Below, piece by piece: positions 1 to 64,000 of a stretch of 64,000 bases of DNA. The DNA comes from Sphingobium xenophagum NBRC 107872. GTDB lineage: Bacteria; Pseudomonadota; Alphaproteobacteria; Sphingomonadales; Sphingomonadaceae. The DNA lies in contig NZ_BARE01000007.1 of the NCBI RefSeq assembly GCF_000367345.1, positions 62,001 to 126,000 on the forward strand. Reading direction: 5' to 3'. The notes beneath the pieces were generated by a model that saw only the letters and a list, made by a program, of their open reading frames with translations, was not told the DNA's origin and did not search any database. The position numbers and the translations under genes were made by a program. Each line of letters opens with the position of its first letter. The stretch's first letter is position 1.

Positions 1-328
1 ATGCACCCGTCAATTGCGCGCCGTTGAGGAACGCTATGGACAGGTCCGCCCCATCAAGATCAGCCCCGTTCAGATTGGCGCCGCTCAGGTTCGCATGGCG
101 CATGTCAGCGCGCGACAGCTTGGCTCCACTAAGGTCTGCGCCTGTCAAATCGGCGTTCGCCAGATCGGCAAAGCGCAAGTCCACGCCGGGGCAAGAGGTG
201 CGTGGGGCGATGGTGCATCCATTCACGATCCACGGCGTCGGACGCTCTTCCACATTGACGATCTTCTGCTGTGCATAGGCAGGAACAGCAGCCGCGACAA
301 TCATCAAGGCAAGGCAGGCGAAGCGCAT
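1..328 (-). CDS. Secreted pentapeptide-repeat protein (3' end outside window)
   Basis: Read on the minus strand from an ATG at 328, the protein opens with a signal peptide of about 20 residues ending in PAYAQ. A short segment with two cysteines ([13 protein letters not shown]) follows, then tandem A(D/N)L-type pentapeptides ([18 protein letters not shown] and onward) that are still running when the window ends. Such repeats fold as a right-handed quadrilateral beta helix. Biochemical roles differ widely and none can be assigned here. It lies downstream of the PQQ dehydrogenase on the same strand, separated by a hairpin, so co-transcription is uncertain. Other frames covering this stretch look like shadows because only this frame shows both the signal peptide and the repeat. 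Confidence 0.8.
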
Positions 329-358
329 GGGATGGTCCGATCCACGACAAAAGGGGGT

Positions 359-399
359 GTCCGGGCGGAGACGCGAGGGAGGTCGCGGTCCGCCCGGAC
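359..399 (-). terminator. Hairpin after the PQQ dehydrogenase, possible terminator
   Basis: Perfect 10-bp arms GTCCGGGCGG and CCGCCCGGAC enclose a loop of about 21 nt. On the minus strand the stem is followed, after a few C residues, by TTTT. It sits between the dehydrogenase stop and the pentapeptide gene. The long loop and delayed T-run make it a weak terminator at best. Confidence 0.4.
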
Positions 400-436
400 G
401 CTTCGCGCGGAGTGTCGGGCTCCGCGCCAAGACAAT

Positions 437-2293
437 TCAGACTTCAGGCAATTCGAACACCCAGAAGGAGCCGCCCTGACTGACCGTGCGCGTTAGGTCG
501 GCCATGTCGCCACCCCATAGCGGCACCGCGCCGCCATAGCCGGACGCCAGGCCGATATATTGTTTGCCATCCTCTTCCCAAGTAATGGGAACCGACACCA
601 CGCCCGAGCCGGTCTGAAATTTCCAGAGCTCTTCGCCGGTCTTGGCGTTGAAGATTTTCACATAGCCATCGCTTGTGCCCTGGATAACGATATTACCCTT
701 GGTGGTGACATTGCCACCCCAGAGCGGCAGAGGCTCCTTGGCTTCCCATGCGATCTTGCCGGTCTTGGGATCCATGGCCCTCAGCACGCCGACATGATCG
801 TCGAACTGCTTGCGGATGCGGAATCCCTGACCCAGATAGGCCGCCCCCTTGTTGTAAGTGACATTTTCCGTCCAATAGTCTTCCGACCAGTCGTTGGACG
901 GGATGTAGAAGAGACCGGTGCCGGGGTTATACGACATGGGCATCCAGTTGGTGCCGCCCAGGAAATTGGGTGTAACCCGGATGCTTTCGCCCTTTTCCTT
1001 GCCTGGCGCAGGCGGCGGCGGGCGCTGTCCGGGATTTTCGATCGGGCGGCCGTTGGCGACGTCCCATTTGCTTGCCCAACTGATGTCGGGAACGAAGGGA
1101 TAGATGCCGAGTGCGCTGCCCTTCTGCTTGCTGATCTTTCCGTCCCGCTTGGTCAGCTTGTCGAGGTCGGTCACGAAGAAATAGCCGTTGCGGTCGGCAT
1201 GGGCGCCAGCGCGGATCGTCTTGCCGTCCTTTTCCAGATCGAACAACACGATCGGGTTGTTGCCCGAAAAGTCCCAGGCGTCATTGGGCGTGTGCTGGAA
1301 GAAGCCAACCGGTTCCCCAGTCGACGGTTCGATATAGACCTGTCCCGACGTGTAGAGGCTGTCGCCGGGCGAGCGCTTCCATGTGTTCCATGGCGCAGGG
1401 TTGCCGGTGCCGATGACGATGGTGTTGGTCTTTTCATCATAGGTGGCCGATTGCCACGGCGCACCGCCACCATGATTCCAAGCCTCGACCTTCTTGCCGT
1501 CCTTGTCATTGGGCCAGCTGGGCGCTTTGGGATCGCCGGTGAAGGTTGAGGGTTTTCCGTTCAGACGACCCTGATGCCCTTCCACCATCGGACGCATCCA
1601 GATTTCTTCGCCGGTATCGGGATCGCGGGCATATAGTTCGCCCACCACGCCGAATTCATCGCCGGACGACCCGTGGATCAGCATGACCTTGCCGGTCTTC
1701 TTGTCCTTCACGATGGTCGGCGCGCCAGTCATGGTGTAACCGGCCTTGTGGTCCTGGAATTTCTTGTTCCACACGACCTTGCCGGTCTTGCGGTCCAGCG
1801 CGACCATGCCCGCGTCCAGCGTACCGAAGAAGATCTTGTCGCCATAAATGGCCGCGCCCCGATTGACGACGTCGCAGCAGGGGCGGATGTCGTCAGGCAA
1901 GCGGGCCGTGTAGGACCAGATTTTCTTGCCCGTCTTGACGTCCAGCGCGAAGACGCGGCTATAGGATGCGGTGACATAGATGACGCCATCATAGACCAGC
2001 GCCTGACTTTCCTGACCACGCTGCCGCTCGTCGCCGAAGGAGAATACCCATTTGGGCACAACCTTCTTCGCGTTATCGGCATTGATCTGATCCAGCGTGC
2101 TGAACCGCTGCGCCTTCACGCCAAGGCCGTACATCAGCACATTGTCGGTGCTATGTTCGTCGTTGAGGATATCTTCCCACGACACGCCGGCCTTTGTGAA
2201 ATCATGCTTCTGCGCCGCAGGCTGGCTGATCGCCGGCATCGCAACCAGCATCGCCATGGCCGAAACCAGCAGACACCCCCGTCTTCCTATCAT
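437..2293 (-). CDS. exaA: PQQ-dependent alcohol dehydrogenase, ExaA-like (quinoprotein ethanol dehydrogenase)
   Basis: A 618-residue periplasmic quinoprotein predicted to oxidise primary alcohols with PQQ and pass electrons to a c-type cytochrome. The signal peptide ends near residue 24 (PAISQPA). An eight-bladed propeller follows, with tryptophan-docking repeats, the vicinal disulfide Cys139-Cys140, and catalytic Asp341 in NDAWDFSGNN. The C-terminal part (YGGAVPLWGGDMADLTR, then GGSFWVF) matches Pseudomonas ExaA closely. Residue 343, two past the catalytic Asp, is Ser, whereas lanthanide enzymes (XoxF, PedH) have Asp, so a calcium enzyme is predicted. The start has a strong AGGAGG. No cytochrome or pqq gene is in the window. 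The kinase/regulator pair immediately upstream on the same strand is the likely controller. Confidence 0.9.
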   Translation of the reverse strand: MIGRRGCLLVSAMAMLVAMPAISQPAAQKHDFTKAGVSWEDILNDEHSTDNVLMYGLGVKAQRFSTLDQINADNAKKVVPKWVFSFGDERQRGQESQALVYDGVIYVTASYSRVFALDVKTGKKIWSYTARLPDDIRPCCDVVNRGAAIYGDKIFFGTLDAGMVALDRKTGKVVWNKKFQDHKAGYTMTGAPTIVKDKKTGKVMLIHGSSGDEFGVVGELYARDPDTGEEIWMRPMVEGHQGRLNGKPSTFTGDPKAPSWPNDKDGKKVEAWNHGGGAPWQSATYDEKTNTIVIGTGNPAPWNTWKRSPGDSLYTSGQVYIEPSTGEPVGFFQHTPNDAWDFSGNNPIVLFDLEKDGKTIRAGAHADRNGYFFVTDLDKLTKRDGKISKQKGSALGIYPFVPDISWASKWDVANGRPIENPGQRPPPPAPGKEKGESIRVTPNFLGGTNWMPMSYNPGTGLFYIPSNDWSEDYWTENVTYNKGAAYLGQGFRIRKQFDDHVGVLRAMDPKTGKIAWEAKEPLPLWGGNVTTKGNIVIQGTSDGYVKIFNAKTGEELWKFQTGSGVVSVPITWEEDGKQYIGLASGYGGAVPLWGGDMADLTRTVSQGGSFWVFELPEV

Positions 2294-2378
2294 CGCATCC
2301 TCCTAAAGCCCGACTGCGGTCATCACCGCTTGTCGAAACCAAGAGTAAGCGGGGCTTTATGAGATGGTCCTGATAGCT

Positions 2379-2398
2379 TTCTGAGAAACTGCTCAGAA
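2379..2398 (-). promoter_or_regulatory. Inverted repeat in the exaA upstream region
   Basis: TTCTGAG, 6 nt, CTCAGAA: a perfect 7-bp dyad between the response-regulator stop and the dehydrogenase start, about 86-105 nt before the start codon. No T-run follows on the minus strand, so an operator is more likely than a terminator. Binding by the adjacent regulator is inference. Confidence 0.4.
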
Positions 2399-2402
2399 TA
2401 GC

Positions 2403-3113
2403 TTATGCTTTGGTCTGATGACGAAGCAGAAATCCCACTCCTCGGACGGTTGAAAGCTCGGGCGCTCTCTCGTGCTGCGACAGATATCTGCGGAGATAGC
2501 CTACATAGACGTCGACGGCATTTTCGGTGATTTCTGCATCCTGCCCCCACACTTCATCCAGTATCTGCCCTCGCGTGACGACTTGCCCCGCTTGTCGTGC
2601 AAGGCAATGCAACAGGTCGAACTCACGGCGACTGAGAGGGAGCAGCGCTTCACCCACGCGCGCTGATCGGCTGCGCAAATCGACCACCAACTCATCCAGC
2701 ACGATCCGATCCCGCGATTGGGCGGCGCTGCGTCGGATCATGACATTAAGCCGCGCGAGCAATTCCTCGAATGAGAAAGGTTTGGTGAGATAGTCATCGG
2801 CGCCACAGCGAAAGCCATCCAGCCTGTCCTCCAGCTCCGCACGGGCGGTCAACATGCAGATGGGAAGGTCATTGCCGCGGGCACGGGCTTCACGGCACAG
2901 GTCCGCGCCGTCCGCATCTGGCAGCCCCAGATCCAATATGGCTGCATGAAACTGGCCCGATGCCAATCGCGATTGCGCCCGACGTCCCAGCGTCTGCCAT
3001 TCCACGGCATAGCCTTCTGCTGTCAGCCCGCGATGGACGAACCGGCCGATCCCCGGATCGTCTTCGACCAGCAATATCCTCAAGCCCGCGCCGGGAGCCT
3101 CAGCGACACGCAT
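2403..3113 (-). CDS. OmpR/PhoB-family response regulator
   Basis: 236 residues. The receiver domain (about 11-125) has the acidic pair at Glu17-Asp19 (LLVEDDPG), phospho-acceptor Asp61 (ILDLGLPDADG), the Thr/Ala switch region (MLTARA) and conserved Lys111 (YLTKPFSFEEL). The C-terminal winged helix (about 137-232) carries the recognition-helix motif ENAVDVYVGYLRRYL and the terminal hairpin TVRGVGFLL. It overlaps the 3' end of the kinase gene by 34 nt, so the two are translationally coupled partners. It lies directly upstream of the PQQ dehydrogenase on the same strand; control of that gene is likely but unproven. The ligand or stress that triggers the pair cannot be read from the sequence. Confidence 0.93.
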   Translation of the reverse strand: MRVAEAPGAGLRILLVEDDPGIGRFVHRGLTAEGYAVEWQTLGRRAQSRLASGQFHAAILDLGLPDADGADLCREARARGNDLPICMLTARAELEDRLDGFRCGADDYLTKPFSFEELLARLNVMIRRSAAQSRDRIVLDELVVDLRSRSARVGEALLPLSRREFDLLHCLARQAGQVVTRGQILDEVWGQDAEITENAVDVYVGYLRRYLSQHERAPELSTVRGVGFLLRHQTKA

Positions 3114-4504
3114 AATCCTTCTCCATCATATCTGTTAAAGGCGCTGATCCCGCCGGCATGGGCATGCACGATCCAGCGCGCGAGCGACAGGCCAAGGCCA
3201 GTGCCGCCAAGGGAACGGCCTGCCTTACCCTGCGCATAGGGATCGAAAATCCGCTCCAGTTCGCTCTCAGCAACGCCCGGTCCTTCATCCGTGACGACGA
3301 TGCCCACTTCACCCTGCTCATATGTCCCGCTCAATTGCAGCGTGCCGCCCGGTGGCGAGAATTTCACACCATTGTCGATCAGGGCAAGCATCGCCTGCCG
3401 CAGCCGATCAGGGTCGCCAATGATCGGCATCGGTTTGTCGAGCGAGCTCAACTCCAGTCGGACACCGCTGGCGGAAGCAAAGCCGGCCGCACTCTTGCCG
3501 ACCTGTTGCGCAAGGTGCGCGAGGTCCACGGGACTGGAGCGCAGGGGCAGGGCACCATCTTCGGCGCGCGCCAAGGTCAGCAAATCATCAAGCCGCCTTT
3601 CAAGGAACAGGTTGCTGTCCAATATCTGATGCAGGGCGTCCCGCAGCGCCAATATGTTGTCATCGAAGCGCAGGGCCACTTCAGCCTCGCCACGCATTAC
3701 CGTTACCGGTGTACGAAGTTCGTGGCTCACCTTTGAAAGAAACAGTCGGCGGCGCTGATCGGTGACGGTCAGTTTTTGGTTCAACCGCTCCAGTTCGCGC
3801 GTTCGCGCGGCCACTTTCGCTTCCACTGCCTCCGCCATATTTTCGAAATGATCGATCAACCGCCGCACTTCCGACAGATGACTTCCGGGTAATGGCTTTC
3901 GCCCATGCTCGCGCGCGATGGACTGCGTCGCATGAGCTACCGCTTCAAGCGGCTTCACAAGGTGGCGCCAAAGAAATACCGCTCCTCCAAACGGAAGGGC
4001 CAGCAGGACGATACTGATGGCAAGGATCAATCGCCACGCGTCGCGCTGCGCCTGTCGCGCCGCCTGTGTCGCCACCTCCGCTTCTCTGTTTTCCTTTGCT
4101 GCGATGTGCCGGACCATTGCCCGGATGTCTGGCAAGGCAGAGGAGCCGGATCGTAACAACGAGACCAAATATCGTGCGTTGGCCTCTTCCTCTGCCTGAT
4201 AGCGAAGCTCCGGCTCAGTGCCGCCGATCAAAGCCGTTTCCGCTGATATGCTCTCGAAATACGCTCTAATGGCGTTACTCAATTCATTCTGGGCTGCGCT
4301 GGAATGGTTCAGCAGGATCTGCGCAGCTTCCGCGTCTATCCGTGCCAGCAATAGAACCTGCTTCTGCGCCATGTCCGCGCGTTGCGAGAATATATGGGTA
4401 GATCCCTGCAGGTAGATTATTGTGCTCAGCAATGCCCCAAGGCCCATTGCGATCGCTATGGCCCCAGTCAGGAACAGACCCCGAAAGCCTATCAGAGTCC
4501 GCAC
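3080..4504 (-). CDS. Membrane sensor histidine kinase
   Basis: 474 residues from a GTG start preceded by AGGAGAGG. TM1 is at about 9-31, followed by a largely helical periplasmic sensor of about 125 residues. TM2 is at about 158-179, then a HAMP domain and a short coiled coil. The HisKA domain has His261 in KVSHELRTPV. The HATPase_c domain shows the N box (DNGVKFSPP), G1 (DEGPGV) and G2 (GGTGLGLSLA). It is a classical OmpR-group kinase, unlike the soluble ExaD-type kinase associated with exaA in Pseudomonas. The helical periplasmic region gives no clue to the signal. A palindrome lies 16 nt before the start codon. Confidence 0.93.
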   Translation of the reverse strand: MRTLIGFRGLFLTGAIAIAMGLGALLSTIIYLQGSTHIFSQRADMAQKQVLLLARIDAEAAQILLNHSSAAQNELSNAIRAYFESISAETALIGGTEPELRYQAEEEANARYLVSLLRSGSSALPDIRAMVRHIAAKENREAEVATQAARQAQRDAWRLILAISIVLLALPFGGAVFLWRHLVKPLEAVAHATQSIAREHGRKPLPGSHLSEVRRLIDHFENMAEAVEAKVAARTRELERLNQKLTVTDQRRRLFLSKVSHELRTPVTVMRGEAEVALRFDDNILALRDALHQILDSNLFLERRLDDLLTLARAEDGALPLRSSPVDLAHLAQQVGKSAAGFASASGVRLELSSLDKPMPIIGDPDRLRQAMLALIDNGVKFSPPGGTLQLSGTYEQGEVGIVVTDEGPGVAESELERIFDPYAQGKAGRSLGGTGLGLSLARWIVHAHAGGISAFNRYDGEGLCVSLRLPARA

Positions 4505-4519
4505 GATCCTCTCCTGCCC

Positions 4520-4543
4520 TTAGCCTCTCCAAGGAGAGGCTAA
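4520..4543 (-). promoter_or_regulatory. Perfect 11-bp palindrome before the kinase gene
   Basis: TTAGCCTCTCC, AA, GGAGAGGCTAA. The dyad ends 16 nt before the GTG start of the kinase, just upstream of its ribosome binding site. No T-run follows in either direction, so it could be an autoregulatory operator or a 5' UTR hairpin. The 220 nt further upstream (4544-4765) show no gene and must hold the promoter of the kinase-regulator operon. Confidence 0.45.
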
Positions 4544-4765
4544 ACCAAACCGGCCTTGGCGTCCCTTATACCTAGGGAGGAGGGGCAATGCGCCAGCGCC
4601 TTGACAAGGAGCGATCGTCATTGCCCCGGTCGACGGCTTCTATGGGCAGCGGACCTTCATAGAATTAGCGTCAATGAGCGACGTTGCCCTGCGCCATCGC
4701 TGCCTCAAAGGCCCCGACAGTTCAGCGACCTGCTCGGAACGCAAGTCGATCGCACATTTGCGTGC

Positions 4766-4984
4766 TCAGGCGCCTTTCATCTTCTTGCGATGTTCCCGCA
4801 TCATCATATGGCAGGCGAGACGGTCATGGTCGTCCGACTGGCGCTTCTCCCAGGGTGGCGACCAGTCGGCAGGCGGCTCGCCACAAAAATAGCCGCCCCG
4901 CCGTGAGCGGGTCGTCGCATCGGCTGTGGTCGAAAGCGCGGTGGCGATCAGCCCAAGCGCGAGTATCAGTTTGCTAAACGGCAT
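4766..4984 (-). CDS. Small secreted protein, unknown function
   Basis: 72 residues: an N-terminal signal peptide (FSKLILALGLIATALSTTADA) and a short hydrophilic mature part with two cysteines, ending in a basic tail (MMMREHRKKMKGA). It starts 11 nt inside the 3' end of hemN on the same strand, so it is probably co-translated with it. The clean signal peptide and coupling argue that it is real. I do not recognise the family. A role linked to haem synthesis or the cell envelope would be guesswork. Confidence 0.6.
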   Translation of the reverse strand: MPFSKLILALGLIATALSTTADATTRSRRGGYFCGEPPADWSPPWEKRQSDDHDRLACHMMMREHRKKMKGA

Positions 4985-6281
4985 GGCTGAACCGCGTTTC
5001 CTGCGGGCGGAGATAGGCGTCGAAGCAAGCCGCGACCGACCGGGCGTAGGGTTGCGCTTCCGGGCGGATCTCGATCATTCCGTCGTGCAGGCGGGCAATC
5101 CCCATGTTGATGAATTTGGCCAGGTCGCGCGATTGAACGACCCCGTCGCTTGGCGCTGCGCCGTCGCACAGCAGGCGCTCGATCAATCGCCCGCGCTTCT
5201 GATCGTCGGCGCTGCGCCTTACGCCGCGGGTCGCCGTCAGCCGCTGTTGGCCGATCATGTCCCGATAGGGCCCGGCATTTTTCTCATTCTGCACGATCAG
5301 GTCGGGAAACTGGCTGATCGCACTGGCCCCCAGGCCGATCAGCACGTCGCTGTCATCCTCGGTAAAGCCCTGAAAATTACGCCGCAATCTGCCGCTGGTC
5401 GCGGCCTTTGCCAAAGGGTCGCCGGGCAGCGCGAAATGATCGAAACCGATGGCGCGATAGCCTGCGGCGGTCAGCATCGCATGCCCCTGTGTCGCCATGG
5501 CGAAACGCGTGGCCATGTCGGGAAGATCGGCCTGCGATATGCGGCGCTGGCGGTGCAGCAGATGGGGCATATGGGCATAGCCGAACAGAGCGATGCGCGA
5601 TGGCGCCAGACGGGCGCTCGTCTCCAGCGTTTCAATCAGGTCCGCTTCGCTCTGACCCGGCAGGCCGTACATAAGGTCGAAGCCCACGTCGATATGTGCC
5701 CGGCGCAGCCCCTCAACCGCGGCTTCCACCATCTCGACAGGCTGCACGCGCCCGATGGCTTGCTGGACATGCGGCGCAAGGGTCTGGACGCCCAGATTGA
5801 CCCGCGAAACGCCGATCTGCCCCATGGCGTCGATCCACGCCCGGTCGAGGCGGCGGGGATCGATTTCGACCGATAGCGCAGCATCGCTGGTGTCAAAGCA
5901 CAGCAACAACTGGTGATTGAGGCGCACCCAATCGACCAGAGGCAGCGAATTCGGGCTGCCCCCGCCAAATGCGATATGGGTGACGCGCCGCCGCCCGCCC
6001 AGGCGGGACGCGACCAGCGCTATCTCCTGCTCCAGCGCATCGACATAGGTGGCAAGGCGGCGGGGCCGTGTCGCAGCGCCAGTGTTGCACCCACAATACC
6101 AGCAGATGTCGTGGCAATAGGGGATGTGCAGATAGAGCGAGATCCCCGCATCCTGCGGTAGCCTGTCGAGCCGTTCCTCCAGCGCTTCGGCGCCGACGGC
6201 GTCGGTGAATTGTGCGGCGGTCGGATAGCTGGTGTAGCGCGGCACCGGGGCCGCCAGCAGATCGGGATGGTATCGGAACAT
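4974..6281 (-). CDS. hemN: Oxygen-independent coproporphyrinogen III oxidase
   Basis: 435-residue radical SAM enzyme converting coproporphyrinogen III to protoporphyrinogen IX without oxygen, in the cytosol. The N-terminal substrate-binding region (PRYTSYPTAAQF) precedes the 4Fe-4S motif HIPYCHDICWYCGC, with Cys56, Cys60 and Cys63 as cluster ligands and the additional Cys65 typical of true HemN rather than HemW. The SAM-binding GGGSPNSL and the C-terminal HemN domain (GLGASAISQFPD) are present. An upstream in-frame ATG at 6317 exists, but MFRYHPDLLA at 6281 fits the family N-terminus. An FNR-like half-palindrome lies about 36-49 nt upstream, which would fit use under low oxygen. Confidence 0.93.
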   Translation of the reverse strand: MFRYHPDLLAAPVPRYTSYPTAAQFTDAVGAEALEERLDRLPQDAGISLYLHIPYCHDICWYCGCNTGAATRPRRLATYVDALEQEIALVASRLGGRRRVTHIAFGGGSPNSLPLVDWVRLNHQLLLCFDTSDAALSVEIDPRRLDRAWIDAMGQIGVSRVNLGVQTLAPHVQQAIGRVQPVEMVEAAVEGLRRAHIDVGFDLMYGLPGQSEADLIETLETSARLAPSRIALFGYAHMPHLLHRQRRISQADLPDMATRFAMATQGHAMLTAAGYRAIGFDHFALPGDPLAKAATSGRLRRNFQGFTEDDSDVLIGLGASAISQFPDLIVQNEKNAGPYRDMIGQQRLTATRGVRRSADDQKRGRLIERLLCDGAAPSDGVVQSRDLAKFINMGIARLHDGMIEIRPEAQPYARSVAACFDAYLRPQETRFSHAV

Positions 6282-6316
6282 GGAAAGCGGCCTGCCATCT
6301 GCCGCGCGTCCCCGCA

Positions 6317-6330
6317 TTGCGAAAGATCAA
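6317..6330. promoter_or_regulatory. FNR/FixK-like site between hemN and ompW
   Basis: TTGCGAAAGATCAA on the plus strand has 8 of 10 matches to the FNR/FixK dyad TTGAT-N4-ATCAA, with one good half-site. It is 36-49 nt from the hemN start and about 87-100 nt from the ompW start. Both hemN and ompW homologues are oxygen-regulated in other bacteria, which makes the site plausible, but the second half-site is degenerate. Confidence 0.35.
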
Positions 6331-6416
6331 ATCTCCGATTGCGCGGCGTCAAGGAACGACCGGCCAGCCCGGCCTACAAGGCGTCATTGACCGCAACATC
6401 AGGGACGGAGACAATA

Positions 6417-7079
6417 ATGCGTATAAAGACTTTCTTGCTGGCTGGCGCGATGGCGGGCGCACTGGTGGCCGGTCCGGCTCAGGCCAAGCAAGGCGACATC
6501 CTGCTGCGCGTACGTGCGATCATGGTCGCGCCGAACGAAAAGAGCGGCAGTGTCCTGCCCGCCTTTCCGGGCGAAAAAGTGTCGGTCGACAACAGCATCA
6601 TGCCCGAAATCGACGTCACCTACATGGCCACCGACCATATCGGTTTCGAACTGATCGCCGCGACCACGAAGCATAGCGCCACTGGCCGCACGGGTACGAC
6701 CGGCAGCATTGGCAAGCTCGCCTCGACCTGGGTATTGCCGCCGACGCTGACGATGCAATATCATCCGGTCGTCGACGGTCCCATCCGGCCTTATGTGGGG
6801 GCGGGCATCAACTATACGCTATTCTATGCAGAAGATGCCTCCACGGCTCTGGAGACAGCCGTGGGCAAGACCAAGGTGCATATGAAGGACAGCGTCGGCT
6901 GGGCTGGGCAGGTTGGCGTCGATGTCGACCTGAACGAGAAGATCTTCCTCAATTTCGATGTCAAATATATCGACATCAACACCAAGGCGCGATTGGCGAC
7001 CACGGCCGCCGGTGTCCAGCGCGTCAAGCTGGCGCTCGACCCGTTGGTATTTGGCGTAGGCGTCGGCATGCGTTTCTGA
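6417..7079 (+). CDS. ompW: OmpW/AlkL-family outer membrane protein
   Basis: 220 residues from the ATG at 6417, preceded by GGGACGGAG. The signal peptide runs to about residue 23 (GALVAGPAQA). The mature protein begins with the family-typical QGDILLRVRAIMVAP and ends in a beta strand with terminal Phe (VFGVGVGMRF). Alternating amphipathic strands (PEIDVTYMATDHIGFELIA, RPYVGAGINYTLFY) fit the eight-stranded barrel that lets small hydrophobic molecules cross the outer membrane. An in-frame open stretch extends upstream to 6210 but antisense to hemN, and the signal peptide fixes the start. A strong terminator follows the stop. Transcription is divergent from hemN. Confidence 0.9.
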   Translation: MRIKTFLLAGAMAGALVAGPAQAKQGDILLRVRAIMVAPNEKSGSVLPAFPGEKVSVDNSIMPEIDVTYMATDHIGFELIAATTKHSATGRTGTTGSIGKLASTWVLPPTLTMQYHPVVDGPIRPYVGAGINYTLFYAEDASTALETAVGKTKVHMKDSVGWAGQVGVDVDLNEKIFLNFDVKYIDINTKARLATTAAGVQRVKLALDPLVFGVGVGMRF

Positions 7080-7097
7080 TCGAACAGTCGCCCTCTA

Positions 7098-7139
7098 CGA
7101 AAAATGGCTCGGCCGATCCGTTGGCCGGGCCATTTTTCG
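7098..7139 (+). terminator. Terminator after ompW
   Basis: The arms AAAAATGGCTCGGCC and GGCCGGGCCATTTTT pair almost perfectly around an 8-nt loop and end in a T-run. The stem begins about 20 nt after the ompW stop. Because both arms are flanked by A/T tracts it could work in both directions. The 224 nt between it and the tRNA hold no gene I can support. Confidence 0.85.
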
Positions 7140-7361
7140 TTGGCGCGTCGGGCAGTCCCCCGCCTGTTGAAGCACCGGCGCAGAATATGGTCATGCCGCG
7201 ATGTGTCAGAGGTCGTGCATGTCGGCTCGCCAGACTTTGCGTCGGAGTTTCATCGCCCGTTGCTGGAGCGCGACATTTAGAGCGGCTCGCAATACGCAAA
7301 CACCAATACTGCTCGGAGCGATATATGTCCGGGACAAATTACTGTGCTGGCGGTCGAAAAA

Positions 7362-7437
<76 letters not shown>

Positions 7438-7561
7438 ACACCGGCAATCGGGCGGTCTGGATGACCAGTGCCCGTTGGCGTGGGCGGGCAATTAGCAGCG
7501 TCATCGGGATTCGCAAACCCTAAATTGCGTTGGGTTGCAGAAATATTGCGCGGGGGCGGCT

Positions 7562-8674
7562 TCAGCCCCAGTTTCGGGGGTTGTTCGCGCGGCTGTTGGA
7601 GCGGTCGATCGCCATGATGATGCCCACGCACAGCATGACGGTCAGCATCGATGATCCGCCATAGGACATGAAGGGCAGGGGGATGCCCACCACCGGGGCC
7701 AGGCCCATCACCATCATCAGGTTGATGGCGACATAGAAGAAGATCGTCGTCGTCAGCCCCGCCGCGACCAGCCGGGCGAAGCGGTCGTTCGTACGCATCG
7801 CCACGCGCAGGCCCCAGCGGAACAGCAGCATGAATGCGCCGATCAGCAACAGGCCACCGGCCATGCCCCATTCCTCCGCCATGGTGGCGAAGACGAAATC
7901 GGTATGGCCTTCGGGCAGATAGTCGAGATGGCTTTGTGATCCCTGCAGGAACCCCTTGCCCCAGATACCGCCCGAACCGATTGCGATCTTGGACTGGCTG
8001 ATATGATAGCCCGCGCCCAGCGGATCGCTTTCCGGGTCCAGGAAGATGAGGACGCGCTTCTTTTGATAGTCGTGCAGGAAGCTGAAGGCGATCGGCACGA
8101 TGGCAGCCACGGTCAGCCCCGATCCGATGAACAGCCGCAGCGGCAAGCCGGCCAAAAACATGACGGTCACGCCGCCAGCCAGGATCATCGTTGCGGTTCC
8201 CAGGTCCGGCTGGATCAACACCAGCGACCATGGCATGCCGATCAGCAGGAGAGCGGGCCAGATCGCGTTCCAGCTGCGGATTTCGCCCACCGGCAGGCGC
8301 GCATAGAATTGCGCCACGGCCAGCACGATGACCGGCTTCATGAATTCGGATGGCTGAAGCTGCATGAAGCCCAGATTGATCCAGCGCTGGCTTCCCCCCG
8401 CGACTCCGCCGATCAACTCGACCAGAAACAGCGCCACCAGAATGGCGCCATAGGCGGGAAAGGCAAACCGCGCGAAAATTTCCAGCGGGATGCGGCTAAG
8501 GACCAGCGCCATCGCGGAAAATATGCAGAAGCGCACCGCCTGGTTGGTCGCCCAGGGGAAGATGCTGCCCCCCGCTGCGCTGTACAGGACCAGCGTACCG
8601 AAAACCGCGATGGCCAGCAGCAGCGCCATGACGCGCCAGGGGAATTGGGTGATGGGCTGGGGAATGATGCTCAT
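7562..8674 (-). CDS. rodA: Rod-shape SEDS glycosyltransferase RodA
   Basis: 370 residues with about ten membrane segments. It polymerises lipid II into glycan strands during lateral wall growth, working with PBP2. SEDS signatures visible are QPSEFMKP, the catalytic-loop region QPDLGTA, and the C-terminal PLPFMSYGGSS. Its ATG overlaps the mrdA stop by 4 nt (ATGA), and it ends the mreBCD-mrdA-rodA operon. Homologous FtsW belongs to the dcw cluster; this operon context identifies RodA. Confidence 0.96.
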   Translation of the reverse strand: MSIIPQPITQFPWRVMALLLAIAVFGTLVLYSAAGGSIFPWATNQAVRFCIFSAMALVLSRIPLEIFARFAFPAYGAILVALFLVELIGGVAGGSQRWINLGFMQLQPSEFMKPVIVLAVAQFYARLPVGEIRSWNAIWPALLLIGMPWSLVLIQPDLGTATMILAGGVTVMFLAGLPLRLFIGSGLTVAAIVPIAFSFLHDYQKKRVLIFLDPESDPLGAGYHISQSKIAIGSGGIWGKGFLQGSQSHLDYLPEGHTDFVFATMAEEWGMAGGLLLIGAFMLLFRWGLRVAMRTNDRFARLVAAGLTTTIFFYVAINLMMVMGLAPVVGIPLPFMSYGGSSMLTVMLCVGIIMAIDRSNSRANNPRNWG

Positions 8675-10749
8675 GGCGCATCCGCCGCATTGCTGCCGGG
8701 GGGAGGAGGGGCGTCGTCCGACTCGTCGGCTGGTGGTGCCGCTGGTGCTGGCGTGGCGCTGTTGCCCGCCGCTGCTGCGTTGCTGCCATTGTCGGCGGCA
8801 GGTGGCGGTACTTCACCCTTCTCGATCGCGCGGGCCAGGCGGAACGCGCCCATTTGCCGCGCCTGCCTTTCCGACGGGGTGCCGCCCCAGCCCTTTTCCA
8901 GCGTCTCCAGCTTCTCCATCGCCTTCTTGGGATCGAACAGATAGGACAGCGTATCGCTGGCGATCATCGGCGCGTCCTCGTTACGGATCAAATGCCCGCC
9001 ATGTTCGATGATGCAGGCGACCGCATAGCGCGGATTGTCGAACGGCGCGAAACCCTGGAACAGGGCATGGTCGCGCAGCTTGAACGCCAGTGAGCTGTTG
9101 CCGCGTACCCCGCCCGCGCGCTCGGCCATGGTGATGCGCCGGACCTGCGCGGTGCCGGTCTTGCCGGCGATCAGCACGCCGGGGATGGACATGCGCGCGG
9201 CCCCGCCCGTGCCGCCGCCATTGACGACTGCGCTCATTGCGTCGCGAATGACGACCAGATGCTCTTCGGATGCGCCGACCAAAGCAGGCTCGGGACGCTT
9301 CGCGCCGTGCAGGAAATTGGGCATGAGTTGCTTGCCGGTCGCCAGCCGCGCGGCCATCACCGCCATTTGCAGCGGATTGATCAGCATATAGCCCTGACCG
9401 ATGGTGGCGTTCACCGTGTCATACACCTGCCATTTCTGGTCATATTTCTTCAGCTTCCAGGCCGGGTCGGGCACCGTGCCATAGCTTTGGCTGGGGAAGG
9501 GCAGGTCGAAACGCTGGCCCATGCCGCACCGCCGCGCCATCGCCGCGATCCGGTCCATGCCGATGCGTTGGGCCATCTGGTAGAAATATATGTCGCAACT
9601 CTGGGCGATGGCGGTCCGCATGTTGACCGCGCCATGGCCGCGCCGCTTGTGGCAGTGGAACAGCGTATTGCCGACGCGCAGCGCCCCGGAGCAGCCGACC
9701 GTTTCCTGCGGCCCGATGCCCGCTTCCAGCAGTGCGAGCGCCACCATCGGCTTGACGGTCGATCCGGGGGGATAAAGCCCCTGCAACGTCTTGTTGCGCA
9801 ACGGGACATGGTCATCCTGCGACAACATGGCCCATTCCATATGGCTGATGCCGTCCGAAAAACTGTTCGGATCGAAACTGGGCATCGACGCCATCGCCAG
9901 CACATCGCCATTGGCGCAATCGATGACGACGACGGAACCGCTCTGCGTCGCCAGCCGCCGTCCGGCATATTCCTGCAATCCCGCGTCGATGGTCAGCTTG
10001 ATCGAATGGCCGGGCGTATCGGGTCGGGTGGTCAGTTCCCGCACGATCTTGCCGCGCGCCGTCACCTCGACCCGCTTGGCCCCTGGCTTGCCGGTCAGAT
10101 GTTCGTCAAAGGCGCGCTCCAGCCCGTCCTTGCCGACCTTGAAACCCGGCGTGATCAGCAGCGGATTCTTGCGTTCCTTATATTCCTCCGCCGTCGCCGC
10201 GCCGACATAGCCCAGCAAATGACCGACTGTGGACCCGCCCGGATAATGGCGCGAAAAGCCCTGGCTGGGCGCAACGCCCGGCAGGTCGGGCAGGCGTACG
10301 CTGACCGCGGCATATTGGTCGTAGGTCAGCTTGTCGGCGACCTGCACCGGGCGGAACCCGGCCGACTTGTCCAGTTCCTCGCGAATGCGATCGACCTCGT
10401 CCGGCTCCAGGCTCAGCAATTGCGCCAGATGCTTCACCGTCGCATCGGCGTCTACCACCCGCTGCGGGATCAGGTCGACGCGAAAATCGGTGCGGTTGTT
10501 GGCCAGCGGCCGACCATGGCGGTCGATGATCCAGCCCCGGCGTGGCGGAATGAGCGTCAGGTTGACGCGGTTGCTCTCCGACAGGAGCGAATATTTCTCA
10601 TTCTCCGCCACGCTGATCCACGCCATTCGCGCGGCCAGCACGGCGCCGACCGCCCCCTGGAGCGCCCCCAGCACCATGGTGCGGCGGGTGAAGGTGAAGG
10701 ACTGGGCGGCTTCGGTGATGATCTGGCGTTTGGAACCGGGAAATTTCAT
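8671..10749 (-). CDS. mrdA: Penicillin-binding protein 2 (elongasome transpeptidase)
   Basis: 692 residues from the ATG that overlaps the mreD stop (ATGA); an in-frame ATG 33 nt upstream lies inside mreD and is less likely. There is a single N-terminal membrane anchor (MVLGALQGAVGAVLA), a class B pedestal domain, then the transpeptidase with catalytic Ser330 in PPGSTVKP, an SCD motif and AGKTGTAQ. It cross-links peptidoglycan on the periplasmic side together with RodA. The C-terminus carries a Pro/Ala-rich tail of about 40 residues (AAPPADESDDAPPPP), probably disordered and typical of sphingomonad versions. Confidence 0.96.
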   Translation of the reverse strand: MKFPGSKRQIITEAAQSFTFTRRTMVLGALQGAVGAVLAARMAWISVAENEKYSLLSESNRVNLTLIPPRRGWIIDRHGRPLANNRTDFRVDLIPQRVVDADATVKHLAQLLSLEPDEVDRIREELDKSAGFRPVQVADKLTYDQYAAVSVRLPDLPGVAPSQGFSRHYPGGSTVGHLLGYVGAATAEEYKERKNPLLITPGFKVGKDGLERAFDEHLTGKPGAKRVEVTARGKIVRELTTRPDTPGHSIKLTIDAGLQEYAGRRLATQSGSVVVIDCANGDVLAMASMPSFDPNSFSDGISHMEWAMLSQDDHVPLRNKTLQGLYPPGSTVKPMVALALLEAGIGPQETVGCSGALRVGNTLFHCHKRRGHGAVNMRTAIAQSCDIYFYQMAQRIGMDRIAAMARRCGMGQRFDLPFPSQSYGTVPDPAWKLKKYDQKWQVYDTVNATIGQGYMLINPLQMAVMAARLATGKQLMPNFLHGAKRPEPALVGASEEHLVVIRDAMSAVVNGGGTGGAARMSIPGVLIAGKTGTAQVRRITMAERAGGVRGNSSLAFKLRDHALFQGFAPFDNPRYAVACIIEHGGHLIRNEDAPMIASDTLSYLFDPKKAMEKLETLEKGWGGTPSERQARQMGAFRLARAIEKGEVPPPAADNGSNAAAAGNSATPAPAAPPADESDDAPPPPGSNAADAP

Positions 10750-11273
10750 GCCATCACGCGCCAGCGGTCGATCCGCGCGCATTGCCGGACGACGAAGGGA
10801 AATAATAATATCGTCCAGAACATCTGTGGCGCGACCAACAGCAACCTCACATCGCCTCCGCCGGTGATGCGGGCAAAGAACAGCCCGCCGGCCATGCAGA
10901 CTATAATGGCGAAACCGGCGATCAGCCAGTCCTGTCGGTAACTACGCCATATCATGCGATGCTCGACCGCGTCGACGCCTATCAGCATGATGGTCCACAG
11001 GAACATGGCGGAACCGATCGGCTGCCCGCTCATCATGTCGTCGAACAGGCCGAGCGGCAGGCCGATCCACGCCCGCCACAATTCCGGGCGCAACAATCGC
11101 CAGGATAGCAGAAACAGCAGGCCAAAGGGCGGCATGACCGGCGATTGCGCGATCACGGGCAGCGCCGTGACGGACGATCCCAGCATGACGGTGATGACCG
11201 GGATGCCCGCCAGCCGAAAGCGGGACGGGTTCCGCCCCAGGCGCGGCACATAGTGAAGGTGCCGATCGATCAT
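10746..11273 (-). CDS. mreD: Rod shape-determining protein MreD
   Basis: 175 residues, a strongly hydrophobic inner-membrane protein with about five or six helices. It carries the family-typical segment LWRAWIGLPLGLFDDMMSGQPIGSA (LGLFDD and the G-S-A turn are recognisable). It belongs to the elongasome with MreB, MreC, RodA and PBP2. It overlaps mreC upstream and mrdA downstream by ATGA junctions, so the operon is translationally coupled. MreD is poorly conserved, and the call leans on both hydropathy and position. Confidence 0.92.
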   Translation of the reverse strand: MIDRHLHYVPRLGRNPSRFRLAGIPVITVMLGSSVTALPVIAQSPVMPPFGLLFLLSWRLLRPELWRAWIGLPLGLFDDMMSGQPIGSAMFLWTIMLIGVDAVEHRMIWRSYRQDWLIAGFAIIVCMAGGLFFARITGGGDVRLLLVAPQMFWTILLFPFVVRQCARIDRWRVMA

Positions 11274-12184
11274 GGCGTCGCTACATTGCCCGGCTCTGCG
11301 CCATCCGCCGCGGCGGGTGCGCCTGGGTCGGGGCGTGTCACGACCTGTTCGAACGCGCGCTCGACCACGACCGCATCGACGCGCGATGGATTGGCCAGCG
11401 GGAAGCCCCAGGCGATTTCGCCCTGCACCCGCACGACGACCGCAACGGGAATGTTGGGCTGATATATGCCGCCAATGCCCGATGTGACCAGCAGATCGCC
11501 CGGCTTGAACGGATTGCGCCCGGCCGACAGCGACCGGATTTCCAGCGATCCGTCGCCGGCCCCGGTCGCGATGGCGGGCACATTGTCATTCGCCCGCCGC
11601 ACCGGCACGATGCTGCCGCTATCGGTCAGCAACAGGACGTCGGACGTGTTGGGCGTGGTGCTATGCACCCGTCCGATCAGCCCTTCCGTCGCGCGCACCG
11701 GCATGCCCGGCTGCACGCCCTGCCACCGCCCCGCATTAAGGCGAGCAAAGCGCCGCGCACTGCTGGAGGAGGAACTGATCAGCCGCGCCGTCAGCAACTG
11801 GCTGGCATCCTCATCGACCAGCTTGAGCAATTTCTTGAGCCGCGCATTTTCCTGCGCCACGGCCTTGGCTTCGATGATGCGGTTGCGATCCGCCTCCACC
11901 TGGCGGCGCAGCGCGACATTCTGCGACCCCGCACGCCAATAGGCGGCCAGCACTTCGTCGATGGAACTGACCCCGCTCACCATGTTTTTCAGGCCCACGG
12001 ACACAGGGCGGGTCAATTCGGCGGTAACTGCGCGAATACCTGCAAACCCGGTGGGATCGAAGATCGCGACGACGATCAGCAACAGCCCGATCGCTGCGCC
12101 GGTGACCGCCACCACATAGCTGGCGAACAGGCTATATTGCGCCTTCCGGTTGTGTCCGGGGCGTCGGCTGGGTGGCCGCGCCAT
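11270..12184 (-). CDS. mreC: Rod shape-determining protein MreC
   Basis: 304 residues: a cytoplasmic N-terminus rich in Arg, one membrane helix (FASYVVAVTGAAIGLLLIVVAIF), a coiled-coil segment around residues 70-115 (VALRRQVEADRNRIIEAKA) and the periplasmic MreC beta-barrel domain with GLIGRVHSTTPNTSDVLLLTD. It bridges MreB filaments to the periplasmic wall synthases. The last 25 residues are a Pro/Ala-rich tail. It starts 30 nt after mreB ends on the same strand. Confidence 0.95.
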   Translation of the reverse strand: MARPPSRRPGHNRKAQYSLFASYVVAVTGAAIGLLLIVVAIFDPTGFAGIRAVTAELTRPVSVGLKNMVSGVSSIDEVLAAYWRAGSQNVALRRQVEADRNRIIEAKAVAQENARLKKLLKLVDEDASQLLTARLISSSSSSARRFARLNAGRWQGVQPGMPVRATEGLIGRVHSTTPNTSDVLLLTDSGSIVPVRRANDNVPAIATGAGDGSLEIRSLSAGRNPFKPGDLLVTSGIGGIYQPNIPVAVVVRVQGEIAWGFPLANPSRVDAVVVERAFEQVVTRPDPGAPAAADGAEPGNVATP

Positions 12185-12214
12185 CTACGCGTCCCTTTCG
12201 CTCTGGCCTAACGA

Positions 12215-13264
<1,050 letters not shown>

Positions 13265-13433
13265 TTATCCTGTATCGCCCGCCGTCCCCGCGACGCGACT
13301 GGGGACCGGTCGGAAAGCTGTTCCGTTCGTCGCTGCGCTAAATGGCTTCTGCCCTGTTCAGTTGTCCTGTGCAGTGCAAAATATTTGGCGTCGCGGGTCG
13401 CGGAAAGCGACCGATTGGGCTAGTCCCTAATCA

Positions 13434-15218
13434 ATGTCAATACGCCGCCTGCCCGAACATCTGGTCAATCGTATCGCTGCCGGTGAAGTGGTTGAAAGAC
13501 CCGCCAGCGCGCTCAAGGAAATTGTTGAAAATGCGTTGGACGCTGGCGCGACTCGCATCGCGATCCGCCTGTCGAACGGCGGACTCGACCGGATCGAGGT
13601 GAGCGACGACGGTGTCGGCATGGATTCGGTCGACATGGCGCTGGCGCTGGAACGGCACGCGACATCCAAGATGCCCGATGACGATGCCATGGAAAATGTG
13701 GCCAGTCTGGGTTTCCGTGGCGAAGCGCTGCCGTCCATCGCCAGTGTCGCGCGCCTGTCGATCGACAGCCGGCGGCAGGGCGGGGAGGGCTGGAACCGCA
13801 CGGTCGACAATGGGCAATTGGTGGCGGAGGGGCCAGCCGCCTTGCCCCCCGGCACCCGTGTCACCATCGAGCAGCTTTTCGCCAAGGTGCCCGCCCGCCG
13901 CAAATTCCTGCGATCGGCCAAGGCGGAATATGCCGCCTGTCTCGACATTGTCCGTCGTCTCGCAATGGCACATCCCGCCGTTGCTTTCGCGCTGGAACAT
14001 GACGGTCGCCGGACGCTGGGGGTGCAGGCGGGCGATGCGCGGGAAGAAAGGGTCGCCGCGCTGACGGACCGGGCGCTGGCGGACAATCATGTCATCATCA
14101 GCCTGGCGCGCGAAGGCGTGCGCCTGTCGGGCGTCGCCTCCATTCCCACCTACAACCGCGGCGTGGGCGATCATCAATATCTGTTCGTCAATGGCCGCCC
14201 CGTGCGCGACCGACTGCTCATCGGCGCATTGCGCGGCGCCTATGCGGACATGCTGGCGCGCGATCGGCATCCGGTGGTGGCCCTGTTCCTCGACGTCCCG
14301 CCGCTCGACGTGGACGTCAATGTCCATCCCGCCAAGACGGAGGTGCGCTTCCGTGATCCCGCGATGATCCGGGGCATGATCATTTCGGGCCTGCGCCGCG
14401 CGCTCGACGAACAGGGCTTTCGCGCGGTCCAGAATGCTGATCCCGCCGCGCTGTCCGCCTGGCGCGCCGAACCCGTCTCGCCCACGCCGATCGGCGCGAT
14501 GCCGATCTTTGACGCCGCGCCGGTCAGCTATAACCCGCTCGCCGCATCTTCCTTCGGCGATCGCCGTTCCAGCTTCATGACCCCGCCGCCCCAAGCGCGC
14601 GCCGAACCCGCCATGGCCCCCGCCCCGGAAGGGCAGAGCTTCCCGCTGGGCGTCGCGCGCGGCCAGGTCGCGCGCACTTACATCGTCGCGGAAGCGGAAG
14701 ACGGCCTCGTCATCGTCGATCAACACGCCGCCCATGAACGGCTGACGCTGGAGAGGATGCGCCGGGCGATGGAAGGGCAGGGCGTCCAGTCGCAGGCGTT
14801 GCTGCTGCCCGAAGTCGTCGAACTGGAAGAACCCGCCTGCGACCGGCTGGAATCGCGCGCGCCGGAATTGCACGACTTCGGCCTAGACCTCGAACGCTTC
14901 GGCCCGTCCGCCATGCTGGTCCGCGCCGTACCGGCCATGCTCGGCCAGTCGGATGTCCAGGGCCTCGTCAAGGATCTGGCCGACGATCTCGCCGCCTATG
15001 ACAGCGCCCTGTCGCTGAAGGAACGGCTCGACCTCGTCGCCGCGACCATGGCCTGTCACGGATCGGTTCGCGCGGGCCGGGTGCTCAGCGTCGCGGAAAT
15101 GAACGCCCTGCTGCGCGAAATGGAAGTCACGCCACGCTCTGGCCAGTGCAACCATGGTCGCCCGACCTGGGTGAAGCTGGGCCATGGCGACATAGAAAAA
15201 TTGTTCGGAAGGAAGTGA
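13434..15218 (+). CDS. mutL: DNA mismatch repair protein MutL
   Basis: 594 residues. The N-terminal GHKL ATPase shows the three motifs ENALDAGAT, DDGVGMDS and GFRGEALPSI, then the DNA-binding transducer domain (HPAKTEVRF). A Pro/Ala-rich linker at about 335-405 leads to the C-terminal dimerisation domain. That domain contains DQHAAHERLTLERM and the zinc-site-like ACHGSVRAGR and GQCNHGRPT motifs of endonuclease-type MutL. The metal-binding endonuclease motif DQHA(x)2E(x)4E appears intact, as expected in bacteria that lack MutH. Divergent from mreB. Confidence 0.97.
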   Translation: MSIRRLPEHLVNRIAAGEVVERPASALKEIVENALDAGATRIAIRLSNGGLDRIEVSDDGVGMDSVDMALALERHATSKMPDDDAMENVASLGFRGEALPSIASVARLSIDSRRQGGEGWNRTVDNGQLVAEGPAALPPGTRVTIEQLFAKVPARRKFLRSAKAEYAACLDIVRRLAMAHPAVAFALEHDGRRTLGVQAGDAREERVAALTDRALADNHVIISLAREGVRLSGVASIPTYNRGVGDHQYLFVNGRPVRDRLLIGALRGAYADMLARDRHPVVALFLDVPPLDVDVNVHPAKTEVRFRDPAMIRGMIISGLRRALDEQGFRAVQNADPAALSAWRAEPVSPTPIGAMPIFDAAPVSYNPLAASSFGDRRSSFMTPPPQARAEPAMAPAPEGQSFPLGVARGQVARTYIVAEAEDGLVIVDQHAAHERLTLERMRRAMEGQGVQSQALLLPEVVELEEPACDRLESRAPELHDFGLDLERFGPSAMLVRAVPAMLGQSDVQGLVKDLADDLAAYDSALSLKERLDLVAATMACHGSVRAGRVLSVAEMNALLREMEVTPRSGQCNHGRPTWVKLGHGDIEKLFGRK

Positions 15219-15222
15219 TCTG

Positions 15223-15720
15223 ATGACGATCCTCGCTGCCTTACTACTTGCCGCAGCCCCGGTTGCCGCCACGCAATGCACAGCGCCCGCACCATTGGCC
15301 GAACCCTGGACCAGCTGGACCCAGAGCGGACGGGCAAAGGCGGGCGTTCAGGCTCATGGCGCGCCCGCGCTGATCCTGGGAAAGCCGGTCACCGCCACGC
15401 TGACGCCCGCCGCCCATGTCCAATTCGCCGCGCCGCCCGGCAAAGGGGCGAACGATGGGCATGGCGGTCTCTTCACCCTGTCGCTCAAGCAGGCGGCGCG
15501 GGTCGGGATCGCACTAGATGGCCCGGCCTGGGTTGACGTCGTCATGGGGACGCAGGCGATCGCCTCGGTCGAACATGGTCATGGCCCGGACTGTTCGGGC
15601 ATCCGCAAGATCGTGTGGTTCGACCTGCCCGCCGGGCGGCATCTGGTGCAGATTGCGGGGTCGAAAGCCGCCGATGTGCGAGTGATGGCGGCCGACGCAC
15701 TGGCCAACCAGCCCCAGTAA
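15223..15720 (+). CDS. Secreted protein of unknown function
   Basis: 165 residues. A signal peptide (LAALLLAAAPVAA) is followed by CTAPAPLAEPWTSW and an all-beta-looking domain with PAGRHLVQIAGS near the end and a Cys pair at about 20 and 126 that could form a disulfide. GGAAG at the end of mutL serves as ribosome binding site, and only 4 nt separate the genes, so it is co-transcribed with mutL. Its product would nonetheless be periplasmic. I know of no function; a link to mismatch repair is not implied. Confidence 0.75.
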   Translation: MTILAALLLAAAPVAATQCTAPAPLAEPWTSWTQSGRAKAGVQAHGAPALILGKPVTATLTPAAHVQFAAPPGKGANDGHGGLFTLSLKQAARVGIALDGPAWVDVVMGTQAIASVEHGHGPDCSGIRKIVWFDLPAGRHLVQIAGSKAADVRVMAADALANQPQ

Positions 15721-15730
15721 CACAGACAGC

Positions 15731-15795
15731 GTGTTCCCGCGCAGGCGGGAACCCAGTCCTACGGTCGAACTGGGTTCCCGCCTGCGCGGGAACAC
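15731..15795. repeat. REP-type palindrome, family A
   Basis: Arms of about 25 nt around GTTCCCGCGCAGGCGGGAAC, one on each side of a short centre, so each arm is itself a hairpin and the whole is a larger dyad. It lies between the convergent secreted-protein and MaoC genes, where it could also end both transcripts. It resembles the copies at 22893, 27032 and 27978. Confidence 0.85.
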
Positions 15796-15813
15796 GCCGC
15801 TACCGCATCAGAC

Positions 15814-16281
15814 TCAAACCGGCCGCGTCCGCCACAATGCAATCGGGATCATGGTCAGCACCGCGTCGTCATCCTGATTGAGGATCGTCACCTTGCTGTG
15901 AACGATGCCCATTTCCGGGCGGCTTTGCGACGCCTTCTTGGCAATCACCTCGCTGGTGCCGCGCAGCGTGTCGCCGGGCCGCACCGGGCGCAGCCAGCGA
16001 AGCTCGTCAACGCCCATCGCGCCCAGACTCGCCGCCTGCCGCCCCGGATCGCGCTGCATCTCGGTCACAAACATCTTCATGAACAGGGCGGTGGTGTGCC
16101 ATCCGCTGGCCGACAGCGTGCCGAAATGGGTGGCAGCGGCTGCCTCATCGGACAGATGAAAGGGCTGTGCGTCAAACTCGGCGGCGAAGGCGATCGTCTC
16201 CTCCCGGCTCACCGTCAGAGGACCAAAGGCGATGCTATCGCCCACTGCAATATCCTCGAAATAGACTGTCGCGTCCGCCAT
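15814..16281 (-). CDS. MaoC-like (hot-dog fold) dehydratase
   Basis: 155 residues from the ATG at 16281, chosen because AAGGAAA lies at proper spacing; an ATG 15 nt upstream overlaps that ribosome binding site. The hydratase-2 motif is present as FAAEFDAQPFHLSDEAA, giving the catalytic Asp and His, and the fold ends with a substrate-pocket segment (PGDTLRGTSEV). Such enzymes hydrate enoyl-CoA or dehydrate hydroxyacyl-CoA in fatty-acid, branched-chain or mesaconyl-type pathways. The substrate is not evident. A TTACGTTTACGT element 33 nt upstream hints at acyl-CoA-type regulation. Confidence 0.88.
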   Translation of the reverse strand: MADATVYFEDIAVGDSIAFGPLTVSREETIAFAAEFDAQPFHLSDEAAAATHFGTLSASGWHTTALFMKMFVTEMQRDPGRQAASLGAMGVDELRWLRPVRPGDTLRGTSEVIAKKASQSRPEMGIVHSKVTILNQDDDAVLTMIPIALWRTRPV

Positions 16282-16313
16282 GATATTTCCTTTCATGACG
16301 GACCTAATGCGAA

Positions 16314-16329
16314 GTTACGTTTACGTCAA
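16314..16329 (-). promoter_or_regulatory. Tandem TTACGT element before the MaoC gene
   Basis: GTTACGTTTACGTCAA on the plus strand; on the minus strand it supplies TTGACG followed 17 nt later by TAGGTC, a possible sigma-70 promoter. The sequence looks like boxes bound by MerR-type LiuR regulators of branched-chain acyl-CoA catabolism. That comparison is from memory and not tested. Confidence 0.4.
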
Positions 16330-16331
16330 TG

Positions 16332-17882
16332 TCAGCTAATGTGGAGTGAAGGCTGGCCGCGCGGCACCGTCATGGTCGCGCGCGTGCTGATCGCGCCGCC
16401 CGGCGTGGATACCTGATCCACCACCCGCGCCTTGGTTGTCCACGCATCGGGCGTCACTTCGCACACCAGATAGCCGCGCTGGTCGTTGATGAACTTCAGC
16501 TCCGGATTGTTCTTCAGCATCATGTCGCTGCCGGTTCGCAGGTCGGACCCGTTGCCGCCGGAAGAGATCGAGGTCGACACAAATTCCACCGCCACGGTCT
16601 TGTCGCCATTGTCGAGCAGCCCGGCGAAATTCTGGTGCTCGTCCCCGGTCAGCACGATCACATTGTCCAGCCCGCGCATCTTGGCCAGCAAGCGGTTGCG
16701 CGGCACGCTATAGCCGGCCCAACTGTCGATATTATAGATTTTCGCCTTCTCGTCAGCATAGCGGCGCCGGTCGAGCGACATCATCATCACCTGCTGCGCC
16801 AGGCAATTCCATTTGGTCCGCCCACGCTTCAGATTATCGACCAGCCAGCTTTCCTCCTGCGCCGAAATGACCGTCGCCTTGCTGTCGTCAATGCCGGAAC
16901 AATAGGGTTTGAACCCGTCATTGCACGGCTGGTCGCTGCGGAAGGATCGGGTGTCCAGAAAGTCGATCGACAGCAGGTCGCCAAAGCGCGCCTCGCGATA
17001 CATGTTGGTGATGATGCCGTCGCGCGGCAGCATCGCGGCGCGCACCGGCATATATTCATACCATACTTGCAACCCGGCCTGACGGCGCAGGCGGAAAATC
17101 TCCGGCGGCACATCCTTCCAGTCATGGTCGCCGACCCAGTTATTTTCGACCTCATGATCGTCGAAGGTCGAAAACCATGTGTGGTTCGCGCGCGCGGCCT
17201 GCAGGTCATAGTCGCTCAGATATTGCGCATAGCGCAGCCGGTAATCGGCCACGTCGAAACAATCCTGGCCGATATGATGGCGGACCTGATCCTCCGGCAA
17301 CCCGTCCTTGTCATAATCGGGTCCGCGCTGCTTATATTCATAGATGAAATCGCCATAGTGAAAGACGAAATTCAGGTCATCCTCGCGCGCCAGATGGCGG
17401 AATGCGGTGAACAGCCCATCCTCATAATTCTGGCAGCCCGCGACCCCGAATTTCAGGCTGGCAAGACTGGCCGAGGCCAGCGGCAAAGTGCGCGCCCGCC
17501 CGCGCGACGACTGGTCGCTGCCCAGGGTAAAGCGATACCAATAGGGCCGGTCGGGTTGCAAACCCGTCACCTCGACATGGACGCTATGGCCCAGTTCCGG
17601 CCGCGCCGTCGCCTCGCCCGAAGCCACGATGGTCTTGAACCTGTCGTCGCTCGCCACTTCCCATTTCACCGGCAGCGGCACCATCGGCATGCCGCCATGC
17701 GGCTCGAACGGCTTGGGGGCCAGCTTGGTCCAGATGACGAAACCGTCCGCCGCCGGATCGCCCGACGTGACGCCCAAGGCAAAGGGGTAGCCCGCAAACC
17801 AGCTTTGCGCCTTCAACAATGCGGGCGCGCCGATCAGCGGCACCGTAGTTGCAACGGTCAGTAACTGGCGACGGGAAAACAT
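16332..17882 (-). CDS. phoD: PhoD-like alkaline phosphatase, Tat-exported
   Basis: 516 residues. The N-terminus FSRRQLLTVATTVPLIGAPA has the twin-arginine pattern and ends at a likely AxA site. The PhoD N-terminal beta domain (FALGVTSGDPAADGFVIWTKL) precedes the metallophosphatase core with FGVAGCQNYEDG, the metal-ligand motif FVFHYGDFIYE, STFDDHEVENNWVGD and VLTGDEHQNFAG. These calcium/iron phosphodiesterases act in the periplasm and release phosphate from phosphoesters. No Pho box was recognised upstream. A monocistronic unit, divergently spaced from nothing obvious. Confidence 0.93.
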   Translation of the reverse strand: MFSRRQLLTVATTVPLIGAPALLKAQSWFAGYPFALGVTSGDPAADGFVIWTKLAPKPFEPHGGMPMVPLPVKWEVASDDRFKTIVASGEATARPELGHSVHVEVTGLQPDRPYWYRFTLGSDQSSRGRARTLPLASASLASLKFGVAGCQNYEDGLFTAFRHLAREDDLNFVFHYGDFIYEYKQRGPDYDKDGLPEDQVRHHIGQDCFDVADYRLRYAQYLSDYDLQAARANHTWFSTFDDHEVENNWVGDHDWKDVPPEIFRLRRQAGLQVWYEYMPVRAAMLPRDGIITNMYREARFGDLLSIDFLDTRSFRSDQPCNDGFKPYCSGIDDSKATVISAQEESWLVDNLKRGRTKWNCLAQQVMMMSLDRRRYADEKAKIYNIDSWAGYSVPRNRLLAKMRGLDNVIVLTGDEHQNFAGLLDNGDKTVAVEFVSTSISSGGNGSDLRTGSDMMLKNNPELKFINDQRGYLVCEVTPDAWTTKARVVDQVSTPGGAISTRATMTVPRGQPSLHIS

Positions 17883-17968
17883 GGCGGCGACTTTCTGTAT
17901 GGCTGTTTTACGACTGTGTCTTAGCCTGCTGCCCTAGCTTCGCAATATGACAGATCGACGCAAGCACG

Positions 17969-18460
17969 TCAGACGATCCAATCGCGCAAGACCCGCCACC
18001 GCTCCGCCTTCTGCGCGCGCGACAACGTGGCATGCGCGCCGCTGGAGGAAGGGAGGTCGATCAGCGTCAGGTCGTCCCGCCCCGCCAATTGCCGTCGTGC
18101 ATGCAGCGCTGCCGTCCTGCCGTTGAACGCGACCGCCTGCAAAGCGGGCAGGGCCGCAACGAATTGGCCGAGATCACGAAGCTGCGCATCGCTGATCAAG
18201 CTGTCCAGACTGCCGGGCCGGGTCGCGCTGGCGATCACGTCCCACAGCCCCACGCCCCGCGCCCGCAAACGCTCCAGCCGCAGCGCATAGGGCTGCCCGA
18301 CCAACGCCTCGCCCACCACATCGCCGATCAGCGCCCAGAACGCATTGCCCCGATGCGCATAATATTCCTGCCGCGCGATCGACACATCGCCGGGCAGGCT
18401 GCCCAGGATCAGCAGCCGGGTGTCGGCATCAACGCTGGGCGGGAAGGCGAATTTGAGAAT
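17969..18460 (-). CDS. DNA-deoxyinosine/uracil glycosylase-like protein, apparent non-AUG start
   Basis: About 163 residues of a Mug/UDG-superfamily glycosylase. The family N-terminus SFPPxVD-ADTRxLxLGSLPG reads here as FAFPPSVDADTRLLILGSLPG, followed by QEYYAHRGNAFW and a C-terminal LPSSSGAHAT motif, the usual active-site loop. The N-terminal block is in frame but has no ATG, GTG or TTG before it. The only candidates are ATT (18460) or ATC (18463), 8-11 nt after a good GGAGG. A GTG further in (18385) would remove the substrate-binding loop. A REP element abuts the ribosome binding site. It should remove deaminated bases from DNA. Confidence 0.72.
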   Translation of the reverse strand: MLKFAFPPSVDADTRLLILGSLPGDVSIARQEYYAHRGNAFWALIGDVVGEALVGQPYALRLERLRARGVGLWDVIASATRPGSLDSLISDAQLRDLGQFVAALPALQAVAFNGRTAALHARRQLAGRDDLTLIDLPSSSGAHATLSRAQKAERWRVLRDWIV

Positions 18461-18474
18461 GATTTCCGCGTCCT

Positions 18475-18552
18475 CCGTTCGCCCTGAGCTTGTCGAAGGG
18501 CCGTTCTTCTATGCGCAGAAGGGCAGGGCTTCGACAGGCTCAGCCCGAACGG
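18475..18552. repeat. REP-type palindrome, family B
   Basis: The outer arms CCGTTCGCCCTGAGCTTGTC and its complement (GGCTCAGCCCGAACGG) enclose an inner CTTCT/AGAAG hairpin. It lies between ychF and the glycosylase and abuts the latter's ribosome binding site. Related copies lie at 22072 and 25785. Confidence 0.85.
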
Positions 18553-18564
18553 ATAAAGGACAGA

Positions 18565-19665
18565 TCAAACGTTAAACCGGAACAGCATGATGTCGCCGTC
18601 CTGCGTCACATAGTCCTTGCCTTCGGACCGCCACTTGCCTGCTTCCTTGGCACCCGCCTCGCCATTGAACTGGACATAGTCGGCATAGGCCATGGTTTCC
18701 GCGCGGATGAAGCCTTTTTCGAAATCGGTATGGATCGCGCCAGCCGCCTGCGGGGCTTTCGACCCCTTGTGCACGGTCCAGGCGCGCGCTTCCTTCGGTC
18801 CCACGGTGAAGAAGGTGATGAGGCCCAGCAACTCATAGCCAGCCCGGATGATCCGCGCGAGGCCCGCCTCGGTCAGCCCCAGGGCTTCCAGATATTCGCC
18901 GCGCTCCTCGACCGGCATGGTCACCAGTTCGGCCTCGATCGCCGCCGACACGATGACCGCGCTGGCATTTTCCGCCGCCGCCTTTTCGAACACCCGTGCG
19001 GAATGGGCATTGCCCTGCGCCGCCGCGCCTTCCTCGACATTGCAGACATAGAGGACGGGCTTGGCCGTCAGCAGCTGCGCCTGCGCGAAGAGGCGGGCTT
19101 CCTCGTCATCGCGCGGCTGGGTCAGGCGCGCAGGCTTGCCATCGCGCAGCAATTCCAGCGTCTGCCCCAGCACGGAAGCGGCGGCCTTGGCCTCCTTGTC
19201 GCCCTGCGCGCCCTTCTTCAGCAGATTGGGCACGCGCTTTTCCAGGCTTTCCAGATCGGCCAGCATCAATTCGGTCTCGACCGTCTCGGCGTCAGCGATC
19301 GGATCGACCTTGCCCTCGACATGGGTGATGTCGTCATCCTCGAAACAGCGCAGCACATGAACGATGGCGTCGGTTTCGCGGATATTGGCCAGGAACTGGT
19401 TGCCCAGCCCTTCACCCTTGGACGCGCCGCGGACCAGGCCGGCAATGTCGACAAACGCCAGCTGCGTCTCGATGATCTTCTGCGACCCGCCAATCTTCGC
19501 GATCGTCTCCAACCGGGGGTCCGGCACAGCCACGCGCCCCTCGTTCGGCTCGATCGTGCAGAAGGGATAATTCGCCGCCTGCGCCGCCTGCGTTTCGGTC
19601 AGCGCATTGAACAGGGTGGACTTGCCCACATTGGGAAGCCCGACGATACCGCAACGAAAACCCAT
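18565..19665 (-). CDS. ychF: Redox-regulated ATPase YchF (Obg-like)
   Basis: 366 residues. The P-loop GLPNVGKST at 9-17, switch NYPFCTIEPNEG, G3 DIAGLVRGASKGEGLG and a TGS-type C-terminus (FTVGPKEARAWTVHKG, then DYVQFNGEAGAKEAGK) are all present at family length. YchF binds the ribosome and hydrolyses ATP rather than GTP because the usual NKxD is altered to the family form. Single gene flanked by pgm upstream and a REP element downstream. Confidence 0.97.
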   Translation of the reverse strand: MGFRCGIVGLPNVGKSTLFNALTETQAAQAANYPFCTIEPNEGRVAVPDPRLETIAKIGGSQKIIETQLAFVDIAGLVRGASKGEGLGNQFLANIRETDAIVHVLRCFEDDDITHVEGKVDPIADAETVETELMLADLESLEKRVPNLLKKGAQGDKEAKAAASVLGQTLELLRDGKPARLTQPRDDEEARLFAQAQLLTAKPVLYVCNVEEGAAAQGNAHSARVFEKAAAENASAVIVSAAIEAELVTMPVEERGEYLEALGLTEAGLARIIRAGYELLGLITFFTVGPKEARAWTVHKGSKAPQAAGAIHTDFEKGFIRAETMAYADYVQFNGEAGAKEAGKWRSEGKDYVTQDGDIMLFRFNV

Positions 19666-19760
19666 TTGACTGCCTTCACTTCAAATCCGATGGCGCGCCC
19701 GATAGCGGTTTCGCCGTGCATTGGCCAGCCTTTGCCCCATCGGCGACAATATCGGACCGA

Positions 19761-21425
<1,665 letters not shown>

Positions 21426-21478
21426 TTATGGCCCGGCGTTGTGACAATTCGCAATGCAGTTATTGCCTGCCCGCCCGC

Positions 21479-22048
21479 TCAATCCGCCAGCCGCAGCGCG
21501 ACTTCGTTCATGAACCGCGCATCGTCATTCTTCGCCAGCCATTCCGCTTCCGCGCCGATCGCGCCCAGCATGTCGGCCAGCGCGTCGCTCTCGCTCTTGT
21601 GATAATTGCCCAGCACATAGTCATGCACCCGGTCCTTGTGCCCCGGATGACCGATGCCGATCCGCACCCGGCGGAAATCCGCGCCGATATGCGCGTCGGT
21701 CGATCGCAGGCCGTTATGCCCGGCATTGCCGCCGCCACGCTTCACCTTCACCTTCATCGGCGCCAGATCCAGTTCGTCGTGAAAGACGGTCACGTCCTGC
21801 GGCGTCAGCTTGTAGAAGCGCATGGCCTCGCCAACGGCCCGCCCGCTTTCGTTCATGAATGTCGCGGGTTTGAGCAGCAGGATCTTCTCCGGCCCTATCC
21901 GCCCTTCCTGGGTCCAGCCCTGAAACTGCTTGCGGGGCGGGGAGAAGCGATACAGGTCCGCGATCAGGTCTGCGACCATGAAGCCGACATTATGCCGGTG
22001 CATCGCATATTGCGCGCCCGGATTGCCCAGGCCCACCCAGATTTGCAT
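21479..22048 (-). CDS. pth: Peptidyl-tRNA hydrolase
   Basis: 189 residues from the ATG at 22048 giving MQIWVGLGNPG, the family N-terminus. An upstream in-frame extension to 22114 is translated from a REP element and is discarded. The catalytic His19 lies in MHRHNVGF, with Asn9 and Asp in VFHDELDLAP; the NGLRSTD and RVRIGIGHPG motifs are present. It recycles tRNA from stalled peptidyl-tRNA. Downstream of rplY on the same strand, a common pairing, but a REP element sits in the spacer. Confidence 0.96.
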   Translation of the reverse strand: MQIWVGLGNPGAQYAMHRHNVGFMVADLIADLYRFSPPRKQFQGWTQEGRIGPEKILLLKPATFMNESGRAVGEAMRFYKLTPQDVTVFHDELDLAPMKVKVKRGGGNAGHNGLRSTDAHIGADFRRVRIGIGHPGHKDRVHDYVLGNYHKSESDALADMLGAIGAEAEWLAKNDDARFMNEVALRLAD

Positions 22049-22071
22049 CGTCGCTTGCTCCTTCACGACAA

Positions 22072-22133
22072 AACCCCGTTCGCCCTGAGCCTGTCGAACC
22101 GCCTGGTCCGACAAGCCCAGCCCGAACGGGGTT
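22072..22133. repeat. REP-type palindrome, family B, in the rplY-pth spacer
   Basis: The arms AACCCCGTTCGCCCTGAGC and GCCCAGCCCGAACGGGGTT surround a short centre. The element lies 24 nt before the pth start, so it would form a hairpin in the bicistronic mRNA and could modulate the pth:rplY ratio. Confidence 0.82.
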
Positions 22134-22161
22134 GAGCTGAACCGTTATACGGTCGAAAGGC

Positions 22162-22776
22162 TTATTCGGCTTCCGCCTCGGCCTCGCCTTCACCTTCGGC
22201 GCTCTTGAGAGCCGACGGGGCGACGATGGTCGCGATCGTGAAGTCGCGATCCTCGATCGCGGGCTTCGCGCCCTTGGGCAGCGTCACCGCGCTGATGTGG
22301 ATCGAATCACCGACTTCGAAGCCGGTCAGGTCGACCACGACATCGTCGGGGATTTCGGAAGCATCGACGACCAGTTCGACATCATGACGAACGACGTTCA
22401 GCACGCCACCCTTCTTGAGGCCGGGCGAGGCGGCTTCATTTTCGAAACGCACAGGGACCGCGACGGTCACGCTGGCATGTTCGGCAACGCGCAGGAAGTC
22501 GGCGTGCAGCGGACGGTCCGAAACGGGGTGGAAGGCCACATCCTTGGGCAGGGTGCGGACGGTCTTGCCGTTCACTTCGACCATGATGACCGAATTGAAG
22601 AAGTGGCCGGTGCCGAGCAGCTTGTTGAGGAGCTTTTCCTCGACATGGATCGACAGGGGTTCTTCGTTCATTCCATAGATGACGGCGGGTACGCGGCCCT
22701 CACGGCGGAGGGCGCGGGAGGCTCCCTTGCCTGCCCGATCGCGTGCCTCGGCCGACAGCGTAAGCTGCTCGCTCAT
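22162..22776 (-). CDS. rplY: 50S ribosomal protein L25/Ctc
   Basis: 204 residues from the ATG at 22776 with GGAGACAC upstream; a longer in-frame reading to 22923 runs through a REP element and is rejected. The N-terminal L25 domain ([26 protein letters not shown]) binds 5S rRNA; the C-terminal TL5/Ctc beta domain ([19 protein letters not shown]) follows, then a Glu/Ala-rich tail. This is the long Ctc form common in alphaproteobacteria. Confidence 0.96.
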
Positions 22777-22892
22777 TGCGTGTCTCCAAAAGCTGGTTTG
22801 AGTTACTTTTCCCGCCACGCCTCCAGGGATGACCATAGCGGGAGCGCGCCCTTTAGCAGAAAAGTCCCAGAAAGCAAGCGGGCCAACACGCG

Positions 22893-22958
22893 GTGCTCCC
22901 GCGAAGGCGGGAGCCCAGTTCATACGTCTCGACTGGACTCCCGCCTTCGCGGGAGCAC
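22893..22958. repeat. REP-type palindrome, family A
   Basis: GTGCTCCCGCGAAGGCGGGA and its complement TCCCGCCTTCGCGGGAGCAC flank a short centre. It lies between the second TraB/GumN gene and rplY, 8 nt beyond the former's stop codon, where it may act as a transcript end. Confidence 0.87.
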
Positions 22959-22965
22959 AAAGCGC

Positions 22966-23862
22966 CTACTGCACCCGCGTCACCGCAAACCCGCGCGCCT
23001 TCAGCAGGTCGATCAGATTCTCCCGCCCCGTCAGATGCCCGGCGCCCACCGCGATGAACGGCGCGCCCTTCATCGGTTCGATGGCTTTCACCCAGTCGCG
23101 GTTGCGCGCCACCAGCACCGCTTCCTCGACCACCGGGTCGGGCTGCTCGCCAATCTGGTCCTCCCTGGCGATCGCTTCCATGTCGCCCGTGCTCCAGGCT
23201 TTGAGGATGCGGTCATACAGCCCCTTCATATCCTTGGCCTCATGCACGGTCTGCACCAGCAGGCGCGATTGCGCCGCTTGCGGCAGCGTGTCGAACGCGC
23301 CGAACTGCCGCTCTATCGTCTCCAGCCCGCCAATCGGCTTGCCTGCCTTCGTGAAGGCCGCGATCAGTACCGGCTCGACTCCGTCATCCTGACTGACACC
23401 CAGCCCCTGTTGCGTCGCCGCCGACAGCAGCATCGCCGCTGCCCAGCTTTCATAGCCTGACAATATTTGCGTGCTGGTCCCGCCATCGCTGATCGCCTTG
23501 TCCAGCGCAGCCTTCTCCTTGTCCGGCACGCGCGCTTCGAGTGGCGGCAGGCCCGGACTGCGCCCCATGGATTCGAACAGGGCGAGCGTTTTCTCCTCGT
23601 CCTGCAAATCCGCCGCCTCCAGCACCAGCCGGTCGGCCTTGGCCATCGCTGCGCGGATCGTCGGCGTCTCCCACGCTACCCCCTTGGGCAGCACATGGAT
23701 GGTGCCGAACAGCCATCCCTTCATGTCGCCGCGCTGCACCTGCCACAGCGCCGGGCCATCCTTTGCAGCGGGCGAGGGGACAGGGTCGCTGCCACAGGCG
23801 GCAACCAGCGTCAGCGCACAGAATGCCAGAAAATGCGCCAGAAATCGGGTGAACAGCCGCAT
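22966..23862 (-). CDS. TraB/GumN-family lipoprotein (second of a tandem pair)
   Basis: 298 residues. A lipoprotein signal ends at Cys23 (LTLVAAC, lipobox), followed by the family core: WLFGTIHVLPKGV with the conserved GTxH, a Glu-rich segment (LVLEAADLQDEE), and the C-terminal VGAGHLTG with GxGH. TraB/GumN proteins resemble Tiki metalloproteases; activity in bacteria is mostly unproven. The conserved His and Glu residues are present, so it is likely intact. It follows its paralogue by 6 nt and shares its layout, indicating a tandem duplication with one copy lipidated. Confidence 0.88.
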   Translation of the reverse strand: MRLFTRFLAHFLAFCALTLVAACGSDPVPSPAAKDGPALWQVQRGDMKGWLFGTIHVLPKGVAWETPTIRAAMAKADRLVLEAADLQDEEKTLALFESMGRSPGLPPLEARVPDKEKAALDKAISDGGTSTQILSGYESWAAAMLLSAATQQGLGVSQDDGVEPVLIAAFTKAGKPIGGLETIERQFGAFDTLPQAAQSRLLVQTVHEAKDMKGLYDRILKAWSTGDMEAIAREDQIGEQPDPVVEEAVLVARNRDWVKAIEPMKGAPFIAVGAGHLTGRENLIDLLKARGFAVTRVQ

Positions 23863-23868
23863 CGCCGC

Positions 23869-24762
23869 TTACTCCTTCACGCGCCGGGTCTTGATGCCCA
23901 GCGCCTTCAACTGATCCTGCACGCTGCCCTTGCCCGCCAGATGCCCAGCGCCCACGGCCACGAACACCGTGCCGGGCCGGTCCATCCGCCCCTTTATCCA
24001 CTGCGCCCAGTTCGCATTGCGCCCGGTCAGCAATGTCTGCGCCAGCTGCGGCGTCGCTTCGAGCGATTCGTTCATCGACCTGGCCAGCCGCTTGGGGTCG
24101 CCCGCCTGCCAATAGCGCAGCAGCTTGGCAAACTCGCCCTCCATCTCCGGCAATCCATCGACCGTCGCGTTCAGAAATTCGATCTGTTGCGCCATCGGCA
24201 GCGTGGCGAAGAAATCGATCTGCTGCTCGACCGTCTCCAGCGCCTCGACCTGCTTGCCCGCCTTCACCGCCGCCGCGCGCAATATCTTTTCCGCGCCCAG
24301 ATCGGCCCGGTAGCCCAGCTTCTGGAGCGGCGCGACCGACAGCGCCATGCCCGCCATCCACGGGGCAAAGCGTTCGAATGCCTGCCACGGCATCGCATTG
24401 GCCTCCATCGCCGCGCGATATTTCGCCCGCGCCGCGTCGTCCAGCCGGTCCGACAGCGCCACCCCGTCGCCCGCGACCGCCTTGCTCATCATGACAGCGC
24501 CCATGGCATTGGGATCGTCCGGCTCGATGATCTCCAGCACCAGCTCGTCCGCCCCGTCAAACGCGGCCTTCACATCGCCGCGGAACCAGTCGATCCCCGG
24601 CTTCATCACATGGACGGTGCCAAACAGGTAGATTGTGGTGTCCGCATCCTGCACCCGCCACAGGGCGGGGGTGGCGACGATATTGGCGGGCGTGGCCGGG
24701 CGCGCCTGCGCCACGCCACTCATCATCAACAGCGCAGCGGCGCATAAACGAAGCATCTTCAT
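23869..24762 (-). CDS. TraB/GumN-family secreted protein (first of a tandem pair)
   Basis: About 297 residues from the second ATG (MKMLRLCAAALL), which begins a normal signal peptide ending at GVAQA; another ATG lies 9 nt upstream. Core motifs are YLFGTVHVMKPGI (GTxH), LVLEIIEPDDP and VAVGAGHLAGKGS (GxGH). Unlike the downstream paralogue there is no lipobox, so the product should be soluble periplasmic. Substrate unknown; a Tiki-like metalloprotease activity is the family hypothesis. Confidence 0.87.
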   Translation of the reverse strand: MKMLRLCAAALLMMSGVAQARPATPANIVATPALWRVQDADTTIYLFGTVHVMKPGIDWFRGDVKAAFDGADELVLEIIEPDDPNAMGAVMMSKAVAGDGVALSDRLDDAARAKYRAAMEANAMPWQAFERFAPWMAGMALSVAPLQKLGYRADLGAEKILRAAAVKAGKQVEALETVEQQIDFFATLPMAQQIEFLNATVDGLPEMEGEFAKLLRYWQAGDPKRLARSMNESLEATPQLAQTLLTGRNANWAQWIKGRMDRPGTVFVAVGAGHLAGKGSVQDQLKALGIKTRRVKE

Positions 24763-24896
24763 GCCGCACACATGCGTGCAGGGCGGCCCAAGGGCAAGCT
24801 GCTTAACCCTGTTTTGCGCGCGTCTCCCTTGACCGTATCAGCCCCATACGCCAATGCGCGACGCCAAGATAAACCGTCATATCGCAAGGATCACCC

Positions 24897-25769
24897 GTGG
24901 CCGAAGGCAAAGCGCTTTCCTTCCAGGACCTCATCCTGACTCTCCATGCCTATTGGGGGAAACAGGGCTGCGTCATCCTCCAGCCCTATGACATGGAAGT
25001 GGGCGCAGGCACCTTCCACCCCGCGACCACCTTGCGCGCGCTGGGGCCAAAGCCGTGGAACGCCGCCTATGTCCAGCCCAGCCGCCGCCCGACCGATGGC
25101 CGCTATGGCGAAAATCCCAACCGGCTTCAGCATTATTACCAATATCAGGTGATCATGAAGCCGTCGCCCGCCAACCTTCAGGATCTCTATCTGGGGTCGC
25201 TGATGGAAATCGGCATCGATCCGCTGGTCCATGACATCCGCTTTGTCGAGGATGACTGGGAAAGCCCGACGCTGGGCGCCTGGGGGCTGGGCTGGGAAGT
25301 CTGGTGCGACGGCATGGAAGTCAGCCAGTTTACCTATTTTCAGCAGATGGGCGGTTATGACTGCAAGCCGGTCGCGGGCGAACTGACCTACGGGCTAGAA
25401 CGGCTCGCCATGTATATCCAGGGCGTCGACAGCGTCTATAACCTGAAATTCAACGACGCGGGCGTCACCTATGGCGACGTGTTCCTCGACAATGAAAAGC
25501 AGATGTCGAAATGGAATTTCGAGGTCGCCGACACGGAAAAACTGTTCCGCTGGTTCAAGGATTGCCAGGCCGAATGGCGCCAGTGCATCGACAATGGCGT
25601 CCCGCTCGCCGCGTTCGAGCAGGCGATCAAGGCATCGCACACCTTCAACCTGCTACAGGCCCGCGGCGTCATCTCCGTACAGGAACGCGCCAGCTACATG
25701 GGCCAGGTCCGCGACATGGCCAAGGGCAGCTGCGAAGCATGGATGGAATCCAACGGATGGACGGCGTGA
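24897..25769 (+). CDS. glyQ: Glycyl-tRNA synthetase alpha subunit
   Basis: 290 residues from a GTG start ([15 protein letters not shown]). Class II catalytic core: [35 protein letters not shown] (motif 2 region) and [12 protein letters not shown] (motif 3). It forms an alpha2beta2 enzyme with GlyS and charges tRNA-Gly. glyS follows 129 nt downstream, an unusually long gap filled by a REP element. Confidence 0.98.
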
Positions 25770-25784
25770 TGGGCACAAATTTAA

Positions 25785-25886
25785 ACCCGTTCGCCCTGAG
25801 CCTGTCGAAGGGCTCCACTGAGCCGAAGGCGAAGTACCTTCACTGCGTTCAGGGGCGGGCTTCGACAAGCTCAGCCCGAACGGTTT
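25785..25886. repeat. REP-type palindrome, family B, between glyQ and glyS
   Basis: The outer arms AACCCGTTCGCCCTGAGCC and GCTCAGCCCGAACGGTT flank a longer centre that includes GAGCCGAAGGCGAAGTACCT. It occupies almost the whole glyQ-glyS spacer and would fold in the operon mRNA. Confidence 0.85.
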
Positions 25887-25898
25887 GGGATGCGATAA

Positions 25899-28337
25899 AT
25901 GACTGACTTCCTCCTCGAACTGCGCTGCGAGGAAATTCCCGCGCGCATGCAATTGAAGGCCAGCGACGATCTCGCCCGCCTGTTTACCGAGGAACTGGCC
26001 AAGTCCGGCCTCACCCCCGGCGCGATCGACAGTTTCGTGACGCCGCGCCGCCTGGCGCTCATCGCCCGCGACCTGCCGCTGGAAACCGCCGCCGTCAGCG
26101 AAGAGCATAAAGGCCCGCGCACCAGCGCGCCGCCCCAGGCGCTCGAAGGCTTCCTGCGCAAGACCGGCCTGACCCAGGACCAGCTGGAGGATCGCGACGG
26201 CGTCTGGTTCGCCGTCGTCAACAAGCCCGGCCGCGCGACCGCAGACGTGCTGGCCCAAGCCATACCCGCCATCATCCGCGCCTTCCCCTGGCCCAAATCG
26301 ATGCGCTGGGGCATCGCGTCCCAGACCACCGAAAGCCTGCGCTGGGTCCGCCCGTTGCAGGGCATCGTCGCGATTTTGGGCGAGGACCTTATCTCCTGCG
26401 AAGTCGACGGCATCCAGTCGGGCTACGCGACGCTCGGCCACCGCTTCCACCATAGCGGCGAGATCACCATCGGCGGCGCGAGCGATTACGCCGAAAAGCT
26501 GCGCGCCTGCCATGTCATCGTCAGCCATCAGGAACGCCAGTCGATCATCGCGGAAAAATCGGCACAGGCCGCCGCCGCCCACGGCTACACCGTGGTCGAG
26601 GACAAGGGGCTGATCGCGGAAAATGCGGGCCTCACCGAATGGCCGGTCCCGCTGCTGGGCGATTTCGACTCCGCCTTCCTGGAGGTGCCGCCTGAAGTCA
26701 TCCAGCTGACCCTGCGCATCAACCAGAAATATTTCGTCCTGCGCGATGGCGAGGGCAAACTCGCCCCCGCCTTCATCTGCACCGCCAATATCGAGGCGAA
26801 GGATGGCGGCGCGGCGATCATTGCCGGCAACCGCAAGGTACTGGCCGCACGCCTCTCGGACGCTCGCTTCTTCTGGGAACAGGACCGCAAGACCCGGCTG
26901 GAGGATCACGCAAAGAAGCTGAAACGCATCACCTTCCACGAGAAACTCGGCACCGTCGCCGACAAGGTCGAGCGCGTGGCGAAACTCGCCCGCTGGCTGG
27001 TGGAAGAGGGCATCGTCACCCCAACCACCACCGTCACCCCAGCGAAGGCTGGGGTCTCAGGCGGCAGCGTCCCAACGCCTGAGATGCCAGCTTCCGCTGG
27101 CATGACGAAGGATCGGTTGGCAGACCTCGCCGAACAGGCCGCCCGCCTCTGCAAGGCCGACCTCGTCACCGAAATGGTCGGCGAATTCCCCGAACTGCAA
27201 GGCGTCATGGGCGGCTACTACGCCCGCGCCGAAGGCCTACCCGACGCCGTAGCCGACGCCATCCGCGACCATTACAAGCCGGTCGGCCAGGGCGACGACG
27301 TCCCCACCGCGCCGGTCACGGTAGCGGTGAGTTTGGCGGATAAGCTGGATACTATTTTCGCATTTTTGTCTGTAGACTTGGCACCGACTGGCAGCAAAGA
27401 CCCATTTGCTTTGCGGAGGTCGATGATCGCTGGCATCGCAGTTCTGGAATTCAATAACCTTCGCGTTCACATAAACCAGATCATTTTGCACTGGGTTTCT
27501 ATTACTTTCCAGCAAATGAGTAGTGATTTTCAGGACGCTACGGAACAGAATAGAAAAAATATTGCGCTTAACCAAGAAATAACGCAGTTATTTAGTTTAA
27601 TAGAGATTCAAAAATTAACCATGGTTCGCGATAAAATCGCTAGTGTTTTAGAGCCAAAGGGTGGGGACGCTGGGCGATTCCAAAAATGGAATGAGTTACT
27701 ACAGCGCGGAAGAAACGACGAATTTATCGAACTACGATATAAGGTGCTGATGTTTGCTGGCGACCGCCTCAAGGTCCAGCAGAAGGAAGCCGGCGTCCGC
27801 CACGACCTGATCGACGCGGTGTTCGCCTTGGGCGGCGAGGATGATCTCGTCCGCCTGCTCGCCCGCGTCCATGCGCTCCAGTCCTTCGTCGCGACCGACG
27901 ATGGCGCAAACCTGCTGGCGGGCTACAAGCGTGCCGCGAACATCCTCAAGAAGGAAGCGCCTGCCCAACCCACCACCGTCATCCCCGCGAAGGCTGGGAC
28001 CCATCTCCCAACCGAGCAACCAGACACAGCCGCGACGATGGATTCCCGCCTTCGCGGGAATGACGGGCCTCTTTCCTACACCCCCGAAATAGCCGAAGCT
28101 GCGCTCATCGCCGCGCTCGACGTGGCGGAACCGCGCACGGCTCAGGCGGTGGCGGCGGAGGATTTCGAGGGCGCGATGGCGGCCCTTGCAACGCTCCGCG
28201 CGCCCATCGACGCCTTCTTTGAAAGCGTGACGGTCAATGATCCCGATGCGGACAAGCGCGCCGCCCGCCTCGCCCTTCTGGCGCGGGTCCGCGATGCCGT
28301 TCACAGTGTAGCGGACTTTTCGAAAATTACCGGATGA
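25899..28337 (+). CDS. glyS: Glycyl-tRNA synthetase beta subunit, abnormally long and mosaic
   Basis: 812 residues, about 120 more than E. coli GlyS (689). Normal family sequence runs from FLLELRCEEIPARM through the tRNA-body domains and resumes at DRLKVQQKEAGVRHDLIDAV. Three departures are visible. Residues about 378-403 and 694-723 are translated from family-A REP elements (VTPAKAGVSGG and VIPAKAGTHL; the second also contains DSRLRGNDG). Residues about 480-618 come from a low-GC patch that keeps the conserved PTGSKDPFALRR but then encodes about 60 more residues than expected, in unusual codons. The frame stays open throughout, so the protein is probably functional. It should complete the alpha2beta2 synthetase. 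Confidence 0.93.
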   Translation: MTDFLLELRCEEIPARMQLKASDDLARLFTEELAKSGLTPGAIDSFVTPRRLALIARDLPLETAAVSEEHKGPRTSAPPQALEGFLRKTGLTQDQLEDRDGVWFAVVNKPGRATADVLAQAIPAIIRAFPWPKSMRWGIASQTTESLRWVRPLQGIVAILGEDLISCEVDGIQSGYATLGHRFHHSGEITIGGASDYAEKLRACHVIVSHQERQSIIAEKSAQAAAAHGYTVVEDKGLIAENAGLTEWPVPLLGDFDSAFLEVPPEVIQLTLRINQKYFVLRDGEGKLAPAFICTANIEAKDGGAAIIAGNRKVLAARLSDARFFWEQDRKTRLEDHAKKLKRITFHEKLGTVADKVERVAKLARWLVEEGIVTPTTTVTPAKAGVSGGSVPTPEMPASAGMTKDRLADLAEQAARLCKADLVTEMVGEFPELQGVMGGYYARAEGLPDAVADAIRDHYKPVGQGDDVPTAPVTVAVSLADKLDTIFAFLSVDLAPTGSKDPFALRRSMIAGIAVLEFNNLRVHINQIILHWVSITFQQMSSDFQDATEQNRKNIALNQEITQLFSLIEIQKLTMVRDKIASVLEPKGGDAGRFQKWNELLQRGRNDEFIELRYKVLMFAGDRLKVQQKEAGVRHDLIDAVFALGGEDDLVRLLARVHALQSFVATDDGANLLAGYKRAANILKKEAPAQPTTVIPAKAGTHLPTEQPDTAATMDSRLRGNDGPLSYTPEIAEAALIAALDVAEPRTAQAVAAEDFEGAMAALATLRAPIDAFFESVTVNDPDADKRAARLALLARVRDAVHSVADFSKITG
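27032..27107. repeat. REP family-A element inside glyS (first)
   Basis: CGTCACCCCAGCGAAGGCTG and GCCAGCTTCCGCTGGCATGA form the two arms. The element is translated in frame into a PAKAG...PASAGMT segment, about residues 378-403 of GlyS. Confidence 0.8.
27337..27750 (+). other. Low-GC patch within glyS
   Basis: By hand count, 27421-27720 contains 123 G/C in 300 nt (41%), against about 60% or more on either side. It uses codons rare elsewhere in the window (TTA, ATA, AGA, AAA-rich runs) but remains a single open frame with glyS. Both edges fall in conserved GlyS sequence, so the patch replaced or remodelled a piece of the gene rather than simply interrupting it. Confidence 0.8.
27978..28066. 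repeat. REP family-A element inside glyS (second)
   Basis: CGTCATCCCCGCGAAGGCTG and GATTCCCGCCTTCGCGGGAA form the arms. It is translated in frame as about residues 694-723 of GlyS. Confidence 0.85.
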
Positions 28338-28355
28338 CGTAATAAAATGTTACGT
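28337..28355 (+). promoter_or_regulatory. Inverted repeat in the ppdK upstream region
   Basis: ACGTAA, 7 nt, TTACGT: a perfect 6-bp dyad starting at the last base of the glyS stop codon region and about 120 nt before the ppdK start. The surrounding 95 nt are AT-rich compared with the genes, as a promoter would be. An operator is possible, but no regulator is identifiable. Confidence 0.35.
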
Positions 28356-28475
28356 TTGCCGGGAAAAGTACGAAGTTAAGGCGTAATAATCCTATTCGAA
28401 CGCGCATGATCTGGCTATGCATGTCAGATTGTTGTGATGCAATATAATCGGCAATCAGTGCAGGGAGTGCCGGGA

Positions 28476-31178
28476 ATGAAGAATACAGAAGAGGGCATGA
28501 TGACGACGACCGCAACGCGCTATGTTTATCGTTTTGGCGGCGGCGTCGATGATGGCGGTCAGGGGGACCGCAATCTTCTGGGCGGCAAGGGCGCCAATCT
28601 CGACGGCATGGCCGCGATCGGCTTGCCGGTGCCTCCCGGCTTCACCATCACGACGGCCATGTGCACCCGCTATTATGAAGATGGCGGCGTCTATCCCGAC
28701 AGCGTGAAGGCGGAAGTCGCCACTGGCCTCGCCCATATCGAAGGCATCACTGGCAAGACGTTCGGCAACGCTGCCGATCCGTTGCTCGTCTCGGTCCGCT
28801 CCGGCGCGCGCGCCTCCATGCCCGGCATGATGGACACGGTCCTCAACCTTGGCCTTAACGACGAAACCGTCGTCGGCCTCGCCAACACGTCGGGCGACGA
28901 GCGTTTCGCCTGGGACAGCTATCGCCGCTTCATCCAGATGTATTCGGACGTCGTGCTGGAACTGGACCATGGCGCGTTCGAGGAAGCGCTGGAAATCGCC
29001 AAGGAAGATCAGGGCTACACCCTCGACACCGAAATGACGGCGGACGACTGGAAGGCGCTGGTTGCCGAATATAAGGCGCTGGTGGAAAAGCTGTGGAACA
29101 AGCCTTTCCCGCAGGACGTCCATGACCAGCTCTGGGGCGCGATCAGCGCCGTATTCGGGTCGTGGCAGTCGGAACGCGCGAAAGTCTATCGCCGCCTCAA
29201 CAACATCCCCGGCGAATGGGGCACTGCCGTCAATGTGCAGGCGATGGTGTTCGGCAATATGGGCGAAACCTCGGCCACCGGCGTCGCCTTCACCCGCGAC
29301 CCGTCGACCGGCGAGAATGTCTATTATGGCGAATTCCTGATCAACGCCCAGGGTGAAGACGTCGTCGCAGGCATCCGCACCCCGCAATATCTGACCAAAG
29401 CCGCGCGCGAACGGGCAGGGGCCAAGCCGCTGTCGATGGAAGAGGCGATGCCGGAAACCTATGCCGAACTGGCCAAGGTGTTCCAGATCCTCGAAACCCA
29501 TTATCGCGACATGCAGGACATCGAATTCACGGTGCAGCAGGGCAAGCTGTGGATGCTCCAGACCCGGTCGGGCAAGCGCACCGCCAAGGCCGCGCTCAAA
29601 ATGGCCGTGGACATGGCGCATGAAGGGCTGATCACTGAAGAAGAAGCCGTCGCCCGCGTCGATCCCGCCGCGCTCGACCAGCTGCTTCACCCCACGCTCG
29701 ATCCAAAGGCGCCGCGCGACGTGCTGACCAAGGGGCTGCCCGCCAGCCCCGGTGCCGCGTCGGGTCTGATCGTGTTCGACGCCGATACGGCCGAGCGCCG
29801 TAACGAAATGGGCGACGCCGTCATCCTGGTGCGCGTGGAAACCTCGCCGGAGGATATTCACGGCATGCACGCGGCCAAGGGCATCCTGACCGCCCGCGGC
29901 GGCATGACCAGCCACGCCGCCGTCGTCGCCCGCGGCATGGGCCGCCCCTGCGTGTCCGGCGCTGGCGGCATCTCGATCGACAATAGCGCCAAGATCCTGC
30001 GCGTCGGTGGCCGCGAGCTCAAGGAAGGCGACATCCTCACGCTCGACGGTTCTACCGGCGAAGTGATGGCGGGCGAAGTCCCGACCGTTCAGCCCGAACT
30101 GGCCGGCGACTTCGGCACCCTGATGGTCTGGGCCGACAAGGTGCGTCGCCTCAAGGTCCGCGCCAACGCCGAAACGCCGCAGGACTGCAAGGTCGCGCGT
30201 GAATTCGGCGCGGAAGGCGTCGGCCTGTGCCGCACCGAACATATGTTCTTCGACGCGGCCCGCATCACCGCCGTGCGCGAAATGATCCTGGCCGACAGCG
30301 AAAAGGGCCGCCGCGTCGCGCTCGACCGGCTGCTGCCCGAACAGCGTGACGATTTCGCGCAGATTTTCATGGTGATGGCGGGCCTGCCCGTCACCATCCG
30401 CCTGCTCGATCCGCCGCTGCACGAATTCCTCCCCCATGCCGAGGCGGAATTTGAGGAAGTAGCCAAGGCGGCTGGCGTCGGCGTCGAAGTATTGAAGCGT
30501 CGTGCCAATGAACTGCATGAATTCAACCCGATGCTGGGCCATCGCGGTTGCCGCCTGGGCGTCACCTATCCCGAAATCTACGAGATGCAGGCCCGCGCGA
30601 TCTTCGAGGCGGCGCTGATCGTCAAGCAGCGCGGTGGCGAAGCGCCGATCCCCGAAGTCATGATCCCGCTCGTTGCCACCCGCAAGGAACTGGAGCTGAT
30701 GAAGGCAATCGTCGATCGCGTCGCGACCGAAGTGTTCGCGGAACAGGGCGACAGCGTCGAATATCTGGTCGGCACGATGATCGAACTGCCCCGCGCCGCG
30801 CTCAAGGCGGGCGAGATCGCGGAAGTCGGCGAATTCTTCTCCTTCGGCACCAACGACCTTACCCAGACGACGATCGGCATCAGCCGTGACGATGCTGGCC
30901 GGTTCCTGACCCAATATGTGGACAAGGGCATCTTCGCCCGCGATCCCTTCGTCAGCATCGATGTCGAGGGTGTGGGTGAACTGATCCAGCTCGCCGCCGA
31001 ACGCGGGCGCAAGACCCGCCCCGGCATCAAACTTGGCATTTGCGGCGAACATGGCGGCGACCCCGCCTCGATCGCCTTCTGCGAAGCCACCGGCCTCGAT
31101 TATGTCTCGGCCTCGCCCTATCGCGTGCCGATCGCCCGGCTGGCTGCGGCGCAGGCTGCTCTGGCGAACAAGAAATAA
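28476..31178 (+). CDS. ppdK: Pyruvate, phosphate dikinase
   Basis: About 900 residues. It interconverts pyruvate + ATP + Pi and PEP + AMP + PPi. The N-terminal ATP-grasp domain (YVYRFGGGVDDG, LLGGKGANLDGM, RSGARASMPGMMDTVLNLGL), the central swivelling domain with the catalytic His in GGMTSHAAVVARGMGRPCV, and the C-terminal PEP-binding TIM barrel (GLCRTEHMFF, then GICGEHGGDP with its catalytic Cys) are complete. The start is ambiguous: ATGs at 28434, 28476, 28497 and 28500 are in frame. 28476 has GGGAG at 8-nt spacing; 28500 follows GAGGG closely. A strong terminator follows. Confidence 0.96.
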   Translation: MKNTEEGMMTTTATRYVYRFGGGVDDGGQGDRNLLGGKGANLDGMAAIGLPVPPGFTITTAMCTRYYEDGGVYPDSVKAEVATGLAHIEGITGKTFGNAADPLLVSVRSGARASMPGMMDTVLNLGLNDETVVGLANTSGDERFAWDSYRRFIQMYSDVVLELDHGAFEEALEIAKEDQGYTLDTEMTADDWKALVAEYKALVEKLWNKPFPQDVHDQLWGAISAVFGSWQSERAKVYRRLNNIPGEWGTAVNVQAMVFGNMGETSATGVAFTRDPSTGENVYYGEFLINAQGEDVVAGIRTPQYLTKAARERAGAKPLSMEEAMPETYAELAKVFQILETHYRDMQDIEFTVQQGKLWMLQTRSGKRTAKAALKMAVDMAHEGLITEEEAVARVDPAALDQLLHPTLDPKAPRDVLTKGLPASPGAASGLIVFDADTAERRNEMGDAVILVRVETSPEDIHGMHAAKGILTARGGMTSHAAVVARGMGRPCVSGAGGISIDNSAKILRVGGRELKEGDILTLDGSTGEVMAGEVPTVQPELAGDFGTLMVWADKVRRLKVRANAETPQDCKVAREFGAEGVGLCRTEHMFFDAARITAVREMILADSEKGRRVALDRLLPEQRDDFAQIFMVMAGLPVTIRLLDPPLHEFLPHAEAEFEEVAKAAGVGVEVLKRRANELHEFNPMLGHRGCRLGVTYPEIYEMQARAIFEAALIVKQRGGEAPIPEVMIPLVATRKELELMKAIVDRVATEVFAEQGDSVEYLVGTMIELPRAALKAGEIAEVGEFFSFGTNDLTQTTIGISRDDAGRFLTQYVDKGIFARDPFVSIDVEGVGELIQLAAERGRKTRPGIKLGICGEHGGDPASIAFCEATGLDYVSASPYRVPIARLAAAQAALANKK

Positions 31179-31181
31179 GGC

Positions 31182-31210
31182 AAAAGGCGGGGCGCAAACC
31201 CCGCCTTTTT
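31182..31210 (+). terminator. Terminator after ppdK
   Basis: The arms AAAAGGCGGGG and CCCCGCCTTTTT enclose a 6-nt loop, 4 nt after the ppdK stop, ending in a T-run. Also positioned to stop leftward transcripts from the facing gene. Confidence 0.92.
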
Positions 31211-31235
31211 CTTACCGGTTCAGACCGGGCCCGGC

Positions 31236-31721
31236 TCAGACCGGCGTAGTAATCCGGCCGAACAGTCCCTTGCGCTGCCCGCCGCCTTCCAGCGCACGCG
31301 CCTGCTCCCGCCAATCCTCACGCGCGATCGTGCCGGGCGTCAGTCCCAGCCGCGCTTCCAGCGCCGCCTCCTGCTCGTTGCTCAGCGTGGCGATCTGGCC
31401 ATAGCGATGATAGCCTGCCTCATGGAGCGACGCCGCCTGCGACTGGCTCAAGCCCTTGATCTGGCTCAGATCGTCGCGTTCCGCAGCAACGCCAGCGCCC
31501 GGCACGGCATCAACCGTTGGCGTACGCTTCTCCAGCGCGACGATCCGCGCATTGGCGGCCTCCAGCTGTGCGTCGCGATCCTTGAGCATGGCGCGATGGG
31601 CGGCCTGCTCGTCCCGCCAGGCCCGGCGATATTTCCCGCGCCCGCTCATCATCAGGCCCAGGATCAGGCCGATCACCAGTGCGATCAGCAGCAGGGCGAT
31701 GTCATTAAGGGTGAAGCTCAT
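31236..31721 (-). CDS. Membrane-anchored protein with helix-hairpin-helix-like domain
   Basis: 161 residues. One N-terminal membrane helix (DIALLLIALVIGLILGLMM), a short coiled coil (residues about 35-65, EQAAHRAMLKDRDAQLEAAN) and a C-terminal domain of about 55 residues (DLSQIKGLSQSQAASLHEAG, then YGQIATLS and ARLGL). That domain resembles the helical hairpin module appended to NuoE and similar proteins (DLTxIKGVGPxLxxxLxxxGI). The function is unknown; anchoring or nucleic acid contact is possible. Convergent with ppdK. Confidence 0.75.
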   Translation of the reverse strand: MSFTLNDIALLLIALVIGLILGLMMSGRGKYRRAWRDEQAAHRAMLKDRDAQLEAANARIVALEKRTPTVDAVPGAGVAAERDDLSQIKGLSQSQAASLHEAGYHRYGQIATLSNEQEAALEARLGLTPGTIAREDWREQARALEGGGQRKGLFGRITTPV

Positions 31722-31863
31722 GATGGCATCCTTTCATTACCGTCTCGAACGGCGGATGACGCCAAAAGTTGCCCCGTGGCCCGATAAAGGCGGGAAGGGC
31801 GGGTAAAAGTGAAAAAAGGGGCTTGCCCAATCCGGCGCGCCCTACTATCCGCGCCACTCCAGT

Positions 31864-31940
31864 GCACCCGTAGCTCAGCTGGATAGAGCATCAGACTACG
31901 AATCTGAGGGTCGGGCGTTCGAATCGCTCCGGGTGCACCA
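31864..31940 (+). tRNA. tRNA-Arg (anticodon ACG), copy 1
   Basis: 77 nt including encoded CCA. The acceptor GCACCCG pairs with CGGGTGC, the anticodon stem TCAGA/TCTGA holds loop CTACGAA (anticodon ACG), and the D and T arms are canonical. Identical in sequence to the next copy 56 nt downstream. Confidence 0.97.
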
Positions 31941-31996
31941 TTTATTCGAAGGGCTTTTGGTCCTGGCTTCCAGCCGCGATCAGTCTCCCTTCCAGC

Positions 31997-32073
31997 GCAC
32001 CCGTAGCTCAGCTGGATAGAGCATCAGACTACGAATCTGAGGGTCGGGCGTTCGAATCGCTCCGGGTGCACCA
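31997..32073 (+). tRNA. tRNA-Arg (anticodon ACG), copy 2
   Basis: 77 nt, identical to the copy at 31864 over the whole gene; the 133-nt start-to-start distance and the unrelated spacer suggest a recent or gene-converted tandem duplication. The wobble A34 would be deaminated by TadA to read CGN codons, heavily used in this genome. Confidence 0.97.
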
Positions 32074-32081
32074 TTTCCCTT

Positions 32082-33533
32082 TCACGCCATCGCCAGCGCG
32101 ACCATCGCGTCGATGTCGGCATGCTGCTCCAGCAGCGCCGCGACATCGTCCAGGGCGTCCTCGACCGTCTGTGCATAATCGGCCATCGCCGACTGCCCGC
32201 CCAAGCGCTGCAGCAATGCGTCCCGCAGCGGCGCGCTGGCCAGCAGGCCATGGACATAGCTGCCCAGCACCCGCCCATCGCGGCTGATCGCGCCATCGGC
32301 CCGCCCGCCGTCCAGAATGGCAAAGGGCCGCGCACAATCCGGCCCGCTGGTCGCGCCCATATGCATCTCATACCCGGTAAAATCGGCGTCTAGCCCATGG
32401 CCCTGCACCTGATGGAGTACCTTGCCGGATGACATCAGCGTGTTCACCTCCAGCAGGCCGAGTCCTGCAATGGTCTCCGGCGGTCCCTCGATCCCTTCGG
32501 GGTCGCCGATCGTCCGTCCCAGCATCTGATAGCCGCCGCAAATCCCCAGCACCGCGCCACCCCGCCGGTGATGCGCGCGAATGTCGATGTCCCAACCCTG
32601 CGCCACCATCGCGCGCATGTCGGCGATCGTCGCCTTGGACCCCGGCAGGATCACCAGCGCCGCATCGGCCGGGATCACCTGCCCCGGCCCGATCATCCGC
32701 AACTCGACCGACGGCTCCAGCTTCAGCGGATCCAGATCGTCGAAATTGGAGATGCGCGGCAGCACCGGGCAGGCGATGACCAGCGGCGCATCGACAGACG
32801 GCGCGCGCCGTTCCAGCACCACCGCATCTTCGCTCGGCAACCGCGCCACGGCGTCCAGCCACGGCACCACCCCCATGCCGCGCCAGCCCGACAACGTCGC
32901 AATCTGGGCATAGCCATCCTCGAACAGGGCAGGATCGCCACGGAATTTGTTGATCAGGAAACCCCGGATCATCGCAGCGTCCGCCGGGTCTATCACCGTG
33001 CGCGTGCCAACCACCGCCGCGATCACGCCGCCCCGGTCGATGTCACCGACCAGTATGACCGGCACATTGGCCGCCCGCGCAAAACCCATATTGGCAATGT
33101 CGCCCGCGCGCAGATTGATCTCGGCTGGCGATCCCGCCCCTTCGACCACCACAATGTCGCATTGCGCCTTCAATCGCTCGTAACTTTCCAGCACAGCGCC
33201 CAGCAGTTCGCCGCGCGCGCTACGGAAATTGCCCGATCCCAACGTGCCGCGCACCTGGCCATGGACGATCAACTGGGATGTCCGGTCTGCCTGCGGCTTC
33301 AACAGCACCGGGTTCATGTCGCTATGCAACGGCACGCCGCACGCAACCGCCTGCAATGCCTGCGCCCGGCCAATCTCTCCGCCGTCGCTGGTGACGGCTG
33401 CATTGTTGGACATGTTCTGCGGCTTGAACGGCCGCACATTGTAGCCCCGTCGGACCAGCGCCCGGCACAATCCGGCGACCAGCACCGATTTGCCCACGTC
33501 CGATCCGGTTCCCTGTAGCATGATCGCGCCCAT
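32082..33533 (-). CDS. cobQ: Adenosylcobyric acid synthase (glutamine-hydrolysing)
   Basis: 483 residues (479 if the ATG at 33521, MLQGTGSDVGKS, is used). It amidates adenosylcobyrinic acid a,c-diamide at four side chains in cobalamin synthesis. The N-terminal DRTA-like ATPase has GTGSDVGKSV and FKPQNMSNNAAV; the C-terminal class I-like glutamine amidotransferase has its Cys in VLGICGGYQMLG and His in YEMHMG. No other cobalamin gene and no B12 riboswitch is nearby: only about 40 nt separate it from the tadG stop upstream on the same strand. Confidence 0.94.
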   Translation of the reverse strand: MGAIMLQGTGSDVGKSVLVAGLCRALVRRGYNVRPFKPQNMSNNAAVTSDGGEIGRAQALQAVACGVPLHSDMNPVLLKPQADRTSQLIVHGQVRGTLGSGNFRSARGELLGAVLESYERLKAQCDIVVVEGAGSPAEINLRAGDIANMGFARAANVPVILVGDIDRGGVIAAVVGTRTVIDPADAAMIRGFLINKFRGDPALFEDGYAQIATLSGWRGMGVVPWLDAVARLPSEDAVVLERRAPSVDAPLVIACPVLPRISNFDDLDPLKLEPSVELRMIGPGQVIPADAALVILPGSKATIADMRAMVAQGWDIDIRAHHRRGGAVLGICGGYQMLGRTIGDPEGIEGPPETIAGLGLLEVNTLMSSGKVLHQVQGHGLDADFTGYEMHMGATSGPDCARPFAILDGGRADGAISRDGRVLGSYVHGLLASAPLRDALLQRLGGQSAMADYAQTVEDALDDVAALLEQHADIDAMVALAMA

Positions 33534-33572
33534 CGGACGCTCCTGACGGCAGCGGGCCGCCAGCGCAAGCCG

Positions 33573-35189
33573 TCAGGCGACGATGGCCGCCATCCCGCAC
33601 CGCATCTCATGCACGCGCACGTCGGCATAGCCGAGCTGCACGCCAAGCGTCGCCGTCACGCTCGCCAATATGCCGTCCAATAAGGGGGCGGTCGTGGCCA
33701 AAAGCGTGCCGATGGCCGGGGCGAGTGGGCTGAGGTTCACATTGATGCCCAGCACCGACACCTGCACCTGCGTCCGGCTGGCCAGGCTGGCGGCCAATCC
33801 TTGCGTCAGGTCGTTGGTGCTGACGCGCTTGGCTGTCTGCGCGCTGATCTCGGCGGGGGAAAAATACACATTCTGCGGCTGCACCCCGCCCAGCGCGACA
33901 TTCGCATAGCCCGTCACTTTCGTGCCAAGCAACTGCGCTAATATGGCGGGACGCGGATTGGCGGGCAGGCTGAAATTGGTCAGGGCCTGCGTGTCGACAT
34001 CCGCCAGTGCCGCCGTACCAATCGACGGTTTCACCGCCAGGGTCACGCCCTGGGTCATCGATCCGGACGTGCAATCGATCGCCGACAGCCTGGCTTCCGC
34101 CGCTGCCAGTTCCACATAGAGCGGGATACGCACCGACGCGATGCCGGACAGCGCCGTGGCGACGCTGCTTTCCAGATAGAGCCGGGTCTGGGCCGTACGC
34201 AGCACGACGGACTTGTCCGCCGTCACGCTCAGCAGGGGGGATCGCACTTGCCCTTCGCCAATGACCAGCATCAGCCGCGTCGATGTCAGCCCCGGCACCG
34301 TCACACGCAGGTCCATCGGCACGGATGTTCCCGATGGCGGGCTGAGGATCATGCGCAACATCGAAAAGGCGTCGAGCAGCAGATGGGGTTGCCCGGTTGC
34401 GCTTGCCGCGCCCCGCATCGGGCCAAGATCGATGACATCGCTCAGCCGGATCGATCGTCCCGCAATCCTGCCCGCCATGCCCAGCAGCACCGCGGCGCTT
34501 TGATTGCCACCCGCACTGTCGGCCATCGCCCCGATCACGTCGGACAGCGGGATTTCGCGATCGAACAATTCGCCATAGGCTTCATCATCGCGCCCCGTCC
34601 TGACCCGCAGCGCATCGGCAACGCCCAGCAGATCCAGATTCAGGCTGGCGAGACCCTGGCAGTCCATCACCGACAGGTTCAACTCCGTCCCCGCCAGGCT
34701 GGACAACAGCATGTTGGGCAACCCGCCACTGACCGCCGCCAGCCCTGTCCCGATTGAAAAGGCCGCCGCATCCTGTCGCGTGGCGATCGCCCGCGCCCGC
34801 AAGTCGATGCCATCGCGACCGACCAGCAGCCGGGCGAAAAACAGGGGCGTGCGCCGTTGCAGTTCGACCCGCATCGCCCCACCTTCGCCGGCCACGAACC
34901 GATCCGCCACCGGCACGGCGCGATCGGCCCGATAATTGCCACCGTCAACGCCGACCAGCGCAACGCCGCTGACCCCGCTTTGCCCTATTAACTCTTCTGC
35001 CGCGCTGCGCCCACCGCCGACAGCCGCCAGCGCCGCTGCATCGGCAATGCCCTGCAACTGCCGCTTGGCCAGATATACCGACCCCAGATCCACCGCGACC
35101 GTCGCCGCGCCTGCCAGCATGAACAGCGATCCCGCCATGATCAGGCTGATGCCGCCACGCGCCTCTTGGATCAGGCCGCGTCGGGTCAT
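33573..35189 (-). CDS. tadG: TadG-like pilus assembly protein
   Basis: 538 residues. The N-terminal pseudopilin-like helix (GGISLIMAGSLFMLAGAATVAVDLGSVYLAKR, recognisable by its ARGGISLIMAG start and DLGSVYLAKRQLQG) is the Tad/TadG signature. A long, low-similarity extracytoplasmic region of about 480 residues follows, rich in Ala, Leu and Val. Its start overlaps the tadE stop by 4 nt (ATGA), so the two are coupled. Other tad/cpa genes (secretin, TadA ATPase, pilin) are absent here and must lie elsewhere. Confidence 0.82.
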   Translation of the reverse strand: MTRRGLIQEARGGISLIMAGSLFMLAGAATVAVDLGSVYLAKRQLQGIADAAALAAVGGGRSAAEELIGQSGVSGVALVGVDGGNYRADRAVPVADRFVAGEGGAMRVELQRRTPLFFARLLVGRDGIDLRARAIATRQDAAAFSIGTGLAAVSGGLPNMLLSSLAGTELNLSVMDCQGLASLNLDLLGVADALRVRTGRDDEAYGELFDREIPLSDVIGAMADSAGGNQSAAVLLGMAGRIAGRSIRLSDVIDLGPMRGAASATGQPHLLLDAFSMLRMILSPPSGTSVPMDLRVTVPGLTSTRLMLVIGEGQVRSPLLSVTADKSVVLRTAQTRLYLESSVATALSGIASVRIPLYVELAAAEARLSAIDCTSGSMTQGVTLAVKPSIGTAALADVDTQALTNFSLPANPRPAILAQLLGTKVTGYANVALGGVQPQNVYFSPAEISAQTAKRVSTNDLTQGLAASLASRTQVQVSVLGINVNLSPLAPAIGTLLATTAPLLDGILASVTATLGVQLGYADVRVHEMRCGMAAIVA

Positions 35190-35623
35190 GGCATGGCGAT
35201 CCGTATGACTGCGCTGCGCTGAAGCGTCGTGTTGGACAGGGGAATGGGCGTGGCCGCGAAGATCGGCGCGTTGTTGAGATCATAGCTCAGCGTCACCCGA
35301 TAATAGCCGCCACCCTCCTGCGTGCCGATACTGATGGTCTGCGCGGCGGGCGCGGGGAAGGCGGCGCGGCTGGCGGCGATGCTCTGGTCCACAAGGGCGC
35401 GTCGTTCGGCAGCGTCCAGACCGGCGACCGCCGCGCGCGCCGCATCATTGGCGGCCTGTTGCAAGCTGTGGGCCGTCATGAACCAGCTGCCATAGACCAA
35501 TATGCCAAACAGCAGGCTGATGAGCAGCGGCAGGGCAAAGGCCGCCTCGACCAGCGCGCTGCCCGCTTGATTGCGGGACAGGGCGGCGATCGACCGAAAG
35601 CGGAGGGTTGGGCTTTTACGCAT
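35186..35623 (-). CDS. tadE: TadE-like pseudopilin
   Basis: 145 residues. A positively charged N-terminus of about 20 residues precedes the prepilin-like segment NQAGSALVEAAFALPLLISL, with Glu at position 5 of the hydrophobic helix (SALVE), the TadE hallmark for TadV processing. A tail domain follows with the typical QQAANDAARAAVAGL helix. A minor pseudopilin of tight-adherence pili, encoded with tadG. A TCCGTTTCGGA site lies 122 nt before its start. Confidence 0.87.
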   Translation of the reverse strand: MRKSPTLRFRSIAALSRNQAGSALVEAAFALPLLISLLFGILVYGSWFMTAHSLQQAANDAARAAVAGLDAAERRALVDQSIAASRAAFPAPAAQTISIGTQEGGGYYRVTLSYDLNNAPIFAATPIPLSNTTLQRSAVIRIAMP

Positions 35624-35744
35624 AAGGACAGCCTAGCCGGGCGCACTCAACAGCCGGTTTGGTCGGCTGTCGGTGGATAGTGCGCAATTCGCGCACTTCT
35701 CCGTCCCGCCGATCCGGGCCTTCAATCAATCCTGATCCACTCCC

Positions 35745-35755
35745 TCCGAAACGGA
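35745..35755. promoter_or_regulatory. TCCGAAACGGA site, tadE upstream side
   Basis: TCCGAAACGGA is a TCCG/CGGA dyad. On the minus strand it reads GTCCGTTTCGGAGGGAG, closely matching the site at 36764 (ACTCCGTTTCGGAGGGGAG on the plus strand). It lies in the tadE promoter region and 36 nt past the end of the PAS gene. Confidence 0.45.
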
Positions 35756-35790
35756 CCATGAATTTGCGCAAAAGCTGCACCCGTCGCCGC

Positions 35791-36690
35791 TTACCCGGCC
35801 TTATCCGTCGCCATTCGCTGCCCTGTCATCACGATCACGGCGCCCTCGATTCCGTAAGTGCCATGCAGTTGCGCGATCGCCGCCTCTACGGGCATGATTT
35901 CCCCGCCATTGGTCAGCAGCCGTGTCGTCACCCGCCTGTCACCCTCGCCGCGCAGCACCCGCTCCAACTGCTCGCGAAACTGAGGGCGGGCGGAAACTTC
36001 GATAATGTCGGGCAGGCACACGCTCGACAGCCTTTCTTCAGGCAGGCCCATCATCGCGCAGAATGTGTCGTCGGCAATCTCTATGAAGGCGCGCGTCGAC
36101 ACCCGGACATAGCCGACCCCGCCATGCACGCTCATCGCCTTCAGAATCGCCGATTTGACGTCGGCCAGACGGTGACGGCGCATGTCCGCGGTAATGTCGC
36201 GCAGCAGCAGGGCGATGCCGTCGCCAAAGGAGAATGTCTCGAAATGCAACCATGCATCGCTGCGAAAGGGGGAGGGGATGTCCGCCGCGCTGGCCTCCCC
36301 GGATGCCAGGCTATGGCGTATATGGGCCTCCGTCAGCGCACCGGCGAATTCGGGCAGCGCTTCCCATAACGATCGTCCTTCCAGGTGCCGGTCCCACCGC
36401 TTGGTCATCGCCAGCGCCACGCTGTTCACATAGTCGATCGTCAGGTCGCTGCGGCACAGGATCAACCCCTGATGGATGTGGTTCGCCAGTTCGCGCATCC
36501 GGTCGGGGGCAGGGGCGGGACCATCGCCGACGCCCAGATTGCGGAAACTCTCCACCCCCATGAAGATATGGGTCTCGCGGCCATGATGGGTGATCATCAC
36601 GGGTTCGCGCGCGCCGACCTCCCGCCAATGGGCGAAATTGCGCACCAGTTCGGCGGCGGCGACGCTCCGCCCGCGACGATCATCCAGCAT
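35791..36690 (-). CDS. Phd/YefM-like domain fused to two PAS domains
   Basis: 299 residues. Residues about 8-52 (RSVAAAELVRNFAHWREVGA, then EPVMITHHGRETHIFMGVESF) match the Phd/YefM antitoxin fold, including the N-terminal helix, the EPVxITxxGR strand and the closing helix. Two PAS domains follow, about 63-175 (ILCRSDLTIDYVNSVAL) and 180-290 (IAEIADDTFCAMMGL-like segment). There is no kinase, GGDEF or helix-turn-helix output, so the Phd-like part is probably the DNA-binding output, making it a one-component regulator. No toxin gene is adjacent. Both flanks carry TCCGTTTCGGA sites. Confidence 0.78.
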   Translation of the reverse strand: MLDDRRGRSVAAAELVRNFAHWREVGAREPVMITHHGRETHIFMGVESFRNLGVGDGPAPAPDRMRELANHIHQGLILCRSDLTIDYVNSVALAMTKRWDRHLEGRSLWEALPEFAGALTEAHIRHSLASGEASAADIPSPFRSDAWLHFETFSFGDGIALLLRDITADMRRHRLADVKSAILKAMSVHGGVGYVRVSTRAFIEIADDTFCAMMGLPEERLSSVCLPDIIEVSARPQFREQLERVLRGEGDRRVTTRLLTNGGEIMPVEAAIAQLHGTYGIEGAVIVMTGQRMATDKAG

Positions 36691-36763
36691 GGCTTTTTGG
36701 CTCCCGGTTCCTGTCAGGAAACCAGGATACAGCCCCGGATCAGAAGGTGAATCGACAGACCAC

Positions 36764-36774
36764 TCCGTTTCGGA
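36764..36774. promoter_or_regulatory. TCCGTTTCGGA site, PAS gene upstream side
   Basis: TCCGTTTCGGA lies 74 nt before the PAS-protein start and is followed by GGGGAG. With the site at 35745 it forms an inverted pair about 1.0 kb apart around the gene. It is a plausible operator of the encoded regulator; binding is inference. Confidence 0.45.
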
Positions 36775-36786
36775 GGGGAGGGTGGC

Positions 36787-37008
36787 TCAGCTGCCGTAAG
36801 CGCGCTGATAGTCCAGCGCGTCGATCATCTTGCCGCCCGCCATGAACACAGCGCCAGTGCAGGCCAGCGCCAGCAACTGGCCGCCCAGGCCGGGATATTG
36901 CTGCATATAGACCAAACCGCGTTCAGACGCGCCCAGAGCCAGCGCATAGATGATCAGGAACGCCTCGAACTTGGTCTTTATCGTGAAAAGGCGTTTGATG
37001 CGTCCCAT
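36787..37008 (-). CDS. Small membrane protein, unknown function
   Basis: 73 residues: a basic N-terminus (GRIKRLFTIKTKFEAF) that looks membrane-associated, one hydrophobic segment (FLIIYALALGA) and a second (LLALACTGAVFMAGG), then a short polar tail. Same strand as the PAS-domain gene, 96 nt upstream of it. I do not recognise the family; the composition and the well-placed hydrophobic segments support a real gene. Confidence 0.6.
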   Translation of the reverse strand: MGRIKRLFTIKTKFEAFLIIYALALGASERGLVYMQQYPGLGGQLLALACTGAVFMAGGKMIDALDYQRAYGS

Positions 37009-37038
37009 TATGATCCCACCTGGCGTTGCGGCCCGCCG

Positions 37039-38298
37039 CTAGGGGATTAGATCGCCTGAAAGCTGCAAATGGTCAACAAGGGTTAACCATGATTGTTCGA
37101 TCCGGGCGATCAGCCGTGTGTCCGCCAGGTCGTCCGGCGCAATCTGTTCGGGCCAATAGTCACTGACGATCCGCGCAATCGCGTCCAGCTTGCCCTCGTC
37201 CATCATGAACCGCGGATCGATCGTCGCCGGGTCCGCCACCACGCGCAATCGCAGGCAGGCCGGGCCGCCGCCATTGGCCATGGACTGACGCACATCCACC
37301 GGCACCAGTCGACGGATCGGCCCGTTGCCCGCCACCATCTGTTCCAGCCATTGCCACACGGCAGGGGTTTCCTGCGCCTCGGTCGGCAATATCAGCGCCA
37401 TCCCGCCATCGGGCAGCGTTACCAGTTGCGCGTTGAACAGATAGGATTTGATCGCATCGGCCAGGCTGACCGCACTGGCCGGGACTTCGACAATCTCGAC
37501 ACCGGGCATGACAGCGCGCAAGTCGGCGTAGAAACCCGCATTGTCGGCAAAGGCGAGTTCATGCGCGAACAGTACCCGTTCATTGGCGACGGCGACGACA
37601 TCATTGTGAAACGCACCCGCCGCGATCGCCTCTTCGGACTGCTCGACAAACAGGGTCCGGGCCGCGTCCAGGCCATGCAGCCGCGCCACGGCCTTGCTCG
37701 CTTCGAGATGCTGGCGCGCAGGGAAGGGGCCGCCCGACCGGCCATAGACGAATATCTCCACGCCCGCCGCGCCATGATGGCCGCACAGCCGCATATGATT
37801 GGCCGCGCCCTCATCACCGAAAGGCGCAGGTACCGGGGCATGAACCGCAAAGGCGCGGGGATCGGAGAAGGCGACCCGCAACTGCGCCAGCGTCTGCGGC
37901 CATTCATGGCTGCGATGCGGCATGGTGACGAGGTTCGCGACGGTCAGATGCGTTCGCCCATCGGCGGTGTCGCTGGCGGGGGAAACCGTTGCTGCGTTCG
38001 CCGCCCACATGGATGATGCCGACATCGCCGCCGCGCGGATATGCGGCTCGGCTGCACCAATATCGGTCCCCAACTGCGCCAGCCATGTCCCGTCAGGCCG
38101 CCATTGCGGCAGGAACATGCCCTGCGCCAGCCCCAGTCGGATATTGCCGCGCATCTTCTCGATACCCTGCAATGCGGCCGCGCGCGGATAGGCGATCGCG
38201 CCAGCATTGCGGGACGAAGCCAGATTGCCCAGGCTCAGTCCCGCATAATTATGGCTCGGCCCGATCAGCCCGTCGAAGTTGATCTCGGTAACGCTCAT
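37039..38298 (-). CDS. astB: N-succinylarginine dihydrolase
   Basis: 419 residues. Second step of the arginine succinyltransferase pathway: N2-succinylarginine to N2-succinylornithine, two ammonia and CO2. Family motifs: EINFDGLIGPSHNYAGLSLG at the start, then FVEQSEEAIAAGAFHNDVVAVAN (catalytic His of FHNDV) and SMANGGGPACLRLRV with the nucleophilic Cys. It overlaps astA by 4 nt (ATGA) and is last in the operon. Confidence 0.96.
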   Translation of the reverse strand: MSVTEINFDGLIGPSHNYAGLSLGNLASSRNAGAIAYPRAAALQGIEKMRGNIRLGLAQGMFLPQWRPDGTWLAQLGTDIGAAEPHIRAAAMSASSMWAANAATVSPASDTADGRTHLTVANLVTMPHRSHEWPQTLAQLRVAFSDPRAFAVHAPVPAPFGDEGAANHMRLCGHHGAAGVEIFVYGRSGGPFPARQHLEASKAVARLHGLDAARTLFVEQSEEAIAAGAFHNDVVAVANERVLFAHELAFADNAGFYADLRAVMPGVEIVEVPASAVSLADAIKSYLFNAQLVTLPDGGMALILPTEAQETPAVWQWLEQMVAGNGPIRRLVPVDVRQSMANGGGPACLRLRVVADPATIDPRFMMDEGKLDAIARIVSDYWPEQIAPDDLADTRLIARIEQSWLTLVDHLQLSGDLIP

Positions 38299-39314
38299 GC
38301 CCGTCCCGCCATGGTGAAGCTCTGCCCCGGTTCCAGATGCAGTCGCGCCGCGCTTGCCGCGTCCAGCGACACCGCGCCATCCTCATCCTCGACAACAAAG
38401 CCATAGGTGCAGCGATAATCGGCCAGCGCCCCAGTCGACACCAGCATCTTGACGCCGCCCTTGTCGTGGCAGGATGACAATATGACGTCACGCGCCGCCG
38501 CGATCGTCTTCAACTGGTCAATCTGGCCCACCATCGTCGGCCCGCCGTCGAAAATATCGACATAGCCCGCATTGATGAACCCTTCCGTCTCCAGCATCCG
38601 CATCGCCGCCCGGCCATTGGGGTGGGGCAGGCCGATGACGGCGCGCGCGCTGTCGGTCAGCATCGCGGTATAGATAGGCGTTTTGGGCATTAGATCGGCG
38701 ATGAACTGGTTGCCATTGACCGCGTTGAACTCGTCCGCCTCCTGAAAACTCATGCCGAAAAATCGCCCGGCAAGCCCATCCCAGAAAGGCGATCCGCCAG
38801 CCTCGTCAATCACCCCGCGCAATTCCGCGATGATCCGGTCGCCAAAGCGTGGCCGATGCCCGCGAATGTAAAGATAGCGGCTGCGCGCCAGCAGCAGGCC
38901 TAGCCCCTCCGCCCGTTCGCGCGGATGCAGGAACAGCCCGCCCACTTCGGTCGATCCTTCCAGATCGGTCGTCAGCGACAGCATCTGCGCCCGGAACGTC
39001 CGTGCCAGTTCCCGGCTATGCTGGGTCAACATGCCCAGTCGATAGGAGTAGAAGGGCCAGCTTTGCCCGACGGTCGAAAATATCTGGCATGTGCCGCGCA
39101 CCTGCCCCGTCTCCGTATTCTCCAGCACCAGCACGATCAGTTCGTCCTTGATGCCCTCCCCGGTGCGGGACAGCGCAGTCGCGGTCCGCTCCAGCTTTGC
39201 CGACAGCGCCTTGCGATCGGGCGGCAGGTTGGTGAAACCGCCACCCGTCAGCTTGGCCATCTCGTACAAGGTCTGCAAATCGTCCGCGCGCGCGGTGCGC
39301 ATGATGAAGCTCAA
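38295..39314 (-). CDS. astA: Arginine N-succinyltransferase
   Basis: 339 residues. First step of the AST pathway, transferring succinyl from succinyl-CoA to the alpha-amino group of arginine. Recognised by RTARADDLQTLYEMAKLTGGGFTNLP (start), LLARSRYLYI, FWDGLAGRFFGMSFQEADEFNA and the C-terminal GYVDIFDGGPTM block. GNAT-like fold. It overlaps the M20 hydrolase upstream and astB downstream by 4 nt each, so the three are co-translated. astC and astD are not present here. Confidence 0.96.
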   Translation of the reverse strand: MSFIMRTARADDLQTLYEMAKLTGGGFTNLPPDRKALSAKLERTATALSRTGEGIKDELIVLVLENTETGQVRGTCQIFSTVGQSWPFYSYRLGMLTQHSRELARTFRAQMLSLTTDLEGSTEVGGLFLHPRERAEGLGLLLARSRYLYIRGHRPRFGDRIIAELRGVIDEAGGSPFWDGLAGRFFGMSFQEADEFNAVNGNQFIADLMPKTPIYTAMLTDSARAVIGLPHPNGRAAMRMLETEGFINAGYVDIFDGGPTMVGQIDQLKTIAAARDVILSSCHDKGGVKMLVSTGALADYRCTYGFVVEDEDGAVSLDAASAARLHLEPGQSFTMAGRA

Positions 39315-40537
39315 GCGATCATTCCCTCTCTTTTATATTGTCCTTGCGCGATCCGCAGCAGCGCCAGCGCAGACAGTTGTGCCCGTTCGGCCAGACTGTC
39401 GGTCAGCAGAAATTCTGCGTCGCTATGGATGCTGCCGCCGCGCGCGCCCATCGTGTCGACCACCGGCACGCCGCACGCCGCGATATTATTGCCGTCGCAT
39501 ACACCGCCCGTGTCGCGCCAGCCGATCGGCAGGCCCAGTTCCGCGCCGCACCGCTGTACCAGTTCGAACAGCGCCAGCGCCTTGGCGTCCATGGGCTTTG
39601 GCGGTCTACCAAAGCCGCCATGGCAATGCAGGCTGACGTCATGCTCGCGCGCCACATCGGCGATCGCCCGGTCCAGCAAGGCCTGCGCTGCGCTCTCGTC
39701 CGCGGGCGTCATCGGCCGGAAATTCACGCGCAACACCGCATGATCAGGCACGACATTGTTCGGCCCGCCGCCGTCGATCCTGGCCGGATTGCAGGAAAAG
39801 CCCTTGCCGCTCGCCGCCTTCAGCCGCAGCGCCAGATCCGCCGCCGCCAGCAGCGCGTTACGCCCATCATCGGGATTGCGCCCGGCATGGGCGCTACGCC
39901 CGGTGACGATGATCGAGAAATTGCCGCTCCCGGCCCGCGCGCCAGCCAGCGTGCCATCGGGCAGCGCTGGCTCATAGGTGAAGGCGGCCAGCTTTCCCGC
40001 CGCCACCTTCTTCAGCAATGCGGCAGAAGAAGGACTGCCCACTTCCTCGTCGCTGTTGATGACGACATCATAGCCCAGCCTTGCGGCCTCTTCGGTCCCC
40101 TCGAACGCGTGCAGCGCCGCCAGCATCACCGCCAGCCCGCCTTTCATGTCCGCCACCCCCGGTCCGTTCAGCACGCCCGGCTCCAGCCAGCGCAGCGTCT
40201 GGAAAGGATGATCGATCCCGAACACCGTATCCATATGCCCCGTCAGCAGCAGCCGCACCGGCGCATCCGGACGAACCGACAGGTGGAGGTGGCGACCCGA
40301 TGCGATGCTGTCGATCCGCCCATCAGCAGCGACCGTCTCGACTGGCGTGGCGTCCACCAGTCTTATGTCACCGGGCAGCACGGCAAAGGCGTCGGCCAGC
40401 AATCCGGCCATCACCCCCAGTCCATCCAGATTACGCGACCCGCTGTTGACAGCGGCCCAGGCCTGCACCTGCGCCAGCATCGGCGCATCTGCCGCATGGT
40501 CCAGCAATGTTCGATCGAGCGATGATAAAAGCGTCAT
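39311..40537 (-). CDS. M20-family metallohydrolase in the ast operon (candidate desuccinylase)
   Basis: 408 residues from the ATG at 40537; an ATG at 40594 gives a 19-residue extension lacking family similarity. Di-zinc M20 motifs are visible: LLTGHMDTVFG (first His and bridging Asp), GPGVADMKGG, the catalytic SDEEVGSPSS, and the C-terminal SIHSDAEFLL His. The lid domain has GRSAHAGRNPDDGRNAL. It resembles the CPG2/DapE/ArgE group. Being ATGA-coupled to astA, and with no M14-type astE nearby, it is a good candidate for the last AST step (succinylglutamate to glutamate). Substrate is inferred. Confidence 0.85.
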   Translation of the reverse strand: MTLLSSLDRTLLDHAADAPMLAQVQAWAAVNSGSRNLDGLGVMAGLLADAFAVLPGDIRLVDATPVETVAADGRIDSIASGRHLHLSVRPDAPVRLLLTGHMDTVFGIDHPFQTLRWLEPGVLNGPGVADMKGGLAVMLAALHAFEGTEEAARLGYDVVINSDEEVGSPSSAALLKKVAAGKLAAFTYEPALPDGTLAGARAGSGNFSIIVTGRSAHAGRNPDDGRNALLAAADLALRLKAASGKGFSCNPARIDGGGPNNVVPDHAVLRVNFRPMTPADESAAQALLDRAIADVAREHDVSLHCHGGFGRPPKPMDAKALALFELVQRCGAELGLPIGWRDTGGVCDGNNIAACGVPVVDTMGARGGSIHSDAEFLLTDSLAERAQLSALALLRIAQGQYKREGMIA

Positions 40538-40634
40538 CCCGCCGGGTCTATCAGACCCCGCGCTGTGTCTCCACCCCTCTGACAGCGTAGTCATGCGTCA
40601 GCCTGGAATGTGACAATCCGATCTGGCCGATGGC

Positions 40635-41534
40635 CTAAAAATCGTAACTCAAAGTCACCCGGCTGAGCGTGTTGAAATTGCGCGACGACAATAATGTCTC
40701 GGACTCATACTGCACGTTATAGGACAGCGCGGCCGACCAGCGCGTCGTCACCTTCGTCTCCATCGACGTCAGCGCGTTGAGCGAATAGACGTCGCTCTCC
40801 GCATAACCGGCGGCGGTCTGCTTGAATGTCAGGGTGGGACTGGCCCGCCAGGCCAGCGCCATCGATCCACGGGCGCCCAGCTTGGTTTCCCGCACCCCGA
40901 TCAGATATTTGGCGTGTCGCACCGAAGGGCCGATATCGACCAGCAGGTCGACAGGCTTGCTCACGATCAATTTATAACCCACCCCCGCCGACGCGGTGTA
41001 ACGCTCGTCATAGCCGATGGACGTGTCCCGCTCGAACTGGGCCAGCCCATAGGCAAAGCCGCGCGGATCGAACTGATATTTGGGTTCATAGCTGGCAAAA
41101 TAGCGTTCGCGCGACGTGACGCCATTGGCGCGGCGATAATCGGCGGACGCGCTCAGCTTGTGCGACCATTGAAGGCCATTGCGGGTTGCCGTGGCTGATG
41201 CGCTGATCCCGATTTCGCTGGTGGAGCCGGTCGATCGGAACCCGCCCGCTTCGACCCGTCCGGTCCACAATTCGGCGAAGCTCGCTTCGCGAATCACCGT
41301 GTCATGGGTGGCCTTGGTTCGCTCTTTCCAGCTGTTGACGAGCTGCTGGATTTCGTCCGCTGAACCTGGGTTGGTCTGACGGGCGATCTTCGCCACGGTT
41401 GCGATGTCCGTTTCATTCCCATTGGCAATCGCCGCCTCCAGCATTTCGCGCACTGTTGGCGGCAGCAGGGTCGTATCGGCGGCATGGACCGGAACGGCGA
41501 AGAGCAAGGCGACGGGGATCAAACAGCAGCGCAT
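40635..41534 (-). CDS. DUF481-family outer membrane protein
   Basis: 299 residues from the ATG at 41534, which begins the signal peptide RCCLIPVALLFAVPVHA; the longer in-frame reading to 41561 lacks one. A helical N-terminal part of about 60 residues is followed by the DUF481 beta barrel: ATATRNGLQWSHKLSASADYRR, EPKYQFDPRGFAYGLAQFERD and a terminal strand ending SLSYDF-like (RVTLSYDF). YdiY-like proteins are salt- or acid-induced; the function is unknown. Single gene between the ast operon and rppH, all on one strand. Confidence 0.85.
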   Translation of the reverse strand: MRCCLIPVALLFAVPVHAADTTLLPPTVREMLEAAIANGNETDIATVAKIARQTNPGSADEIQQLVNSWKERTKATHDTVIREASFAELWTGRVEAGGFRSTGSTSEIGISASATATRNGLQWSHKLSASADYRRANGVTSRERYFASYEPKYQFDPRGFAYGLAQFERDTSIGYDERYTASAGVGYKLIVSKPVDLLVDIGPSVRHAKYLIGVRETKLGARGSMALAWRASPTLTFKQTAAGYAESDVYSLNALTSMETKVTTRWSAALSYNVQYESETLLSSRNFNTLSRVTLSYDF

Positions 41535-41588
41535 GTGCGTGTCATAGCTGCATGACCGCAAAGGTTAACCCCCTAAGCGACAGGTCGC

Positions 41589-42074
41589 TCAGATAAGCGC
41601 CTTGAACTCCGCCAGAATGTCACGGTACAGCTTGCGCTTGAACGGCACGATCAGCTCCGGCAGCGTCTCCGGATCGGTCCAGCGCCATTCGCGAAATTCG
41701 GGATGCTTGGTCTGGATATCGATATGCTCGTCCTGCCCCAGGAAGCGAGCCAGGAACCAGATCTGTCGCTGGCCGCGATATTTGCCGCCCCACAGCTTGC
41801 CGACCAGTTCCGGCGGCAGATCGTAGAAATGCTCGTCCTTGGTCGTCGCGATGATCTTGACATGATCGGCGATGATGCCGGTTTCCTCATGCAATTCGCG
41901 AAGCGCCGCTTCCCTCGCCTCTTCGCCTTGGTCGATGCCGCCCTGCGGCATCTGCCAGGCTTCGACCATATTATCGAGCCGTTGGCCGACGAAAACCTTG
42001 CCATGCATGTTGACGAGCATGATTCCGACGCAAGGTCGGTATCCGCGTTCCTGTTCTTCGGGCGTCGAAGCCAT
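41589..42074 (-). CDS. rppH: RNA pyrophosphohydrolase
   Basis: 161 residues. A Nudix hydrolase that removes pyrophosphate from the 5' end of mRNA to trigger decay. The Nudix box is intact: Gly45, Glu51, Arg59-Glu60-Leu61, Glu63-Glu64, Gly66. RppH-specific features are the N-terminal RPCVGIMLVN, EAWQMPQGGID and the C-terminal EFREWRW. Family length is normal. Confidence 0.95.
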   Translation of the reverse strand: MASTPEEQERGYRPCVGIMLVNMHGKVFVGQRLDNMVEAWQMPQGGIDQGEEAREAALRELHEETGIIADHVKIIATTKDEHFYDLPPELVGKLWGGKYRGQRQIWFLARFLGQDEHIDIQTKHPEFREWRWTDPETLPELIVPFKRKLYRDILAEFKALI

Positions 42075-42290
42075 TTTGTCCCCTGATTACGCTATTTCGA
42101 CCGCGACATACCCCCCGGAGCCGCCGACTTTTTCCTGTTTCTCGTGCCAAGGATAGGCGGCATGGCTGCATCCGTCCATTGATCGAATCGCAACGCGATG
42201 GATTTGGTCGCCACAAATTTGGCGGCCTGCCTTGGCAAGATGCTTTATAGGTCGCTTGGAACCGGCATGATCCGGCTGCATTGCAGGATG

Positions 42291-43667
42291 ATGACCAAAC
42301 CCGTCCTGCTCTGGCTCCGCCAGGATCTTCGCCTGTCGGATCAGGCTGCGCTGGTCGCCGCTGTCCAGGCTGGGCCGGTGATCCCTCTCTATATCCTAGA
42401 CGATGACACGCCGCGCCATTGGGCAATGGGCGGCGCGTCGCGCTGGTGGCTGCACCACAGCCTGTCGCGGCTTGACGAAAGCCTCCGCGCGAAAGGATCA
42501 CGCCTCATCCTGCGGCAGGGCAAATCGGCGGACATCATACCGCAGGTCGCAAAGCAGGCCGGCGCCGACAGCGTATATGCGCTCCACCACTATGAACCAT
42601 GGTGGCGCAACGCGGAAAAGGCGGTCGGCAGGCAAGTGGATCTGCATCTTCATGATGGCGGCCTGCTCCTGCCGCCCGGTGCGGTACGGACAGGGGGAGG
42701 GGGCATCTATCGCATCTATACGCCTTTCGCCCGCGCGGTGATGACCCACATGCCCCCGCCTGCGCCTTGTCCCGCCCCGGACGATATTCCCGCGCCATCA
42801 TCCTGGCCGACGAGCGATTCGCTGGATGACTGGGCGCTGCTGCCAACCAGCCCTGACTGGGCGAACGGCTTTTCAAAGGACTGGACGCCGGGAGAGGGCG
42901 GCGCGCAGGCCAATCTTGAAAGCTTCGCCGATGAAGCGCCTGACTATGCCACCGGGCGGAACCTTCCATCCATCGAGGGAACGTCGCGCCTTTCGCCCCA
43001 CCTTCACTTTGGAGAAATCTCCCCGGCCACGGTTTGGCATCGCCTGACAGGTTCGGATGAAGGAACAACAACCTTCCTCAAGGAACTGATTTGGCGCGAT
43101 TATGCGCATAACCAGATCGTCGAACGGCCCGACTATGGCTCCGCCAACGCCCGCGCGGATTTCGATGCGCTTCCCTGGCGCGACCTGAGACAGGCGAAAC
43201 GTGATTTCACTGCCTGGCAGCGCGGTTGTACCGGCTATCCGATTGTCGACGCCGGGATGCGCCAGCTTTGGGCGACGGGCTGGATGCATAACCGCGTCCG
43301 CATGATTGCGGCGAGCTTCCTGATCAAGCATCTGCTGATCGACTGGCGTCACGGCGCCCGCTGGTTCTGGGATACGCTGGTCGATGCCAGCTACGCCAAT
43401 AACAGCGTCAACTGGCAATGGGTGGCGGGCAGCGGAGTGGATGCCAATATGTTCGTCCGCATCATGGCCCCGCTGGTCCAGTCGGAAAAGTTCGACGCGG
43501 CTGCCTATATTCGCCAATGGGTGCCGGAACTTGCCGACCTGTCAGACGCCCATATTCATGACCCCGACGCCCATGGCGTCCGCCCCCCGGCCTATCCGGC
43601 AAAGATTGTCGGCCATCGCGAAGGCCGCGAACGCGCGCTGGCCGCCTATCGCGACGTTAAGGGATGA
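42291..43667 (+). CDS. phrB: Deoxyribodipyrimidine photo-lyase
   Basis: 458 residues from the ATG at 42291 after AGGATG; a longer frame to 42198 lacks similarity. The N-terminal antenna domain begins KPVLLWLRQDLRLSDQAAL. The FAD-binding domain has TSRLSPHLHFGEISP, ELIWRDYAHN, the substrate/FAD block WMHNRVRMIAASFLIKHL, and WFWDTLVDAS-YANNSVNWQWVAGSGVD (VDA-N-xNWQW signature). A class I cyclobutane pyrimidine dimer repair enzyme driven by blue light. Confidence 0.95.
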   Translation: MTKPVLLWLRQDLRLSDQAALVAAVQAGPVIPLYILDDDTPRHWAMGGASRWWLHHSLSRLDESLRAKGSRLILRQGKSADIIPQVAKQAGADSVYALHHYEPWWRNAEKAVGRQVDLHLHDGGLLLPPGAVRTGGGGIYRIYTPFARAVMTHMPPPAPCPAPDDIPAPSSWPTSDSLDDWALLPTSPDWANGFSKDWTPGEGGAQANLESFADEAPDYATGRNLPSIEGTSRLSPHLHFGEISPATVWHRLTGSDEGTTTFLKELIWRDYAHNQIVERPDYGSANARADFDALPWRDLRQAKRDFTAWQRGCTGYPIVDAGMRQLWATGWMHNRVRMIAASFLIKHLLIDWRHGARWFWDTLVDASYANNSVNWQWVAGSGVDANMFVRIMAPLVQSEKFDAAAYIRQWVPELADLSDAHIHDPDAHGVRPPAYPAKIVGHREGRERALAAYRDVKG

Positions 43668-43703
43668 TTGCAGCCCGGCCCGGCTTGATGCAAGATTGAC
43701 GTC

Positions 43704-44969
43704 ATGAATGCGATCGATCCCCGGCGCGGCAAGCGCCCCCTGTCCGTACGGCGTCCGCCGCGATCGGGGGCCGTCAGTGCGTTCGCCCGCATGATCGGCC
43801 CGCAATTTCACCGCCTGCTCGATCGTATCGACCAGGGACTGGAGCAGGGGGCGATCGACGCCACCCTGCCGGATGGCACGCGCAGGCTGCTCGGCGGACG
43901 CGCGCCGGGGCCGGAATGCACAGTGCACCTGTTGCACTGGCGCGCGCTGCTGCGACTGGCGACGGGTGGTTCGTCCGGTTGGTATCGCGCCTGGGCGGCG
44001 GGCGAATGGACCAGTCCCGACCCCGTGCCGCTCTTTGCGCTGTTCATGGCGAATGCGGTGGCGCTGGGCAAGGCCGCCCGGCCACGCGGCCCCGCCCGCT
44101 GGACCGGGCGCTTGGCGCATTGGGCACGGCGCAACAGTCGTCGCGGATCGCGCCACAATATCGCCTTCCACTATGATCTGGGCAATGATTTCTATCGCCT
44201 CTGGCTCGACCAGAATATGCATTATTCCAGTGCCTTGTTCGCTGATCCTGACCGCCGGATCGAAAGTCTGGAACAGGCGCAGCGCCGCAAGGTCGACGCG
44301 ATCCTCGATCGGCTGGACCTCGCCGATGGCGCGTCGCTGCTGGAAATCGGCTGCGGCTGGGGCGGGTTGGCGGAGCAGGCGATGGAACGCCATGCGGTCC
44401 GCTACACCGGCCTCACCTTGTCGACGGAACAGGCCGATTATGCCCGCGATCGCCTAGGGTCCGGCGCGCAGATCTGCCTGACCGACTATCGCGACGCTCA
44501 GGGGCAATATGACGCTATCGCCAGCGTCGAAATGGTGGAGGCGGTCGGCCAGCGCTATTGGCCCGACTATCTCGCCGCCATCCATCGCCTGCTCAAACCG
44601 GGCGGTCGCGCGGCGATCCAGTATATCCTGATCGATGACGCGATCTTCGATGGCTATGCGCGAAGCGCGGACTTCATCCAGACCTATATTTTCCCCGGCG
44701 GCATGCTGCTCTCCGAAAGCCGCTTCCGCGCTCTGGCGGAGCAGCAGGGCTTTGTCTGGCAGGATGTGGAGCGCTTCGGCCTCGACTATGCCGAAACGCT
44801 GCGCCGCTGGCGCGAACGGTTCGACCGCGTCATCGACGAAGGCCGGCTGCCCGCCAGTTTTGACCAGCATTTCGTGGCCTTGTGGCGCTATTATCTGATG
44901 TATTGCGAAGGCGGTTTTCGTGGCCGGGGCATAGATGTGGCCCAGGTAACGCTGGTCAAGCCCGCCTGA
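43704..44969 (+). CDS. cfa: Cyclopropane-fatty-acyl-phospholipid synthase-like methyltransferase
   Basis: 421 residues. An N-terminal domain of about 140 residues (cradle for lipid) is followed by the SAM-dependent core: HNIAFHYDLGNDFYRLWLD, the SAM loop LLEIGCGWGGLAEQA, SVEMVEAVGQRYWPDYL and the late motif YIFPGGMLLS. It transfers a methylene to unsaturated acyl chains, or methylates them, in the inner membrane. The adjacent photolyase is 36 nt upstream on the same strand; in several bacteria a cfa-like gene follows phrB in a light- or stress-induced operon. Confidence 0.92.
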   Translation: MNAIDPRRGKRPLSVRRPPRSGAVSAFARMIGPQFHRLLDRIDQGLEQGAIDATLPDGTRRLLGGRAPGPECTVHLLHWRALLRLATGGSSGWYRAWAAGEWTSPDPVPLFALFMANAVALGKAARPRGPARWTGRLAHWARRNSRRGSRHNIAFHYDLGNDFYRLWLDQNMHYSSALFADPDRRIESLEQAQRRKVDAILDRLDLADGASLLEIGCGWGGLAEQAMERHAVRYTGLTLSTEQADYARDRLGSGAQICLTDYRDAQGQYDAIASVEMVEAVGQRYWPDYLAAIHRLLKPGGRAAIQYILIDDAIFDGYARSADFIQTYIFPGGMLLSESRFRALAEQQGFVWQDVERFGLDYAETLRRWRERFDRVIDEGRLPASFDQHFVALWRYYLMYCEGGFRGRGIDVAQVTLVKPA

Positions 44970-44973
44970 CGCC

Positions 44974-45687
44974 TCAGCGCTCGATCCGCACCCGATGCCC
45001 GGTCGGCGTGTCCGCCACCACCAGATCGACGATAGCGTCAGCCGCCACTTCCGGTCCCTTGACCGTCGCAGGATCTTCACCGGGAAAGGCCCGCGCGCGC
45101 ATCGCCGTGCGGGTCGCGGCCGGATCGACAATATGCGTGCGGATGGCGGAGATATTCTTCATCTCCTCGCCATAGGCTCCTACCAGCGTTTCCAGCGCGG
45201 CCTTGGACGCGCCATAGGCGCCCCAATAGGCACGCGGCGTTGCAACCGATGATGTCAGCGCCACCACCCGCGCGTCCTTGCTCGCCCGCAACATCCGGTC
45301 GAACGCCGCGATCAATGCTTGCGGCGCGGCGATATTGAGCGTCAGCAGTCGCGCAAATTCCTTGGCGTCGATCGCAGGCACTGCGGCCAGCGATCCCAGC
45401 GTCGCCGCGTTCAGCACCAATATGTCCAGCGCGTCCCAACGCCCGGCAATCGCCTGCGCCAACCGCCCGATGCTTTCCCCGTCGATCAGGTCCAGCGGCG
45501 CGATCGTCGCGTGGCCGCCCGCCTTGTGGATCGCATCCTCCACCTCTTCCAGACCCCCGGTGGTCCGCGCGGTCAGCACGACATGCGCGCCCGCCGCCGC
45601 CAGCGCCTTGGCCGTTGCCGCGCCGATGCCACGACTGGCCCCGGTTACAAGCGCCAGCTTGCCAGAAAGAGGAAGCGTATCAGTCAT
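44974..45687 (-). CDS. Short-chain dehydrogenase/reductase
   Basis: 237 residues from the ATG at 45687; the frame extends to 45816 but that part runs into the end of purF. Rossmann motif TGASRGIGAATAKAL at about 15-29, NNAG-like segment, Ser in VALTSSVA and the YxxxK pair in YGASKAAL. A classical SDR of about 240 residues; the substrate cannot be told. Convergent with the cfa-like gene and downstream of purF on the same strand, an arrangement I have seen in sphingomonads. Confidence 0.85.
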   Translation of the reverse strand: MTDTLPLSGKLALVTGASRGIGAATAKALAAAGAHVVLTARTTGGLEEVEDAIHKAGGHATIAPLDLIDGESIGRLAQAIAGRWDALDILVLNAATLGSLAAVPAIDAKEFARLLTLNIAAPQALIAAFDRMLRASKDARVVALTSSVATPRAYWGAYGASKAALETLVGAYGEEMKNISAIRTHIVDPAATRTAMRARAFPGEDPATVKGPEVAADAIVDLVVADTPTGHRVRIER

Positions 45688-45689
45688 AT

Positions 45690-45720
45690 GTCCCCATATT
45701 CCAGCGAATGCCGGAATTCC
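45690..45720. repeat. Degenerate REP half-element
   Basis: CCAGCGAATGCCGGAATTCC, beginning 14 nt upstream of the SDR start, looks like one arm of a family-A REP. Only one arm is recognisable. Confidence 0.35.
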
Positions 45721-45763
45721 TTTTACATGCGGCAATAGATTACAGATTCGCCCGGCTGAGCGT

Positions 45764-47242
45764 TCAGGCGACCCGTTCGGCCAGCAATTCCAGCTGGTTG
45801 GTGACCACCACATCATCCTGATCGGTCAGGGTGGTGGGATAGTCGCCAGTGAAGCATGCATCGCAATATTGCGGCCGGCCGTCCGCGCGTTTCGCCTCGC
45901 CCAGCGCCTTGTACAGGCCATCGATCGAGATGAAGGACAGGCTGTCGGCATGGATGAAATCCTGCATCCCGCCCACGTCGAGCTTATGCGCCAGCAACTT
46001 GGTGCGTTCGGGCGTGTCCACGCCGTAGAAGCAGCTATGTTTGGTCGGCGGAGAGGCGATCCGCATATGCACCTCGGCCGCGCCTGCCTCGCGCATCATC
46101 TGCACGATCTTGAGTGAAGTCGTCCCGCGCACGATCGAATCGTCGATCAGGACGATCTTCTTGCCCTCAATCAGCGCCCGGTTGGCGTTGTGCTTCAGCT
46201 TCACGCCCAGATGGCGGACCTTGTCGCCCGGCTGGATGAAGGTGCGGCCGATATAGTGGGACCGGATGATGCCCAGTTCGAACGGTATGCCCGACTCCTG
46301 CGCATAGCCGATGGCGGCGGGAACGCCGCTGTCCGGCACGGGGATCACATAATCCGCCTCGACCGGGTTTTCGATCGCCAGCTGCGCGCCGATTGCCTTG
46401 CGGACCGAATAGACGCTGGAGCCATCGACGATCGAATCGGGTCGGCTGAAATAGACATGCTCGAAAATGCAGGGGCGCGGATGCACTTCGCCAAAGGGGC
46501 GGTGCGATCGTATCTCGCCAGAATTGGTGACGATCACCAGTTCGCCCGGATCGATCGAGCGGATATATTCGGCGCCCACCACATCGAACGCCACGGTTTC
46601 GGACGCGAACATGATGGTGTCGCCCAGCTTCCCCATGACCAGCGGCCGGATGCCCAGCGGATCGCGGCAGGCGATCATGCCTTCGGGCGTCATGACGATC
46701 AGCGAATAGGCGCCCTCGACCTGCTTCAGCGCATCGATGAACTTGTCGAGCAGGGTGCGATAGCTGGACGTCGCGACCAGATGGATGATGACTTCGGTGT
46801 CGGACGTCGACTGAAAGATCGATCCGCGCCGAATCAGCTCGCGCCGCACCTTCATGGCGTTCGAGATATTGCCATTATGGGCAACCGCGAATCCGCCGGA
46901 GTTCAGTTCCGCATAAAGCGGCTGGACGTTGCGCAGCGAAGTTTCGCCAGTGGTCGAATAGCGCACATGGCCGCAGGCCGAACCGCCCGGCAGGCCGCGA
47001 ATCACCTCGTCCCGGTCGAAATTGCCCGCGACATGGCCCATGGCCCTGTGGGTATGGAAATCATGCCCGTCCCAGCTGGTGATGCCGGCAGCTTCCTGCC
47101 CCCGATGCTGAAGCGCATGGAGGCCGAGCGCGACGATAGCAGAGGCCGTGTCAGCGCCAGAAACGCCGAAAATGCCGCATTCTTCGCGCAACTTGTCGTC
47201 GTCGAAAGGGTTGGTCGTGATCATGGGTGTGAGCGGGTCCAT
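45764..47242 (-). CDS. purF: Amidophosphoribosyltransferase
   Basis: 492 residues from the ATG at 47242, preceded by AGGA at 6-nt spacing; upstream in-frame ATGs lack similarity. First committed step of purine synthesis: PRPP + glutamine to phosphoribosylamine. The nucleophile Cys22 follows a short propeptide (REECGIFGV), so N-terminal processing is expected. The glutaminase domain (HRGQEAAGI, TTGETS) precedes the PRTase domain with VVLIDDSIVRGTTS. Divergent from ccmC. Confidence 0.97.
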   Translation of the reverse strand: MDPLTPMITTNPFDDDKLREECGIFGVSGADTASAIVALGLHALQHRGQEAAGITSWDGHDFHTHRAMGHVAGNFDRDEVIRGLPGGSACGHVRYSTTGETSLRNVQPLYAELNSGGFAVAHNGNISNAMKVRRELIRRGSIFQSTSDTEVIIHLVATSSYRTLLDKFIDALKQVEGAYSLIVMTPEGMIACRDPLGIRPLVMGKLGDTIMFASETVAFDVVGAEYIRSIDPGELVIVTNSGEIRSHRPFGEVHPRPCIFEHVYFSRPDSIVDGSSVYSVRKAIGAQLAIENPVEADYVIPVPDSGVPAAIGYAQESGIPFELGIIRSHYIGRTFIQPGDKVRHLGVKLKHNANRALIEGKKIVLIDDSIVRGTTSLKIVQMMREAGAAEVHMRIASPPTKHSCFYGVDTPERTKLLAHKLDVGGMQDFIHADSLSFISIDGLYKALGEAKRADGRPQYCDACFTGDYPTTLTDQDDVVVTNQLELLAERVA

Positions 47243-47426
47243 AGCCGTTCCTGCCCGACGCCAAGGGCCGGGCTTTGGCGCGCATATAGTCACTCTCGTC
47301 CGCTTTGTCGCCCTCCTGTAACAAAAAAGCGTGCCGGGCCGTTCCTTTGCGGGGATTTTCCGTCCCGCTATCGGCAAAATGCCCTACTGGCCATGCCGTC
47401 CCTGCACGGCTAAAGACGCAGCCCTG

Positions 47427-48155
47427 ATGCATCGTTTCGCCAATCCTGCCCGCTTCCTAAAGATCGCCCGTCCGCTCACCGGCTGGCTGTTCTGGACCGG
47501 CCTCGTCCTGCTGCTGGCGGGCTGCGCCTGCGGCCTGTTCGTGACCCCTGCCGACTATCTTCAGGGGCAGACGGTGCGAATCCTCTATATCCATGTGCCC
47601 GCCGCCTGGTTGGGGATGGCCGGTTGGACCGGCATCGCCGTGGCGGCGCTGATGCAGCTGGTCTGGCGGCATCCACTTGCCGCCGTTGCCGGTCGCGCCA
47701 TCGCCGCGCCGGGTGCTCTGTTCACTGCCATCTGTCTTGCCACCGGATCGATATGGGGGCGTCCGACCTGGGGAACATGGTGGGAATGGGATGGGCGCAT
47801 GACGTCGATGCTGGTCCTGCTATTCCTCTACCTCGGCTATATCGCCTTGGCCAATGCCAGCGCGCGCCAGGGGGCGGGGCAGGGCGGTGTCAGCAACGTG
47901 ACCGCCATCTTCGGACTGGTCGGCGCGATCAACATCCCGATCATCAACCGCTCCGTCGTCTGGTGGAACAGCCTGCATCAGGGACCGTCCATCACCCTGC
48001 GCGGCTCCAGCATCGACATGGCCTTGCTGTGGCCACTGGGCCTGACGGTGCTGGGCTTTTCCCTCTGGTTTGGCGCAATCGTGCTGATGCGGATGCGCGC
48101 GATACTGGCACAGAATAAGGTCGAGGCGCGCATGCAGCGCCTTGCGAGAGGATAG
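47427..48155 (+). CDS. ccmC: Cytochrome c maturation protein CcmC (heme exporter)
   Basis: 242 residues with six membrane helices. It presents haem to CcmE in the periplasm. The Trp-rich WGTWWEWDGR loop and the flanking His residues (ILYIHVPAAW and NSLHQGP) are the CcmC haem site. The start at 47427 is after a frame extension to 47331 without similarity. It begins the ccmCDEFGHI operon; ccmA and ccmB are not in the window. Confidence 0.95.
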   Translation: MHRFANPARFLKIARPLTGWLFWTGLVLLLAGCACGLFVTPADYLQGQTVRILYIHVPAAWLGMAGWTGIAVAALMQLVWRHPLAAVAGRAIAAPGALFTAICLATGSIWGRPTWGTWWEWDGRMTSMLVLLFLYLGYIALANASARQGAGQGGVSNVTAIFGLVGAINIPIINRSVVWWNSLHQGPSITLRGSSIDMALLWPLGLTVLGFSLWFGAIVLMRMRAILAQNKVEARMQRLARG

Positions 48156-48159
48156 CCCC

Positions 48160-48291
48160 ATGCACCAATGGATCTTCGTCGCCGCTGCCTATGCGGTGAC
48201 CCTGCTGGGAACAGCGGTGGTCAGCCTGATGAGCTGGCGCGCGATGCAGCGCGCAGAGGCGCAGGCCGAAACGATGGCGGGCCGGTCATGA
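48160..48291 (+). CDS. ccmD: Heme exporter protein CcmD
   Basis: 43 residues, too short for routine gene calls. One membrane helix (WIFVAAAYAVTLLGTAVVSLMS) with a Tyr and a charged C-terminal tail (RAMQRAEAQAE), as in CcmD, which stabilises the CcmC-CcmE complex and releases holo-CcmE. The gap from ccmC is 4 nt and it overlaps ccmE by 4 nt (ATGA). Identification rests on size, topology and position. Confidence 0.9.
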   Translation: MHQWIFVAAAYAVTLLGTAVVSLMSWRAMQRAEAQAETMAGRS

Positions 48292-48734
48292 AGGCCAAGC
48301 ATCAACGCCTCATCCTCGCCCTCGTTGCGCTGGTCGCGCTGGTCGGCGCGGGCCTGCTGGCGGCCTCCGCGCTCAAGGATGAAGCCGCCTATTTCTACGC
48401 ACCAGGCGATGTGAAGGCCAAGGGCGTCGAACCGGGCAAGGCGATTCGCCTGGGCGGCATGGTCGTGAAAGGCAGCCTGAAACGCGCGCCCGATGGCGTC
48501 ACCATGTCTTTCGACGTCACGGACGGCAAAGCCACCGTCCCCGCGACATTCAGCGGCATCGCGCCCGACCTGTTCAAGGAAGGCAGCGGCGTCGTCGCCG
48601 AAGGATCGTTCGATGGAAAGGGCACTTTCATCGCCACCAACCTGCTCGCCAAGCATGACGAACGCTATATGCCCCGCGAACTGGAAGGCATGAGCTACAA
48701 TGAAACCACCCATGAATTGCAGGTGGAAAAGTGA
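48288..48734 (+). CDS. ccmE: Heme chaperone CcmE
   Basis: 148 residues. N-terminal membrane anchor (LILALVALVALVGAGLLA), then the OB-fold domain with YFYAPGDV, IRLGGMVVKGSL and the covalent haem ligand His123 in the HxxxY motif (LAKHDERYMP, Tyr127). It carries haem from CcmC to the CcmF/H ligase. Start overlaps ccmD. Confidence 0.96.
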   Translation: MKAKHQRLILALVALVALVGAGLLAASALKDEAAYFYAPGDVKAKGVEPGKAIRLGGMVVKGSLKRAPDGVTMSFDVTDGKATVPATFSGIAPDLFKEGSGVVAEGSFDGKGTFIATNLLAKHDERYMPRELEGMSYNETTHELQVEK

Positions 48735-48789
48735 GAATGCGTCACACCGCGGATCATGACGGAACGCCCATGATCAAGGGGCAGGCCGC

Positions 48790-50715
48790 ATGATCGCCGA
48801 AACCGGTCTCGCCGCGCTCTGGCTCGCCGCGTCTCTTGCCCTGCTCCAGCTTGTCCTGGCCCTCGTTGGCCTCAAGGGCGACAAGCCCGACCTGCTCGCA
48901 GCCGTCCGTCCTGCCGCCGTGGCGCAGGGTGTCCTGACCGCGATCGCCTTTGCGCTGCTGATCACCCTGTTCATGCGCTCGGATATGTCGGTGCTGCTTG
49001 TCGCCACCAACAGCCATTCGGCCAAGCCCTGGCTCTACAAATTTGCCGGGACATGGGGCAACCATGAAGGCTCGATGCTGCTCTGGGTCACGGTCATGGG
49101 CGTGGCGGGGGCGGCGGTTGCCCTGTTCGAGCGCGCGTTGCGGCGCGACACCCACATGGCGACCCTGGGCGGCCAGGCGGCGATCAGCCTTGGCTTTTAC
49201 GCCTTCCTGCTTTTCTCGTCCAACCCCTTCGCCCGGATTTCGCCTGCGCCAGCGGACGGGCAGGGGCTTAACCCCCTGCTGCAAGACCCCGGCCTCGCCT
49301 TCCATCCGCCCACGCTCTATCTGGGCTATGTCGGCCTCTCCGTCGCCTTTTCCTTCGCCATCGGCGCGCTGCTGACGCGGCAGGTCGACGCCGCCTTTGC
49401 CCGCGCCATGCGGCCATGGGTGCTGGGCGCGTGGATATTGCTGACGCTGGGCATCACAGCGGGCAGCTATTGGGCCTATTATGAACTGGGCTGGGGTGGC
49501 TGGTGGTTCTGGGACCCGGTCGAAAACGCCTCGCTCATGCCCTGGCTCGCTGCGACGGCCTTGCTCCACAGCGTGACCGTGCTGGCGACGCGCGACGCAC
49601 TGCGCGCCTGGACGGTGATGCTGGCCGTCGTCGCCTTCTCCATGTCGATGGTCGGCACCTTCCTCGTGCGATCTGGCATCCTTACCAGTGTCCATGCCTT
49701 CGCCGTGGACCCCGAACGCGGCAGCTTCATCCTCGGCCTGCTCGCCCTTTATATCGGCGGCGCGCTGGCCCTGTTCGGCTGGCGCATCGGCGCTGTCCGC
49801 GAAGGCGCGCCCTTCGAACTGGTCAGCCGCGAAACCCTGCTGGTCGTCAACAATCTGCTGCTGACCGTCATATTGGGGCTGGTCCTGATCGGCACCCTCT
49901 ATCCGCTGATGACCGAAGCGTTCGGCCACAAAGTCTCAGTCGGCGCCCCTTATTTCGACCGGATCGCCGGCCCCATCGCACTGGCGCTGATGATCGCCAT
50001 GGCTGTCGGCCCGTTGGTCCGCTGGCGGCGCGACCAGGCAAAGGCTGTTTGCAAACGTTTGCTGGTTCCGCTTTGCATTGCGTTGCTATTGTTCAGCTTG
50101 GTGTCGGTCTTGGCTTGGGGCCGCATCGGCATCCTGCCTTTCCTTGGCCTCGTCGTCGCCGGATCGGTTGGCGTCGCGAGCCTCGCGCCCTTGTGGAAAC
50201 GCAATCTGCGCCGCACGCCGCTCTTCACCTATGGCATGGTCATCGCCCATCTGGGCTGCGCCGTCAGCCTGGGCGGCATGGCCAGCGATTCCGCCTTCAC
50301 CGTTGAAAAGCTGGTCGCCGCCCGTCCCGGTGACATGATCGAAACGGCTGGCTGGCAGATTCGCCTGCTTCAGATCCAGCCCCTTGCCGGCGACAACTGG
50401 ACCGCACTGCAAGCCGATATGGACGTCAGCCGGAACGGCGCGCCGGTCACTATTCATCCCCAGTCCCGTTTCTTCGCCTCTCCGCCAACCACCACCAGCG
50501 AAGCCGCGCTGCTGACCCGTTGGGACGGCCAGCTTTACGTCGTGCTGGGCGAAGAGGTGGAAGGCGGCCGGTGGCAGCTTCGCATCTGGTGGAAGCCCTT
50601 TGTCACGCTGATCTGGCTTGGCGGCATCATGATAGCGCTGGGCGGCGCGCTGGCGCTGCTCGGTCGGGAGCGTCGCGGCTGGCTGATGAAATGGCGGGCG
50701 AGGGCGGCGGCATGA
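48790..50715 (+). CDS. ccmF: Cytochrome c haem lyase subunit CcmF
   Basis: 641 residues with about fourteen membrane helices. Haem ligation to apocytochrome, with CcmH and CcmI. Signatures are the WWD domain GWGGWWFWDPVENASLMPWL, the flanking HPPTLYLGYVG and the C-terminal periplasmic domain. A 55-nt gap separates it from ccmE; ccmG overlaps its stop. Confidence 0.96.
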   Translation: MIAETGLAALWLAASLALLQLVLALVGLKGDKPDLLAAVRPAAVAQGVLTAIAFALLITLFMRSDMSVLLVATNSHSAKPWLYKFAGTWGNHEGSMLLWVTVMGVAGAAVALFERALRRDTHMATLGGQAAISLGFYAFLLFSSNPFARISPAPADGQGLNPLLQDPGLAFHPPTLYLGYVGLSVAFSFAIGALLTRQVDAAFARAMRPWVLGAWILLTLGITAGSYWAYYELGWGGWWFWDPVENASLMPWLAATALLHSVTVLATRDALRAWTVMLAVVAFSMSMVGTFLVRSGILTSVHAFAVDPERGSFILGLLALYIGGALALFGWRIGAVREGAPFELVSRETLLVVNNLLLTVILGLVLIGTLYPLMTEAFGHKVSVGAPYFDRIAGPIALALMIAMAVGPLVRWRRDQAKAVCKRLLVPLCIALLLFSLVSVLAWGRIGILPFLGLVVAGSVGVASLAPLWKRNLRRTPLFTYGMVIAHLGCAVSLGGMASDSAFTVEKLVAARPGDMIETAGWQIRLLQIQPLAGDNWTALQADMDVSRNGAPVTIHPQSRFFASPPTTTSEAALLTRWDGQLYVVLGEEVEGGRWQLRIWWKPFVTLIWLGGIMIALGGALALLGRERRGWLMKWRARAAA

Positions 50716-51239
50716 GGAAATGGCTCATCTGGCTCCCGCTGGTCCTGTTCCTGGGCTTCATCGCCCTGTTCGCCAGCGGCCTGTTCCAGCCTGACGATCG
50801 CATCATCCACTCCCGCCTCGTGGGTCAGCCGCTTCCGGCCTTCAACCTGCCAGCTGCCGCCAGCGATCGCCCGCCGCTCGCGAGCAGCCAGCTTGCCGCC
50901 GGACAGCCGCGCCTGCTCAACATTTTCGCCAGCTGGTGTGTCCCCTGCGCCGCCGAAGCGCCCCAACTCGAAGCGTTGCGGGCAGCAGGCGTGCCGATCG
51001 ACGCCATCGCCATCCGCGACGCCCGCGCCGATGTCGACGCTTTCCTCCAGCGCAACGGCAATCCCTATGCCCGCATCGGCCTGGACGCGCGCAGCGAAGT
51101 CCAGATCGCGCTGGGTTCGTCGGGTGTTCCCGAAACCTTCGTCATCGATGGCAAGGGCCGCATCGCCTATCAGCATATCGGCGAGATTCGCGCCGACGAT
51201 GTACCGATGATCCTCGACCGGTTGAGGAGCGCGCAATGA
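50712..51239 (+). CDS. ccmG: Thioredoxin-like CcmG/DsbE
   Basis: 175 residues from the ATG overlapping the ccmF stop. An N-terminal signal anchor (WLIWLPLVLFLGFIALFAS) is followed by a thioredoxin fold with active-site Cys76 and Cys79 in ASWCVPCAAE, cis-Pro GVPETFVID, and the C-terminal helix. It keeps the apocytochrome CXXCH cysteines reduced in the periplasm. The larger open frame from 50520 is a shadow of ccmF. Confidence 0.95.
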   Translation: MRKWLIWLPLVLFLGFIALFASGLFQPDDRIIHSRLVGQPLPAFNLPAAASDRPPLASSQLAAGQPRLLNIFASWCVPCAAEAPQLEALRAAGVPIDAIAIRDARADVDAFLQRNGNPYARIGLDARSEVQIALGSSGVPETFVIDGKGRIAYQHIGEIRADDVPMILDRLRSAQ

Positions 51240-51643
51240 AGTATCTGGTCCTGCTCTTCGCGCTGATCGCCGCGCCGCTGTCCGCGCAGACCGCGCTCCC
51301 GCCCGCGCCCTACGCCAATCAGCAGATTGCCGACCCGGCGCTGGAGCGCAAGGCCAAGGCGCTGATGGAGACCATCCGTTGCCTGACCTGCCAGAGCCAG
51401 TCGATCGCCGACAGCAATGCCAGCATGGCGGGCGACATGCGGTCCCAGATCCGCGAACGCATTATGGCGGGCGAACAGCCCGAAGCGATCCGCGCCTGGC
51501 TGATCACCCGCTATGGCGACTGGGTGAGCTATGAACCCACAGCCGCGCCGATCCTCTGGCCGCTCTGGGCTGCGCCGCTGGTGTTGCTGGGGCTGGGCCT
51601 CCTCCTTCTGCGTGGCCGAATCAAGCGAAAGGGACGGGCATGA
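51236..51643 (+). CDS. ccmH: Cytochrome c maturation protein CcmH (CycL)
   Basis: 135 residues. Signal peptide (KYLVLLFALIAAPLSA), periplasmic three-helix domain with the redox pair Cys49 and Cys52 in IRCLTCQSQSIADSNA, and a C-terminal membrane anchor. It acts in the haem-ligation complex, resolving mixed disulfides of the apocytochrome. Its start overlaps the ccmG stop. Confidence 0.95.
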   Translation: MKYLVLLFALIAAPLSAQTALPPAPYANQQIADPALERKAKALMETIRCLTCQSQSIADSNASMAGDMRSQIRERIMAGEQPEAIRAWLITRYGDWVSYEPTAAPILWPLWAAPLVLLGLGLLLLRGRIKRKGRA

Positions 51644-52281
51644 CCGGATGGTTCCTGGCCTTCGGGCTGGCCGCCCTGGCCTTCATCGCCATGCTGCTGG
51701 TAGGTCGCATCCCACGATCGGCGCGCGAAATCACGGCCGCCGCGCTGTTGCTTGGTCTGGCGGGCTATGCCTGGCAGGGTAATCCCGGCCTTGCCGGCGC
51801 GCCGCGAACGGTCAAACAGATTGACGCGCCCTTTGACGAAAAGCTGGCTGAGCAAAGGCGCGGGCTGGCGGAACGTTATGGCCCCGCCGGGCAATGGCTG
51901 GTCATGTCCGATGGCCTGGGGCGTCAGGGCAAGACGAAGGAATCGGCCAATATCCTGCTCGCAGGGCTGCGCCAGACGCCCAATGATGCCAATCTCTGGC
52001 TTGGTTTAGGCAACGCACTGGTCGCCCACGCCGATGGTGTCGTATCACCGGGCGCGGACTTCGCATATCGGCGCGCCCTTGCGCTCGACCCGGACGGGCT
52101 GGCGCCCCGCTATTTCTACGGCCTTGCGCTTGCCCGCAATGGCCAGTTGCAGGCGGCGCGCGACCTTTGGGCGCCACTCGCCGCAGCCACGCCGCCGGGC
52201 AGTGCGATCAGGACGGAACTGGACGCCAATATCGCGCGTATCGACTCGCTGCTGTCCGGTAATGGGCCGGTCAGCCCATGA
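51640..52281 (+). CDS. ccmI: TPR protein of cytochrome c maturation, CcmI-like
   Basis: 213 residues. Two N-terminal membrane helices (about 2-20 and 30-45) are followed by a periplasmic TPR domain (LLAGLRQTPNDANLWLGLGNALV, FAYRRALALDPDGLAPRYFYGLALA). CcmI delivers apocytochromes to the CcmF/H ligase. It overlaps ccmH by 4 nt and ends the operon. The following 129 nt carry no gene and must contain the kup start region. Confidence 0.9.
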   Translation: MTGWFLAFGLAALAFIAMLLVGRIPRSAREITAAALLLGLAGYAWQGNPGLAGAPRTVKQIDAPFDEKLAEQRRGLAERYGPAGQWLVMSDGLGRQGKTKESANILLAGLRQTPNDANLWLGLGNALVAHADGVVSPGADFAYRRALALDPDGLAPRYFYGLALARNGQLQAARDLWAPLAAATPPGSAIRTELDANIARIDSLLSGNGPVSP

Positions 52282-52410
52282 TCACCCCTCGGGCCGCATT
52301 GCGCGGCCTTGGGAGCCGTGATAGGGCGCGGCGGTTTGTGGGGTGGCGGCATTTCCCTGATTGCCCTTGGACAGGTGTCGAACAGAGCATGACAATTCGG
52401 CTTTTCCTTC

Positions 52411-54342
52411 GTGGCTGATCTTCTTCCCAATACCGCGCCATCGTCCCCTGCGGACGATCATGACGGCGGCCATGGCCATTCCCGGCAAAAGGCGACGGTC
52501 AAACTCGTCGTCGGCGCGATCGGCATCGTGTTCGGCGACATCGGCACCAGCCCGCTCTACGCTTTCCGCGAAACCTTTGCCGGGCATCACCATCTCGATC
52601 TCGACCCCGACCATATATTGGGCGTCATCAGCCTGATGTTCTGGTCGATGATGCTGGTGGTGACGCTGAAATATGTCAGCATCATCATGCGCGCGGACAA
52701 TAAGGGCGAAGGCGGCAGCCTGGCCCTGCTGGCGCTGATCAACGGCCAGACCAAGACGCAGCGCTGGTCGCGCGGCATCGTGCTGCTGGGCGTATTTGCG
52801 ACAGCGCTCTTCTATGGCGACTCGATGATCACGCCGGCCGTGTCGGTGCTTTCGGCGGTGGAAGGGCTTGCGGTTTACAACCCCGCGCTGGCGCCCGCCG
52901 TCCTGCCGGTCGTCATCCTGATCCTGCTTGGTCTGTTCTGGATACAGGGGCTTGGCACCAACAAGGTCGCTGCGCTGTTCGGCCCGATCATGCTGCTCTA
53001 TTTCGTGTCGATCGGAAGCCTTGGCATCCTTTCGATCATCAAGACGCCCGGCATCCTGTTCGCCTTCAATCCCTATTGGGCGGTGATGTTTTTCGTTACC
53101 GATCCTTTACCCGCTTTCCTCGCACTGGGATCGGTCGTTCTCGCGGTGACCGGGGCCGAAGCGCTCTATGCCGATATGGGCCATTTCGGTCGCAACCCGA
53201 TCCGCGTGTCCTGGCTCGCTTTCGTCCTGCCCGCCCTGATGCTCAACTATATGGGTCAGGGCGCGCTGCTGTTCCGCGAAGGCGCCGCCGCACTGCACAG
53301 CCCCTTCTACAATCTCGCGCCGCAATGGGGACAGTTGCCGCTGATCGTGCTGGCAACCATGGCGGCGATCATCGCGTCGCAGGCTGTGATTTCGGGCGCG
53401 TTCTCCGTCACGCAGCAGGCGATCCAGCTGGGCTTCATGCCCCGCCTGCGCATCGCCCACACCAGCGCCGCAACCGCAGGCCAGATCTACATCCCGCTCG
53501 TCAATTGGGGTTTGATGGTCATGGTCATCCTGCTGGTCCTGACCTTCAAGACATCGTCCAACCTGACTGCGGCCTATGGCATCGCGGTCACAGGCGCGAT
53601 GTTCATCGACAATGTGCTGCTGACAGTGGTGCTCTATCGCCTGTGGCAATGGAAATGGTATTATGCCGCGCCGGTGCTGGCGGTGTTCTACATCGTCGAT
53701 GGCGCCTATCTTGCCGCCAACCTGACCAAGGTGCCGGACGGCGGCTGGTTCCCGCTGCTGATCGGCTTCATCATCTTCACGTTGCTGACCACCTGGTCGC
53801 GCGGTCGGCGTCTGGTGCAGGATCGCCTGCGCGAAGCGGCCATGCCGATCCCGGTATTCGTCGCCTCTGCCGCCAACAGCGCGGTCCGTGTTCCCGGCAC
53901 GGCGGTATTCATGACGTCGACACCCGACGGCGTGCCCCATGCGCTGCTGCATAACCTGAAGCATAACAAGGTGCTGCACGAACGCGTGATCCTGCTGACG
54001 GTGAAGATCCGTGACGTACCGGTCGTGGAGGATGACGGCCGCTGCAAGCTGGAGGATCTGGGCCGGGGTTTCTTCCGCATGGTGCTGCAATATGGCTTCA
54101 TGCAGGAACCCGACGTTCCCGCCGCGCTCAAGAATGTCGCGGGCTGCGGTCAGGCGTTCAAGATGATGGACACCAGCTTCTTCCTGGCGCGACAGACGCT
54201 GCTGCCGTCATCCAAGCCCGGCATGCCGCTGTGGCGGGAAAAAATCTTCGCCTGGATGCTGCGCAACGCGGAAAGCGCGATGGAATTCTTCCGTCTTCCG
54301 ACCAATCGGGTGGTCGAACTGGGCAGTCAGGTCGAGATATAA
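52411..54342 (+). CDS. kup: Potassium uptake protein Kup
   Basis: 643 residues from a GTG start (ADLLPNTAP); no in-frame ATG fits better. A proton-coupled K+ importer with about twelve membrane helices followed by a cytosolic C-terminal domain. Motifs are [29 protein letters not shown] and [18 protein letters not shown] near the N-terminus and the [16 protein letters not shown] region after the last helix. The stop overlaps the hairpin ending hsp20 in the other direction. Confidence 0.94.
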
Positions 54343-54372
54343 AAAGGGCGCAGCCTCGATCAGGCTGCGCCC
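54341..54372 (-). terminator. Terminator for hsp20
   Basis: GGGCGCAGCCT, 5-nt loop, AGGCTGCGCCC, then TTTTTATA on the minus strand. A perfect 11-bp stem just past the hsp20 stop. It overlaps the end of the converging kup gene. Confidence 0.93.
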
Positions 54373-54383
54373 CGACGTGCCTA

Positions 54384-54857
54384 TCAGGCCGCGTCGCGAT
54401 CCTTCGCGGTGATTTCCACAAGCTGACCGCCATTGATGGCAATCTTCTTGGGCTTCATCGCTTCGGGTACTTCGCGCAACAGGTCGATCACCAGCAGGCC
54501 ATCGGCCAGGTCCGCCTTTTCCACGCGCACGAAATCGGCCAGTTCGAACCGCCGCTCGAAGCTGCGATTGGCGATGCCGACATGCAGGAATTTGGACCGG
54601 TCGGCTGGTGAGCCTTCATCCTTGCGACCGACCACCTGAAGCAGATTCTGCTGCGCGGTGATGTCGATCTCTTCAGGACGGAAGCCTGCAACGGCCAGCG
54701 TCACGCGATAGCGATCTTCCGACAGCCGTTCGATGTTGAAGGGCGGATAATTGTCGCCCTGGCTTAAACGCGCATTATTTTCGATCAGGTCGAACAAGCG
54801 GTCGAACCCAACGGTCGAGCGGCGATAGGGGGTCAGGTCAAAGTTACGCATCGTCAT
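54384..54857 (-). CDS. Small heat shock protein, Hsp20 family
   Basis: 157 residues. An N-terminal arm (RNFDLTPYRRSTVGFDRLFDL), then an alpha-crystallin domain from about 35 to 125 (YRVTLAVAGFRPEEIDITAQ, and the closing signature ADGLLVIDL with its dimer-groove contacts) and a short C-terminal tail. An ATP-independent holdase resembling IbpA or HspA. Preceded by a sigma-32-type promoter and a ROSE-like leader, so induction by heat should be both transcriptional and translational. Confidence 0.94.
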   Translation of the reverse strand: MTMRNFDLTPYRRSTVGFDRLFDLIENNARLSQGDNYPPFNIERLSEDRYRVTLAVAGFRPEEIDITAQQNLLQVVGRKDEGSPADRSKFLHVGIANRSFERRFELADFVRVEKADLADGLLVIDLLREVPEAMKPKKIAINGGQLVEITAKDRDAA

Positions 54858-54942
54858 AATCTCCCAAAGAGCAAAATGAACCTGCCGAACCCGAAACCGG
54901 CGTTCGGCAATACCATGTCTGGCCCCATGCGGCGGCCAGACG
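54858..54942 (-). ncRNA. ROSE-like RNA thermometer in the hsp20 leader
   Basis: The predicted leader of about 85 nt folds into a first perfect hairpin (GTCTGGCC/GGCCAGAC, 54917-54941), a second (TGCCGAAC/GTTCGGCA, 54883-54909) and a third in which TTTTGCTC (54869-54876) faces the ribosome binding site GGGAG (54861-54865) across a 3-nt turn. A U(U/C)GCU stretch opposite the Shine-Dalgarno after one or more stable hairpins is the ROSE layout known from rhizobial and other proteobacterial small heat shock genes. Translation should be blocked at low temperature. Confidence 0.7.
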
Positions 54943-54948
54943 CGCTTG

Positions 54949-54979
54949 ATATGGTTCGGGCTTTTCGGCTTTCAAGGGG
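54949..54979 (-). promoter_or_regulatory. Sigma-32 (RpoH) type promoter of hsp20
   Basis: On the minus strand CCCCTTGAAA, 15 nt, CCATAT, close to the RpoH consensus (CTTGAAA and CCCCAT-T). The predicted start of transcription is near 54942, giving a leader of about 85 nt. Confidence 0.7.
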
Positions 54980-55064
54980 ATGTTGCAGCCAGCATTTCGA
55001 GCGCCAGCGCGTGCGGGGTTGGACAGTTTGTCCTATCGTCAGGGAACAACAATTGGCGCAGACG

Positions 55065-55102
55065 AAAAAGCGCCCGGATCGCGGTTCACGATCCGGGCGC
55101 TT
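55065..55102 (-). terminator. Orphan terminator upstream of hsp20
   Basis: A perfect 14-bp stem (AAGCGCCCGGATCG and CGATCCGGGCGCTT) with a 7-nt loop, followed by TTTTTC on the minus strand. No protein-coding gene ends here: lolC diverges at 55379 and hsp20 begins downstream. It must therefore end a short untranslated transcript or an antisense from the lolC side. Confidence 0.85.
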
Positions 55103-55240
55103 AATGGACGATTGCTCGTCTCCCCCTTGGTCTGCCTCGACCGCTTCTCAGCCCCCTAAGCTCAAAGCGGGATGCAGTATCCCTGAACCACGGCCTTTTA
55201 CCTGTGCTTCGACTATCTTGCTATGACTGCTGAGGGGCGG
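55065..55240 (-). ncRNA. Candidate small RNA ending at the orphan terminator
   Basis: The 276 nt between the terminator and lolC (55103-55378) carry no plausible ORF on either strand. On the minus strand several stable helices can be read: GGGAT-ACTGC-ATCCC and CCGCTT/AAGCGG. The 5' end is unknown; the given limit of about 55240 is a guess from a weak promoter-like GTGACT/TAGCAA pair. It does not match the signature sequences of tmRNA, RNase P RNA or SRP RNA; a divergent 6S-type RNA remains possible. Confidence 0.4.
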
Positions 55241-55378
55241 AGTCACGGGCAAAATCGGCTGCGTGTGATTTTGCGCCTATGCCTGTGGCTGTGATGCAAC
55301 AATCTGGCAATGCTTGCCGTTGTGCCATGCTATGCCTAGACGATCAGCCTGTTCCTTCGCAAAGGCCGACCGCGCCAC

Positions 55379-56629
55379 ATGATTCTATCCCGTTACGAAC
55401 GCATGATCGCCAAACGCTACCTGTTGCCGGGGAAGGGGGAGGGCTTCATCTTCCTCGTCGCCGGGATCAGCCTGGTCGCCGTCATGCTTGGTGTCGCTGC
55501 GCTCATCATCGTCATGAGCGTCATGAACGGCTTTCGCGCCGAACTGTTCGACAAGATTGTCGGCCTCAACGGCCATGCCGTGGTGCAAGGCTATGGCGGC
55601 CGTCTGCCTGACTGGCGTGCCGTTCTGGCGGAAGCCAAGGCGACACCGGGCGTCACCAGCGCGACGCCGATGATCGAACAGCCCTTGCTGGCTACCTTCA
55701 ACGGACGGGCGGAAGCCGTGTTGGTACGGGGCATGACCGTGGCCGACATCCGCGCCAACAAGACGCTGAAGGGCAAGGTGATCGCTGGCAGTCTGGACAG
55801 TCTGACGCCCAATAGCGGCAAGATCGGCATCGGATCGCGCCTGGCCGAAAATATGGGTATTCAGCTGGGCGACAGTCTGACCGTGATCAACCCGGCGGGC
55901 CGCTCCACCCCGTTCGGCACGGTGCCGCGGCAGGTCGCCTATCAGGTCGCCGCCATTTTCGAGGTCGGCATCTATGATTATGACAAGGCCTTCATCGTCA
56001 TGCCGATGGAGGATGCGCAGACCTTGCTCCTGCTGGGCGATGTCGTTGGCATGATCGAGGTTGAAACGGTCAATCCCGACAAGGTCGGCCAGATATTGGA
56101 ACCGCTGGCAGGCAAGGTTGCAGGCCGCGCCGTCATCACCGACTGGCGGCAGATGAACGCATCGCTGTTCGAGGCGCTGGCCGTCGAGCGGGTCGCGATG
56201 TTCGTCGTGCTATCGATCATCGTGCTGGTCGCGGTATTCAATATCTTGTCCTCGCTGATCATGCTGGTGCGCGCCAAGACGCGCGACATCGCGATTTTGC
56301 GCACGATGGGGGCGAGCCGGGCCGGGTTGGTGCGCATATTCATGACGGTGGGCGTCACCATCGGCACGCTGGGCATGGTGGCGGGGCTGATCCTTGGCTT
56401 TACCTTCCTTTTCTTCCGCCAGAATGTCGTCAACGCGATCCAGTTCGTGACAGGACAAAATCTCTGGGATCCCTCGATCCGCTTCCTGACCGAATTGCCC
56501 TCGCAAGCCGATCCCGTAGAGATCGCCACGATCTGCATCATGGCCTTGCTGTTCAGCTTCCTTGCGACGCTCTATCCGGCCTTTAAGGCCGCCAATACCG
56601 ATCCTGTGCAGGTTCTCCGCTATGAATGA
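55379..56629 (+). CDS. lolC: Lipoprotein-releasing ABC transporter permease (LolC/LolE type)
   Basis: 416 residues with four membrane helices: one near the N-terminus ([32 protein letters not shown]) and three at the C-terminus, with a large periplasmic domain between ([18 protein letters not shown]). The final [17 protein letters not shown] is the MacB/FtsX-family end. It extracts lipoproteins from the inner membrane and hands them to LolA. A single permease with one ATPase gene suggests an LolF-like homodimer. Overlaps lolD by 8 nt. Confidence 0.93.
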
Positions 56630-57293
56630 CATTTTGAAAGTCGTAGGGCTAACCCGCAGCTTTACCCAGGGTGGCGAGACGATCCATGTCCTGCGCGGTG
56701 TCGACCTGACCGTGGGGCCGGGCGAGATTGTCGCGCTGCTGGGGCCATCGGGCTCCGGCAAATCCACCCTGCTCCAGGCGGTTGGCCTGCTGGAGGGCGG
56801 CTTTGACGGGTCGATCCGCATTGATGGCGAAGAAGCAGCGAAGCTCGATAATGACGGCCGCACCCGGTTGCGCCGCGACGCATTGGGCTTCGTCTATCAG
56901 TTCCACCATCTGTTGCCCGATTTCAACGCGACCGAAAATGTCATCCTGCCCCAGGTCATCCGCGATACCGAGATGGAGGCCGCACGCACCCGCGCGGAAT
57001 CCTTGCTGACGTCCCTGGGCCTAGGTCATCGGCTGGACCACCGACCCAGCCAATTATCGGGCGGCGAGCAACAGCGTGTCGCCGTCGCCCGAGCGCTCGC
57101 CAACCGGCCTGCGCTGGTGCTGGCGGACGAACCGACCGGCAATCTGGATGAGCGGACCGCCGACATCGTTCTGGCTGAATTTCTGCGGCTGGTGCGTGAG
57201 GAGGGATCGGCAGCCTTGGTCGCGACCCATAATGAACGGCTTGCCGCCCGGATGGATCGCGTTGTCCGGCTGCACGAGGGGGTCTTGCAGTAA
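56622..57293 (+). CDS. lolD: Lipoprotein-releasing ABC transporter ATPase LolD
   Basis: 223 residues from the ATG overlapping the lolC stop; the longer open frame to 56562 is a lolC shadow. Walker [11 protein letters not shown]-loop [16 protein letters not shown] (the LolD/MacB-type region), signature [15 protein letters not shown], Walker [13 protein letters not shown], and the switch His in VATHNERLA. It energises lipoprotein release. Confidence 0.96.
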
Positions 57294-57368
57294 GGCAGCC
57301 CAATCTTACCCACAGACTTTTCTTCCGCAGGGCTGGTCACCAAGCTGGCCTTCTGGATAGAGTGCCCT

Positions 57369-60300
57369 ATGCCCCACGCCGCTTTCGTTCCGCTTCGCAT
57401 ATTCTCCTCCTACACCATGCTGGAAGGGGCGATCGATCCCAAGAAGATCGCCAAGCAGGCGCGGGCGCTCGGCTTCCCCGCCGCCGCCATCACGGATCGC
57501 AACGGCCTTTATGGCTCGATGGCCTTTTCCGACGCATGCAAGAGCGAGGGCGTCCAGCCGCTGATCGGCGCGATGCTGGGCGTGTTGCGACCGGGTCGCC
57601 CCGCCAATGCCCCGCCGGTCCATGACTGGCTGGCGCTCTATGCGCAGGATGAGGCCGGCTATGACAATCTGTGCGCGCTGGTCTCCATGGCGCATCTCGA
57701 CCGGCCGCTGGAGGAAGTGCCGCATGTCGACCTGGACGTGCTGGAGGGGCGGACCGACGGCCTGATCGCGCTGACCGCGGGCGGCGAAGGCGCGCTGGCC
57801 CGCCTCTTTGCGGAGGATCAGCCCGAAGCCGCGCTGGCCTATGCAGAGCGGCTGGAAACACTCTTTCCCGACCGTCTCTATATCGAAATCTGTCGTCGGC
57901 TCGATCCCATAGAGGGAAAGGCGGAGCCTGACCTGCTGGATCTGGCCTATGCCCGCAACCTGCCGCTGGTAGCAACCAACCCGACCTGCTTTACCGAACC
58001 GCATTTCCATGCCGCGCACGACGTCATGCTCTGCATCGCCGACAGTGCCTATGTCGACATGCCCGACCGGCGGACCAGTTCGCCCGACGCCTGGATGAAA
58101 CCGGCCGCTGAAATGCGCCGCCTGTTCGACGATCTGCCTGAAGCGTTGGCCAATACGCTGGTTATCGCCCAGCGCTGCGCCGTCGCCGCGCCCAAGCGCA
58201 AGCCGATCCTGCCCAGCCTTGCCGGTGATATCGAGGGCGAGGCGCGGATGCTGCGCGATCTGGCCAGCGCTGGCCTTGACGCCCGGCTTGCGAAGCTCGG
58301 CATCGTCGACGATGCCGCACGCCAGCCCTATCTCGACCGGCTGAAGTTCGAAACCGACATCATCATCCAGATGGGCTTCCCCGGCTATTTCCTGATCGTT
58401 GCCGACTTTATCAAATGGGCCAAGGATCATGACATTCCGGTCGGGCCGGGGCGTGGTTCGGGTGCAGGGTCGGTCGTTGCCTGGGCGCTGCTGATCACCG
58501 ATCTCGATCCGCTGCAACTTGGCCTGCTGTTCGAACGCTTCCTGAACCCAGAACGTGTGTCGATGCCCGACTTCGACATCGATTTCTGCGAAACGCGGCG
58601 CGGTGAAGTCATCCGCTACGTCCAGCAGAAATATGGCGTCGATCATGTCGCGCAGATCATCACCTTCGGAAAGCTCAAGGCCCGCGCGGTCCTCAAGGAT
58701 ACCGGGCGCGTGCTTCAGATGAGCTATGGTCAGGTCGACCGGCTTGCCAAGCTGGTGCCCAATCATCCGACAGACCCCTGGACGCTGGAACGTTCGCTCA
58801 ACGGCGTGGCGGAATTTCGCGCGGAATATGACAATGATGGCCAGGTCAAACGGCTGATCGACTATGCGATGAAGCTGGAGGGCTTTCCGCGCCATAGCTC
58901 CACCCATGCCGCGGGCGTGGTGATCGGCGACCGGCCGTTGCAGCAGTTGGTGCCGCTCTACCGCGATCCACGATCCGACATGCCAGTCACCCAGTTCGAC
59001 ATGAAATATGTCGAGGGGGCCGGTCTTGTGAAGTTCGACTTTCTGGGCCTCAAGACCCTGTCGGTGCTGCAAAAGGCGGTGCAGTTGCTGGCGGCGCGCG
59101 GCGTTACGGTGGAGCTTGATACGCTCAGCTGGGATGACAGCGCCGTTTATGATCTGCTCCAGCGGGGCGACACGGTCGGCGTGTTCCAGCTGGAATCGGA
59201 AGGAATGCGCAAGACGCTGGCCGCCGTGCGCCCGACCAATTTCGGCGACATCATCGCGCTCGTGTCGCTCTATCGGCCCGGTCCGATGGACAATATCCCC
59301 ATGTTCGGCCGCCGCAAGAACGGGCAGGAGGAGATTGAATATCCCCATATCCTGCTTAAACCGATCCTCGAAGAGACCTATGGCATCTTCGTCTATCAGG
59401 AACAGGTGATGCAGGCCGCGCAGATATTGGCCGGTTACAGTCTGGGCGACGCAGACTTGCTGCGCCGCGCGATGGGCAAGAAGGTGAAGGCGGAGATGGA
59501 CGCGCAGCGTTCGCGCTTCGTCGAGGGCTGCGCCGCCAGCGACATCAAGCCGGCCAAGGCGAATGAACTGTTCGACTTGATCGACAAATTCGCAGGCTAT
59601 GGCTTCAACAAGTCGCACGCTGCCGCCTATGCCTTGCTTGCCTATCAGACGGCGTGGCTGAAGGCGCATTATCCGGCGGAATTTTATGCCGGGTCGATGG
59701 CGTTCGATATTCATCTGACCGACAAGCTGACCATATTCGTGGACGATATGCGGCGCATGGGGCTGACCTGTCTGCCGCCTGACATCAACCGCAGTCAGGC
59801 GGACTTTTCGGTCGAGCCGATCGCGTATGAGGGCGATGATCCGCGGCTGGGCTATGCCGTGCGCTATGCTCTGGGTGGTCTGAAGGGTGTGGGCGAGAAG
59901 GCGATGGACCAGCTGGTTGCGGAACGCGACGCTGGCGGTCCGTTCAAGAGCCTGGACGATATTGCCGATCGGATCGAACCGCGATTGCTCAACCGGCGGC
60001 AGTTGGAAAGCCTGGCGGCGGCGGGGGCGTTTGACGCGATCCATGCCGACCGGGCTGGCGTCCATGCGGCGGCGGAAACGATATTGAGCGTTGCGTCAAG
60101 CGCGGCGCAGGCGCGTGAAAGCGGGCAGGGCGGGCTGTTCGGCGATGTCGAAACGCCCCATGCCGATGTCCGCATCCCGCCGCATCAGGCCTGGTCGGTG
60201 GCTGATCGCATGGCGCAGGAGAAGGAGGCGTTCGGCTTTTATTTTTCCGCCCACCCTGTCGATCGTTTCCGCCATCTGGCCGATGCCCGCGGGGCCAAAA

Positions 60301-60902
60301 GCTATGGCGCGATCTGCGCCGAGCCATTGGCGGGGGAAGCGCGCGCTACTGGCGTCATGGCGGCAATGGTCGAGGATGTACGCTGGCGCGAGACCAAGCG
60401 GGGGGCGCGTTATGCCAATGCGACCTTCTCTGACAGTAGTGGCCAGTTTCAGGCCAGCTGTTTCGAGGAAGACGCCTGCAAGGCGATCGAGGAACTGGCG
60501 CGCGATGGCGATTGCGCGCTACTATATGTCGAGCTGGATCGTTTGCCGGGTGAGGAAACGCCGCGTGTAACGGTGCGCAAGATCGAGCCATTCAAGCTGA
60601 TCGCCAGCGCGTCGCGCATGGAACTGGTGGTGGATACGACCGATCCGGTTGCGGTCGAGGCTCTGGCGGCGCTGATGGCGCAGAGCCGGGGTGGGCGGAG
60701 CGAATTGTTCCTGCGAACATCGGCCGGGAACGGGCAGGCTGTGCGCCTGTTTCTGGGCGATGATTTTCTGCTGGGTGCGGATCAGGTCGACGCCATGTCG
60801 GTGATCCCCAATCTGACGATCCACCGCTTCGAGCGGATGGAGCCGACCCAGGACGGCTACCGGACCCGCAACCGGCGGGCCGGAATGCGGCTGGTCGGCT
60901 GA
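57369..60902 (+). CDS. dnaE: DNA polymerase III alpha subunit
   Basis: 1177 residues, normal for DnaE1 and without intein. The N-terminal PHP domain (FVPLRIFSSYTMLEGAIDPK) has a partly degenerate metal site. The C-family polymerase core has GPGRGSGAGSVVAWAL, the catalytic aspartates in MPDFDIDFCE, the palm/fingers blocks (HAAGVVIGDRPL, GLGLKTLS-type region) and FNKSHAAAYALLAYQTAWLKAHYPAEF. An HhH and an OB-fold follow (ARATGVMAAMVEDVRWRETK). The replicative polymerase subunit. Follows lolD by 75 nt. Confidence 0.98.
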   Translation: MPHAAFVPLRIFSSYTMLEGAIDPKKIAKQARALGFPAAAITDRNGLYGSMAFSDACKSEGVQPLIGAMLGVLRPGRPANAPPVHDWLALYAQDEAGYDNLCALVSMAHLDRPLEEVPHVDLDVLEGRTDGLIALTAGGEGALARLFAEDQPEAALAYAERLETLFPDRLYIEICRRLDPIEGKAEPDLLDLAYARNLPLVATNPTCFTEPHFHAAHDVMLCIADSAYVDMPDRRTSSPDAWMKPAAEMRRLFDDLPEALANTLVIAQRCAVAAPKRKPILPSLAGDIEGEARMLRDLASAGLDARLAKLGIVDDAARQPYLDRLKFETDIIIQMGFPGYFLIVADFIKWAKDHDIPVGPGRGSGAGSVVAWALLITDLDPLQLGLLFERFLNPERVSMPDFDIDFCETRRGEVIRYVQQKYGVDHVAQIITFGKLKARAVLKDTGRVLQMSYGQVDRLAKLVPNHPTDPWTLERSLNGVAEFRAEYDNDGQVKRLIDYAMKLEGFPRHSSTHAAGVVIGDRPLQQLVPLYRDPRSDMPVTQFDMKYVEGAGLVKFDFLGLKTLSVLQKAVQLLAARGVTVELDTLSWDDSAVYDLLQRGDTVGVFQLESEGMRKTLAAVRPTNFGDIIALVSLYRPGPMDNIPMFGRRKNGQEEIEYPHILLKPILEETYGIFVYQEQVMQAAQILAGYSLGDADLLRRAMGKKVKAEMDAQRSRFVEGCAASDIKPAKANELFDLIDKFAGYGFNKSHAAAYALLAYQTAWLKAHYPAEFYAGSMAFDIHLTDKLTIFVDDMRRMGLTCLPPDINRSQADFSVEPIAYEGDDPRLGYAVRYALGGLKGVGEKAMDQLVAERDAGGPFKSLDDIADRIEPRLLNRRQLESLAAAGAFDAIHADRAGVHAAAETILSVASSAAQARESGQGGLFGDVETPHADVRIPPHQAWSVADRMAQEKEAFGFYFSAHPVDRFRHLADARGAKSYGAICAEPLAGEARATGVMAAMVEDVRWRETKRGARYANATFSDSSGQFQASCFEEDACKAIEELARDGDCALLYVELDRLPGEETPRVTVRKIEPFKLIASASRMELVVDTTDPVAVEALAALMAQSRGGRSELFLRTSAGNGQAVRLFLGDDFLLGADQVDAMSVIPNLTIHRFERMEPTQDGYRTRNRRAGMRLVG

Positions 60903-60905
60903 GCA

Positions 60906-61973
60906 TCACAGCAGCCGCATTTGCGCGCCTTCGGGCGGGCGGAACAGGTCGGTGCGCAGGGTCAGACGTTCGGCCCCCAGCCCGGCGCGCTTGCGGGCCT
61001 TGACGAAGCGGGTGCGGATGAGGTCCGCCCATACCCCTTGCCCCCGCATCCGGCTGCCAAAATTGGGGTCATTGTCCCGCCCGCCCCGCAATTCGCGAAT
61101 GATCGTCATGACCCGCGCCGCGCGATCGGGATAATGGGCGTCGAGCCAGGCGCGGAACAAAGGCGCGACTTCATGGGGCAGGCGAACGGGAATATAGGTG
61201 ACTTCGCGCGCGCCCGCTGCGGCGACGCGGGCGACGATCGTCTCGATCTCATGGTCGGTGATAGCCGGGATGATCGGCGATAGGCTGGCGTACACCGGCA
61301 CGCCAGCGTCTGCCAGTTGCCGGATCGCGTCCACACGGCGCAGCGGATGAGGCGCGCGCGGTTCGAGCGTCCGGGCGACCGCCGGGTCGAGCGTCGTCAC
61401 CGAAATGGCGACCGACACCAGCCTGTCGCGCGCCATGGCGGCGAGCAGATCGATGTCGCGCAGGATGCGGTCGGATTTGGTCGTGATGAATATGGGGTGG
61501 CGGCATTCCGCCAGCAATTCCAGGATCGATCGGGTGATCCGCCAGTCCTTTTCGATCGGCTGATAGGGATCGGTATTGGTGCCCAAAGCGATGGGCATGA
61601 CGGTGTAATTTTTCTTCGACAGTTCGGCGCGGAGCAAGGCTGCGGCGTCCGGCTTGGCGAATAGCCGGGTTTCAAAATCCAGCCCGGGCGACAGGTCATG
61701 ATAGGCGTGGGTCGGGCGCGCGAAACAATAGATGCAGCCATGTTCGCAGCCGCGATAGGCGTTGATCGACTGGCCGAAGCCAATATCGGGCGAATTGTTG
61801 CGGGTGACGATCGTGCGGGGATGTTCGACCGTGACCTGCGTTCGGGTTCGAGTGACGGGCCCGTCTATATCCTCCACCGCATCGAGCCAGTCGCCGTCGG
61901 CTTCGCGCTGGGGCAGGGAAAAACGCTCACTTTGCGTGTTGAATGTTGCGCCTCTTCCTTTCTCCATTCCCAT
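60906..61973 (-). CDS. Radical SAM protein, SPL/PA0069 family
   Basis: About 355 residues starting at ATG 61973 or 61967 (EKGRGATFN), typical of the family; a frame to 62033 adds a non-conserved hydrophobic segment. The 4Fe-4S motif CEHGCIYC, in the CxxxCxxC spacing, follows NAYRGC. Further motifs are YHDLSPGLDFETRLFAK, ITTKSDRILRDIDLL and LSPIIPAITDHEIETIV. It resembles spore photoproduct lyase in its core, but the non-spore family has no proven substrate. A DNA-repair role is inference. Faces dnaE. Confidence 0.85.
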   Translation of the reverse strand: MGMEKGRGATFNTQSERFSLPQREADGDWLDAVEDIDGPVTRTRTQVTVEHPRTIVTRNNSPDIGFGQSINAYRGCEHGCIYCFARPTHAYHDLSPGLDFETRLFAKPDAAALLRAELSKKNYTVMPIALGTNTDPYQPIEKDWRITRSILELLAECRHPIFITTKSDRILRDIDLLAAMARDRLVSVAISVTTLDPAVARTLEPRAPHPLRRVDAIRQLADAGVPVYASLSPIIPAITDHEIETIVARVAAAGAREVTYIPVRLPHEVAPLFRAWLDAHYPDRAARVMTIIRELRGGRDNDPNFGSRMRGQGVWADLIRTRFVKARKRAGLGAERLTLRTDLFRPPEGAQMRLL

Positions 61974-62054
61974 GACCGAACGAGAACATAAAAGGAACAA
62001 AATGTCAATCGGAAGTTCGTAAAGCCAGCCCATATACCATATGGCAAGTCCGGG

Positions 62055-62582
62055 TCAGCGCTCGGTCAGGCGGGGCATCAGTTCGACAAAGTTGCAGGGA
62101 CGAAAGCGGCTGTCGAGTTGGGTTACCAATATGCCGTCCCATGCGTCGCGCACCGCGCCGGTCGAACCGGGGAGCGCGAAAATATAGGTGCCGCGCGCGA
62201 CGCAGGCGGTGGCGCGGGACTGGATCGTGGAGGTGCCGATCGTCTGGTAGCTGAGCCAGCGGAACAGTTCGCCAAAGCCCGGAATTTCCTTGTCCTGCAC
62301 CTGGGCCAGCGCTTCAGGGGTAACATCGCGCCCGGTGACGCCGGTGCCGCCGGTGGTCAGGATGACGTCTATGTCGGGATCATCGATCCAGGCGTGAAGT
62401 CTGGCGACGATGGCGGACTTGTCGTCCCGCTCGATATAGCGGGCGGCCAAGACATGCCCCGCGCCTTCCAATCGTTCGACCAGCGTGTCGCCGGAGCGGT
62501 CGTCCGCCGCGCTGCGGGTGTCGGATATGGTCAACACGGCAATGCGGACGGGGATGAAGTCCCGGCTTTCGTCAATCGGCAT
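62055..62582 (-). CDS. moaB: Molybdenum cofactor biosynthesis protein B
   Basis: 175 residues from the ATG that shares its A with the stop of the upstream transglycosylase gene. MoaB/Mog-type adenylyltransferase fold: [19 protein letters not shown] at the start, the glycine-rich [18 protein letters not shown], and [18 protein letters not shown]. It adenylates molybdopterin before molybdate insertion, or is an inactive paralogue as E. coli MoaB. No other mo genes are adjacent. Confidence 0.93.
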
Positions 62583-64000
62583 CAGTCGGACCCGCCACCC
62601 ATCGACGCAGCCGGACGGGCGCGGCCATCGGCATGGCTCAGGCGAACAAGTTTCACGCCCTTGGCGTTGGGGAAGGTCGGCCACATGCCCTGCGCCATCC
62701 CGGTCAGGCAATCGGCGGTACCCTTGGCCTGAATCTGGTACATCCAATAGTTGCGCATGACGATGTTCACATAGGCGCGGGTTTCATAATAGGGCAGCGA
62801 TTCCATGAACAGCAATGGATCGCCCTTGTCATTGACCTGCGAGTTCCAGCGCTCCACCGGCAGCGGCCCGGCATTATAGGCGGCCATGACCTTAGGCAGC
62901 AGTCCGCCCGTGGCGCTCATGTCGCGCAATGCTTCCAGATAGCGCTGGCCAAATTCCATGTTGGTCGACGGGACGAACAGTTGCGCGGCGGAAGAAAGGC
63001 CCATGTCGCTGCCCGTGCCGGGGCGTACCTGCATGAGACCGCGCGCGCCAGCGCTGCTGACGACGTCGGACCGGAAGCCCGATTCCTGCAATGTGTGCGC
63101 GTAGATCAGCGAGGGATCGACGCGCCAGCCGCCATCGGGGCGCCAGTCGGGCGCGGGAAAACGGGCAAAGCTGGCCGGTTGCTTGCCCGCCGGGCCATTA
63201 TGGGCGAGCCACAATTGGGTCGCGGGCAGATTGAGCGCGTTGGCGAGGCGGAGCAGCGCATCATATTGGCCAGTGCCGCCAATCTTCGCCTGAAAACGCA
63301 GCAATTCGTCGGCGCGGGCGCTGTCGCCGATCGCGGCGAGCGCAATGGCCGCGCGGGCGTTGGGGCTGTCCTTCAGCGCCAGCCATTCGGCCTGACCGAA
63401 GCGGGTTGCGACTGGCGGGGCACCCAGCGGCATCCCCAATGATTCGCGCGCCAGCAGGCCGTAGAAGGTTTCATCCGACCGGGCGGCGAGTTTCAGATAG
63501 TTCGCGACCTTTTCCGCTTCGCCGCAGACCATATAGGCGCGCGACGCCCAATAGGCACCGGCCGCGCGCATATCGTCATTGGTTGCGAAGGCCGCGACAT
63601 TGGCAAAGGCCGGGGCAGCGGCGCGGCAATCATTCTGACGCCATGCGGCAAGGCCGGCGGTCCAGTGCGCCTGCACCGTCCAGTCGCCCCCAGTGCGGGT
63701 TTCGAGCGCGCGGGCGGCCATGCGCCGGGCATTGGCATCGTCATTTTCTATATAATAGGCCCAGGCGACGCGCTGGCGCACTTCCGTCAGCCCTTCCGGC
63801 GTCAGACCCGCTTCGCCGGTGGTCAGCAGCGCTTCGGCCCCGGCCGGATCGTCGACCTTGATGAAGGACTGTATCTGGCCGGAAAGCGCAACCGCCAGCG
63901 CATCCGTCTTGGTCGACACCACATATTCGCGGCGGGGCGCGGAACCCAGCCACACCATTTTCTGCACCTGTGGCAGGGTGGGCAGGATGGTTGCGCCGCG
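62582..64000 (-). CDS. slt: Soluble lytic murein transglycosylase (5' end outside window)
   Basis: More than 470 residues are visible; the frame is still open at the right edge. A helical, TPR-like superhelix ([39 protein letters not shown]) is followed by an SLT domain with catalytic Glu in [36 protein letters not shown] and [15 protein letters not shown]. It cleaves glycan strands forming 1,6-anhydroMurNAc. It overlaps moaB by 1 nt, so the two are coupled despite unrelated roles. Confidence 0.92.

Follow-up and report, generated by a model that had tools for sequence, protein, structure and literature searches.

A candidate family of trans-acting small RNAs in Sphingomonadaceae, encoded between hsp20 and lolC in Sphingobium xenophagum

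Sphingomonads are widespread degraders and plant associates, and in the parts of the literature that we surveyed SuhB is the only worked-out small RNA (sRNA) of these bacteria. The 64,000-nt stretch of the Sphingobium xenophagum NBRC 107872 genome analyzed here (the window) carries a strong terminator between hsp20 and lolC. An earlier note, made from the sequence alone, had marked positions 55065-55378 as an unannotated stand-alone sRNA. The features recognized at the locus are collected in Table 1.

Table 1. Features of the sRNA locus and related genes; positions refer to the window, except for the Hfq reading frame.
Feature	Position	Strand	Basis
Small RNA gene, ~147 nt	55065..55210	minus	conserved core and sharp loss of conservation past the T run; R1/R2 matches 55062-55208
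Intrinsic terminator, 14-bp stem + T5	55065..55102	minus	inverted repeat; 99.1% of A4 cells paired, both-side changes in 8/13 pairs
Hairpin P4, GACGA-GCAA-UCGUC, GNRA-type loop	55107..55120	minus	98.8% of A4 cells paired; 5/5 pairs with at least one both-side change
Conserved G-rich linker AAGGGGGA	55121..55128	minus	conserved A1 columns
Variable rod: P2 CUGC/GCAG, P3 CCGCUU/AAGCGG, inner hairpin with loop UUAGGGG	55132..55177	minus	covariation
Conserved segment GGUUCAGGGA; relatives have GGUUCRGGGA; modelled as unpaired	55180..55189	minus	invariant or near-invariant A1 columns
5' hairpin P1, CACAGGU-AAAA-GGCCGUG	55189..55206	minus	95.0% of A4 cells paired; both-side changes in 2/6 pairs
-10-like element CATAGC of the RNA promoter	55220..55225	minus	its T/A in 73/74 and 72/74 loci upstream of lolC
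-35-like element GTGACT, consensus nTGACA	55241..55246	minus	70/70 A4 loci have TGAC 36-40 nt before the core
Dyad site TTGTTGCATCACAGCCACAG, 18-bp core TGTKGC-N8-CACA	55283..55302	.	spacing to TGAC and recurrence in the family
CTTGCC, candidate -35 of the divergent lolC promoter	55313..55318	plus	columns conserved in 70-74 of 74 loci
lolC (FtsX + MacB_PCD domains), divergent neighbour	55379..56629	plus	domain search; the name lolC given in the earlier note fits
hsp20 (HSP20 domain), ~210 nt below the terminator, same strand as the RNA	54384..54857	minus	domain search
Two-domain Hfq reading frame of the window genome	G000:C105:5548-5970		

The perfect minus-strand terminator described previously was confirmed: its arms (55068-55081 and 55089-55102) are 100% complementary over 14 bp, stand 7 nt apart and are followed by TTTTT on the minus strand. 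In a pattern scan it appeared, with 16 pairs, as the longest stem among four terminator-like sites in 3 kb, shuffled sequences giving 2.4 sites on average. When 74 loci were aligned upstream of lolC, the identity per 10-nt bin amounted to 0.53-0.97 from position 55208 to the terminator stem, fell to 0.17-0.36 past the T run, and was patchy (0.36-0.88) on the promoter side of the RNA. The fall behind the T run indicates that the conserved unit and the terminator end at the same place. The 5' end of the RNA most probably lies at 55208-55210 and its 3' end within the T run, near 55063-55065, while 55211-55378 would be the promoter region of the RNA, common to it and the divergent lolC. The originally marked stretch was therefore right in its RNA part and too long in its first ~170 nt (in minus-strand reading), which belong to this promoter region. 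The two further stable hairpins mentioned in the earlier note both fall inside the RNA (55107-55120 and the rod at 55132-55177); a third predicted one (~55249-55274) lies upstream of the proposed start and does not form part of the RNA. The statement that the 276 nt at 55103-55378 hold no ORF has to be narrowed, as mechanical ORFs of at least 30 aa do cross this interval, none of them being conserved.

The fold z-score of the whole marked stretch was -5.07; without the last 44 nt it weakened to -0.5 in the window copy and averaged -1.1 over 88 homologues, 17 of which scored below -2 (18 of the 106 rows of alignment A3, being fragments, antisense or weak rows, had been left out before this test). 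The score is thus carried by the terminator, and it is conservation, covariation and the promoter elements, rather than folding energy, that speak for a gene.

The covariation analysis was based on several alignments. With A1, a diverse MAFFT alignment of 49 of the 72 distinct trimmed cores, RNAalifold found P1 and the terminator and missed the modelled rod and P4, so that a hand-made structure of 38 pairs was used on alignment A2, which comprises 32 of the 49 A1 rows aligned by sequence alone. In A2, 97.7% of the cells were paired, with both-side changes in 11 pairs (63 cells); none of 500 shuffles scored as high as observed, except in further pair types (24/500), and in the controls with slid partners pairing reached only 28.7-45.1%. 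Alignment A4, composed of 70 sequences picked among matches to the covariance model R1 with E <= 1e-8 and fitted to this model, and hence biased towards it, gave 94.0% paired cells and both-side changes in 28 of 37 pairs (332 cells), with 0 of 500 shuffles reaching this level. These compensatory changes support the predicted 5' hairpin, variable rod, tetraloop hairpin and terminator. The most telling part of the predicted structure is the rod, whose sequence changes while its pairing stays: each helix keeps pairing in 79-88% of the A4 cells, and every pair displays both-side changes. One of the P1 pairs is lost in 15 of the 70 A4 rows, and single-sequence folds pair part of the GGUUCAGGGA segment in many rows. 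Conservation and covariation across sphingomonads, proposed in the earlier note as a check, were both found, in A2 and A4 as well as in the covariance-model matches within the family.

By BLAST with 55065-55378, 86 of 94 host-genus genomes and 12 of 199 genomes of the family were found to carry a homologue; one of the 8 host-genus genomes left without a BLAST match was later recovered by model R1, which matched in 126 of the 397 family genomes searched, representing 33 of 96 genera. Model R2, for which 70 sequences of greater diversity were used, detected the RNA at E <= 0.001 in 125 of 199 sampled Sphingomonadaceae genomes belonging to 72 of 96 genera (78 genomes at E <= 1e-6), the other 74 giving no match. 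Even among the 21 R2 matches at E from 1e-4 to 1e-3, 20 sit at one of two recurrent loci (see below). Outside the family the picture was different: in the class sample R2 matched in only 8 of 289 genomes, 4 of them outside Sphingomonadaceae, with E no better than 2.5e-5 and with none of proS, lolC, hisI or comF in the 1.5-kb flanks, and in the order sample, whose make-up by family is not specified, all 40 matches of R1 among 196 genomes fell within Sphingomonadaceae. A DNA pattern of the two conserved segments was found in at least 120 stretches of named genomes; among the 80 listed, 76 are titled Sphingomonas, Sphingobium, Novosphingobium, Parasphingopyxis, Sphingosinithalassobacter or their order or family, and 4 come from unassigned bacterial or proteobacterial MAGs. 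The occurrence in 125 of 199 family genomes, as against 4 weak outside matches in 289 genomes of the class, supports the suggestion, made in the earlier note, that the RNA is sphingomonad-specific. Being conserved over most sampled genera and furnished with a candidate promoter, a candidate operator and a covariance model, the RNA could be annotated in many genomes at once.

The best matches of the 125 genomes fall mostly into two genomic settings: 72 at locus A, divergent from proS (44) or lolC (28), and 44 at locus B, beside comF and in 43 cases also divergent from hisI; one further match is at thiF and 8 are elsewhere. Domain searches on example neighbours fit these names (tRNA-synt_2b + HGTP_anticodon, FtsX + MacB_PCD, PRA-CH, DZR_2 + Pribosyltran, ThiF). 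At host-genus loci where lolC was seen, it is divergent from the RNA. Two of the 8 other matches look genuine, one with lolC ~756 nt away (G144) and one at a contig end (G107), both carrying the upstream dyad described below. The remaining 6 are without the dyad; one of them (G022, E 1.1e-9, on a short contig) retains GGTTCGGGGA, and the other five are probably false. Five genomes gave a second match, in no case a second copy: three of these matches are at unrelated positions (L399-L401), and the other two cover only a fragment with the terminator. R2 is biased towards locus A and could therefore overlook a second copy that has diverged.

Model R3 was built from locus-B copies only (25 sequences, A5; 9 of the 44 copies did not fit the regular expression, and 25 of the other 35 were used). 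At E <= 0.001 it recognized the RNA in 46 of the 50 sources that have a copy outside locus B, the best E being 1.6e-11 and that of the window copy 4.3e-4; at the remaining four (L003, L045, L059, L060) the match was missing or weaker. These scores, although helped by the common terminator shape, indicate on sequence grounds that the locus-B copies are related to the window RNA and do not match it by chance. The lower range of R3 is not specific, since it also scores two loci outside the family (L163 at 4.2e-5 and L165 at 1.8e-3). At L163, which belongs to another alphaproteobacterial family, R2 gave a weak match (2.5e-5) at the same coordinates as R3 (~1501-1663); this could be a remote homologue or a common terminator shape. 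Beside the hsp20 gene of the window, a ROSE-like RNA thermometer was noticed at 54846-54939 on the minus strand (ROSE_3, 29.9 bits, E 0.00039; ROSE, 30 bits, E 0.017; both below gathering), in a plausible position before the gene.

Upstream of the RNA start, conserved elements recur in a fixed arrangement. A TAGC/TATC-type match to the -10-like element was found at 52 of 70 diverse loci, and the spacing, together with known consensus sequences, suggests that TGAC and CATAGC are the -35 and -10 elements of a sigma-70-type promoter. The dyad stands 55-57 bp before TGAC at 69 of 70 loci, exactly 56 bp in 55 of these, the remaining locus having no TGTK at this spacing; the strict expression TGTKGC-N8-CACA fits at 66 of 70. 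In a looser form it occurred within 190 nt upstream in 116 of the 125 family matches, compared with 57 of 3960 control windows drawn at random from these loci. The dyad accompanies the RNA also where neither lolC nor proS is present (L114, L124, L132) and at 43 of 44 locus-B copies; inspection of locus B by eye did not reveal the constant TGAC upstream of the RNA. As CTTGCC, the candidate -35 element of lolC, lies 10 bp beyond the dyad, the latter may serve both directions. Taken together, the conserved promoter elements, the terminator, the covarying structure and the inconstancy of the downstream gene bear out the assignment of a stand-alone sRNA between hsp20 and lolC, and the reading of the locus as a stand-alone small RNA gene holds as far as sequence can tell. 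The RNA also agrees with trans-encoded sRNAs in possessing, at the level of sequence elements, its own promoter and terminator in an intergenic site, and in having neither a conserved ORF nor a constant downstream gene.

The Rfam scan suggested in the earlier note (Rfam 15) gave no gathering-score match over the RNA, in the surrounding region of the window or in 40 homologous loci. Matches below gathering to ncS01, microRNA models and sau-6072 were rejected, being far below the threshold and mostly placed on the terminator stem. The stated absence of tmRNA, RNase P and SRP signatures was likewise upheld, by Rfam and, for tmRNA, by ARAGORN. Comparison with described systems was made at the level of published descriptions. 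RusT and ChvR of Caulobacter are envelope-linked alphaproteobacterial sRNAs that both act on TonB-dependent receptors, and RusT lies beside lolA (PMC11005374, PMC9731502); the homologues of RusT are reported at the lolA-side locus in Caulobacteraceae, which, according to the parts of these papers available to us, sets it apart from the present RNA. GsrN of Caulobacter, as far as its description was accessible, is an intergenic regulatory sRNA too; it has a sigma-EcfG promoter, BLASTn hits limited to Caulobacteraceae and a C-rich loop, as opposed to the G-rich conserved segments here (PMC5869019). SuhB of Sphingopyxis granuli TFA is described as a trans-encoded sphingomonad sRNA of 61 nt vs. 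~147 nt here (PMC6563040). Small RNAs have also been found in Zymomonas mobilis, a relative of sphingomonads (PMC7064620, PMC6970203); the text seen of PMC6970203 names neither lolC nor prolyl-tRNA synthetase. In the portions of the literature consulted (including PMC6970203, PMC9275681, PMC6163740, PMC6563040, PMC5869019, PMC9731502 and PMC11005374) no sphingomonad RNA is mentioned at proS, lolC, hisI or comF, and an earlier listing in supplements, such as the dRNA-seq tables of Sphingopyxis granuli, is possible. Judged by its sequence features, the RNA is a new family of a known kind, namely bacterial regulatory RNA.

Several other identities have to be weighed against a free-standing regulatory RNA. 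The possibility of a divergent 6S RNA, raised in the earlier note, was not supported: the RNA resembles 6S RNA (RF00013) as a stand-alone structured molecule of similar length, but it has no 6S match in sequence or model, even at E <= 10, whereas the same genome has an Rfam 6S match of 157 nt at another locus (C107:62104-62260, 47.8 bits at a gathering score of 46.4); with the 40 homologous loci also silent in Rfam at gathering, this identity is highly improbable. A messenger of a very small protein seems just as improbable. A start-like codon does recur in GGCCNNGGTTC (GTG in 49, ATG in 14 and TTG in 2 of 70 homologues), but it belongs to helix P1, is lost in 5 homologues and opens frames of anything from 4 to 48 codons; the length of the longest closed sense ORF within the RNA varies between 0 and 42 codons, and the conserved short ORF that the earlier note named as grounds for rejecting an sRNA was looked for in these 70 homologues and not found. 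A cis-acting leader or attenuator of the same-strand downstream gene, which here would be hsp20, is very unlikely as well and was already disfavoured by the arrangement of neighbours. The gene is close, on the same strand and a frequent neighbour in the host genus, but not a constant one: the flanks of six host-genus loci (L031, L033, L034, L059, L060, L062) showed no hsp20, it was found at only 10 of the 66 loci L096-L161, comF is convergent at locus B, and hsp20 has a ROSE-like leader of its own, at scores below gathering.

We consider it rather probable that the locus encodes a free-standing regulatory RNA of sphingomonads that acts in trans. A transcription factor at the dyad, ~75-90 bp upstream of the start, would set the synthesis of the RNA, which would exert its effect through the purine segments left exposed in it (GGUUCRGGGA, ARGGGGG and the G-rich loop), most likely by base pairing to C/U-rich sites on mRNAs or other sRNAs, in which the tandem Hfq protein may take part. 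Hfq was present in all 21 genomes searched, and in 13 of 13 host-genus genomes two Hfq domains are joined in one ORF of ~165-195 aa. The longest T run in the last 12 nt of the RNA is mostly short (2-6, with 2-4 in 63 of 70 homologues), which would be a poor fit for a typical Hfq-dependent sRNA. A target search in the own genome, with 12-mers complementary to the two conserved segments at up to 1 mismatch, yielded no target: the matches numbered 10 vs. 9 in the control and 34 vs. 8, and of the 38 examined outside the RNA gene two precede a called ORF start by no more than 60 nt and most are inside or antisense to ORFs, so that the surplus is not located at start codons. Sequestration of a protein, in the manner of CsrB/RsmZ or 6S RNA, is a tentative alternative, in which repeated GGG-containing segments would titrate an RNA-binding protein other than CsrA. 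CsrA is the protein known to bind such GGG-type motifs, and the RNA shares with CsrB/RsmZ several G-rich segments in one molecule; here they occupy loops or linkers, in a conserved scaffold with freely varying rod stems, the locus-B copies bear the same kind of repeats (GGUUCAGGGGG, AUGAGGGAU, GGGGGG), and the U tail is weak. However, CsrA had no match in 61 genomes, so that a CsrA decoy was rejected, and no other partner is indicated. Given the absence of CsrA from these genomes, the presence of Hfq, the short T runs and the target search without a target, regulation by base pairing was ranked first and protein titration second. If the G-rich segments do titrate a protein, this would amount to a Csr-like logic in bacteria without CsrA.

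The dyad offers a further clue to the role of the proposed trans-acting RNA. In 13 host-genus genomes its strict pattern gave 41 sites, 12 of them being the RNA promoter, vs. 16 for the reversed control. In 10 of these genomes a gene for a DUF3576 lipoprotein (PF12100) is likewise preceded by the dyad, in the form CTGTTGC-N8-CACAG (L369, L371, L372, L374, L379, L383, L387, L388, L389 and L392, at about position 1501), with leuS behind the gene in 7 of the 10; the gene starts ~130-170 nt behind the dyad where this was measured (L372, L379, L387, L392), and the gene on the opposite side is usually divergent and without a Pfam match. In two genomes (L375, L397) the dyad precedes the same TonB-dependent receptor, and several remaining sites are inside genes or have no evident meaning. 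The sharing of the dyad with a lipoprotein gene and the site beside proS-lolC suggest, as a guess, a role of the RNA in envelope or growth control. The sharing of the dyad should also make the regulator findable. Two candidate regulators were rejected by the motifs given in the parts of the sources at hand, since neither the Rhodobacter CenR motif TGA-N8-TGA (PMC9275681) nor the Caulobacter ChvI motif TTGC-N3-GCAA (PMC9731502) fits.

A more far-reaching reading, which we regard as speculative and rather unlikely in its entirety, would make the RNA a nearly family-wide multi-site decoy of Sphingomonadaceae: its G-rich segments would imitate purine tracts of the Shine-Dalgarno type and sequester either an RNA-binding protein or the C-rich loops present in other sRNAs of Alphaproteobacteria, the regulator acting at the dyad TGTTGC-N8-CACA would also control the DUF3576 lipoprotein operon, and the gene would have moved as a promoter-plus-RNA unit between proS/lolC, hisI/comF and thiF with the dyad kept.

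Elsewhere in the window, two tRNA-Arg(acg) genes with equal scores were observed in tandem at 31864-31940 and 31997-32073.
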